Below are positions 1 through 64,000 of a stretch of DNA of 64,000 nt, piece by piece. The position numbers were made by a program, and so were the translations under genes. The notes beneath the pieces were generated by a model. The model saw only the letters and a list, made by a program, of their open reading frames with translations, searched no databases and had not been told where the DNA came from. Origin of the DNA: Anaeromyces robustus (lineage: Eukaryota; Neocallimastigomycota; Neocallimastigomycetes; Neocallimastigales; Neocallimastigaceae); contig MCFG01000032.1 of assembly GCA_002104895.1 (NCBI GenBank), positions 222,463-286,462 of the forward strand, given 5' to 3'. The first letter of the stretch is position 1. Each line of letters starts with the position of its first letter.

Positions 1-534
1 TTTTAATGAAATTAAAAATTTTAATAAATATAAAAAAAGTATAGAAAAGAAAAAAAAAATTTTAAAAATTATATATAAAAAAAAAAAGAAATAAAAAAAT
101 CTTACTAAGTAGTTTATTAATTAACAAATAAATATTTAAAAGTTTAAAATATATAATATTATATAATATCATTAAATATAGCTTCATGAAATATGAAAAA
201 TTTTGTTTATTATTTTTTGATCTTATATTTTATTTATATTATATTTTAATAATTAAATAAAATATAGAAAAATTAAATATTATTAAATATTAAATATTGG
301 TATATATATATATTATTCATCATAATAATAATTATGATAAATAAATACATTTAAATTTAAGTATGTGTATATAAAAAAAATAATAAAACATATATATATT
401 TATTAATTTACAATAATTTGAATTGCCTAACTCATAGCAGTAATCACTTGTTTTCATTATATGATTTTTTTTATTTTTTTTTTTTTTTTTTTTTTTTTTT
501 GTGTTCATTATACATTATTAGTTTATTTTTCGGA
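1..534. other. AT-rich stretch, no gene seen
   Basis: Only A/T-rich sequence with short homopolymers, including a T-run at about 472-500 just past the 3' end of the neighbouring minus-strand gene. I see no coding exon or RNA gene. Confidence 0.6.
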
Positions 535-708
535 TTATTTTACATATGATGAATGATAGATATAATTTTCATCATCTAAATTATGATAATGATGATGATG
601 GTAATGATGTGTTTTGTTAGAACGATGACGATAATTGCTATTATTATCTCTATTTTTATAATGATGTGATTTATTAGAACAATGATTATTATCTCTATTT
701 TGATTTTC

Positions 709-741
<33 letters not shown>

Positions 742-3210
742 TCTTTTTTTATTTTTTATTTCCTTTTTCCTTATTGTTTCTTCTTTATCATTATCATCAT
801 TATCATCTGAAGTATAATTTCCCATAATACTTGAGTTTGGCCTTCTTACAGAATGTCTACTCTTTGAACGTTCTCTTTCTTTAGAATATGAAGAATAAGA
901 ATATGAATTTGACCGTGAATGAGAATCATTATTATTACTATTATAACGATGATGATGGTCCTTAATATTAAAAAGTTCTTGAAAATCCTTATAAAAAATA
1001 CTATTTTTTCTATTTCTTTCTAAAGCTTTATAATCTTTATAATGAAAATTCTCATTACTAGCAATACTTTTTATATAAAGGCTATCATCACTAGTTTTAT
1101 ATACACCATATTTTGAAAAGTCTAATTCACTAGAATCCTGTTTACTTTCATTAGATGATGAATTTTCGTCATCATTATCTATTAATATTTGTATTTCTTC
1201 TGATGTAATACTATCGTTAAAACATTCTTTTACTACTCTTACTAATGATTCTTCAGAATTTGATTTTTTTTTTATATCAAATGATTGATTACTTTTGTTT
1301 CTCAATTCTTCCTCATTTAAAATTTTTTCTATTTCTTTTTCTGTTATAATACGAGCATAATTATCCTTAACAACTTTTTCTAAATTATTTTTTTTTAAAA
1401 GAGAATAATATTTCTTACATGGTATAATAGTCATATCTCCATAATCATTATCATCTTGTAATATAAAATGGTCTAATTCTTCTTCATTATTTCTACTTTT
1501 TTTATACTTATTTATATGTTTATTATCTTCATTATCTCTTTTATCACCATAATATTTAGGAATTTGAACAGAATAGAAATAATCAGTAGATATTGTTGGG
1601 GTATCAATTGTACTATATTTATTATGTTTACTATTAACACTACTTTTTTTAATTTTAGAATTTTTATGAATAAAAACTCCGAAATATCCATATTCAATAG
1701 ATCGATGTTCCCATTTTTGATAATTATCATGTTCATATTTATTATAATGATGACAATGACAATAGCAATAATGTTCTTCATCAAACATTGAGAAAATTTT
1801 ATTCATAGAAAAATTATTATTATTATCTAAACCTTTTTCATTTATAATTCTATATTTTTCTGATTTTTTTAATCTGTTTTCTTTTTCTTTTTTTCTTTTA
1901 CTTCTTATAATATCTTTTTGATATTCCTTCATAGCATCACGAATAATCTTCTCTTTACGGTCAACAGCATTTTCATCAAAACTAATTATTTTATAAAGGT
2001 CTTTTTCTTTATTATTATTGTTGTTCTGTGGATTTCTTATTTTACTAGTATAAATATAATTATAATAATTATATCCATTATTATTACTTTTATAATTACA
2101 AACTTCCAAATCATCTTCATCCATATTTGTATGACGATTAATATAGATATTTTTTTGAAGCCAATTTGTCATTAAATCACTTTTACTTATAGCTTTTTTA
2201 TTTAAATCATTTTCTATTAAAAAAACATATTTAACATATATACATTAAAAAAATATAGATATAAATATTAATGATTATATGGAATATATAATCATTATAT
2301 GAATAATAATAATAGTATTTACATTATTAATATTAAATTATTATGTATTATATATATATATTTAAATTTAATTACCTGATGAAAAAGATCGTTTAATTCT
2401 ATTAAGTCGATTAGTAGAAGCTGTATTTGATAAATTATTATTACTGGAATTAAGATATTTTATTTTATTTAAACGATTTTTCAATTCATTAAAATTAGTT
2501 TTTTGAATAATATTTAAAATAGGATATGTATAACCTCCACAATTACAACAACATATACCTCCATCAACTTCAAAATAAACTGATTGACATTTTTTTGTAT
2601 CAAGAGATACAAATGAATAATCTATATCATTATGATTATCAGGAGCACCTCGTAAAAAATATGAAATAGTCCAAGCTTCTTCTTCTTTTTCTTTTTTATC
2701 ATTTTTTAATGATGAATCTTTATTTTTTCCATTTTTATTATTTTTATTTTTATCATTATGATATAGATCTACTAAACTTTCGATTTTTGTTGTTGTTACA
2801 GGAATAAAATCTGAATTTGTTTTTTTAATTTTCATTGTACCTGAAATTAAAAATAATTTTTCTAACTGTTTTTTATAATTATACAATTTATCATAAGTAT
2901 TCTTACCAAGAGGACATTTAGAAGGTATATATTTATTGATAACATTTTTATTAGAAAAATACATTAAATCATTATTAATTGGTTCAGTCGATTTAACAAA
3001 ACTGTTGTTATAAATTTTATCAGGTTCATCATAAAGTCTTTTTAAAGTAACTTTTATTCGACCAGGTGTATCATCAACTAATGAAATTTCTAATTCCCAT
3101 GTATAATCATGACAATTAAATCGATATATTAAAATTTTTCTTAAAAATAATTCAACATACCAACATCGACAAATAAAGCCAGTAACATCTACTTCAGAAT
3201 TTTGAATCAT
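535..3210 (-). CDS. Unknown protein, 2 exons, RS-like and His-rich tail
   Basis: I do not recognise the family. Two open frames join through an intron at 2214-2375: the donor GTAATT follows the last G of exon 1 (2376-3210), the acceptor AATAG precedes exon 2 (535-2213), and the phase-1 codon becomes GAA. The frame upstream of the internal ATG of exon 2 is open back to the acceptor, which supports the join. The product is 837 aa. Exon 1 (residues 1-278) looks folded: a Cys/Trp-rich start (GFICRCWYVE) and a Cys cluster (GICCCNCGGY) near residues 220-230, with a Lys/Asn insert between. Exon 2 is mostly low complexity: charged helices, an Asp/Glu/Ser stretch, an RS-like segment (YSKERERSKSRHS), an Asn run, and two copies of a block around SNKxHHY ending in poly-His. 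There is no signal peptide or clear membrane segment. RNA binding or nuclear location would be speculation. Confidence 0.7.
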
Positions 3211-4115
3211 TTGTATTACTATTTAATTATAATTAATTTACTAAAAAAAAATCACCACCCTTGAATTTACAATATTTATATATATATATATAATTTAATA
3301 AATATGGAATATATTATAAAATTTTCCTTTTTTTTTTTTTTGAAAAAAAAAAAAAAAAAAAAAAACTTCTTTACAAATATTTATAATATTTTAATAAACT
3401 TGGATATGTTTAATATGTTTATTTAATTATTTTTATCATTAATAGATTAATGATAAAAAAAAATTATATATAAATTATCGTAAATTCTTCGCTTTTTTTA
3501 TTATATTTTTATTTTTCTATATAAAACATATAATTATTTATTTTATTAATATATATTTCATTTTTTATGTATAATAATAAATTTTGTCAATTTTATTTCA
3601 TAAAAAAAATTTTTTTTTCAAAAAATCTTTCTTTAAAAATTTAAAAAATTTTAATACAAAAAAGTTTGTATTATAATAATTTTCCAATTTCTTTATTTAT
3701 ATAAAATATATATATATAAAGTTCAAGATGTATAATATAATAATTGTATGTAACCATATATTTATATATATATATTACTAAAATATGTAAAATAAATTAT
3801 TGAAATAGAAGAGAATATTTATTAATATTTCTTATATATACATTCAATTGAGTAATTTATTAATTTTTATTTTTTTTTTTTTAAGTATAATTAAATACAA
3901 AATATTTGCTTTTTATTAAATACAAAGTGTTATTATAATTATTTTTATATCAATTTTTTAGATAGATAAACAAGTCATAATAGATATGTAAATAAAATAT
4001 AAACAAAATGAAAAAAAAAAAAAAAAAAGGATTAAATTTTTTATTAATTTTTTTTTTTCTTTTTGTATATAATAAAGATAGTATAAAATTAGATTAATTA
4101 AATAAACATTTATAT
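3211..4115. other. Intergenic, no gene seen
   Basis: A/T homopolymers and TA runs only. It separates the 5' end of the two-exon gene from the 3' end of the ankyrin gene, both on the minus strand, so it should hold the promoter of the former. Confidence 0.6.
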
Positions 4116-6923
4116 TTAATGAAGAATTAATCGTTTAATTATATGATAAATATATCTACCCCAAAAATTATTACAATTACTATAAGAAATATCATATATA
4201 CTTTCACCTTTATCATTAACACTATAAATATCAGCATTATGTTTAATTAAATAATTTACTATAGGTATATTACTTGCTTTAATAGCATTAGCTAATATGG
4301 TATTACCATATCCATCACGTTGATTAATATCTAAAAGATTATCAATTAAAATTTTTAATATATCTAACTTATTATTATGAATAATTTGTTGTAAAACAAA
4401 ACTTGTGATATGTCTTATATTATATTGTAATAATGATTTAAATTCTTTTGAATTTATTAATTTATCGCAATAACTAACTTTTAATAAATCAGCGTAAAGT
4501 ATATCATCCTTAAAATCAAGATCAATTCCACTTTCTATTAAATAATTAACAATTTCCATTTCACCTTCCTTAAGAGCATACCATAATAAAGTAGACATTT
4601 CACCACCAATATTAACATTTATATTTGCACCATTTTGAATTAATAATTTCATCATAGGTAACGATTTAGATTGTAATGCAAATTCTAAAGGTGATTTAAA
4701 ATCAATTTTATTAATAAAATTAACATTAGCACCATATTTAATTAATAAATTTGTTAAAGGTATTGAATTTTCTTGTATAGAATATATTAATGGCGAATAA
4801 CAATCATCTCGATAAAAATTAATACGAGATCCCTTTTTTAATACTGTTTCCATCATAGCTATTTTATCCTCTAATGAAAAAAGTGAACTTTTTATAATAG
4901 TCATTAATAAAGATTCCTTTTTATGATTCATTAAATTTAAATCAATATTTTCTTGATTCACTAAACAATAAAATATATCTTTATTCCCTATATAAATTGA
5001 AATTTCTAAAGCATAATGATATTCTGATCCATGATTATTAGATACATAATTAACATCAACACCAAGATTAATTAAATCATTTATAGTATTTATATCTTCT
5101 TTAAGAATTGCATAATAAAGTAATGTATTACCATATCCATCTTTTTCATTGATATCAAATTTTTTAAGTAACAATTTAAAAATATTTTGATTCTGAATAA
5201 AATAAGAAAAAATTAATGCAGTAAATTTATGCTTAAATCTAAAAGAATTATCCAATAAATCTTTATTATTTCTATTTCTATTTAAATAATTAAACAAGGT
5301 TTGATCATCCTCTGTAATTTTATCATTTTCATTCTTAAATGGGAAAACGATTATACGAACATTTTCTTTATCATTTTGACAAATAGCTTTAATAAGTGAA
5401 GATGGATAATCTTGATAATTTGCCTTTATACGAGAACGCGAATAATCACTACAAGCATCATCTTCCTTAAATATTAATTTTTGTTTTAATAAATACTGTA
5501 TAAATCGATATTTTTTATCAGAAAGGGATAAAGATAATAATGATATACCGTGTCGATTATTATCTCTTATTATTGTATTTACATTACCCCCATGTTCAAT
5601 TAAATATTTAAAAATTCTAAGATTATTAGTATCCATTGCTATAACTATTGGATATTCCCCATTTTTATCTTTACCATTTATATCAAATTTTCGACGCAGT
5701 TCTTTATCTTCTATTAAATATTTAATTTTTCTAAAATCATTTATTTTAATTAAAGAATTTAATAATAATATATAATAGGATGAATTAGTATCTTTTATAA
5801 AAGACAGGTCTAATGGATAGCTTTCTTTATCTTTTAATGAAAATAAATTTTTATTAAATACAACTTCAATAAGAAATTTCAAAGTATCTAAATAACAATG
5901 ACCATTAATATTTTCATTTGTTTTTGAAGATGAATAAGTACGGTTCATGCGACTTGCTTCCAAAAGAATTTTTTCAAAATTAATAGCTTTTTTAAAATCA
6001 TTTAAATTATGATTTAATAAAGATTGTACAAGAAATTCCATCACCGCCTTCCCATTATAAACACGACAAGCTTGAATTAAAACATTATTAATAGATAAAG
6101 AATTAAAATCAAATGATACATTATTTACAATTTTTTTTACAAGTGAATAATTGTTATTTAATACAGCTTTTTCTAGTATACGATAACGAGATATTCTATC
6201 TGATATTTTATTACTACTTTCATAATCAAAAAGAATATTTAGGACTTCGGAATTAACTCTATGATGAGTTTTTTGATAAACTTCATCACTAATTTCAATT
6301 TTACTTTTTTCTTTTTCTATTTTTTCTCGTATAATATTATTAGATAAAGGAATTCTATTTTTATAAATAGATAAAAAATTTAATATAAATATATTATCAT
6401 AAATATAATGTTTAAAGAGAGTTTCTAATAAATCAACTCGGTTATTATATGCAAATTTTGTAATTAAAGATGAAGTGATATATTTCTTTTCAAAGCCTCT
6501 TTTCAAAATATATTTTAATTGAACTTTAGAAAAATCCTTAATTTTCTTTATAAAACAGCAATAATCTACTAAATTTACACGACAATCAAAATCATTTATA
6601 CAATAATTAACAGAAGCACCATTCTTAATTAATAAATCTGCTATCATAAATTTATTTTTTATAATAGCTGTAAACAAAGGAACTTGACTGGAATGATATA
6701 CAAAATTAAATAGTGTGTAATTGAAAGTATCATATTGACATTCTTGAATAATATATTTCACAACATCATAACAGTTGCAATATTCAATTACATATAATAC
6801 TATATCAAAAGTTTTATTACTTAAGTTTTTAATAATTACATTATTTTGTTCAATATAATCTTTTACTTCTTCGACTGTTTTAGCACCTCGAATTATAGTT
6901 AACAAATCGTCAATTTTAAACAT
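4116..6923 (-). CDS. Ankyrin-repeat protein, 935 aa, intronless
   Basis: A single open frame of 935 aa. Ankyrin repeats are plain in the C-terminal half: units with the pattern (N/S)PLxxAIxxxxxxIxxLLIxxGAxVN, such as SPLIYSIQENSIPLTNLLIK followed by YGANVNF, and SPLEFALQSKSLPMMKLLIQ followed by NGANINV. One clear repeat lies near residues 82-108, others around 415-500, and an almost continuous array runs from about 590 to 920. Between them are degenerate helical units. There is no signal peptide, membrane segment or C-terminal effector domain. Ankyrin arrays are protein-binding scaffolds, so the partner and role cannot be told. The start is the first ATG of the frame. The gene has no visible intron, unlike most multi-domain genes in this window, which fits a recently duplicated or expanded family. 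No relative lies in the window to test that. Confidence 0.9.
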   Translation of the reverse strand: MFKIDDLLTIIRGAKTVEEVKDYIEQNNVIIKNLSNKTFDIVLYVIEYCNCYDVVKYIIQECQYDTFNYTLFNFVYHSSQVPLFTAIIKNKFMIADLLIKNGASVNYCINDFDCRVNLVDYCCFIKKIKDFSKVQLKYILKRGFEKKYITSSLITKFAYNNRVDLLETLFKHYIYDNIFILNFLSIYKNRIPLSNNIIREKIEKEKSKIEISDEVYQKTHHRVNSEVLNILFDYESSNKISDRISRYRILEKAVLNNNYSLVKKIVNNVSFDFNSLSINNVLIQACRVYNGKAVMEFLVQSLLNHNLNDFKKAINFEKILLEASRMNRTYSSSKTNENINGHCYLDTLKFLIEVVFNKNLFSLKDKESYPLDLSFIKDTNSSYYILLLNSLIKINDFRKIKYLIEDKELRRKFDINGKDKNGEYPIVIAMDTNNLRIFKYLIEHGGNVNTIIRDNNRHGISLLSLSLSDKKYRFIQYLLKQKLIFKEDDACSDYSRSRIKANYQDYPSSLIKAICQNDKENVRIIVFPFKNENDKITEDDQTLFNYLNRNRNNKDLLDNSFRFKHKFTALIFSYFIQNQNIFKLLLKKFDINEKDGYGNTLLYYAILKEDINTINDLINLGVDVNYVSNNHGSEYHYALEISIYIGNKDIFYCLVNQENIDLNLMNHKKESLLMTIIKSSLFSLEDKIAMMETVLKKGSRINFYRDDCYSPLIYSIQENSIPLTNLLIKYGANVNFINKIDFKSPLEFALQSKSLPMMKLLIQNGANINVNIGGEMSTLLWYALKEGEMEIVNYLIESGIDLDFKDDILYADLLKVSYCDKLINSKEFKSLLQYNIRHITSFVLQQIIHNNKLDILKILIDNLLDINQRDGYGNTILANAIKASNIPIVNYLIKHNADIYSVNDKGESIYDISYSNCNNFWGRYIYHIIKRLILH

Positions 6924-7281
6924 TTTAATTATAAATTATTTTTTTCTTTTTTCTAAAAAAAAAAAAAAATTATTTAAGAAGCATTTGAAATAAATATTAA
7001 TTTTAAAAAAAAAAAAAAAAAAAAGAATGTACTAATCTTATAAATCCATTTGTAAAGTGTTATTCTTTAAACAGATAATATATAATTGTTAAAATACTTT
7101 TTTAAGTAATAAAAGAAAAACTTTTCTGTTTATTTAAAAAAAAAAAAAAAAAGAGAATATTTAATACATATTAAACTTATTAAAAGTTAAAATTATATAA
7201 TAATTTATTTTAATAAATTAAAATATACATACATAATAAAATTAATAATAAATAATTAATTAAACTTTTAATTAATTATTT

Positions 7282-7333
<52 letters not shown>

Positions 7334-8256
7334 TTATTATGTAAAATGATTATATAAGAAAATATGATATACATAAATAAAATAAAATTTTAATATTATA
7401 TAATAAAATAATAATAAAATATAATAATAATAAAATAAAATAAAATTTACAATATAACATGATTAATTAGATTTTTCTGAAAATTGTAGTTGTTATTTAT
7501 GTTTTATAAGAAAAAAAAAAATAACAGATAAAATATATTTAATTTCATTTTTATTAAGATATATATTAGATTAGTAACATCATCTACAAGTGGAATATTA
7601 ACTATAGTTTTAAATTTAGAATTAAATATAGAATATTTACATTTCTATTTAATTAGCCACAATATTAAAAAAATTAAATGTATTAAATTTTTGTAATTGC
7701 CAATAATATTAATAAATAAAATTTTATTAAATTATTATATAAAATTATAATATTTTAAATTTTCGGTATAAATCAGGAAAAACTATTACATATATTTAAT
7801 AATATTAAATGCATTAATTAATATAAACTGGAAAACCTGTCATTACATATATATTATTAAATAATATAAACTGGAAAAATTATTAAATATAATTTAATAA
7901 TATTAAATAACATATAATAATTAAAAGGAAGAGTTTAAAAATTTCAATTATTTTTAATATATTATAATATATTAATTTTTATATACTGATATAAAAGATT
8001 ATTATAAATATTTACAAACATGGACAGTATTTTATTTTTTTTTTAAAAAAAAAAAAAATACATTCAATAAGTATTTTATAAATCATATAATCATATTTAA
8101 ATTTCAACTTTTGAATTTAAATTTAGATCTATAAGAGAATAAATATAACAAAATAATAAAATCATTAAAAAATACTAAAACATTATTAATACTAAAATAA
8201 TAAATATTAAATATTAATAAATAATAATTAATACTAAAATAATTAATAAATAAAAA
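6924..8256. other. Divergent intergenic region, no gene seen
   Basis: This lies between the divergently transcribed ankyrin (-) and methyltransferase (+) genes, so it should hold both promoters. It contains A-runs and a (TTTA)n tract at about 7280-7335. A loose repeat around TATAAACTGGAAAA occurs near 7825 and 7865. Confidence 0.55.
7280..7336. repeat. (TTTA)n microsatellite
   Basis: An uninterrupted run of about fourteen tetranucleotides between the ankyrin and methyltransferase genes. Confidence 0.9.
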
Positions 8257-9039
8257 ATGACCAATTTAAAACAGGAGAAATTAGGAATTCTTGCTTCAGA
8301 ATTAGATTTAGAAAAAGTTCCTGATGTTCAATTACCAGAGCCAGCACCTGATGGTAGAATAAGAGTTTTTTCTGATAAAGGATATGCTACTGTTGGTCTT
8401 ATGGAAATATCACAAGAATTTGTAGAATATGCTTCAACATGTCCATTACCAGTATTAGATGTTGGAACAGCTTATGGAGAAACAGCAGTAGCAGTATTAA
8501 AAAAAGGTGGTTTTGTTATTGCTAATGATGTTGAACAAGATTCATTAAATTATATAGTAAAAAGAAAAGATATAACCGATGATGATAGAAAAAGGTTATA
8601 TTTAAAAAAAGGATTTGTTCCATTTGATATGGATTTTGAACCTGACTCATTAGGTGCTATTCATGCTAGTCGTGTTATGCATTTTTTCACTCCAAATGAA
8701 GTTAGAGCTTTTTTTGCTAAAGCAAAAGAATGGCTTGTTCGTGATGGTGTTATATTTTTAATTACTTCTTCTCCATATCATTGGTTTACACCAAAAGGAT
8801 TTGCCGAAGAATATGAAAAAAAATTTAAAGAAGGTGTTGAATTTCCTGGAGTAATAACAGATTTTTCTTATTTAGAAGATGAATTAAAAACTGGTGAATA
8901 TAATAATGCTATGGACCCTAAAATAATATATAGAGAAGCAGTTAAAAATGATTTTCTTATTAAAAAACTTGGATATGCAAAAGGAAGATATGATTATGAT
9001 TATACTTTTGCTGTCTTGGTTAATAGAAAAGAAGAATAA
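8257..9039 (+). CDS. Class I SAM-dependent methyltransferase
   Basis: 260 aa, a single exon starting at an ATG after a long A/T leader. Rossmann-fold motifs are clear. Motif I is VLDVGTAYG (residues 67-75). The acidic end of beta-2 is IANDVEQDS (about 88-96). Motif IV is LGAIHASRVMHFFTP (about 132-146). The following strand is VRDGVIFLITSSP (about 161-173). The length is normal for a stand-alone class I enzyme, and no substrate-recognition domain can be named. The overall layout (GYATxxxxx, then FVEYA, then PVLDVGxAYG, then ASRVxHFF) resembles small methyltransferases I know from intracellular bacteria such as Legionella relatives. With the absence of introns this suggests acquisition from bacteria, but that is inference. 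There is no signal peptide, so it is cytosolic. The substrate is unknown. Confidence 0.88.
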   Translation: MTNLKQEKLGILASELDLEKVPDVQLPEPAPDGRIRVFSDKGYATVGLMEISQEFVEYASTCPLPVLDVGTAYGETAVAVLKKGGFVIANDVEQDSLNYIVKRKDITDDDRKRLYLKKGFVPFDMDFEPDSLGAIHASRVMHFFTPNEVRAFFAKAKEWLVRDGVIFLITSSPYHWFTPKGFAEEYEKKFKEGVEFPGVITDFSYLEDELKTGEYNNAMDPKIIYREAVKNDFLIKKLGYAKGRYDYDYTFAVLVNRKEE

Positions 9040-10157
9040 ACTTTTTTATTTTTAAATTATTATAATAAATAATTTTTGGAATACACAAAAGTATATAAAA
9101 GAATAAAAATAAAAATAAAAAAATAAAGGAAAAAATAAAAAAATAAAGGAAAAAAAAAAAAAGAGAATTCTTAATAAAGAATATTTTTCCTTTTTTTTTT
9201 TATGAAGATAAAACAAGTGTAATAAATTTATTAATAAATAAATAAATAAACCTAATAAAGGATAAATTTTCAATATCTGTGTATTTATTCTAATTTTTTA
9301 TTTTATTTAATTTTTTTTATTTTATTTTATTTTATTTCATTTTATTTTATTTTATTTTTAAATATTTATTATTAGGTATTTATTTTTATTATGTATTAAT
9401 TATTAAATAGTACTATATGTTTTAGTTTTAGTATTATAGATAGCAAGGTAAATCTACAATAATTGATGATTTTTGCATATATATATTTATTATTCTTATT
9501 ATTTTATATTTAACTTCATATATAATAGTAGTAATAATAATAATAATGAAAAATAATTATAAAAATTATAAAAAATAAATAATAAGAAAAATAATTATAA
9601 AAATAATAAAAAATAAATAATAAATAATAATAATAATAATTAATATTACATGTGATAAAAATTTTTTAATAATTTGAATACACAAACTAATAAAAATTAA
9701 CTCTATAGAAATTTAAATTTATTTAATATTTATTATTAATATATATTTTATGAGGATTTGTTAATAAAGTGTTTTCTTCATAAAATAATAAAAAAAAAAA
9801 AATAGTAATTTTTTTACATTTATTTTTCTTAATAATAAAATAATTATCAGTTTGAAAAAAGAAAAAAAAAACCTCTGTTTTTATAGTTCAATATAAAAAT
9901 TACGATTATTTTTAGTTGATATAACTTATTGTTTAACATTTCTGTATTTATTAAATTAAAAAATAATTCTTTATTTCTTTATTATTTAATATATAAAGAG
10001 GAATAATTATATAAAATATTAAAATATATTTAAATAATTCAATAATATATCATTATATTATATAATAATATTGTAATATAATAATATATAAATAGAACAA
10101 AAACTATAATATTTTTTTTACACGTATTACAAAATTTTATACATTATTAATACGTAA

Positions 10158-10200
10158 TTAATCAATTCTTTTAAAAAAATTTTTTAAAAGAATTGATTAA
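10158..10200. repeat. Perfect 21-bp inverted repeat (hairpin)
   Basis: Arms 10158-10178 and 10180-10200 are exact reverse complements around a single central base. The outer part reads TTAATCAATTCTTTT and the centre is A6/T6. No gene is within 1 kb. Confidence 0.9.
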
Positions 10201-10938
10201 ATATGTGGCAAGGAATATTAAATTTGGAAAATAATGAAATTAATAATTATAATAAAAAGAGTTTTATTATATATTTATAATAATTTAATTAATATATAAT
10301 TAATAATTAACAAGTTATCATAATTATTCATTAATTATAGGTCTATTCGAAACTAACGGCAATTCATATAAAAAAAAAGTGCCTTTTTTTATATAAAAGT
10401 GTGGCACCATTGTTACATATTAATTAATACATAAATATATGTAGAAAAAATAAAAAATAAATAAAAATTAAAAAAAAGCCGTGTGTATCATGTGTTGAAA
10501 TACTTAAATTAGAAAAAAAATAAAAGTTGAATAATTAACAATTGATCGAAAAAAGACTCAAATACATTATGTATATATTATTATCTATAATTTATTTTAT
10601 AATTCCATAATTCCATATATATTATGCTATATTAAGTATATACAGATAATAATTAATATTAATAAAATTTTAATTAAGATACATTTAATGAATGTGTGAT
10701 TTAATATAATAATATCGTAGAAGAAAATATATTAAAAAAAAAAAAGTATTGAACCTCCTTTAAAACATTAGATTAACATTTTGTTATAATTATGGTTATG
10801 TTTTTCTTAATCATCTTTAAATGAACATCTATATATTTATTATTAATTAACTATTTATTAATTAACTTTTATTCTTTTTATATTATTACTGTATTATATT
10901 ATTATTATTATTTACTATTTATTATTATTATTTACTAT

Positions 10939-10970
<32 letters not shown>

Positions 10971-11529
10971 ATCTTACATTAAATATAATATTATTAAATT
11001 ATATACAACTGTCATAATAATCAAATTGTAATTTAAAATATTACTTTTAATGTAATATAAATATTTTATATAAAAGTGGAGAATTAAATATTGAAACATT
11101 CTGTATAAACCATGTTTTTTTAATATTATTATATAAATTTGTTAATTTTTTAATAAAATCGTATTATTATTATTAATGTATTTTAAATACATATTTATAA
11201 TTAAGCATATATAATATTATTGAATTCATTAATCAACTTTCAGTAAACAATTTTTTATTTAATAAATATGTAAAAAAAAAATATTTTATTATATACATTG
11301 TAATAATAAACATGTTACTCTTGGTTGATTATGAATAATATCAAAATCAATGAATATTTTAAAAGTTTAAAATATTATTTGTTTTAAATTTAATTATTTA
11401 CCTAGAGTTATTAACGAAACGATTTTTAGAATAAAAAAAAAAAGAAAGGATTGAAATACTACTGAATTATATATAAAGGTTAGTTTCAATAATCAATATT
11501 TAATAAAATTAATTTTATTAATTTTATTA

Positions 11530-11628
11530 AAATCTTTTTGTTATTATCATTACTATCATCATCATTATTATCATCATCATCATCATCATCACTATTATTA
11601 TTATTATTATCTATTATTATTATTATTA

Positions 11629-11692
<64 letters not shown>
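11530..11692. repeat. (TCA/TTA)n microsatellite
   Basis: A TCA-rich part followed by a long uninterrupted TTA run, with no coding frame around it. Confidence 0.85.
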
Positions 11693-11693
<1 letters not shown>

Positions 11694-13194
11694 AACATAA
11701 TAGGAAAAAATAAAAGAATTATTAATAATCAATATTATACTTTTATTTATAATAAATAAATAAATAAATAAATAAATAAATTTTAAATAATAAAATATAT
11801 AAAAAATAAATGAACAAATAAAAAATAATTGAATTAATAATTTTTAACATGTAATAGAATAAATAAATTATTGATTTTTTTTTTTTTTTTTTTTTTTTTT
11901 AATGTTTTGTTACTTAGGATATAAGCCGTAATTGATGGTTAGTAATGGTTTAAGGGAATTTAACAAGGAAAGGAGACACAAAATATTTTAAAATTTTATT
12001 TGTTTTATTTTTTTTTTTAAAAAAATTTACTAATGATTATTATATTTATATTTAAAATAATAATTGATTAAATATATTGCCAATATTAGTTTTAGTTTTG
12101 TTTCGAGTTTAAGTTAAAGACTATTCTAATATATTATAATTAATATATTATATAGAATATAATATAATATATTATCTTTTATTACTATTATTATAATTAA
12201 AATTTTTCTTTTTATTTCTTTTTGTTTTTTATATATACATATATTATCAATATATTATATTCTACTTAAAATAATTACTTATTATATGATATTCATATAT
12301 TCAACTTGAATTTAATATATTTAGTTTATCTTAAACCTTAAATGAAATTTTTTTATTTTTTATTAAATTAAAAAATTTTTTAATTAATTCTTATATTTTA
12401 ATGATGCTTCATCCATACGCTGGATTTTATTATAATATTAAGCAATCTATTTTATATATTATATATATAAATCAATATATTATAATATAAAATACGGTAT
12501 ATTTTATGTGTATTTATATATATATAAAAGTTGCATTGATAAATAAATAAAAATTAGTTTAGTAATAAATTCATTAAAAATAGTAATAAATAATAAATAA
12601 TAAAATAATAAAAAAAAAATATATAATTATAAATATAACAGAATTGATAATTATGATATAATAATAATAATATCAATAAAAAAAAAATAAAGAAAACTGT
12701 ATATATGAAAAATAAATAATTTTAAATATATATTATATAATAAAAATAAATATAAAACTTATATATATATATTTATACTATTAGATGAACTCGTTATTAT
12801 TTATTTCATAAAATTAATAGTAAATATTATTTATTATGACAATAAAAAATTAGATTTCCATATATGGTAAAATACGACATTCATCGAAACAAAGAATAAA
12901 AATCGAAAGTATATTAACAATATATTTATAACATATTACATTATAGTATATTGTAATAAAATAATAAATGTAAGAATTGATTAACATTTTATAAAAAAAA
13001 ATTTATCTCTTATTGAATTAATTTTTTTTATTATATTGATAATATACAGATTAATAAATGAAATAAATAAATTAATAATAAATTAAATTATAAATGAATT
13101 ATTCAATGATTCAATAAATTGTATATTAATAATTAATAAAAAAATTATAGTTAATCATAATAAATAAAAAGGAATAATAAGGAATAATTATAAA

Positions 13195-13217
13195 AAATAA
13201 ATAAATAAATAAATAGA

Positions 13218-13252
<35 letters not shown>

Positions 13253-13262
13253 ATAGATAAAA
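13195..13262. repeat. (AAAT)n microsatellite
   Basis: A tandem AAAT tract with two AGAT interruptions, upstream of the CBM-DM9 gene. Confidence 0.85.
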
Positions 13263-13865
13263 ATAATTATTAGCATTGATCATTTGGTTTTCATTTCTTT
13301 AAATATATATGAAAAGCCTTCATTAATAATATATGGAATTATATATATATTAATATATTAATAATATATAATTTTATTAATAAAAGTCTAAATAATAATT
13401 GATAATAAATATATATATAATATTAATTATTAATAAAAGTAAACAAACAAACAAACTAACAAACTAAAAAATAAGAGAAATTATTATTATAATTATCAAT
13501 AGAAAACTATAAAAGAAACAAATTTTCACTAAAAATTTTTTTTACTTCACAATTTGTTTTATTTAAAACTTTTTTAATAAGGTAAATAAAAAGAATTTAT
13601 TTATTAAGTGAATTGTAGTGAAGTTAAAAAAAATAAATAATAGAAAATAAAATATAATATATATATAAATATATAAATAAACAAAATAATAATTGAATAA
13701 ATAATAAAAAAATATAATATAATAAATACATAGATAAACAAATTAATAATTAAATCAATTATAGGGATAATAAATAACTAATATAATATAAATATTTATT
13801 TATTATTTATATATAATATAGACTTATTTTAACCTTTTTTAATCAAAAGAAAAACATAAATCAAA

Positions 13866-14187
13866 ATGGTAGAACAATGGAGACCAAATGTTGCCTACGG
13901 TCCAGCCGGTACTAAGGTTGAATACGAAGGTACTGTTTACGAAGTTATCCAACCACACACTTCTCAAATGGGTTGGGAACCAACTCAAACCCCAGCTCTC
14001 TGGAGAGTTAGCCGTAACTCTTCTTCTTCCTCTGGTGGTCATCACTCATCATCTTCAAACAACCAATCTTCCTCAAACAACCAATCTTCATCTAACAACC
14101 AATCCTCATCTAACAACAACCAACAACAACAACAACAACAAACTCCAGTTATTAACCCATTCCAAGGTCAACAAAACATTGTCGACC

Positions 14188-14219
<32 letters not shown>

Positions 14220-14657
14220 CCAATTCCATACCAATGGAGAGCTTACACTGGTTCTGTTCCAAATGATGCTGTTACTATCTCTAACTCTCTTGGTAAGACC
14301 TTCGGTGTTGCCCGTGGTGGAATTGAAGGTGGTATTCACCCAGGTTACTTTGATGCTCGTAACCACAAGTGTTTCACTTCTTACGGTGGTAAGGAAGTTA
14401 TCTGTGAAAAGTTTGAAGTTTTAACTTGTGATCCAAACAGATACTACTGGGTTCAATGCAAAGATCCAAAGAACATCAACGGTAACCCAGTTATTGGTGG
14501 TAATGAAAAGGATGGTACACCACTTTACGTTGCTAAGATCAACCGTAATGGTGTTCCATACTTCGGTAAGACTTCTGCTAGTGCTAGCTGTGCTTACTTC
14601 GGTCTTGACCAAAAGGAACAAAAGGTTAACGAATTCGAAGTCTTATGCTACAAATAA
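13866..14657 (+). CDS. CBM5/12-like module plus two DM9 repeats
   Basis: 263 aa, one exon. Residues 4-48 form a type-3 chitin-binding module: W5, PNVAY, GTKVEYEGTVYEV, then W37 and LW46, the aromatic pattern of CBM5/12. Residues about 49-121 are a linker of Ser, Asn and Gln, including (SSSNNQ)n and two poly-Gln runs. Residues about 122-263 are two DM9 (DUF3421) repeats: W-x-x-Y-TGSVPNDAV, GVARGGIEGGIHPGYF and YGGKEV, then GTPLYVAKINRNGVPYFGKT. DM9 domains are known as mannose-binding lectin folds in animals, so the protein probably binds two kinds of glycan. There is no signal peptide, so it is either cytosolic or leaves by a non-classical route. Codons ending in C or G (AAG, TAC, AAC, GGT, CAA) dominate, unlike every other gene here, which is typical of very highly expressed genes in AT-rich genomes. 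An AAAATGG context supports the start. Confidence 0.88.
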
Positions 14658-14688
14658 ATTAATTGAACCTTTTTTTTTTTGAATTGAT

Positions 14689-14708
14689 AAAGGGACAAAT
14701 TGCCCTTT
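14689..14708 (+). other. Possible 3' UTR stem of the CBM-DM9 gene
   Basis: AAAGGG and CCCTTT face each other about 30 bases past the stop codon and are followed by A/T runs. It could be an mRNA 3' hairpin. The stem is only six base pairs. Confidence 0.3.
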
Positions 14709-15293
14709 AAAAAAATTATAATTATAAAATATCCAAATAATTGGACTTGTAATTGTAATTTTTTTTAAAAAATTTAAAAAATAATAATTTATTTTTAATA
14801 TGAAAAAAAAAAAATAAAACATTTGCAATTCAATTTTTTATATCTAAAATAAACCAATAGAAATATAAAAGTTTTTTTTAGAGAAATTATATGTTGGCAA
14901 AAAAATTGTAAAAGAAAAAAAAATAAGGATTTTAACCTTTTTTTTTTCTATTTTAAAAATTAATTTATCCTTCAATTTTTGTACAGAAATTAATAAAATC
15001 ATATAAATATAAAAATAATTTGCATTTATATAAATAAAATAAAATTAAAAAAAAAAAAAAAAAGTTTTTTCTCTATATGTAATTAAATGTTTTAGTCTAT
15101 AAAAAAAATTTTTTTTATTTGCTTTTTTATTTAAATTGATATGTTTAATTATTTTTATGAATATTAAAAATAATTTATTTTACAGTGTTTTATAGTTTTA
15201 TCTTAAATCGATTAAAGCAAAAACTTATAAAATGAATAATTTTAAAAAAATTCAAAAATTATTGAAACCTTTCCTGAATATAAGAAAGGTTTC
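14709..15293. other. Non-coding stretch with A/T runs, no gene seen
   Basis: This covers the likely 3' UTR remainder of the CBM-DM9 gene and A/T tracts up to the LINE remnant. Nothing else is recognised. Confidence 0.5.
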
Positions 15294-15530
15294 AGGTGGA
15301 TACTTAGGGTAAGATGTGGATATAAAATTGATGCTAGAGTTACTAAAGCTGCTAAAATGATTAATAATTCTTGTCCTAATTGTTGTTCATGTAGATGACG
15401 TACGAATTGTGTGCCATAAAAAAAAAAAAAAAAAAAAAAAGTTGTTTATGCTGTTTCCATTGTGACAGTTATCAAAGAATTGACCATTGGCTTATTAATT
15501 GCCTCCTATTTAAAAAATTTTCGTATTAAT
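15294..15530 (+). pseudogene. Decayed LINE-type RT zinc domain
   Basis: One frame reads RWILRVRCGYKIDARVTK then MINNSCPNC and stops. After an A-tract at about 15418-15440 another frame reads CDSYQRIDHWLINC. Together these match the order of the C-terminal zinc-binding (zf-RVT) segment of non-LTR retrotransposon reverse transcriptases: Leu/Arg-rich helix, CPxC, then HWLIxC. Stops and the A-tract make it non-functional. I saw no other RT motif nearby, so it is a fragment only. Confidence 0.55.
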
Positions 15531-15587
15531 CATTTTTCTGATTCAATAAAGATAAATAATAATTTAAAAAAATAATTTTTTTTAAAT

Positions 15588-15702
15588 TATTAGTTGGTAG
15601 ATGAGAGTGAAATCCGAACAGTACCCTACACTGAAATTATAATTATTTCAGAAATTTATTATATTTTTCTTTATATTAAATTTATGCTATAGATTTTTAG
15701 AT

Positions 15703-15740
<38 letters not shown>

Positions 15741-16185
15741 TTTAATCTATTTTTTATTAATAATAATTTATAATAAATAAAAAACATGAAAGTGTTATTC
15801 TTCTTTTAGTCTAAAAAATAAAAAAAAAATTAGTTGGTAGATGTAATGTGGCTTGTAACATTAATCCATTTAAATTCTTGACATTTAATGTAAAGTTTTG
15901 ATTTGGTTTAATACGGCACTTGGTCAGAATGTACAGAATGTACAGCAATCTAATAATATATAGGATCTTCAAAATATAATTTATATGAAAATAATTGAAT
16001 ATAATAAAATAAAAATATAATTTATATTCAACTGTATTAATAATAATAATAATAATAATAAAATTGTTCAAGGTTTTGAGGTATATGGTCATATAAGATA
16101 ATTAGTAGATATAATGTGGCTTATACTTCTAATCCGCTTAAATCTTTGACATTAAAATACGGGTTAGGAATTAATGAATATTTAA
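15588..16185 (+). repeat. Three diverged copies of a LINE-tail-like segment
   Basis: TTAGTTGGTAGATG begins a segment at 15588 and again at about 15830. A third, more diverged copy (ATTAGTAGATATAATGTGGC) begins near 16100. Copies two and three share TAATGTGGCTT..., AATCC(A/G)xTTAAAT and CTTTGACATT or CTTGACATT. The second reads LVGRCNVACNINPFKF in frame before a stop. The first copy follows the zinc-domain remnant directly, so the segment is probably the next part of the same element. Confidence 0.5.
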
Positions 16186-17645
16186 AGAAATAGCGTATCA
16201 TGAATGATACAACTTTTTCAAATAGTATCAATTTTTATTTATTTAGGGAAACTACAAGTTGTTAAATATAAAATAATATATTCTAGTATAAAGATTTATA
16301 AAAATATACTTAAACACGTTATTATTTTATAAACAATAACTAAAATGAATTTATGTTTTAAAGTCGTAATGTTTATTTATTTTATTTAATTATTAGTCTT
16401 TCTACACTAATAATAATTATCTTTTACAATGTTTGTATTCTTATAATAAGTTTAATATTAAGTTCTAATTATTATTATTATTACTATTATTATTAAGGTA
16501 ATTCTCTAAGATAAATATTATTTTCTTAATATATTCCTAATATTTAGCTTAATTACCTTAGTAATATATTTAAAATTTTATATAATTATTCACTATTTGA
16601 TAACTATTTAAATATTTATTTCTCTATATTTTCTTAATTATTTTTTTTTTTTTTTCTCTCTCTAATTTATTTTTATTTATTAAAATTTATTATTTTATAG
16701 TCTTATTCTATATTAATTTCCTTTAATACTATTGGTAGATTGATTATAATAATTAATTATATGTGTATAATACAGTTTTACATTATTAATATTGTAAATT
16801 TATATTTATTTACATAGGTATATAATTATCATAATCTACTTTAAAGCTATATTTCTATGAGGTTCGTATCATGAATGATACAAGATAAACTTATATCTAA
16901 TTATTTTATTTAAAGACAAGACAGCAGGGAAATATTAACAAAACAATATATTCTAATATAACACAATTTATAATAATTATTTCATGTTTAATATAATAGT
17001 TTATTTATTTATTATTATTTATTATTACATTTTATTATAATTATAATTGAATTTATCTAACTAATATTAATATCTAAACTAAACTTTATTATATAAACAC
17101 TATTCCTTATTAATCTATATATTAACCTAGGAAATTCTCAAATAAAATATTAAATTATTAAACTAAATATTAATTAAACCATTATAAAAATCTCTAAACT
17201 ATATTATAAAAAACTCACTTGGGATTAACTTTCTCTCCATAGAAAGATCAAATATTAAAAATATAATAATAATAATTTCTTTTATATGTATTATTTAGTT
17301 ATTTAGCCAATCAGAATTATTTATTTTTTCTTCTTAATACATGTTCAATCTGTCAAGACATCAAGTGCAATTGAAATTAGAATTTATAATTTCAATTATT
17401 TTGATATATAATATTATTATTTATTATAATAATTATTAATAATTTTTTATAATAATTATATATAATAATTATTATTATAATATTTTATTTTAAATATTAT
17501 AATTTAAGATTATTTAAATAATCTAATAATATATTTTAATATATATATTATTTATATATATTCAATTATATTGAATAATATATTAATTTTATTACTATTT
17601 AATATATTAATAACTTATTATATTACAAATTATTAATTATATTAT

Positions 17646-17659
17646 ACGTTAACGTATCA
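17646..17659. repeat. 14-bp perfect palindrome
   Basis: ATACGTTAACGTAT within the repeat cluster. It is G/C-richer than its surroundings. No function is known. Confidence 0.5.
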
Positions 17660-17942
17660 CTTTAAATTAATGTATTAAATTAATGTATTAATATTTTATA
17701 TTATATTTTATATTATTATTATCAAACTTACAAAGTATAAAAGAACATAACATAAAGTTATATTTAATGTTCTTTGTAAGGTTATTAACACCTGAATTAT
17801 ATAGTTATATTAATATTATCAATATCTTATTTTTAAATAAAATTTACTATTAAAAAGTTAATCTTAAAGTGTTATTATTATTATTAAATAAATATTGTGT
17901 TATTTGCATTACAATTAATTTAGTTATTATTTAAATATTATT

Positions 17943-17999
17943 TAATTATAAAAACTATTTAATTATAAAAACTATTTAATTATAAAAACTATATAATTA
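17943..17999. repeat. Short 17-bp tandem repeat
   Basis: Three near-exact copies of AATTATAAAAACTATTT, followed by a partial copy, inside the repeat cluster. Confidence 0.8.
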
Positions 18000-19780
18000 G
18001 TCATTCGACCTAGTAGACTTATTTAAATTAGAAAATAATCCAGTTGGAAACTTAACAATCACCTGGTAGTAATAATATAAATCTCTATTTATATTGAGTC
18101 TGTATCAAAAAATAATACAAAATGGTAATATCTTAATTCTTTATAGGGAAGAAAGTGATATTACCTATGTATTTTCAGAATAACTGTCTAAGTTATTTTC
18201 CAGTAGATTGTAAATTTAAACACTAAAATTGTTTTATAAAACACAGTTTTATTATTAAGTTTAAAATATAAAATTTATTTATTAAAATTTTATTAAATTT
18301 ATTATTATTTATTAAATAGTAGTTTTATTCTTAACTAAACTATTTTATGTTGATTATATATTTTAATTTAGTAATTTATTCTAATAATTATTAATTCATT
18401 ATATTTATGACTAAGCTATTATTAAAAATAGTAGTAAAGAATTAATTTACATAAAAATATTTACATGTATATTTTTCTTTAAAATTAAACTATTTACAAT
18501 AATAAATAAAATAATACAAGTATTTATAAAAATATAAATAAAATAATTAAAAATTATTGAATAAAATAAGTAAAAATGTATAAAAATAATAATAAAATAA
18601 ATAATAAAAATAAATAATAAAAATAAATAATATTATTAATAAAATTATAAAGATAAACTGTTTATTTATTTATAAAGTAAATAAAATTAGTTGTTATTTC
18701 TAATTTAGAAATGTTTAAGTGTAAAGAATATTTAAAAAGTATTTAGAAGGTATTTTAAAAGTGTTTTTAGAAACTATTTTCGAGTCATATTATTTAATTA
18801 AAATATTTTAGAATCGTTTATTATTTTTATAATATTAATTATAAATTGTTTATAATTTATATAAATTTAATATTCAATAATATTTTTAAGAATTGATTTA
18901 GTTTAAGATAATAATGATAAAGATATTGTTTTAAAATATAATTTAATAATCTTATTATTTTTTTATTAATGTTATTAATTATTTTAAATGATAATTCAAT
19001 ATAATATTAAAATTTATTAATTATTTGAAGTTTAGAAAATAATTATAATTAAAGTAAATTAATAATAAATTATAGAGAATAATAATAAATAAAACTAATT
19101 AGAATTTTTAAAAGTTAATATTATAATTAAAAGTACTATAAAAATTTCATTATTTATCAAAATGATACGTATTTTTTATAAAGTATCAATTTTGTGTGAG
19201 TTAGCAAGATTATTTATTAATAAAATAATATATTCTATTAAGAAGATAAATAGAATTTACACTCGAGTATTAAATATTAAATGTATAAAGATTATTTATT
19301 TTATAGTCGTATTTTATTTATTTATTTATTTATTATAAAAGTCGTATTATTATTTAAATATCGTATATAAAATTATTAATATTAATTAGATATAATCCTT
19401 TAATATATCTAACTATTATAAAAAAATTTATAACCAATTTCCTAAATATTATTAAATCCTATAAGTTTTATTTTAGTTTTCCTAACTAATTCCTATAAAA
19501 CTAATTATTAATAATAAAAGAACCCCCTTTCTACTTAATTTTATATATTTCTTATATAATTGTTTTTACTTATTATTATTTTAATCTTATTGGTTATAAA
19601 TAATTAAATTTTTGTTTAATTTACATATTACATTTAATGTAATTTATTACACTATTATTATTTATTATTTATTATTCCTAATAATTAACTATTTATAAAA
19701 ATATTTGTGTTATTTTTTTTTATTTTAAATCCATAAAATTTCTCTTTTTATTTGAATCCTGTACCAAAAAAATGTAAGAT

Positions 19781-19852
19781 AGCAGCGTAGCGCAGTGGAA
19801 GCGTGGTGGGCTCATAACCCACAGGTCGTATGATCGAAACATACCGCTGCTA
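19781..19852 (+). tRNA. Initiator tRNA-Met (CAT)
   Basis: A full cloverleaf. Acceptor AGCAGCG pairs with CGCTGCT (19781-19787 with 19845-19851). The D stem is GCGC/GCGT. The anticodon stem GTGGG/CCCAC holds loop CTCATAA, giving CAT. The T stem is GTATG/CATAC with loop ATCGAAA, and the discriminator is A. The AxCGAAA T-loop, the G-C-rich anticodon stem and the A1-T72 pair mark it as the eukaryotic initiator rather than the elongator. There is no intron. Internal A box TAGCGCAGTGG is present. T-runs begin about 13 bases downstream and would end Pol III transcription. Confidence 0.96.
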
Positions 19853-19861
19853 TTAATATTT

Positions 19862-19886
19862 TAATTTTTTTTTAATTTTTTTTTTT
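19862..19886 (+). terminator. Pol III T-run terminator of the tRNA gene
   Basis: Two long T-tracts directly follow the tRNA gene, the standard Pol III stop signal. Confidence 0.75.
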
Positions 19887-20207
19887 ATATTCTTAAAAAA
19901 GAGGATATAAGAAAAATGAATATTTGTATTATTTTGTTTCGTATTTTATTAGACTAGAGAATATTTTTTTTTTTTTTTTTTTAAAAAAAAAATACTATCA
20001 GCCATTTGTAGTTATAAATGATCGTTATTGTTTTTGTTAATGCACTTATTGATATAGAATTGATATTCGATAAAAATAAATATTGTAATCTTAAATTTGA
20101 TTATCATTAATTCTTCATCTTAGTTTAAAATATAAAATAAATTAAACGTTTGTGCTGTGGTAATAAGTGTAAATAAAAGTAAAAGGGTTTCAAGATAAAT
20201 TAAGAAA

Positions 20208-20254
<47 letters not shown>

Positions 20255-21290
20255 AAATATCAATTGAATAATAAAGTTTAAGAGTATAAAATAAAAAAAA
20301 AAAAAATTTAAAAAATTTATAATATTCATATTTTTATTTAATGATTTATATAATTATTTATATAAATATAGATACTATATTTATACATTTAATTTCTTGT
20401 ATTTTTATTTCTATAATAATTATTTATCTTTATTAATTATAAAATTAAATTAATATATCATTTTGAAATACAAAATGATTTTTTTTTCTATATTATTAAA
20501 CTAAAACTTAATTAAAAAAAAAAATATTAAACAAAAGTAATGAATGAATTATAATTATTATTATTAATACTTTATGATATTCTATATATTTATATTCATA
20601 AATATGAAATATTTAATTTAATTTTATCATTATTTTTATTATAAAGTAATGAAAATCATCTAAACAGAAGTAATGAATGAATTATAACTATTATTATTGT
20701 TATTAATGCTTTATGATATTCGATATTCTATATATTTATATTCATAAATATGAAATATTTAATTTAATTTTACCATTATTATTATTAAAATAATGAGAAT
20801 TATAAAAAAAAAATAAAAAATAAAAAAAATAAATAAATAATTTATAATTAATTATAATTATATGAATAGATTTAAAGAAACATTATTCTTTTAAATAAAG
20901 AAAAATTTTACGATTAGAAATATTATATTATGTATATTCCCCATAATAGAACATATTTAGGGAAAAAAAATATAGTTATGACTATATTGATTATATGTTT
21001 ATATTAATAATAGTAACAACAATAATAACAATTATGATAACAATAATGATAATATAAATTTGATAAATTTTAATTATTATAATTAAATATTTTTTTAATA
21101 AAGAAAAGAAAAAAAAAATTGATATTATATGATATTATACTTAATAACTAAAAAAAAAAAAATTTTTTTTTCATAATTATTAAATATTTGGTATAGTTAT
21201 ATTTTTATATTTTAATTTTTCTTCATTATATTATATATATATATTTAAAAAAAAAAAAAACTTGACTTAATAAGAATTCATTATATTGTG
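19887..21290. other. Intergenic with a tandem duplication
   Basis: No gene is seen. It holds a T-run near 19965, a long A-run near 20210-20248 and the duplication at 20529-20806. It lies between the tRNA gene and the 3' end of the RSF1-like gene. Confidence 0.55.
20529..20806. repeat. Two-copy tandem duplication, about 133 bp each
   Basis: GTAATGAATGAATTATAA starts copies at 20537 and 20670. Both continue through TTTATGATATTC, TCTATATATTTATATTCATA and TATGAAATATTTAATTTAAT. Copy two has a small insertion and a few substitutions. Confidence 0.85.
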
Positions 21291-24200
21291 TTATTTATAC
21301 TGCATTTCAAACATATCATCACTTTGATTCCCTTCTTCTTCTTCTTCTTCTTCTTCTTTTTCTTCTTCATTAATATTATCATCCATATTAACGTTATTAT
21401 TATTATCATTTATTCTAACTATATTAATAGTAATATCTCTTTTATTATTTTTTTTTTCAAAACTTTTATCATTATTATTATTATCATCATCATCATCATC
21501 ATCATCATCGTTATTATTATAGTTATCATAATTTTTGGATATATCATGGTTAGGGCGACGTAGATAATTATTACGACCATTATCACCTTTTAAATTACTA
21601 CCGTTATTATTATTACCTTCATTATTATAGCCATTATTATTATTACCATTATTATTACTACCATCATTATTATTTCCTTGATTATTATGGCCATTATTAT
21701 TGTCACCATTATTATTATCACCATAATTATTATCACCAATATTATTATTTCCATCATTGTTATTACCGTAGTTATTATCGCCATTGTTATTGTTACCATT
21801 ATTATGATTACCATTATTATCATCACCAGTATTATTATCTCCATTATTATTTTTACCTTCATTATTATCACCATTGTTACCATTTCCATTATTATTATTA
21901 CCTTCGTTATTGTTACCATCATTATTATCACCTATATTATTATCACCTATATTATTATTACCGCGATTATTGTTTCCACGATTATTGTTTCCACGATTAT
22001 TATTTCCTGTATTATTACTTCCTCTATTATTATAGCCATCATTGTTATTTCCGGTATTATTATCACCAATATTATTGTTACCATCATTATTATTACCCTT
22101 GTTATTATTACCTTTATTATTGTTGCCTATGTTATTAGCACCTATATTATTAGTACCTATATTTCCATTATCATCTTTCATATCTTTAATAATTACATTT
22201 TCATTTTGATTTTGTATTTGTAATTTTTCTTTGATAGTATTATTCTCATTTATAGATTGATTATCGTTATTACTATTATAATCATCATAACCTTTATTGA
22301 CATCACTATTGCTATTATTATCATCATTTTTGGTATCATTATTGTTATTATCATCATCATTATTGGTATCATTATTGGTATCATCATCATCATTATTGGT
22401 ATCATTATTGTTATCATCATCATTATTGATATCATTATTGTCATTACTCAATGATTCATTTTGAATATCTTTATCATTATTATCATTATCATTTCCATCA
22501 CTACTTAATAATTCATTTTGAATATCTTTATCATTATTTTTGGATAATTCATTTTGATCATGATCATTCGTTACCTTATTCCTCTTTCTTGATATTGGTT
22601 CTTTACTATAATAATAATTTTCTTCATTATTTTTAGATAATTTACCTTTATCATTTATTCTTTTACTTTTTCTTTTTAATAATACTTTTTTATTTCTTAA
22701 AATAATACTATCATTATCACTAATATTTTCTTCTTCATCATTCTCCTTATCCTTATTCTTATTCTTATTATCTTTATCACTATCATCATCATTATTATCA
22801 TTATTTATGTCAGAGGAATCTTCATTTTTATCAGTATCACTGTCATCACTGTTTTCCTCATTGTTATTTGTTTCTTCTTTATATAAATATTTTTTCCTTT
22901 TTCTAGTTCTTTTTTTATATTCTTTTTCCTTTTCTGATTTATCCTTATATGTTTTTGCTTTATTTTGTTTTTCTTTAATTGACTTTTCCTTCATTGGTTC
23001 TTCATCAATTGTTTTCTTATTATCATTTTTTAAATTAATTTTTATAATAGCACGATTAGGATCATATATATTTTTGGATATATTATTTTTATCATTATTA
23101 TTTTCATTTTTTGAAAAGTAAATATTGTTTTTAATTTCTTCATTACTTTCTTCTAAATGATTACTATCATCATCTTCAACATTTAAAATTTCAATTTCTT
23201 TTGATGCTGAATATGATTTATTACTATTACGTGTTGTTCTTCTTTTATTTGGTGAATAATTTAAAAAATTATCTGAACTTTCATTTTCATCATCAATAAC
23301 TTCATAATAATAATAATTACTATGTGAATTTTTTCTTTTTTTCTTATTATGATTACTACTTGATTCATTCATCTCTCGTTTTTTATTGTATATTTCATTA
23401 TTGGTTCTTTTCTAATTTTTTTTTTTTTTTAAAATATTAATATAAATTGAAAAATATAAACATATAAAGTTTATAATAATTAATAATTATAAATAACAGT
23501 AGTAATTCTTATTATATATATAAATAAAAAATAAAAATAAAAATAAAAATAAAAATAAAAAAGACTATTTTTTTAATTATTGATATATGAAATTTTAAGT
23601 AATGTAATAATATATTTACTTTTTTTAATTCTTCAATTGTCAAAGAAGGAAGTAGGTTATCTAAACTATCATATAATTTTTTTTCATCTTCATTTTCCGT
23701 ATCTAAATTTCTCATAAATCTTAATAGTTCTTCTTTTTTATTAATGTGCTATTAATTATTATAATGTTATGAAAATAATATATATTGTATAATTATTTAG
23801 AATTTTACATTTATTATTTTTAATAAATTATATATATATATTGTGACAAGATAAAAATTAAAATATTAAATTATAATTTACAATTCAAATAAAAATAAAA
23901 AAAAGAAAAAAAAATAAGATTTAATATATGAATTTCAATAAAACTTACAGTTCTCCATTTTCCATTCAATATCCTATAAAGACGTGAACTATTCGTACTA
24001 TAATAAACATTTCCCTATATTATTAATTTTATGAATGGACAAAAAAATTTAATTATAACAATAATAATTATAATATTAACCGTAACAACAACAACATTAT
24101 TATTATTATTATCATTATTATTATTATTATCATTATTATTATTATTATTATTATTAGTTATTAGTTATTAGTTATTAGTTATTAGTTATTAGTTATTAGT

Positions 24201-25554
24201 TTTTAGTTTTTAGTTATTAGTTATTAGTTATTAGTTATTAGTTATTTAATGAATGTTTAGTTGAAAAATTTAAAGTTGTATTTTTTTTCTCTTACTTTTG
24301 AATCTTGACCAATTGGTGGTTGTATTAAGTCATAAAAAGAAATTTTTCCATTTTTTATTTTAACTTCCTTTGAAAGCTTTTTTTGTACAGACTTATTTTC
24401 TTCAATTAACCAATCACATAAATTCTTTATAAAAATGAAAAAGAAAAAGAAAAAGTAATTTAATTTATATTATAAACATTAATGTTTTTTTTTTTTTTTA
24501 AAAAAAATATACAAATAAATAAATAATGTATTATTAAAAATTAAAATAAATAAATTTATAATTAGTTCAATATAAATAAAACTTTTTATTATTATTTAAA
24601 AAATATTATTTTCTTTAAATTAATAATAAAATAATAATAATTTCAATAAACAACTATTTTATTTTATTATTATTATTTATTGTATACTTTATATAATTTA
24701 AATGTTAAAGTTTGTATTTACTTTTAAGATTTTAACTTTACAAACTGCTGAAAAGCCATGAAAATCATTTAAATCTACATCTTTGCTTTTATATGTCTTT
24801 TCTTTAAAAGGATTTTTATTTGTATAAAATTTTTTCTTATTTATATGTTTATCAATTACATTTGATAATGTTGTTTGCCAATTCCTTTAATTTAATAATT
24901 TATAATTTGTTAATATTATTATTATATTATATATATCATATCATATTCATTTAATTATTAATTATTATTAAATATTTATTATATTTAATATATATTAAAA
25001 AAAATTTTTTTTTTAGATTATAAAAATTTTTATATTTTGTTAGTATTTATTATATATATATAATTTTTTTTATTTTAAAAAAAAAAAATAAATACTATAA
25101 TAAAAAATATATAGATAAAATAGGTATTAATAAAAGATTAATAATTTTTACTTTAAATTATTTACGTTAAGAAGTTTTTTTAATAAAGGAACAGATATTC
25201 CTTCTATAACTGACTGACTAAAAATACCTTTATTTAAAAGAGAAAACTCAAAATCCTTTAAATATATATGATAAAAAAATTTTTTTTAATATAATAAAAT
25301 TATAATAAAATAATTAATAATAAAAAATAGTTTTAAATATTTTTTGTAATATTTTACAGCAGGTGTAAAGTCAGGGACATAATCTAATAACTGACAAAAA
25401 TAATATATGAAAGCTGTTTCGCACTATAATTATTTTATAAAAAAAAAGAAATAATAATAATAAGTATCTAATTAATTATATAAAATTTTATTGAAAAATT
25501 TTTTATAAATACCAAATTCTTTATGGTATTGTTGACAGGCTGAATATTATCCAT
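21291..25554 (-). CDS. RSF1-like DDT-domain chromatin protein, 8 exons
   Basis: Exons, in order: 25513-25554, 25358-25423, 25152-25255, 24722-24884, 24296-24424, 23949-24014, 23620-23748, 21291-23411. All introns are GT-AG, phase 0 except the third (phase 2). The joined product is 939 aa. Residues about 14-75 read as a DDT domain (ETAFIYYFCQLLDY, then VPLLKKLLN and NWQTTLSNVIDKH). Residues about 110-200 match the WHIM-like part of RSF1 and BAZ proteins: LCDWLIEEN, QPPIGQDSKGNVYY, SRLYRILNGKWRT. DDT/WHIM proteins bridge ISWI-type ATPases to nucleosome linker DNA, so a nuclear remodelling role is inferred. The rest is Lys/Asp/Glu-rich with candidate nuclear localisation runs (KKKRK, NKRRTTR), a 39-unit pentapeptide tail and an acidic Glu run near the end. 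There is no PHD finger, unlike animal RSF1. The family call rests on the short exons. Confidence 0.75.
21573..22157 (-). repeat. 39 tandem GxNNx pentapeptides (15-bp coding repeat)
   Basis: Inside the last exon of the RSF1-like gene, 585 bases encode 39 uninterrupted units of five residues with Gly first and Asn at positions 3 and 4 (for example GNNNK, GDNNT, GYNNR). Position 5 varies widely (I, K, D, T, R, E, N, Y, Q). Few units are identical at the DNA level. This is not the A(D/N)Lxx pentapeptide fold. Confidence 0.9.
24085..24246. repeat. (TTA)n then (TTATTAG)n repeat in an intron
   Basis: A trinucleotide tract at about 24085-24150 passes into roughly thirteen copies of a seven-base unit TTATTAG (two are TTTTTAG), up to 24246. 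All lies in the fifth intron (24015-24295) of the RSF1-like gene. Confidence 0.85.
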
Positions 25555-27180
25555 TTTTTCATATTAATTTATTACATATAGGAAAAATTTTTTTTTGTGG
25601 ATAAAAAAAAAAAAAAAATTAAAATTTAAGTAAAAGAAAAAATTATCTTAAAATAAAATAAATATACAAAAAAATAATAAATAATAAATAAATAATAAAT
25701 AGATAATATTTTAAAACAGCATGCTTAAATTGTTAATAAATAATATTACATATTATTTAATTTTTTTTCTTTATATAAATTTTTATTCTTGAGTTATCAA
25801 TATGCTAGTTTTTTTTTTTTTTTTATTTTTATTTTTTACTTTTTTATATTTTTATTTATTTAATTATTATTATTATTCTTTTTTAATTAAATATAATTTA
25901 TAATAAAAATTAATTTATTATTTTTATTAGTAAATATGCAAATAATTTAAATATTATTTATTTAACTTGTTTATTATTTATCTATCTATCTATTTATTTA
26001 TTTATTTATTTATTTATTATTTATTATAATTATTATTTTTTTTTTGAAGTTTCTTTTATTTTTAAAAAGAATTTTCGTATAAAATTAATTATTCATATAA
26101 TATAATACATTGATTATAGAATGCAAATTATATTATTGATTGGATTGTTCATGAATTTATTAACCAATCAAAATTATAATTTTAATTATTATTCATAGCA
26201 AAGTTACAGCAGAAAAATTATTGTTAAAGGTAAAAAGTGGTAATAAAAATATATTATTTAATTACTTCATTTTTTGTATAATTATTTTTTTTTATTTATT
26301 AATAAAAAAAATAAATAATAAAAGTCAATGATATTTAATAATATAAAAATTATAATATTTAATTACAATAATTTTTAAAGCTTTTTTTTTTTTTTTTTTA
26401 AAAAAAGTTACACAAATTAAAAAAGCCTATTTTGCTTTATGTCTTTTTTTTATTTTACTTTTTATTATATTAAATTTTAATATATTAGTGTTGTATGATT
26501 TTTGACTTCATATTCAATATTTATATTAAAATTGATTAATAAATTTATAAAAAGTTTTATTGTGCATATAAATGAATTTTCATTATACTTATTTTCATGA
26601 CTGATATTAATATTACAGTGTGTAAATCATTAATGAAATTTACATTATTTAATTTCATATATATTAATTTTAAATAATGGCATGTCTTATGATTCTTCAT
26701 TAAAACTTAACTTTTTTTTTTTTTTTTTTTTTTTTGATCTTTATTCCTTGAAGATTATATAATTTACTAGAAAAATTAATAATATTAAATTATCTGGTAA
26801 TTAATAAGTATTGATGTAATTTCAGCTTTATGCAATAATAATAGCAATGAAATGGAAAAGTCTTATATTAATAATATCAAATAGATGAACATATGTAATA
26901 AACCATAATAACAAAATTATAGCCATATCGAAAAAAAAAAAAAAAAAAATAAAATTTTTTTGAAATTATATGATGATATTTAATATAAAAATGAATGAAT
27001 ATATTTTATTTTTGCTTTAAAACTATAAATTTTACTCAAGGTCTATATAATACATAAAATTTCCTTTTTTAAATAAGTATTTTAATAATAAAAATATTCA
27101 TAAAAAGTAATAAAATAAATATTTATTTTTAATTTTTTAAAACCTTTAAAAATATTATGTTTTATTGTAATATTATAATT

Positions 27181-27182
<2 letters not shown>

Positions 27183-27232
<50 letters not shown>

Positions 27233-27250
27233 TAAATTTATTTATTTATT
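27183..27250. repeat. (TTTA)n microsatellite
   Basis: A tetranucleotide run of about fifteen copies with one break, next to the 27.3-kb minisatellite. Confidence 0.85.
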
Positions 27251-27295
27251 ATCAATATGATATGTTTTTTTTTTATAAATATTATTCTATATAAT

Positions 27296-27592
27296 TATAC
27301 TACTTGTTTTATTTAGTATATAATCATTACTTTATTTTTTTTTAGTTTATTCTAGTTTATTCTCAATAATTATTCTATTTGTTTTATTATTTAGTATATA
27401 ATTATTACTTTATTTTTTTTTTAGTTTATTCTAGTTTATTCTCAATAATTATTCTATTTGTTTTATTATTTAGTAAATAATTATTATTTTATTTTTTTTA
27501 GTTTATTCTAGTTTTTACTACTTGTTTTATTATTTAGTATATAATTATTACTTTATTTTTTTAGTTTATTCTAGTTTATTCTATAAATAAGG
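27296..27592. repeat. Four-copy minisatellite, unit about 60-80 bp
   Basis: The unit contains TTGTTTTATTATTTAGTATA, then ATTATTACTTTATT, a T-run and TTAGTTTATTCTAGTTTATT. The last motif recurs near 27342, 27421, 27498 and 27561. Units differ in T-run length, and the last is shortest. It lies just 3' of the tetraspan gene. Confidence 0.85.
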
Positions 27593-27611
27593 ATTTATAT
27601 TCAAATTTTAA

Positions 27612-27654
<43 letters not shown>

Positions 27655-27760
27655 TATAATAAATATTTATAAATTATATATTATTAAATATTAATGAATT
27701 TTTATATTTTCTAATATATATATATATTATTATATTAATATAAAAAAAGAATAATTTTTA

Positions 27761-28761
27761 TTAGTTAGCTTCTTCAATTCTTCTAAAAGGACCTTCTGCT
27801 TCACATGCATTTTTTGAAGCTTTGTTTAATTTATGGAAGTAATAGGTGAAATATATCTTTTTTATTTAAATTAAAAATAAATAGATAAAAAAATAAATAT
27901 GATTAAAAAAGAAATATTAGTGTAATAGAAAGATATATAAAATTATATATATTTTTTTAATATTTTTTATGTGTATAATTATTGCAATAATTATATTTTT
28001 ATTATTAAAAATAAAAAAAAAAAACTTACCATAATTGAATTTATTATTAATTGAAATATTATTACTATAATGAATATTTTTTTAAGAAAATCATCTAATT
28101 CATCAGGAGTATATTTTTTATATTTATCACCGTATATTCTTGAATTAGTGAAAATAGTATATATTTGACTTTCCATTTTATCAGAATTGGTAATACTAAA
28201 AATAATATTAAATAATGTTATTATTGTTTGATATAATACTATGAAAAAAACAACAACACAATAGAAACCATAAGTTGAACAATTAAGTATTTTCTTTTTC
28301 TTCAAATTTATTTAATATAAAAGTAAAGTAAAAAATAATTTTTAGTATTAAATTATTTAATTATTCATTATATATTTATATATGATAAATAATAATAATT
28401 ACATTTTTTTCATAGTAAATAAATAGAATTGTTGCTAGTGATACAACGACAAGAGTAAAGATATCATCTTTTATTTGTTCATCAAGAATAATGATTTTTA
28501 TGATAAAATGTATTATATAAATTATCTGTATTTTAAATAATATATATATTTTTATGTAAAAAAAATATATTAGATTTATATTTATTTTAAGTAAAAAAAT
28601 ATAATATATATTTATTAGAATATATATGAGATATATTATCATATTAGAATATTATCAAAATGTTATTTTATTATTAAATAATTATCAAATATAATAATAA
28701 TTACTGAAATTATAATTGAAATGAGAATACTATGGTTGTCTTTGGTATCATTAAAAGCCAT
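27761..28761 (-). CDS. Small tetraspan membrane protein, 4 exons
   Basis: Family not recognised. Exons: 28705-28761, 28403-28525, 28030-28299, 27761-27856. All three introns are GT-AG in phase 0 and the product is 181 aa. It starts MAFNDTKDNHSILIS. Four hydrophobic segments lie at about residues 11-33, 41-57, 71-94 and 134-157. A polar loop of about 40 residues (SDKMESQIYTIF, then YKKYTPDELDDFLKK) lies between the third and fourth, and the polar tail ends FRRIEEAN. Introns fall inside or next to membrane helices, as the joined helices read on smoothly. There is no signal peptide, and the first helix probably acts as a signal anchor. Exon 3 could instead begin two codons further in. Membrane location is well supported; the function is unknown. 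Confidence 0.68.
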
Positions 28762-29706
28762 TTTTTTATTTATATATATATATATTATTATTATCAATAA
28801 AAGTTTTTTCTTATTTTATTTGTAAAAAAATTTTTATTAGGGTTAAATATTTTTTATTTATACTTTTTTTTTTATATATTCTTTCAAATTATAAGTAAAA
28901 AAGAATCTCCTTTTTTTTTTTATATATAATTCTACTTGTGTTACACTTATAATATTTAACAATGGAATAACAATAATTAAAATTAACATTTTATTTTAAT
29001 TTTTGGTAACAATATGCAAATTTTTAATTTTAATAAATATTAAAATAAATAAATAATGTTTATGATTTATTTATATATTAAAAATATATTAAAGTATTAA
29101 ATATTATTAATTAATAATTTTTTTTATTAAAAAAGTTAAAAAATGTTTATAATATAAATAAAACTTTTTTTTAATATATATATAAAAAGGTTTTATTTAT
29201 ATATGTTTATATTATAACTTTTTTAATATATATTAAAAAAAAGTTTTATTTATATTATAAACATTTTTATTAATTTGCTTATTTCTATATTTTGTAAGAA
29301 TTTTTATATAAAAAATAAAAAATACCCATTATACATGTTTTGTAAATTTTTTGAATTTAATAATGTTTAATTAGTTAACTTTACAAATTTTATTATATAA
29401 ATTTTTCTACGTATTATTAAATACTTTTAAAGTTTTTTAATAATATAATTATTTTATTATAATTATTATTATAATTATTATTATTATTTATATTTAACAT
29501 TATTAATAAAAATTAGTAATAAAATTTAATACTTTATATATGCATAAACTAATATAAATAAATTTATTTAAAAAATTGAAATAATACTGTAGTAAATTAT
29601 CTATATTTTATATTTTCAATTTCAATGATTTTGATTTTTAATGCTTTTTATTAATTAAATCATATAATTATTCATTTTTTTTTTAATTTAAAAAAGTTAA
29701 AAAAAA
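28762..29706. other. Intergenic with a long hairpin
   Basis: No gene is seen. The region lies between the 5' end of the tetraspan gene and the 3' end of the xylanase gene and holds the 43-bp inverted repeat at 29139-29268. Confidence 0.6.
29139..29268. repeat. Perfect 43-bp inverted repeat, 44-base spacer
   Basis: Arm 29139-29181 is the exact reverse complement of arm 29226-29268, apart from nothing I could find. The arms contain ATGTTTATAATATAAATAAA and, mirrored, TTTATTTATATTATAAACAT. The spacer carries a partial third copy of the same motif (TTTTATTTATATATGTTTAT). The size and structure fit a foldback/MITE-like element or a hairpin transcript. Confidence 0.9.
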
Positions 29707-31387
29707 TTATATATTCCATATTACATATAATGTAAAAAGAATAAAAATAGAAATAAATGATTTTTGATATATAGAATTTCCATCACTAGATGCTCCTGGT
29801 TCATTTGTTTGATTTGAATTTTGAATAGTAGAGGTAATTGTTATTATATTTGATGATATAGATTTCTCTGTTGGTGTTGGTACTATTGAAGTAGTTTTAG
29901 GTGGTTCATCTATTGGTAATTGTTCTGATGTTGGTGATGATGTTGGTGATGATGTTGATGATTGTATTGAAATTTTTTCTTCATCTTCAGCATTTATAAA
30001 GTAAAAATTATTAATAGTTAAAACAATACCTTTACCATAACCATCTTGAAGAGATATTTTATTATAATTATCATCTTTAACCTCTGGAACCTTTATTATA
30101 TAATCTTTAAATTCATTAAGTGTAATATTATTTAAAGTTTCAAGAATGACCCATTCCTTATTAGTTTTAGTATGAACGATAATTTTAATTGGACCTGAAC
30201 GATCAACTTTCATTTTAAAATAAATAGAACCTTGGTTAAATTCTTTATCAGTATAAAGTGAAAAAGCCCCATATTCTGAATTTGAAAATGATATAATAGC
30301 ATTACTTTCATCATCAAAAGATAAATTATCAATACCCCAAGACCAATTTGACCAATTTGAATCAATTATATAAGTATCGGGTTTAATTATATAATTAGCA
30401 TAAGGATTAATATTAGAAGTATCAATGGTTGGTCTTATAGTAGAAGTTGGAGTAGGATAAGAAACATTAATTGGTAATTTTCCTATTACATAATCTAACA
30501 TATCAAAATAAATATCTTTTGGATACATATCAGTATCAAATGGTAGAGGAAGATTTTCAACACCAATCCAAGACTCTGAATCATAAGCACCCCAAACAGT
30601 GAAAACTTTACAATTAACGTGATCAAAACAGGCTTTAAAAACATCTGAATAAATTTTTCTTTGATCTTCATGAGTTTCACAATTTTCCATACTGACATCT
30701 ATTTCAGTAACATGAACTTCAACTCCAATATCTTGATATTTTGTAATTAATTCATAAAGTTGACTATAATTTGGATAATAATTACAAGAAATATGCATTT
30801 GTAAACCAACACCATCAATTGGAACATTTTTATCTATCATAGCTTTAATATAATTATAAACAGCTCCTGTTTTACCATCAATATTACCATTATTATTTTC
30901 AGCATTATAATCATTATAAAATAATTTAACATTTGGTTTAGTATGTTCACGAGCAATTGTAAAAATATCTTCAGTATAAGTATCCCATCCTAAAAATTCA
31001 TTATTTTTACCTGTACGTAATTTTATACTATCAGAAGTTGAATCATCCTCTACAGATTCATTAATAACATCCCAGTAAAGAATATTTTCTTCATCTTTAT
31101 AATAATCTAATACCTTAGTAATATAATTCAAAATAAATTCTTTTCTAGTTTCTAAATCCATATATGATTGAAACCAACTCTTTTCAACGAGAAAAACATT
31201 ATTATGAATTTTAATATATATCATAATATATATTAAAAATTGTTTAATATATATAATGATATAAAATAATATATGTATAAAAAAATTAAAATATAGAATT
31301 AATAATTATTTTTTTATCATTATATAATTTTATCAATTATTTTCCATTTTTATATATATTAAATTGCTTATTATAATTATTATAAGA

Positions 31388-31426
<39 letters not shown>

Positions 31427-31462
31427 TATTATCACAATTATCACAATTATTATCACAAATAC

Positions 31463-31512
<50 letters not shown>

Positions 31513-31831
31513 TACTCCTTTTCTTTTAATTTATTTTTTATATCTAAATTTTTAATTTTAATTTGACTATTTTATTTACAGGGGAATTATTTGGCCAAAA
31601 AAGATTATGACCACGATAGACAGCACCAAATGTTTTAGCAAAGGCTATTGATTCATCACAAGGAGAAGTATCGAAAGTTTCTGAACCATTTATAGTATAA
31701 AATTTACATTCATTAGTAGCAACTGTAAATTTAAAAAATAAAATAAATATAATTTTAATTTATTATTATTTATTATTATTATTATTTATTATTATCTATT
31801 ATTATTTATTATTATTTATTATCAATTATTA

Positions 31832-31887
<56 letters not shown>

Positions 31888-31888
31888 G

Positions 31889-31935
<47 letters not shown>

Positions 31936-31942
31936 GATTATG

Positions 31943-31989
<47 letters not shown>

Positions 31990-32244
31990 CTATTTTTTAT
32001 TATTATTAATAATTAATATACCATGTAAATTAAATGTAGAAATAATATCTTTATATTTTGGATTGTAAAATGATGATTTTGTTGTAGCAACTCCATAATA
32101 AAAATCAGGTCTAACTCTATGAATAACATCAGACATTTTAACCCAATAAGGGTCTCTTTTATTCATATTCATATTACTAATATTAGCTGCATTTGTCACA
32201 GTGATTAAAACAAATATACTATATTTTTTAAATTTAATTTTCAT
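29707..32244 (-). CDS. Secreted GH10 xylanase, probable GPI anchor, 3 exons
   Basis: Exons: 32022-32244, 31580-31722, 29707-31179 (phase-1 and phase-0 introns); 612 aa. Endo-1,4-beta-xylanase of family GH10, cutting xylan outside the cell. A signal peptide is visible (hydrophobic YSIFVLITVTNA, cleavage near residue 19-20). GH10 marks in order: FNLHVATNECKF (substrate-binding NE-K), YRGHNLFWPNNSP-SW, WDVINE with acid/base E163, GLQMHIS, VHVTEID with nucleophile E281, and FTVWGAYDSESW. After a Thr/Pro/Ser linker, a module beginning DSNWSNWSWG (about residues 285-420) resembles beta-sandwich carbohydrate-binding modules. A Ser/Thr/Pro-rich stretch and a hydrophobic C-end (SFISIFILFTLYVIWNI) after GASSDG look like a GPI signal. 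No dockerin is seen. The junction after SP is chosen because it restores the family's P-S-W motif; its acceptor (GAAAAG) is weak. Confidence 0.87.
31392..31513. repeat. ATT microsatellites in xylanase intron 2
   Basis: Two TTA/ATT runs separated by CACAATTATCACA-type sequence, inside the 31180-31579 intron. Confidence 0.85.
31757..31992. repeat. Long ATT microsatellite filling xylanase intron 1
   Basis: Almost the whole 31723-32021 intron is ATT/TTA repeat with a few ATG or TCA interruptions. In the mRNA sense it reads as AAT. Confidence 0.9.
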
Positions 32245-32454
32245 TTTTTAATATATATATATATATATTTTTTTTATAATTTTTATTTTATTTTATTTTA
32301 TTTTATTTTATTATTTTTGCTCTTTTTCTAATAACTTTGTATAAAGTTCTTTATTTTTTATTTCATATAATATTTATAATATATTATAATATCTTAATAA
32401 TTATATATCTTCCTATATATATATTGAAGAAATAATTATTAAATGAAAATGAAT

Positions 32455-32481
32455 CTACCAATAATTAATAATTATTGGTAG
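32455..32481. promoter_or_regulatory. 27-bp palindrome upstream of the xylanase gene
   Basis: CTACCAATAATTA and TAATTATTGGTAG flank one central base, a perfect 13-bp inverted repeat about 210 bases upstream of the xylanase start codon. It could be a binding site for a dimeric regulator. Position is the only functional hint. Confidence 0.35.
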
Positions 32482-33030
32482 TTTAATAATAATATAATTT
32501 AATAATAAAAATTTTTTATTAAAGTATTTATATTTTTTTTATATATTATTAAGTACTCTATTAGTATTACTAATTTAAAAAAAAAATAGTATAAATTTAA
32601 TTATTCAGAAAGTATGCTACAATCTATAAAATTGTAATATGAAAAAAGTTTATTATTTAATTAGTATTATAATTTAAATAAATATTAAATTGTATTTAAT
32701 AATATTTGATCTATGGATTGTATTTATCTATTATTTATGAAAATTTTAAATTTTAAGTTTTTTTATTTTTTTATTTTATTATATAAAATAAAACTTTAGA
32801 AAATAATTTTTTCTTTATCATAATGTAATTTTTTATTAATTAATTTATGAATAATTATATATAATTAAAATTGTTAATTTAAAATATTAATTGTAATTTA
32901 TGATTTATGAAAAAAAAATATATATTAAAAAAAGTTTTTTTAAAATAAATTATTATACATTAATTATATATCATTTAAATTGTTATTATCGAAAAGAAAA
33001 AAAATGTTAAGTACTTTAATTATTTATTAC

Positions 33031-33037
33031 TTTTCAT

Positions 33038-33069
<32 letters not shown>

Positions 33070-33175
33070 TATATTATTTATTATTATTATTTATTATTAT
33101 TATTTATTATTTATTATTATTATTATTTATTAATTATTATTATTATTATTATTTATTAATTATTATTATTTATTA

Positions 33176-33250
<75 letters not shown>
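33031..33250. repeat. ATT microsatellite
   Basis: A TTA/ATT array with TTTATT interruptions, ending in a pure run of over twenty units, in non-coding DNA. Confidence 0.9.
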
Positions 33251-33251
<1 letters not shown>

Positions 33252-33770
33252 GAATTAGAATTATAAATATGAACAATTCTAAGTACAAATATTTTAATTA
33301 TTACAATTTTTTAAATTAAAAGGTGGTGGCAAAGCATACTAATTAATTAATTAATTTATTAATTCATTTATTTATTTATATATTAATTTATTTATTTATT
33401 TATCTATTTATTTATTTATTTATATTTAATTTCAATAGTTCATTTTGTTGATATTATTTATTTACTTACTTATTAATTTATTTACTTATTTTTATATATA
33501 TATATATTTATTTATTTATTTATTTATCTTTTTTTTTTTGTGAAAATAATAATTATTGTTTATTAATAAGTTTATATACAAAAAAAAAAAAAATAAATAA
33601 AATACAATAAAAATAATAAATAAAAAAATAGTTAAATAATAGTAAAATAAATTAAAATAAATATTTTCATGAGTTTCATTGTTTTTGACAGCTTCAAAAT
33701 GTTTTTTTATTTTAAAAAAAAAAAAAAAATGAAATGTAAATTTAATAAATACACATATAATCATAAATTA

Positions 33771-33854
<84 letters not shown>
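33771..33854. repeat. (AAT)n microsatellite
   Basis: A pure run of about 28 AAT units. Confidence 0.92.
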
Positions 33855-34345
33855 CAAATGACAATAAATAATTAATAAATAAAGATAATTTTAATTATTC
33901 CAATATTATATAATATATATTATAGTAAATTTAAATTTTTTTTTTATTTTTAATTTTAAATTGAAATCTTTCTTGAACATAAATATAATGACATTTTAAT
34001 TTTAATTATATATATATATATATATATTATTTTAATTATTAATAACATCTTTTTGTTTTTATTTTGACATTTATAACAAAAAAAATAATTTTTCAATTTT
34101 TTTTTTTAGTAATCTATTTTTTTTGTAATCTATTTTTTTTTATAATCTATTTTTTTTTTTTGGAGATTGTAAATTTAAAATCATAACAATAATTTTAAAT
34201 ATAAATAAATTTTTTAAAAATTGTACTTAACAAATATGTTTTGTTTCGTAAACTATAATTAAAATGTTATAAATGAATTTACATTTTTTAAATGGAATTG
34301 AGAATTTTAAAAAATAAAAATTAATTAAAATAAAGCTAAAATATT

Positions 34346-34365
34346 AATACATTAATTAATGTATT
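34346..34365. repeat. 20-bp perfect palindrome
   Basis: AATACATTAATTAATGTATT, about 470 bases past the 3' end of the UBE2E-type gene on the minus strand. Confidence 0.6.
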
Positions 34366-34838
34366 GAGAAAAAAAAATAAATAATAAAATATGAACAAAA
34401 AAAAAATAAGCTTTTAAAAAAAAAAAAAAAAAAAAAAACTAATTAAAAATTTTTAATGAGAAAATTTCAAAACATTTTTTTATTGTTATTTGCTTGTTTG
34501 TTTATTTGCTTATTTTTTATACAATAATAATTGATGTTTACTTGAATAAATAATAATTATCATTATTATTTAACTCAATTTTTTATTTATTTATTTATTT
34601 ATTTATTAATTTTTATTTTTTTTTTATTTTTTTTTTCTTTTTTTTTTTTTTTTATTTTTTATTTTTTCTTTTTATTTTTGATATAATAAAAAAATTATTA
34701 CTTCAATTTAAATGGTAAATGATAAAAAGTAATAAAAAAATAAAAAATAAATTTAAATTATTAAAATATTTTTTATTTAAAATAAAATTAAAATGATAAT
34801 ATTTTTTTTTATTTCTTAAGATATTATTATTAAATAAA

Positions 34839-36989
<2,151 letters not shown>

Positions 36990-38356
36990 GGTATTATCTA
37001 TATATAATTAATATATAATCATATAATCATTATTAATAAATAAAATTCTAATATAAATAGGCAAATATAACAATTAATAACTTAAATAAAAAAATTTAAT
37101 CTTAAAAATTGATGATATTAAAATAAAATTTGATGAATTTTTATTTTAAGTATATTAATAATTTTAAAATTGCTACTATTAATTCTAAAAAAAAAAACTG
37201 AATCTATTTCAATTTTTACTTTAAATTTAATAATTCTTTTTTTAATTGCCAATTTTTTATATGTTATTATTTAATTGATTAATTGTAAAAAAAAAAAAAA
37301 AAATCATTAAATATTTTCATCAACAATTTTATAAGTATTATATTTATATATAATTTCATTTAATATATATTCAAATATAAAACATAGAAAAAAAAAGTTT
37401 TCTCAATTGTTATTTTTTAATTTTAGATTGATTATTTATTCTACAAAGCAATGATAGTAGAAAAAAATAATTTAATTTTTAATTAAATAAAATTAATTAC
37501 TAATTACAATAAATTATATATAATTACTTTTAATTGAATAAATGAATTGTATTCATTTTTTTTTTTTTTTTTTGATGGAATTCTGAAATTAAATAATTTA
37601 TGAATAGGTTTTTAATACTTAATTGTTTAATCATTATCTATTATGTATAAATGATTAAATTTAAACTATCAATTACTAAAATCTAATATTAATTATAAAA
37701 AATTATTTGTTTATTTGTTTATTTATTTTGTTTTAAAAAAATAATGCTTTGTATTTACTTTACAAAATAAAACTTTTAAAATTATACATAAAAAAAAGTT
37801 TTTACCTTAAATTTTATTCAAAATTTTATTGGAGATTAAGATTAAATTAATATGATAAAAATATATATATAACAATACTAAATTTACACTAAATCTAATT
37901 TAGAAATAAATAAATATAAATAATTATAGTAATTTAAAGATGAATGATATATTAATGGATAAAATATGATTAAATTCTGTATTTATAAATAAGATAACAA
38001 AAAAAATTATTGAAAAAGAAAAAAAAAAAAGTAAGAAAAAAAATAAAAAAAATTTTTATATAAATACTCAAATTTTTTTTTAAAAAAAATATATATATTA
38101 AAACTTAATAATTAATAATTTAAATATTTAATATTTTAATATACAAATTATAGATTTTTATTGTACAATGAATAATTAATATAATAATTAATAATTAATA
38201 AATAATATATATATTTTTTTAAATACATATAAATTACAAAATTTAAAAATGTAAAATAATCAATAGAATAAATATCTAGAGGAATGTAGAATGATAGTAA
38301 TAGAATAACTTTTTAACTGGGGGGAAATTCGAAAATAAAAAAAAGCTTAATAATCA

Positions 38357-38378
38357 TTAGAATTAATTAATTCTAATA
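38357..38378. repeat. 22-bp perfect palindrome
   Basis: ATTAGAATTAA and its mirror complement TTAATTCTAAT abut directly. It is in non-coding DNA. Confidence 0.6.
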
Positions 38379-38839
38379 ATATACTATAAAAATTCTTAAT
38401 ATTAAAAAAAAATATGATAAATAATATTAAACTTTTTATATAAACTTTTGAAATATCAAATAGCATTATAATTATTATTATAATTATTATTATTATTATT
38501 ATTATTATAAATAAATTAACTAAGTATTCTTTACTACTACATGAATTAAAAAGGATTTTGTATGTACAATTTATTTCACTAAAAAATTTCTTCTTTTATC
38601 TAATCTAATTTATTATATATTGTTATTTTATTATTATTTTATTATTTTATTATTTTATTTAATTTAATAGCAATGGAATAAATTTATTCTTTTTTTTTTT
38701 TTTTTTTTTTAATAAAAAAATTGTCTTTTCTTTTTAAAAAAAACAATATATATTCAATATATTAATAATTTTGATTGACAATATATTATTAATTATTAAT
38801 TATTAATTTATATATTATTATATTATTATTTATTATATA

Positions 38840-38923
38840 TTTATTTATTAATTATATTTATTTATTTATTTATTTAATTATCTATTTATTTATTTATTAA
38901 TAAATTTATTTATTTATTTATTT

Positions 38924-38967
<44 letters not shown>

Positions 38968-39054
38968 TTATTTATTTATTTATCTATTTATTTATTTATT
39001 TATTTACTTATTTACTTATTTATCTAATAAATTTATTTATTTATTTATTTATTT

Positions 39055-39122
<68 letters not shown>

Positions 39123-39125
39123 TTA
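38840..39125. repeat. Long (TTTA)n array
   Basis: About 280 bases of TATT/TTTA units with TATC, TACT and TTAATAAAT interruptions that recur two to three times, suggesting local duplication within the array. Confidence 0.88.
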
Positions 39126-39145
39126 ATATAGTTTTTATTATTTTC

Positions 39146-39167
39146 ATTGATTAATCGATTAATCAAT
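39146..39167. repeat. 22-bp perfect palindrome around ATCGAT
   Basis: ATTGATTAATC followed by its reverse complement GATTAATCAAT, placed just after the TTTA array. Confidence 0.7.
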
Positions 39168-39448
39168 TAATCAATAGATTATTATTTAAACTTAGGTTCA
39201 ATTTTGATTTTTGATTTTTTAATTAAAAATCTATACTTTATATATTTTAAATAAAAATATTTAACTTTAATTTATATATTTTTACACCATTATTTAATTT
39301 TAATTAAAATGGATAATACTATGTAAGATAGTATAATTATTAAAAAAATGGAAAAAAAGAATATAAAGAAAAATTAAAATTGATTAAAATTATTACAAAA
39401 AGAAAAAGCTTTTTTTTTTAAAAAATAATAATAATAATAATAATAATG

Positions 39449-39482
<34 letters not shown>

Positions 39483-42136
39483 TAAAAATTATGATAATAA
39501 TAAAAATTATGATAATAATGATAATAACTATAGAATTATTTTATTAAACAAAACAAAACACAAAATAAAGCAAAATTATGGTAAAAATTATTAAAAAAAA
39601 ATGCTTAGCAAAAAAAAATATTAATACTTTACCTTTCTATAAAACCTATCAATTTGAAAAATAAATAAATAATAAAATAAAATAATAAGCAAGATAAAAA
39701 TAAAAATAAAAAATTAATAACTATCCTTTTTACTATATAAAGGTGTAATTAACATTTCAATTATATTACAAGATTTACAAGATTTGCATTTTCATTTCTA
39801 TAATAATAAAATAAATTTATTAAATATGTTACCTTTATTAGGATGTTTAAGCAAAAAAAAAAAATTCTCTCTTTTTTTTTAAAAATTACATCCATTATGA
39901 TGATAAATTTAATTTTTTTTTTTTTATTTTAATTTGTTTTTTATTCCTACTTATAATCGATTTAACAATGTCATTCTTATACTAATTTTAACGATTGTTT
40001 ATTATTGATTCCTTTTTTTATATTTGTATCTTTATATTTTGATTATACAGTAATAATATCTTAATTATGAAATTTCATATAAATATAATTATAATAATTT
40101 TTTTCTTCTTTTATAATCTATCAATTTATTATAAATAATCAAATAATTGGATAATTAATATTGAGATATTTTGCAATATAAAGTAAACTTATTTCCTTTT
40201 AATTTATTATCTTTTTTATAAATTACTTATTTACATGTTGTCCGATTAAATATTCTTTTATTATATTTATATAAAAACAACTTATTTACTTTATAATTAA
40301 GATTTGAAATTTCAATATGATTACTTCATTATCACTATACTTCATTGTTATTTTTAGTATTAATTATAACCTTTTTTTTTACATAAAAATAAAAAATAAT
40401 AAATTTCATGTTCATTATAATGGATGATAATTTATTAATACATTATACATTTATATTTTATAAAGGGTTTATATTTTATTATTATTAATGTTATATATTT
40501 TAAACATTGAACAAGATTTATTTTTATGTATTAATTTGATTTTATATATATATATTACTTTGTTTTAAACTCTTCAACAATAACAAAAATATTTATAAAG
40601 ATAAATTTTTATAAGGATAAAATATTATAATAATATTTATATTTACATTTGTGAAAGATGAATAATTTTATATATTAATTAAATTATACAATTTGTTGAT
40701 ATAATCACTGTTTTTTTTTTTTTTTTGTTTGTTTGTTTGTTTGTTTCTTTATCATTAAATACTAAATCATAATCAAATTTATTTACTTGAATATATTTCT
40801 TATTAAATATTGGTTAAAAAAAATATTTTGTTATAAATAAAATAGATTTAACAAATGACCCGACAAAATTATTAATTGCTCTTTTAGTTTGATTTTTTTA
40901 TATAATATAAAATTGAAAATAATGATTCCTTTTGATTATTATTATTATTATTATTACTACTATATTGTTTTAATTATTTTTCTTATTTTTTTATTTTTAT
41001 TTTTTATTTGTTTATTTATTTTATTTATTCTTTAATCTTTTTTTTTAAAATATATTTTTAAAAATTATATTATACAGAATTTCTTTATTTATTATTTTTT
41101 TTTATAATAATTAATGGATTCAGTTATAATGGTTATGATTATTATAATTATTATTTACAAATAATACTATTACTATTATAATTACAATAATTATTAAAAA
41201 TACAATAATTATTATTGTTAAAAAGAATCGAAAAATGTTATTTTAATTATGATATTATTATTACTAATAAATATTTTTTATATAATCAAGTATATTTTTA
41301 TTACTTTATTACATGTTTTTTTTTTTTTATTATATATTTAAATAAATGTTTCCCCATTATTATTGTTGCTATTTCTCTCTTTTATTAATTTATTGATACT
41401 TTCTATTTTTTATTTTTATTTTTTTTTTATAATATTTTATTCTGTTTTTTCCTTTTTAATTTTTTTATAATATTTCATTCTTTTTTTCCTTTCTAATTTT
41501 TTTGTTTGATAATTTTTTTTTATTTATATTATATTTTTTTTTTTGTTTTGATTCATTTTATATTTTATATTAAATATTATCATTTTTATTAATATAAATA
41601 TATAATAATATTATTAAACAGCTTTTAATTCAAAAAATAATAATAATTAAATATGTAATTAAAATATGATAATTATAATAATAATAATAATAATAATGAT
41701 CATAAATATTTTAAATAAAATAATTATAATATGATTAATGTATTTATTTTAAATTATATAATTAAAATATAGATTCTATTTTTCCTATAAAAATATTAAT
41801 CCAATAGAAATAGTATAATATAAAATATTCTATTGTATTATTAAATACAATGAATATTATTGATAATATTTTTTATATTATATATTAATTATTATAAATA
41901 TTATACCTTTCTTTTTTTTTTTATCCAAAAATTTTTTACCTTTTGTTATTAGTCATTCTATTTTCTTTAGAATATTAATTTTAATTATTATTAAATAATT
42001 TATTTAATATTTTAATTTTTTTATTTAATCATGTTTCTATTATTAAATACTATGAATTTGGTAGAATTATAATTATTTCGGCTATTATTTAAATTTCTTT
42101 TTTTTTTTTTTTTTTTTTTTTTATTCATATTACAAT

Positions 42137-42162
42137 TCATACATACATACATACATACATGA
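42137..42162. repeat. (CATA)n microsatellite
   Basis: A short pure run of about six ACAT units. Confidence 0.85.
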
Positions 42163-42445
42163 TATTTTTAAATAATAAATATAATTAATTATTATATAAT
42201 AAATTTATTTATACCTTATATATATTGTAAATAATTGATACTTTATTATTATATTCTTTATTTTTTTATTACTTAATTTTTTGAAATATATATATTTAGT
42301 AAAAAAAAAAAAAAAGTTTTAAATACATATTTATATATACTAATTCTCACACAAATTAATTAAAGCATAAGAAATAATGAATTATATTTAAAAAAAAAAT
42401 ATAAAAAATATAAAAATATTTATTATATATTAAATTTAAAGTACT

Positions 42446-42522
42446 AAGTAAATGGATTGTGTGAATTATTAAATTTTTAATAACAATTTTTTCGTTAAAA
42501 AATTCACATAATTCATTTACTT
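42446..42522. repeat. 22-bp near-perfect inverted repeat, 33-base loop
   Basis: Arms 42446-42467 and 42501-42522 pair at 20 of 22 positions. Both mismatches are transitions that become G-U pairs if the plus strand is transcribed. It could fold as an RNA hairpin. No neighbouring gene is recognised. Confidence 0.7.
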
Positions 42523-44233
42523 ATCTCTTTAAAATAAATATAATATTAAAGGTTTTTTTTTAAAGAAAAAATTTTTTAACATTTAAAATATTAAAATAAC
42601 CTTTTTTTATTTAACCTTTTATATAAATAAGATATTATATTTAAAAAATAATTTTTTTTTTCAATATGTTTTTTTTTATGATTATTATTTTTTTCTCCTT
42701 TATTGTAATGTTACTATTTATATTTACAATTAAATATATGTGTATATAAAAGAAATAATTCATTATTACAATATATATAATTTTTATAATATAAATTGCA
42801 ACAATATTTTATTGCAATATAGAATTTTGATATAAAAAATGTATTTTATTTTTATTATTTATATTTTAATAAAATAATATGAAACAAGTTAAATGAAAAA
42901 ATGAATGAAATTGAAGAAAAATGTTTATTACTTTGTTCTATTTATGTAATTAATTTATGTAATTAATAAAATATATAAAAGTGAGAAAAAGAAATATATA
43001 TTAAATAACAGAAATATAGAACATTGTTTATAAATATTTAAATATTTAACTCGTTATATCTTATGTAAAAAAATTAAAAATATATAATAATCTAAATATT
43101 TAAAATATGTATGTTTATAATTATTTTATTATAAATAATAAATACTATAGGCTGAAAAGGTTAATGTTTTCATTAAAAAATTACTATAATTTTTTAATAA
43201 CCTTCTATATAATAGATAGTCTAATAGAAATTGAACATTTCAAAAAAAAAAAAAAGTTTTTAATTAATTCCTTTTTTTTTTCTTATTTAATTAAATGATA
43301 TTAGATTATCATATTTTATGTCTATTTTTTTTTTTTTTATATTTCATTTATTTAAAAAATAAATTAAATGCTTCATTTAAAGTTTAATATAAATGATAAT
43401 TAATTATTAAAATTTTTATAATTAAAATAATAATTTTATATTTTTTGTAGTTTTTTAATAATTTTAAAGTTACAATAAGAAATACATTTTTAAATAAAAA
43501 ATAAAAAAATAAAATAATATATATATTAAAATTTATAATAAATATATAAAATAATTACTACAGAATCACAGTAAAAAGAGTTTATGAAGAGTAAAATAAA
43601 TATTTTAAAAATGAATAGTAAATAATTATTTCAAAAAAGTATAAAATTTAAAAATTTGAAAAAATTAACTGCTATTAATATATATTAAAATTAAAGTTTA
43701 AAAAATATATACATAAATTAATTAAAAAAAATTATATATGAAAAAAAAAGTTAATAATTAATCTCATATTTAAGTAAAAGCATTTTTAACATTGTACCAT
43801 AGTAGTTAAATTTATATACATTTTGTTTATTATCTACATAATATTTTTAATATTTCTTATTAAAAAAATTTAAAAAAAAAAAGCAATAGAAGAAACTTTT
43901 TTATAATATTTAAATTAAAAAATTTACCAATATATTAATAAATTATTAATATAGTTTTAATGTTTGTAAAAGAAATATGGACACTAATAATTTTTATTTA
44001 CTAAACTTTATCTAATTTTTAGTGAATTAACAAAGTTATATAGTTTGTGCTTATCAATTATTAATTGTGGATATTATGCTATATGGATTATGGACATAAT
44101 TAATAAATATAAATTTAAATTAAGCAGTTATATTGTCTATTCAATGAATGATTTTTAATTATTATTCTTGATAGATACTATATAAATTTCTATATATAGT
44201 TTTTTTCCTTTAAAAATATGATAATATTATTGA

Positions 44234-44273
44234 TAATATGAATTAATTATTAATATATAATTAATTCATATTA
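44234..44273. repeat. 17-bp perfect inverted repeat, 6-base loop
   Basis: Arms TAATATGAATTAATTAT and its reverse complement flank TAATAT. Confidence 0.75.
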
Positions 44274-46049
44274 GATATACATTATATAATTTATAAATAA
44301 TTCTTTTTTTTTTAAAAAAATTAACTTACTACTCATATTTTTATATTTTTTATTTAATTTTAAAATAGAATAAAAAAATTATATGTAAATTACATATTTT
44401 TTCTCCTTCATGGTTTTATCTTAAATTTTATTTGGTACTTAATTTTTTGGATGTTACATGATATTTTATTATTATACTTTATTTTTTTTATTTTATTTTT
44501 TTTTTTTTTTTTAATTTTAATTTATATTATTTTATATATATTAAATATAATTTGTAACATATATCTCAATAAAAATTTTAATTAAAATGAAAAACCTAAG
44601 ATTATTATTATTTCCAAATTTGGAAATGTGACATATACTATTTACATTAACAACATATTTAAATAAAAATAAATTAAATTATTAAATTTCTATATAATAT
44701 CATTATATTATTATTATATTATTATACATTAAATATTAAATAATTAAAATATATATAAATATTAAATAACTAGTTTTTTTTTAATAATAATAAAAATATA
44801 ATAATAATATAATAATATAATAATAATATAATAATTATTAATATTTGATATTATTTTTTATATATTAATATTTAATATATAAAATTATTATAATTGTTGT
44901 TAATTATGGTGATAAAAATAATTACTAATAGTTATTATTGGTAAATTTTATATATTTATTAATAAAACCAATAAGAAAAATTTACTATTTTTCATTTTAA
45001 TTATTATTATTATTATATAATTGACAAACAAAATAATAAAATATTATAGTATAAAATTATTAAAATTGTTATAAGCCATAATTTTAAAAAAAAATTTTTT
45101 TTATAGTTTTTCTTTATAATGTAGAAAAAACGAAATTCATTTCCTTTTTAATATATATATATTTATTAATTTCTTTTATTTAAATTATTATGGAATTAAC
45201 TTTATTTTTAATTATTTAAATTATATTCAAGTTATGTCTTTTTTTTTTAAAAAAAAATTAATAAAAAAAAGTTTATTTTAAAAAAAAAGAGACATATTCA
45301 TGCAAATTATGTTTATTATTAGTATATTTTTATACATAAAAATTTTTATAATATGTAAATTTTTATCATAAATTCAAAAAAAGAATTATATAAATTTTTA
45401 ATAATAGTAGTAAAATTAAAAAAATAAAATGAAGGCTACTCAATTTTTTAAATAAAGGCTTCACTTTTATATTAATAATTAATACAAGATTTGTAATAAA
45501 TTAAAAGGAAATTTTTTCTATTAAATATTAATTTGTTTTCTATTTTAATAATAGATGTGGTTTAATTAAATAATATATTTTATTAATATATTACAATATA
45601 TTGAATTTAATTAAATCAATAAAAAATTGTATGGCTAAGATAAAACATTTATTTAAAATTCTTTTTAAAACAAAAATATAAAAAAATAAAAAAAAGTAAA
45701 AATATTTTAATTAAAATTAAAGTAATTAATTTATAAAATATATATTTATATATATTGAAATTGATTGAATTAAATTAAAAGGTAAAATACATTAATATAT
45801 TTTATTATATTTGTAATATATGTACTATACATTTTATTAAATATTTCATTTTTAAATAAAAAAAATTATTTGATTCTTTTATGTAAAACTATTTCATTTT
45901 ATATAATGTATTATATTTTTTATATAATTAAATACTTTTTTTTTTTAATTCTATAAAGATAATTATTATTAATTATTTTATTATAACAAAAAAAATATAA
46001 AACTTTTATTAAATATTAATATATTTCTAATATTAATATATTCTCATAT

Positions 46050-46110
46050 ATTTTCATTTTCATTTTCATTTATTTTCATTTTCATTTTCATTTTCATTTT
46101 CATTTTTATT
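46050..46110. repeat. (TTTTCA)n hexanucleotide repeat
   Basis: About ten copies of TTTTCA with one TTTATTTTCA break. Confidence 0.85.
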
Positions 46111-48143
46111 CATAAAGAAAAAATACTTTTTTTTAATAATATTAATGTTTTTTTTATTAATTTAAAATATATTTATTTATATTATTTTTTTATATTAATT
46201 AAAATTAATATATATATTATAATACATTACGTTATATTATCTTATTGATTGTAATTATAATATTGATATATTATATACTTGTTATTCTTCTTTTTATTTA
46301 AATATTAAATAGTATTTAATATTTAGTATTATATATTATTATATTTCTTTTTTAAATATTACTTTATAAGTAAAATTTTCAATATATATAATTAATCTAT
46401 ATATTAAAATTATATATTTATTTATTATAATTGTATATGTTAGGATTAATTATTTTTAATTAATTTACAATATATTCTTAATATATTCAATTATTTTATT
46501 AATGTTTATTTCCTTTTTAAAATTATTTTATGCTTTTTGTTTTTCTTTTTTTTTTTATTCTTTATTGTAAATGTAAATAAAAAGAAAAAAATTTTCCAAA
46601 AAAAAAATTTTTTTTTCTTTTTTTTCCTTAAAGAATTTTATTTAATTTTTTTTAATAATATTTTATTTTATTATTAATAAAAAAAAATTAATCAGAAAAA
46701 TTGAAATATAAAATTATTATATATTTCATTATTTAATGGTTTAAATGAATTAAATAGAATTTAACAAAAAAAAAATAAAAATAAGCAATAAGTAAAAAAA
46801 TATATATTCAAACTCAAAAAAAAAAAATAATAACACCAAAAAGAAAAAAAATTAGAAAGAAAGTATTTAAAAAGTAACATATAGTATATTAGAATTTAAC
46901 CAAAAATAATAAAAAAAAATAAATTTCAAAATTAAAACAATTTTTTGAACAAAATATACTAAAATTCCTATGAGCCATTGTCAACGCGATTTTAATTGAT
47001 AAAAAAATATAATTATTTTTTTATAATTCCACAAAAATTATTTTTATAAAGGAAAAAAAAAAGATATATGCTTTTTAAATCCTTTATTAATATAAAATAA
47101 TTTTAAAAAATTGTTAAACATTACAATATTTTTATACTATTTTTACATTCAAACGGAAAACACTTTTTTAAATACCACATATTCATTATTAATTCAGTGA
47201 AATTAATAAAAAAGAAAAAAAAAATTTTTTTAAGTTTTTAAATTAAAAGAAAAAAGTTAATAAGTAAATATGAATTTTATTTCTAGATAGAAATAGTATA
47301 TTATACAGTTAAAACGAAAAAAAAAAAAAAAAAACTTAAAAAAAAATAAAAAAGAACAAAAAAAAAAAAAAAAAAGAGTTTATAATATATATTTTTATAA
47401 ATAATATAAACGATAAATAAAACAAATAAACTAATATAAACATATAATCGTTTATAAAAAAAAATAAAAACATTTCAAAACCATTAAATAAAAATTAAAC
47501 ATTGAAATAAAATTTCAAAAAAAAGAAAGAAAAAAAAAAACAAAAAGTAAAATAAAAAAATAAAAAACTCATAACAAAAAGTTAAAAAACAAAATATATA
47601 TAAAACAAAGCAAAACAAATAAAACAAATTTTAAAAAATAATAAAATAATTAAAAAATTAATAATAAATATCAAAATTTGATTTATTATTAAATTTAGAT
47701 AAACGTAAAACCAACGAAAAAAATAAATATATTTTTAAAAAAAATTAAGTAATATTCAAACTAATAAAATTTTAAAAAAAAATTTTTTTTAAAATTTAAA
47801 ATAATAAAAAAAAAAGTTTTTTATCTATAAAAAATATAAAAAAATATATAAAATAAAATTATAAAATTATTATTTTTTGTTAATATTAATAATTTTTTTA
47901 TTAAATATTTTTATAACAGTTTTTTATTCAATTCATATTTTTTTTTTGATAATTTTTATTATCTTTATTATTTTTATGAAAAATAATTTAAACTTTTTTA
48001 AAATATATTATATTGTTTATATATTTTTAATTTTTTTAATATATATTTAATAAAAAAATATTTATAATTTTTATGGTAAAACTTTTTTTTTTCTTTATAA
48101 AAAAGCATAAAAAATTTAAGCAATAAAAAATTTTTGTAAAAAA

Positions 48144-51100
48144 ATGGAAACTCCATATGTACAAAACACAATGTCTAATCAAAACATTAGTAAAGAAAAC
48201 TTTAAAAGTAATGAAGTTATAGTTGAAAATGAAAACTATATCAGTAGTAATAAATGTGAATATGATGGTTATACTTCAAATATAAGTGCAAATGAAGATG
48301 GTTATTATCAATCTTCATGTGATGATATCATTAATAATGAAGAAAATTTTGAAATTTTAAAAAATGAAGAAAAAATTTCAAACCCTATTACTACTGATGA
48401 TCATCAAAATCAAAATTCAACTAAATCTCAAAATGAAAAGATGGAAAAATGTTCATGTACTGCCGAGCCCCTTTTAACATATTCAAATAATAATCATAAT
48501 AAAAGTGTTAACGATGCTAAAAATAGTACAACAACAATGATCAAATTAAATGATAATTCTACTCCAAAAGTTATTAAAAAGAAAAAGAGTAAGAAATTAT
48601 CAAAGTTCCCAAAACATAAACAATCTTATATTAAGATTTATTTAAGATTTAAAGATAAGTTAAATACGAAAACTGAATCTATTAAGAATCAAAAGAAGAA
48701 AAATAATAAAAAACTTGATTCATCTATTCGTGATGTTTCATCAAGTCCTATCAGTTTTAATCATGAAGAAGAAAAACTTTATGATGATGAATTTATGATA
48801 AATAATACACCTATGAATACTGTGAGCAAAAATTCAATGGAAAAAATGAATCATAATAAAGATGATGATAAAGATAAATCAAATTACAATTATAAAATTA
48901 CATTTGTAAAAGAATCACCATCAAGTTCAACATCTTTAACATCAACATCATCTATTGAAAAAAATAGTATTACTAAACCAGATGAAACTAAATTCATATC
49001 GAATATTAATAATTCTTCTGATGAAATTATTGAAATGGATATAAGAGAAATTACAGTTGTTAATGCCGAAGGTGAAACTATTCTTATACCAACAAGAAAA
49101 AGAACTGAAAGTCTACCTCGTCATGTTAGTAATACAAAACGAAAAACGTCAGTTCAATCGGATACAACAATTACTCCAAAAAAATTGAAAAAGGAAAAAA
49201 GTATTATAAAAACCGTAAAGAATTTCCTTTATTCTAAAAAAGATGCTCAAGATAAAGAATATAATATAATCGTTCCAAAAGTTATTGATGAAAATGAAAA
49301 GGAAAATGTAAAGGAAAATGTAAAGGAAAATGTAAAGGAAAATGAAAATGTAAAGGAGAATGAAAATGCAAAGGAAAATGAAAATGTAAAGGAAAATGAA
49401 AATGTGAATGAAAATGAAAATGTAAAGGAAAATGATAATGAAAATGTTTTTTATGAAGATATGAATAAAAATGTTACTTCAATTAATACAGAACATACTA
49501 AAGTTGAAGTTATTCCTGTTGAAATTAAGGAAAAAGAAGATGATGAAAAAGAAAAAAATCAATCCACTCCAATGGAAATAAATGAAAATATTGGTGTTGT
49601 TTGTGAAATTAAAACTCCAGAAATAATTAATAATGTTGAAGAAAATGTAACTATTATTCCAGTTATAGAAAATAAAAAAGTAGATATTCCAAATATTAAA
49701 AAAAATGTAGATGAAAATAATAGTTATGTTGATCTTTCAGAAAAGAAAAAAATTAATGATAAGAATACTACACCAAATGATCAAGATAATGATATGATTG
49801 GGGCCGGTATTTCAATGGTTAAACCTTTCCATCTAGATAATGAAATGTCAACACATTTAATAGAAGAAACTACTACCAAAAATATTGACCTTCCTATCAT
49901 GAATGAAAATGTCAAATCTACTACTCCTATGGAAGATAATATACTTAATAAACCAATACTTGATGATATTGAAAAGCCACTTCCTGTTATTCCATTAACT
50001 GAAATGTCTAGTAAATAAAAAAAAATTCTTTTTTTTTTTTTTTTAAAAATTATATAAATATATAGTTATAATATAATATATATCATTTACAAATAATAAA
50101 TATTAATAGATTTATTATAAATATAAATTTTCATAATACTATATACATATATTATCGAATTATTTATTTATAATATATATTTATTTTATTTTATTTTATT
50201 TTATTTTATTTTATTTTATTTTATTTTATTTTATTTTATTTATTATATATTTATTTATTTTATATTTTATTTATATATATATATTTTTAGAAGAAGATAT
50301 AGAAAAAAGAAAATTAAAATATAATACAAAACCTTTAAAAACTACATTAAAGAAAAGTATTTATGCTATTAGATATTTCAGAAAACCAAAAGAGGATGTT
50401 CCACAATATGTTATTGTAGAAGATTTTGAAAAATTCAAAGAAAATACTCAAAAATGTATTGATGAAAAATCTAGAAATATTGAAATCAATACAACAAATA
50501 TGAATGAAAGTAATGAAAAATTTAAAGAAAGTGTTAGAGAAAGTTTTATTGAAGTTAAAGAAGATTTAATTCATTTAAATAATGAATATATTAATGAAAA
50601 TAAAAAATTAAAAGAAGAAATCATAGAATTACAAAATCGTATAGTTAATATAGAAGAAGAAAAAGAAAAAGAATTAGATCAACTTAGAACTGAAATAGCT
50701 GAAGAAATTATAAAATTACAAGATTTAATGAAACTTATAGAAGAACAAAAGGAAAATGAAATGGAACAACTTCGAAATGAAATTTCAGAACTTCATGAAA
50801 GAGATGATGAAATGGAACAACTTAGAAATGAAATTTCAGAACTTCATCAAAAGGAAGATAATTATCAAGATGTTATAGAACATCATTTATTAAATATTAA
50901 TACTTCTTTAGTTAAATTAAAGGAAGAATCTTTTGTAATGAGAGAAGAATTATATCATGAAATTCAACAAATCAAAGATCATGAAATTATGGATATTGAT
51001 CCTGATGATATTGTTAGAAAATCTGATATTGAAAATGTTTCAAAACAATTAGTGAAAAGTAATGTTCAATGGAATGAACTTTCACATAATGTTCAAAATT

Positions 51101-51527
51101 TACCTATTCAAATAAAGAAAGATATAGAGGATCAATTAACTGTTTATGATCAATGTCAAAATGAAAAGAATAAACAATTTGAAGATTATATTACTGATTC
51201 TAAGAAGAATCAAACAAAATTAGAAAGATGTATAAAGGAATTAATTAAATTACAAAAGGCAAATGAAAATAGTATTGAAACTAAAACTAAAAGTATTAAT
51301 GATACAATAACTCTTCAAAGTCAACAAATTAAAGAACTTGAAGAAACCAAAGATCAAGTATGGTCACAAAATGAAAAATTGACTATGATTGGAGATAGAG
51401 TAGACCATTATTGTACTAATGATTATCTTGATACTGTCATTGAATTAGAAGATCTTAGAAAAATTACTAATCGTACTACAGAAGAATTATTTAACCTACA
51501 AAAATTGTAAAATTTATATCTATCTAT

Positions 51528-51566
<39 letters not shown>

Positions 51567-52253
51567 TATTAAGCTTTATATTATAAATATAATAATAATA
51601 GTAATAATAATAATAATAACTTTATTTTCAAATATATTTATTTATCTATTTATTAGAAATTTATACTGCAAGAATCTTGATCGACTTCCAAAAAGAATAT
51701 TTTCTTTAGAAAATCTTAATGAATTGTAAAATTTTTTATATTAATAATAATAATAACAATTTTTCTTTATATACTTAATATATATTTTTAAAATTTAATT
51801 AAAAAATCGTAATATTAAATTAATATTTATATTTATATATTATATTATATATTATTTTTATTTAAAAAAAAAAAAAAAAATAGATGGTTAGGACGTAATA
51901 ATTTAAATAATATTAATGATAAAATAGGAAATCTTAAAAATCTTAAAAGATTAAGTATTGCAGATAATAATTTAAGTCAATTACCTGTAGGTATTAAAAA
52001 TTTGAAGAATCTTACTCATTTATACTTATATAAGAATAAATTAAAGGAACTTCCACCCGAAATTGGACAACTTGATAATTTAATTCATTTAGATGTTGAA
52101 AGTAATAAATTAACAAAACTTCCAGTAGAACTTAAAAATTTATCTAAATTAGAAAATTTAGATATTGAAAATAATTTATTTAATGAATTCCCTTCTATCA
52201 TATTTGAATTAAAGAATTTAGTTAAATTGTATTGTATTAATAATAATAACAAT

Positions 52254-52339
<86 letters not shown>

Positions 52340-53888
52340 GCAAATATATATATATATATTTAATAATTGTTAAAAAATTTAAATTGATAATAATAATAAT
52401 AATAATTAATATTTATATTCTAATTTTTATACAGAAATTTAAGTTCCAATAAATTTTTCTTTATTCCAAGAGAATTAGAGAATTTAACCCATTTGAAACA
52501 ACTGTAAGTAATAATAATATATAATAATAGTAATAATAATTTTAAGATATAATATGAAAATAAGCAAAAAAAAAAAAAACACATAAACAAACAAACAAAC
52601 AAACAAATATCTATATATATATTTAATATTATATTGTTATTAACTATTTTTTTTTTTTTTTTTTAAAAAAAAATAGTAATTTAAAGGATAACTATCTTCG
52701 TTCATTCCCATACAGTATACTTAAATTTACCAATTTAGAAGAATTGTAATTTTATTTTTTATTTTTATTTTATAATTTTTTTATTTTTATTTTATAATTT
52801 ATCAATTAATTATAAATATAATTAATTAATAAATTATATATATGAGTATATATTAAAAAAAATTTTTTTTTCTTAATAATTCAATTATGTATATATTGTA
52901 TTGTATTAATTTTTACAGAGATTTATCCAATAATTTATTCAAAGATATACCATCAGAAATTAGATATTTAGATAAACTTAAGACTTTGTAAGTTTTATTA
53001 TTATTATTATATTTAATTATATATCTAATTTATTTTAATTTTTATCTCTTTATTTTCTTATTATTATTAATAATATAATAATTTTATTATTTTAATAATA
53101 TGATATATTTTATAGAGTTCTTGCTAATGTTAGAATTGAAGAAATAATTCCAGAAATTGGTTATCTTAAAGATTTGAAAGTTCTGTAAGTTTATATATAT
53201 ATTATATATTATATATATATCATTAATATTAGTTTTAAATATTATATTTATATTATTAAATAATATAAATAATATTTTATTATTACATAGTAATTTATTA
53301 ATTTTTATTTTATAATAATTTATTATTTTTAAATTTTTTTTTTTTTTAAAAAAAAAAAAAATAGTAATGTTAGTAATTGTGGTATTAGAATGTTACCAAC
53401 CTGCCTTAAGAATTTACAAAATTTGGAAGAAATGTAATTTTATATATAATATATAAATATTAATTTATTTTTTATTTTTTTTATTTTATTTTATTTATTT
53501 TTTTTTTTTTTAATTTATTTTTTATACTTTTTTTTTTTTTTTAATATATATTTTTAATTTATTAATAAATAATAATAATATATATACATAATTTTAATTA
53601 AAAATAATATAGAAATTTGGTTAATAATGATGGTATAAGTATGTTACCAGAGTTCTTTAGAAACTTTAAAAATCTTAAAAAAGTATTTATGTAAGTAATT
53701 TTATATATATATATCTACATATATTACATATATTACAATTATAATTATTTATATATTTTTAATAATTAAAATTAAATTGTATATATAGGAGTAGAAATGT
53801 AGTATATAAGAATGGTGTAGAATATCCAAGATACCAAGGTGCTGTATACAATGATTTATTAAAGAAAAATATTATTAGAACAGAATAA
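48144..53888 (+). CDS. Coiled-coil / leucine-rich-repeat protein, 11 exons
   Basis: Exons: 48144-50010, 50291-51506, 51657-51725, 51884-52228, 52435-52503, 52677-52745, 52919-52987, 53116-53184, 53365-53433, 53613-53690, 53789-53888; 1339 aa. Residues 1-622 are low complexity (Asn/Lys/Glu/Ser) with basic patches and KENVKENE-type tandem units (DNA 49291-49447). Residues about 624-1027 are a long charged coiled coil with a near-exact repeat of EMEQLRNEISELH. Residues about 1028-1300 hold twelve LRRs of mostly 23 residues with the LxLxxNxLxxLPxxIxxLxxL pattern of the SHOC2-like type. A tail without LRRs ends KKNIIRTE. There is no signal peptide or membrane segment, so it is intracellular; a scaffold role is inferred. 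Introns 2-10 are all phase 2 and fall at the same LRR position. Intron 4 has an atypical donor (GTATTG) before an AAT run. Confidence 0.85.
49291..49447 (+). repeat. Coding KENVKENE-type tandem repeat
   Basis: The hexamer/dodecamer AAGGAAAATGTA and AAGGAAAATGAAAATGTA recur through about 150 bases of exon 1 of the LRR gene, encoding alternating KENV and KENENV units. Confidence 0.88.
50180..50242. repeat. (TTTTA)n pentanucleotide repeat in intron 1
   Basis: About twelve pure copies of ATTTT/TTTTA in the first intron (50011-50290) of the LRR gene. Confidence 0.9.
52243..52340. repeat. (AAT)n microsatellite in LRR-gene intron 4
   Basis: About thirty AAT units immediately after the donor of intron 4 (52229-52434). 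If the intron were retained, they would add a poly-Asn run to the LRR protein before a stop. Confidence 0.9.
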
Positions 53889-54050
53889 TGAAAAAAAGTA
53901 ACCTCATGATGGAAGAATATATTATTATTATTACTATTATTATATATATTTTTTTTTAAAAAAAAAAAAATGTTTTCTCTCTTTTAATTTTAATTTTAAA
54001 AAAAAGAGAAATTTATGAAAATAATAATAATAATAATATTAATAATCATG

Positions 54051-54082
54051 ATAATATTTCGAATCAACACCCGAAATATTAT
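54051..54082 (+). other. 11-bp hairpin past the LRR gene
   Basis: ATAATATTTCG and CGAAATATTAT flank loop AATCAACACC, about 160 bases after the stop codon. It may lie in the 3' UTR. Confidence 0.45.
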
Positions 54083-56792
54083 ATAGTATAATTCATAATA
54101 TTTTTTTTTTATATTTATATATACATATAATTTAATAATATTTTTTTTTAATGTTTTATGAAATGCATATAAATTTAATCATGACAAAAATATGACAGAC
54201 AGACTTTTAATTTTTAATTATATTTGTTCTTTTTTTCCTTTTTTTTTTTTTTTTTCTTTATACAAAGAAAAAAAAAAGGAAAAAAAGAATAATAATCGCA
54301 TTTAATCCATTTTCAAGACAACATTATTAATTAGTTAATTAAAAAATTTTTTTTAATCTTTTTTTTTTTTTAATAACAACAACGACTCATTCATTTTTAT
54401 TTTCTATATATATATATTATAAAAAATCAACAGCAAAAAAAAAAAAAAAAAAAGAAAAATAGAAGAGGAAAAGAGAAGGGAAAAAATTAACAAAAGTATT
54501 GTTTTTATTTAAACTTGTATTGTTTATAATACTTTTTTTTATTTTTTTTTATTTTATTTTCAAAAAAATTTTTGTATTGTTGATAATACTTTTTTTTTTT
54601 TTTTAATATTTTTAATTTTTAATAATAGTTTAAAATTTTTTCTTTAATTTTTTTTTTATTATTTTAAATTTTAATTCCTTCTTATTCCTCTTTTATTTTC
54701 AAAAAAAAAAAAAAAAAAATTATAAAAAAAATTTTTTTTTCTTTAATCCATAATTTTAATAATTTATAATTTATTTATAATAATTAATGATAATTCATAA
54801 TAATCATATTTTTTTTTTTTATAATTTTTGTATTATTTTTATTATTTTATAATGATATATAATATGTAAATATATTATTAAAATAATATTAAAAAAATTT
54901 TTTTTAAAATATATAAATAATATATAATACATTAATATTTAAAAAAAAAAAAAGATTAAAAAGTTATTTTTTTTGTGTGTGTGTGTCTGTTTAAGTTTTT
55001 GTTTTATATTCGAATTAAATAATTAGATTTATCATTGTTGATAATCCAATTATGATATGAACAATAAGTGGTATTATTATTTTAAATTTCTATATTAACA
55101 TTCCAAGTATTAATTCAATATAAAGTAATAATATTAATAACTGACTATTATCATATATATATATATATAAATTTATTAAACTATATCTTCTTTTTTTTTT
55201 TTTTTTCCTTATTAGATTTAGATATTTTTGAATGACAATTTTCTTGTATTTTTTTTTTTTTTAAATGTATTTTTGTATTTATATTCACACTTTAATTTAT
55301 TTAGGTTATTCATATAACTTTATATTTTGTCATTTAAAAAAAAGAAGATTTAATAATAAAGTATAGTTTAAATATAAATATTATAAATTATTTTTATGTA
55401 TTAATATATATAAATACAATATAATATATTTATATATATATATTTTATATATATATAAATTTTTGTAATTTTATTTTTTAATTATAAAAAGGGGGGTATT
55501 ATTAACTATTATTAACTATTATTATTAACTATTGTTACTATTATTTGTAATTATTATTACTCTTATTATTAAAATGTATCATAAACATTATTATTATAAA
55601 TTTTTTATAATTTTATATTAAAACTACATTTACATACTATATAAATATAGTTTAATTAATAGTTATAAAATATTTTATATATAGAAAATAATTGATAATT
55701 ATTAATATAATATTTCAATTATCTTCGACTGAGATATGCTCTAACAGGTTTCTCTCTATTTTATTTGATTTGCTTCAAAATAGATTTGTTCACATTCTTT
55801 CCTTAGAAATTGAAATGTTACCAAATAAATTTAACTTCTTTTATTTTATTTTTTTTTTGTACATATTACGTTGGTAATTTCACTTCAAATAATAATAATG
55901 TTTAATAATGTTATTATATATTATATATATTATATTATATATTCTGCTGTATATATATTATATTATATATTCTGCTGTATATAACTATTAATACATACTT
56001 TACAAATGTTTAAATATTTTATGTTTATATATAAATTAAATATATTTCATATACATATATAAAATTTAAATCATGATATTTTGAAGGTAACACATTCAAA
56101 AATATAGTTCAAATTTTATTTTTTAAATTATCCCTTTTTTTTTTTTTTAAAATTTTTAAATTTTCCCACTTTTTAATTTATTTATTTATTTATTTATTTA
56201 TAATTAATTAATTATTTATTTATTTATAATTAATTAATTAATTAATTAATTATTTATTTATTTATTTATATATAAATTAAAATATATATATAAATATATA
56301 AATATTTAAAAAATAATATTTTTTTATTATTTTTTAAATTTAGTATGTGGATGTTTCACAATTTATTAATTCAATAATCCGTAAATTGAAAAAAAAAATT
56401 TATTATAAAAACAAAGTTATTATTAATTATTAAGTATATAATAAATATTGAATATATAATAAATATTGAAATGGTCTTTTTTTATTACTGTAAAAATAAT
56501 TATATTATTTTGGTTTTACTATCTCAACATAATAAAATAACTATTTTTACAGTAAAAAATATATTACTGTAATAAAATATTATTAATAAATACTTTAAAA
56601 AAATAATAAAAAGTAAAATTTTTAATAATGTAAGGCAATAAAAAAAAGTTTTGATTCGGATTATTTATTTATTTATTTATTATTTATACATTCATTTATT
56701 ATATTATTAATATTATTTATTTATATTTATATTGATTATATTTATTTAACAGGAAAAAACAAGTTATAAGCAATGAATAAATAAATAAATAA

Positions 56793-56898
56793 GTAAATAA
56801 TTAAATAAATAATTAAATAAATAATTAAATAAATAATTAAATAAATAATTAAATAAATAATTAAATAAATAATTAAATAAATAATTAAATAAATAATT
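56793..56898. repeat. 12-bp tandem array (AAATAAATAATT)n
   Basis: About nine near-exact copies in intergenic DNA. Confidence 0.88.
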
Positions 56899-59800
56899 AA
56901 TTAATTAACCATATTTATAATATAAAATAATATATATTATTATATTGCTTATTACATTTATATAATTTATTATTATTACTATTATGGTACTGTAGCTTAT
57001 TAATTTTCTAATCTGTTGTGTTCAAGCATGTAATTAATATATATATTTAATTTACTTGCTAAGTATTATTGATTTACTTGTTAAGTATTATTCAATATAT
57101 TATCAATAGTAATAAATATATGTGGAATAATACATCATATTTTAAATAATATAATATAAAACATTTTAATTATTTGAAGTATAGAGTCTATATATTATCA
57201 ATAGGTAATAATATATGGATTATAAATAATTTTAAAAATAGATCAATTTGCAAACTTTAATTATAACATAATTGGAAATATTTTAATTAAATTTTTTTAA
57301 ACAGATCAATAGAAAATTATTAAAATAAATTAAAAATAAATTAATTTTTTAATATTATTAACTATATTTATTAAAATATTTTAAAAAAAACATGCACTAA
57401 TTGTAAACTTTTTATATAATAACATATGGTTCAAAGTAATTATAATCTTTACTTTTATCTTGTATAAAATCTTTTTATTTATTAATTTATTTATTTATTT
57501 ATTAATTTATTAATTTATTAATTTATTAATATATTAATTTATTTATTTATTATTTATTTATTTATATATTTAATTTAATTTATTTATTTAACTTACTATT
57601 TTTTATATATTTAATTTATATTTATTTATTTATTGATTTATTTATTTATTTATAATTTTTTGTATTTCTGTTTTAATATGTATACAAAATGCATTTTTTC
57701 AATAAAAAAGAAACCAAACCAATATTCAATAGTAAAATATTAATAACATTTAATTTATATATTGATTACTAAAAAAAAAAAGAGTTTAATTCAATGTATA
57801 AGATAATTTTACTGTCTTTACCAGTTTTTTTTTTATAATATCTTTAATAATAAATTAATTAATAATTAATAATTAAAAAAAAAAAAGACAAGAAATGAAT
57901 ATAAAAAGAAATAAAAAAACTAATTAAGTGGGTGATATTTTTCTTTTTTTATTCTCGTCATTAAATTAAAGTTATTGGAAACACTAATAATTACCTGGGT
58001 CAAATTATGTTATACTTTATAATGATAGTAATTAATAGGATGATTATTCAATAAATATATTTTTAATTAATATTTAATATTTATAATTATTCATTTATTC
58101 TATATAATATATAATATATTAAAGATAATATATTTATTCCGAGTTGATTTTATTATATAGTATTTATATATTGTTATATTATATTTTATAATTATAATAA
58201 TATATTAAATTTTTAAATATAAATCTATATTTCAACTATTTAATAATAAATAAATAACTATTAAATATATATAATTATTTATTTATTTATCTATTTATTA
58301 TTTATTATTTATTTAATTAATTAATTTATTATTTATTTATTATTATTTGTTTATTATTATTTATTATTTATTATTTATTATTTATTATTAATTAGTTTTA
58401 CTAAATTTTTTTGATACTAATTAATTATTAATAATATATAGTTTTAATAATTAATATTTAATATTAGATAATATTTATATAATAATTAATAGTATTTTTA
58501 ATATTATTTATATTATTATCTATATTTTTTATTTGAACATGACATATTTAATATATTAATTAATAAATTACATTATATTCTTTTATATTAATGGTTAATT
58601 TAAATTTAAATAATAAATTAAAAGTTAGGAATTTTATAATTAAATTAATGATAATTTATTAATTATCATATATAATTTATAAATGTATATAAATATATAT
58701 ATTTGGTAATATATTTCAATAAATTAAATATATTAATAATTTAAATTATTATTTATTGGTAAATGGAAAAAGAATATGCTTCTATTATTAAATTTTTATT
58801 ATCTTTTTTTTTTTTTTTTTTTTTTTTTTCATTTTTATTATTATTTATTATTAGGAAATATAATAATTAAAATTTATTATAAAAAATTTACATCTAAAAC
58901 ATAATTTAAATATATTATTTAATTAAATTTTTATTATTACCAATAGTAATAATAATATATCTATTATAATTAATAATATATTGTATATAAAAGTCTAAAA
59001 ATGGATTATTTTCAATTATTTAATTTGAATATTAAAATTTTAATTAATATATATATATTTATATATTATTAATAGAAATGGAATAGAATTAATATAATTA
59101 TTAATATATTTTTTATTTTATTTTATTTTATTATATTTTTTTAATAATATTATTATTTTATAATATTGTTATTTTCTATCAAATTTTGGTGATTATTATT
59201 TATTTTTTTTATTATTATTAATAATTACTAATGATTTATTAGTATTTAATTATTATTAATATTTATTATTACTAATAATTTATTATTTTTTTGATTTTTG
59301 TCCTTGTCAACACTATAATAAATAATTTTAATATATTATGTATATATTCAATTTAATTTAATTTATTATAATAAAAAAAAAAGACAGAAAATAAAGAGCT
59401 TCTTAATCTTTTTTTTTTTTCTTTATTTTAAAATTGTAATTTTAATAGATAAAATACACGAAAATATAATTTTAAAATAAAGTAAATATTATAAAAACAA
59501 TTATAAAGTAGATATAATTAAAATACTTCTAATATTTTATATATTATAATAGAAGTAAATTTAATAATAAAAGAAACTTTAATATATATATTTTAAATAA
59601 TCCTTTATTTGAAAGGTAACACATAAAATAAAAAAAAAAAAATTGAAATTATAATAGAAAAAAATCATAATTTAACAAATTAACAAATCATCAATTATTA
59701 ATATTATTTTTTTTTATTTATATTAAAATAATAGGTAAACATTAAAATATATTATTATATAAATTTCTTTATAATAAAATATTTTTTATAATTATTATTA

Positions 59801-60352
59801 CTTTTATATTGTTAAATATATATTAATTAGAAAAAACAATTTTATTTAAATAATATAATATGAATTTTTTTTTTTAAAAAATCTATGTTAGAATATAATT
59901 ATACTTAATACTTAATATATAATATATAATAATAATAATTAAATTAATATTTTTTATGTATATATTAATAATTATTATACTTACTTTAATTAAAAAATAA
60001 TAATAATTAGGATTTATTTTAAATTAACAAGTATCAATAAATGTAAAATTTGTTTTAAATTAAGAAATATTATTAATTTGTTAAAAGCATTCAATAAAGC
60101 AAACTATCATTCAAACAAATAAACGAACTTAAAAAAAATGATATAATATTATTTTTAATATTATATAACAAAAAAAAAATACCAATTGAACACATTTACT
60201 AATATATTAAAAAAGAGAAAAAAAATATATTCTACAATATTATATAGCTAAAAAAAAAAAAATTCAATTGAACATATTTATTAATATATTAAAAAAAAAA
60301 AAAAAAATTCATTCTACAATTTATATTATATAAATTAAGAAAATAATTAAAA

Positions 60353-64000
<3,648 letters not shown>

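What the first reader, a model, noticed from the sequence alone, without database searches (positions are those of the whole stretch)
51657..53690. One exon per leucine-rich repeat, all introns in the same phase and position
After the coiled coil the gene has exons of 69, 345 (exactly five times 69), 69, 69, 69, 69, 69 and 78 bases. Nine introns in a row are phase 2 and interrupt the same codon of the LRR consensus. The 345-base exon reads as five repeats without introns, so either introns were lost there or the array grew by both exon duplication and intronless repeat duplication. Exon-per-LRR layouts are known for some animal receptors, but I know of none in fungi described as such.
Basis: partly seen in the sequence, partly recalled or inferred. 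Interest (0 to 1): 0.72.

Follow-up and report, generated by a model that had tools for sequence, protein, structure and literature searches.

The report
One exon per leucine-rich repeat
In what looks like a gut fungus, a gene for a repeat-built protein is cut by introns so that almost every exon carries one repeat, cut at the same point of the repeat as in rice receptor genes; the layout is known from plants, animals, brown algae and ciliates, and I found no report of it in fungi.

Summary
Spliced at the stated borders, the gene gives one open frame with LRR-region exons of 69, 345, 69, 69, 69, 69, 69 and 78 bases, and nine introns in a row are phase 2. Correction: 8 of 9 split the first Leu (L4) of LxxLxLxxN; the last lies two codons on. 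The layout recurs in this genome: locus C496 (plant-type repeats) has 9 of 9 introns at L4 phase 2; C267, C568, C97 and C112 have 2-4 each. Of 47 supported introns in the fetched LRR stretches (two stretches left out), 19 sit there, in four loci; 28 are scattered. Other LRR genes have long intron-free repeat blocks. The position equals that published for rice LRR kinases; brown-algal ROCO genes, gonadotrophin receptors and Tetrahymena LRR genes also use phase-2 LRR exons. Best reading: the array grew by copying symmetric phase-2 exons; the five-repeat exon reflects intron loss or internal duplication. It is old: single-repeat exons share about 47% of bases, and intron homology is faint. A new, apparently fungal, member of a known kind. 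No transcripts or second species could be searched.

The parts
48144..50010 (+). probable first coding exon, disordered-looking N-terminal region (inferred join by a phase-1 intron)
   Evidence: frame-consistent GTAAAT...TTTTTAG intron 50011-50290; ORF; not proven
50291..51506 (+). coiled-coil exon ending in a partial LRR cap (LFNLQK|L)
   Evidence: coiled coil judged by eye
51657..51725 (+). 69-base exon, one LRR
51884..52228 (+). 345-base exon, five LRRs without introns
52435..52503 (+). 69-base exon, one LRR
52677..52745 (+). 69-base exon, one LRR
52919..52987 (+). 69-base exon, one LRR
53116..53184 (+). 69-base exon, one LRR
53365..53433 (+). 69-base exon, one LRR
53613..53690 (+). 78-base exon, last irregular LRR (25 whole codons plus the split ones); by my alignment its end lies two codons past L4
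53789..53888 (+). last exon, C-terminal tail and stop codon
51507..51656 (+). intron 2, phase 2, splits L4 (150 bases)
51726..51883 (+). intron 3, phase 2, splits L4 (158); 3' end is a run of 17 A before TAG
52229..52434 (+). intron 4, phase 2, splits L4 (206); holds a TAA-type microsatellite; the only one of the nine whose retention gives no immediate stop
52504..52676 (+). intron 5, phase 2, splits L4 (173); T-run/A-run/TAG 3' end
52746..52918 (+). intron 6, phase 2, splits L4 (173)
52988..53115 (+). intron 7, phase 2, splits L4 (128)
53185..53364 (+). intron 8, phase 2, splits L4 (180); T-run/A-run/TAG 3' end
53434..53612 (+). intron 9, phase 2, splits an Ile in the L4 column (179)
53691..53788 (+). 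intron 10, phase 2, splits a Met codon two codons past L4 (98)

Best explanation
The gene encodes a coiled-coil plus LRR protein of the SHOC2/LRRD1 repeat type, probably an intracellular binding scaffold (function inferred from the repeat class only). Its LRR array is modular: each 69-base exon (and the 345-base one) runs from the third base of one L4 codon to the second base of the next, so these exons are symmetric (phase 2 at both ends) and can be copied, lost or skipped without breaking frame or repeat register. The array most likely grew by copying such exons with their introns, long ago. The 345-base exon is a block where introns were lost or where intronless repeats multiplied. The same module boundary is used in several plant-type LRR genes of this genome, where in two related loci it also joins two repeat types, as exon shuffling predicts. 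Shown: borders, phase, position, recurrence, in-frame skipping on paper. Inferred: splicing, exon duplication, protein function.
For: Exon model, phases and split codons. Enrichment of GT and AG exactly at the phase-2 L4 place. Genome count: 19 of 47 supported introns at L4 phase 2, confined to 4 loci; at stricter intron penalties 15 of 37 and 15 of 35. With a 24-residue plant-type profile over all 34 stretches: C496 9 of 9 modelled introns, window 7 of 7, C267 4 of 6 (one of the four doubtful), C568 2 of 2, C97 2 of 2 (C354 is its copy), C112 2 of 5, and none in the other stretches (same result as on 10 of the 34). C97 and C568, which are close paralogs, pass from an intron-free LPxxI array to a GxIP repeat across an L4 phase-2 intron. 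Independent insertion into leucine codons is unlikely (p = 7.6e-7), and 279 sites in the 858-base LRR coding part carry a T|[ATG] junction context, so context does not explain the choice. Three of 9 introns share an A-run + TAG 3' end against 0 of 70 introns modelled in other LRR loci (Fisher p = 0.001, a test made after seeing the pattern). Skipping any one of exons 3-10 keeps the frame, with only the terminal stop. The spliced protein matches solved LRRD1 and SHOC2 over spans that cross splice junctions.
Against: Exon copies show no recent duplication: single-repeat exons average 47% nt and 28% aa identity, at most 58% nt. Only 4 of 36 intron pairs are more alike than all but at most one of 100 shuffles, and by reading the sequence these rest on simple repeats and A/T runs. 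Intron-free repeat blocks show that LRR arrays also grow here without introns. No transcript data. No second species could be searched. In C112 the change of repeat type is not at an L4 phase-2 intron.
Confidence: 0.7

Rival explanations
1. Introns were inserted independently into an already existing intronless LRR array, each time at the same codon, because the repeated DNA offered the same insertion or splice context.
For: Similar intron-free repeat arrays are common in this genome (C384, C321, C252, C519, C190). Exon copies show no recent duplication and introns little homology.
Against: The local context (T|[ATG], leucine codon) occurs at many other places in the repeats: 279 sites, and 61 leucine codons of which 11 are L4. 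In other LRR genes of the genome introns fall all round the repeat: 28 of 47 are elsewhere, one of them a phase-0 intron directly before the L4 codon (C258).
Confidence: 0.13
2. The L4 phase-2 introns are inherited from a very old eukaryotic LRR exon module shared with plants, brown algae and animals; this gene keeps them while most fungal LRR genes lost them. (This concerns age, and is compatible with exon duplication.)
For: Identical position and phase in rice LRR kinases; phase-2 LRR exons in brown algae and gonadotrophin receptors. Present here in two LRR classes, LPxxI and GxIP.
Against: No phylogeny links the modules; 23-24-residue repeats are too short to date. Other LRR genes of this genome have scattered introns instead. 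Exact positions in animals and brown algae were not checked by me at residue level.
Confidence: 0.25
3. Exon-split plant-type LRR genes were taken up with their introns from a plant or protist, and seeded the module in this genome.
For: C496 has plant-type GxIP repeats, mostly 72-base exons, the rice intron position and best matches among solved structures to plant receptor kinases.
Against: GxIP repeats are also found in bacteria (Acidobacteria MAG, 43% identity in the best segment, query 1-228). Base composition is the fungal one (C496 stretch GC 0.161). The window gene is LPxxI type, not GxIP.
Confidence: 0.08
4. The gene model is wrong (pseudogene or mis-set borders).
For: No RNA evidence; the first coding exon join is inferred.
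Against: GT and AG stand at the same repeat coordinate at eight of nine introns, the frame is open across 11 exons, and the repeat consensus is kept.
Confidence: 0.03

Closest known systems
Rice LRR receptor kinases with exon-split LRR domains (PMC3050792; passages seen)
   Same: [quoted passage not shown] the authors propose exon duplication, shuffling and intron loss.
   Different: Plant receptor kinases, LRR exons mostly 72 bases; here 69-base LPxxI repeats, coiled coil, no kinase in the Pfam scan.
Brown-algal ROCO genes (PMC11378527; passages seen; Zambounis 2012 not held, known through passages of PMC4104024)
   Same: One LRR per exon, all phase 2, tandem arrays.
   Different: 72-base exons, ROC-COR GTPase domain, reported shuffling and alternative splicing; none of these shown here.
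Tetrahymena 90-bp-exon LRR genes (PMC6564038; passages seen)
   Same: Arrays of equal-length LRR exons with extreme phase-2 bias.
   Different: 90-base exons, tens of thousands of exons; the leucine positions given in a figure legend suggest another cut point in the repeat (my inference).
Vertebrate gonadotrophin receptors and human NLR/LRR genes (PMC11378527 and PMC6642158; passages seen)
   Same: LRR-sized frame-preserving exons; phase 2 in gonadotrophin receptors.
   Different: Animal receptors, other repeat classes; exact codon not compared here.
Tuber melanosporum NLR genes (one sentence in PMC10197012, passage seen)
   Same: A fungal case of sensor domains varied by splicing (3-bp microexons).
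   Different: Not described there as LRRs or as one exon per repeat; original paper not seen.
SHOC2 / LRRD1 class LRR proteins (PDB sequence matches)
   Same: 23-residue LPxxI repeats; best matches LRRD1 (E 4.9e-80) and SHOC2 (E 1.7e-67).
   Different: Coiled-coil N-terminus; no orthology claimed.

Membership tests
Exon-per-LRR modular genes (rice LRR-kinase / ROCO / gonadotrophin receptor layout) | Exon length equals one repeat or a multiple | tested here: met
   Six exons of 69, one of 345 = 5 x 69; the last LRR exon (78) deviates
Exon-per-LRR modular genes (rice LRR-kinase / ROCO / gonadotrophin receptor layout) | Symmetric phase-2 introns | tested here: met
   9 of 9 introns after the coiled coil
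Exon-per-LRR modular genes (rice LRR-kinase / ROCO / gonadotrophin receptor layout) | Split codon is the first Leu of xxLxLxx (stated for rice) | tested here: met
   8 of 9 (7 Leu, 1 Ile); the ninth is two codons off
Exon-per-LRR modular genes (rice LRR-kinase / ROCO / gonadotrophin receptor layout) | Traceable exon duplication (similar exons or introns) | tested here: inconclusive
   Exon identity about 47% nt; few intron similarities, in simple sequence
Exon-per-LRR modular genes (rice LRR-kinase / ROCO / gonadotrophin receptor layout) | Alternative splicing of LRR exons (reported for brown algae and human NLRs) | not testable with these tools
   No transcripts; skipping is frame-preserving on paper
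Plant LRR receptor kinase | Kinase domain and plant-type GxIP repeats | tested here: not met
   Pfam on the spliced protein finds only LRR families at E up to 0.001; repeats are LPxxI
Tetrahymena 90-bp-exon LRR genes | Exons of exactly 90 bases | tested here: not met
   69-base unit
Fungal LRR adenylate cyclase | Cyclase domain | tested here: not met
   No cyclase family in the Pfam scan
SHOC2/LRRD1-type LRR proteins | 23-residue LPxxI repeats matching solved members | tested here: met
   phmmer; orthology not tested

The most novel reading that the evidence does not exclude
The L4 phase-2 LRR exon is one ancient genetic module of eukaryotes, kept in plants, brown algae, animals and an early-branching fungus, and in this fungus it still serves as the joint at which LRR modules of two classes are put together, in an intracellular protein and in secreted, possibly chitin-binding, LRR proteins.
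Probability: 0.2. Interest if true: 0.72.

Novelty: new member of a known kind. Interest (0 to 1): 0.5.

Why it matters
It seems to carry the exon-per-repeat design into fungi, at the same codon and phase as in rice, and in one genome beside intron-free repeat arrays and beside LRR genes with scattered introns. That gives three growth modes of one repeat family in one organism and makes the question of common origin versus convergence of phase-2 LRR exons testable by sampling early fungi. It would also give these proteins a frame-safe way to vary repeat number.

Tried and rejected
Searches for relatives outside the genome gave little (they scan for six short peptide patterns, so distant relatives are missed): the viral collection returned 4 loci, which by eye are phage contigs with three LRR units each, in 69-base steps; I did not look for introns there. 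Bacterial and archaeal genomes gave none for the window LRR domain. For C496 they gave one Acidobacteria MAG and one weak match (29%), and the viral collection none. Intron-to-intron similarity as proof of exon copying was rejected: the top pairs share microsatellites or A/T runs. A three-exon block duplication, suggested by shared 3' ends of introns 5 and 8, got no support from exon identity (the 78-base exon was not compared). Origin of the 345-base exon from the canonical intron-free arrays was not supported (profile score p 0.26). The modelled path across C384 ran through intergenic DNA; C384, and C354 as a copy of C97, were left out, and C246, C354 and C384 out of the 70. An early chance figure (1.7e-7) used 8 introns and 12 L4 sites; the corrected one is 7.6e-7. 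In one search I had typed the first residue of 5 of the 20 seed repeats wrongly; one search repeats it with the letters taken from the DNA, over all 34 stretches, with the same L4 phase-2 counts. Structure prediction was not used: the rule admits only proteins read letter for letter from the DNA, and the spliced protein is not.

Full report
It lies in an unnamed assembly of 70.2 Mb in 769 contigs, G000:C246:222463-286462.

Check of the observation. I placed every border by reading the sequence and testing frame and phase. Nine introns after the coiled coil are phase 2. Eight split L4, the first Leu of LxxLxLxxN's LxL; the last splits a Met codon two codons downstream by my alignment, because the 78-base exon is 69 plus 9. 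The part upstream of 50291 joins an ORF starting at 48144 by a phase-1 intron; this join is plausible and unproven. If kept in the transcript, eight of the nine phase-2 introns give a stop codon at once, which follows simply from phase 2 plus a GTAA donor.

Is it more than chance? From LRR searches of the assembly and fetched stretches I merged 34 regions, 182 kb. A profile found 341 repeat units. GT at the phase-2 L4 place marks 21 of 82 repeat ends without a next repeat, against 1 of 259 internal ends; AG 10 of 82 against 2 of 259; the window gene itself supplies 7 of the 21 and 7 of the 10. I then fitted a cyclic LRR profile with introns allowed at any phase and position. With at least 8 bits of repeat on both sides, 47 introns remained, C354 and C384 left out: 19 at L4 phase 2, in C246 (7), C496 (8), C267 (2) and C112 (2); 28 elsewhere, of which 27 in 13 loci with no L4 phase-2 intron and 1 in C112; one of the 28, in C258, lies directly before the L4 codon (phase 0). 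With stricter penalties the figures are 15 of 37 and 15 of 35. Some of the scattered introns may be mis-modelled. One search misses the first and last introns of the window array because they lie at its edge.

Recurrence. With a 24-residue profile C496 is a full exon-per-repeat gene: nine introns, all L4 phase 2, with one exon of two repeats. C267 has four such introns of six modelled (one of the four doubtful), followed by an intron-free run of repeats; C568 and C97 have two of two, C112 two of five. A rerun with corrected seeds over all 34 stretches gave the same counts, and no L4 phase-2 intron in any other stretch. In C97 and C568, which are close paralogs and so not independent, an intron-free LPxxI array is followed, across an L4 phase-2 intron, by a GxIP repeat. 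So the module boundary can join two LRR classes, which is what exon shuffling would leave; in C112 the change of class is not at such an intron. Three structural classes therefore coexist: intron-free 69-base repeat arrays (for example C321, C519, C190; some such genes have introns outside the repeats), genes with scattered introns (for example C46, C83, C258), and modular genes.

How the array arose. Repeated insertion into leucine codons is disfavoured (11 L4 of 61 leucines; p = 7.6e-7), and the junction context is common (279 T|[ATG] sites in 858 bases). Copying of symmetric exons is the simplest account. Direct traces are faint: single-repeat exons average 47% nt identity; 4 of 36 intron pairs exceed all but at most one of 100 shuffles but rest on simple sequence; 3 of 9 introns end in A9-A17 TAG against 0 of 70 modelled introns of other LRR loci (p = 0.001, tested after the pattern was seen). 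The five repeats of the 345-base exon are slightly more alike than random fives (nt p 0.019, aa p 0.050), not at third positions (p 0.36), and do not fit the intron-free-array profile better than the other repeats (p 0.26). Intron loss and internal duplication both remain possible.

What the protein is. At E up to 0.001 Pfam finds only LRR families in the 1339-residue product. By sequence the LRR domain is nearest to LRRD1 and SHOC2 among solved structures. With no signal peptide apparent by eye it is probably an intracellular scaffold; that function is inferred.

Comparison with what is known. [quoted passage not shown] Brassica rapa LRR kinases are reported to have mostly phase-2 introns (PMC4654520, one passage). 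Brown-algal ROCO genes have 72-base phase-2 LRR exons; the same paper notes phase 2 in gonadotrophin receptors (PMC11378527, passages). Human LRR genes show exon modularity with use in alternative splicing (PMC6642158, passages). Tetrahymena has tens of thousands of 90-base exons flanked by phase-2 introns; its authors knew of no comparable uniformity in another eukaryote (PMC6564038, passages). A survey of fungi reported LRR receptors to be almost absent (PMC2939053, passages). A review mentions splicing of 3-bp microexons in NLR genes of the fungus Tuber melanosporum (PMC10197012, passage), the nearest fungal relative of the idea that I met. None of the listings of my ten paper searches showed a fungal exon-per-LRR gene; the library holds open-access papers only and several listings were cut (for example 20 of 48 papers, 15 of 29, 15 of 80), so this is no proof of absence.

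Verdict. A well-defined gene architecture, a new and apparently fungal member of a known kind, with the added value that one genome shows three LRR gene architectures side by side.

Noticed in passing
G000 C496:7000-10000 (L072), C568:155383-158859 (L003, L005, L054), C97:405-3578 (L025; copy in C354, L026/L066): Secreted-looking (by eye) LRR proteins followed by cysteine-rich hevein-like segments and Thr-rich tails; for the C496 piece Pfam gives Chitin_bind_1 at E 3.2e-4, below the curated cut-off: possible LRR plus chitin-binding proteins.
   Followed up: partly
G000 C412 (L065), ORF of 1638 codons from about 4338 in the locus: Signal-like start, GxIP LRRs, a Cys-rich cap, one apparent transmembrane helix and a very long low-complexity tail (by eye): looks like an LRR receptor-like protein, of interest because LRR receptors are reported almost absent in fungi.
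   Followed up: no
G000 C690 (L015, L021, L060), ORF of 701 codons: What reads like a solute-binding-protein domain fused to GxIP LRRs and a C-terminal hydrophobic end, in one ORF (domains named by eye).
   Followed up: no
G000 C384:27946-38313: Three tandem, similar LRR gene copies made of intron-free 69-base repeats, each with a modelled 54-57-base intron at the same place after the array; one repeat has an in-frame stop.
   Followed up: no
window 13866-14657 +: Protein with CBM5/12 and a DM9 repeat, mostly in the most GC-rich kilobase of the window (14001-15000: 0.315).
   Followed up: no
window 8257-9039 +: 260-residue methyltransferase in one ORF in a GC-richer patch (0.245); possibly of bacterial origin, untested.
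   Followed up: no
window 4116-6923 -: 935-residue ankyrin-repeat protein in one ORF: a long repeat gene without exon modularity, a contrast to the LRR gene.
   Followed up: no
window 21291-23372 -: Low-complexity protein with long runs of GNNN-type repeats.
   Followed up: no
window 19780-19853 +: A single tRNA-Met gene.
   Followed up: no
window about 50180-50240: ATTTT-type pentanucleotide run inside the inferred first intron.
   Followed up: no
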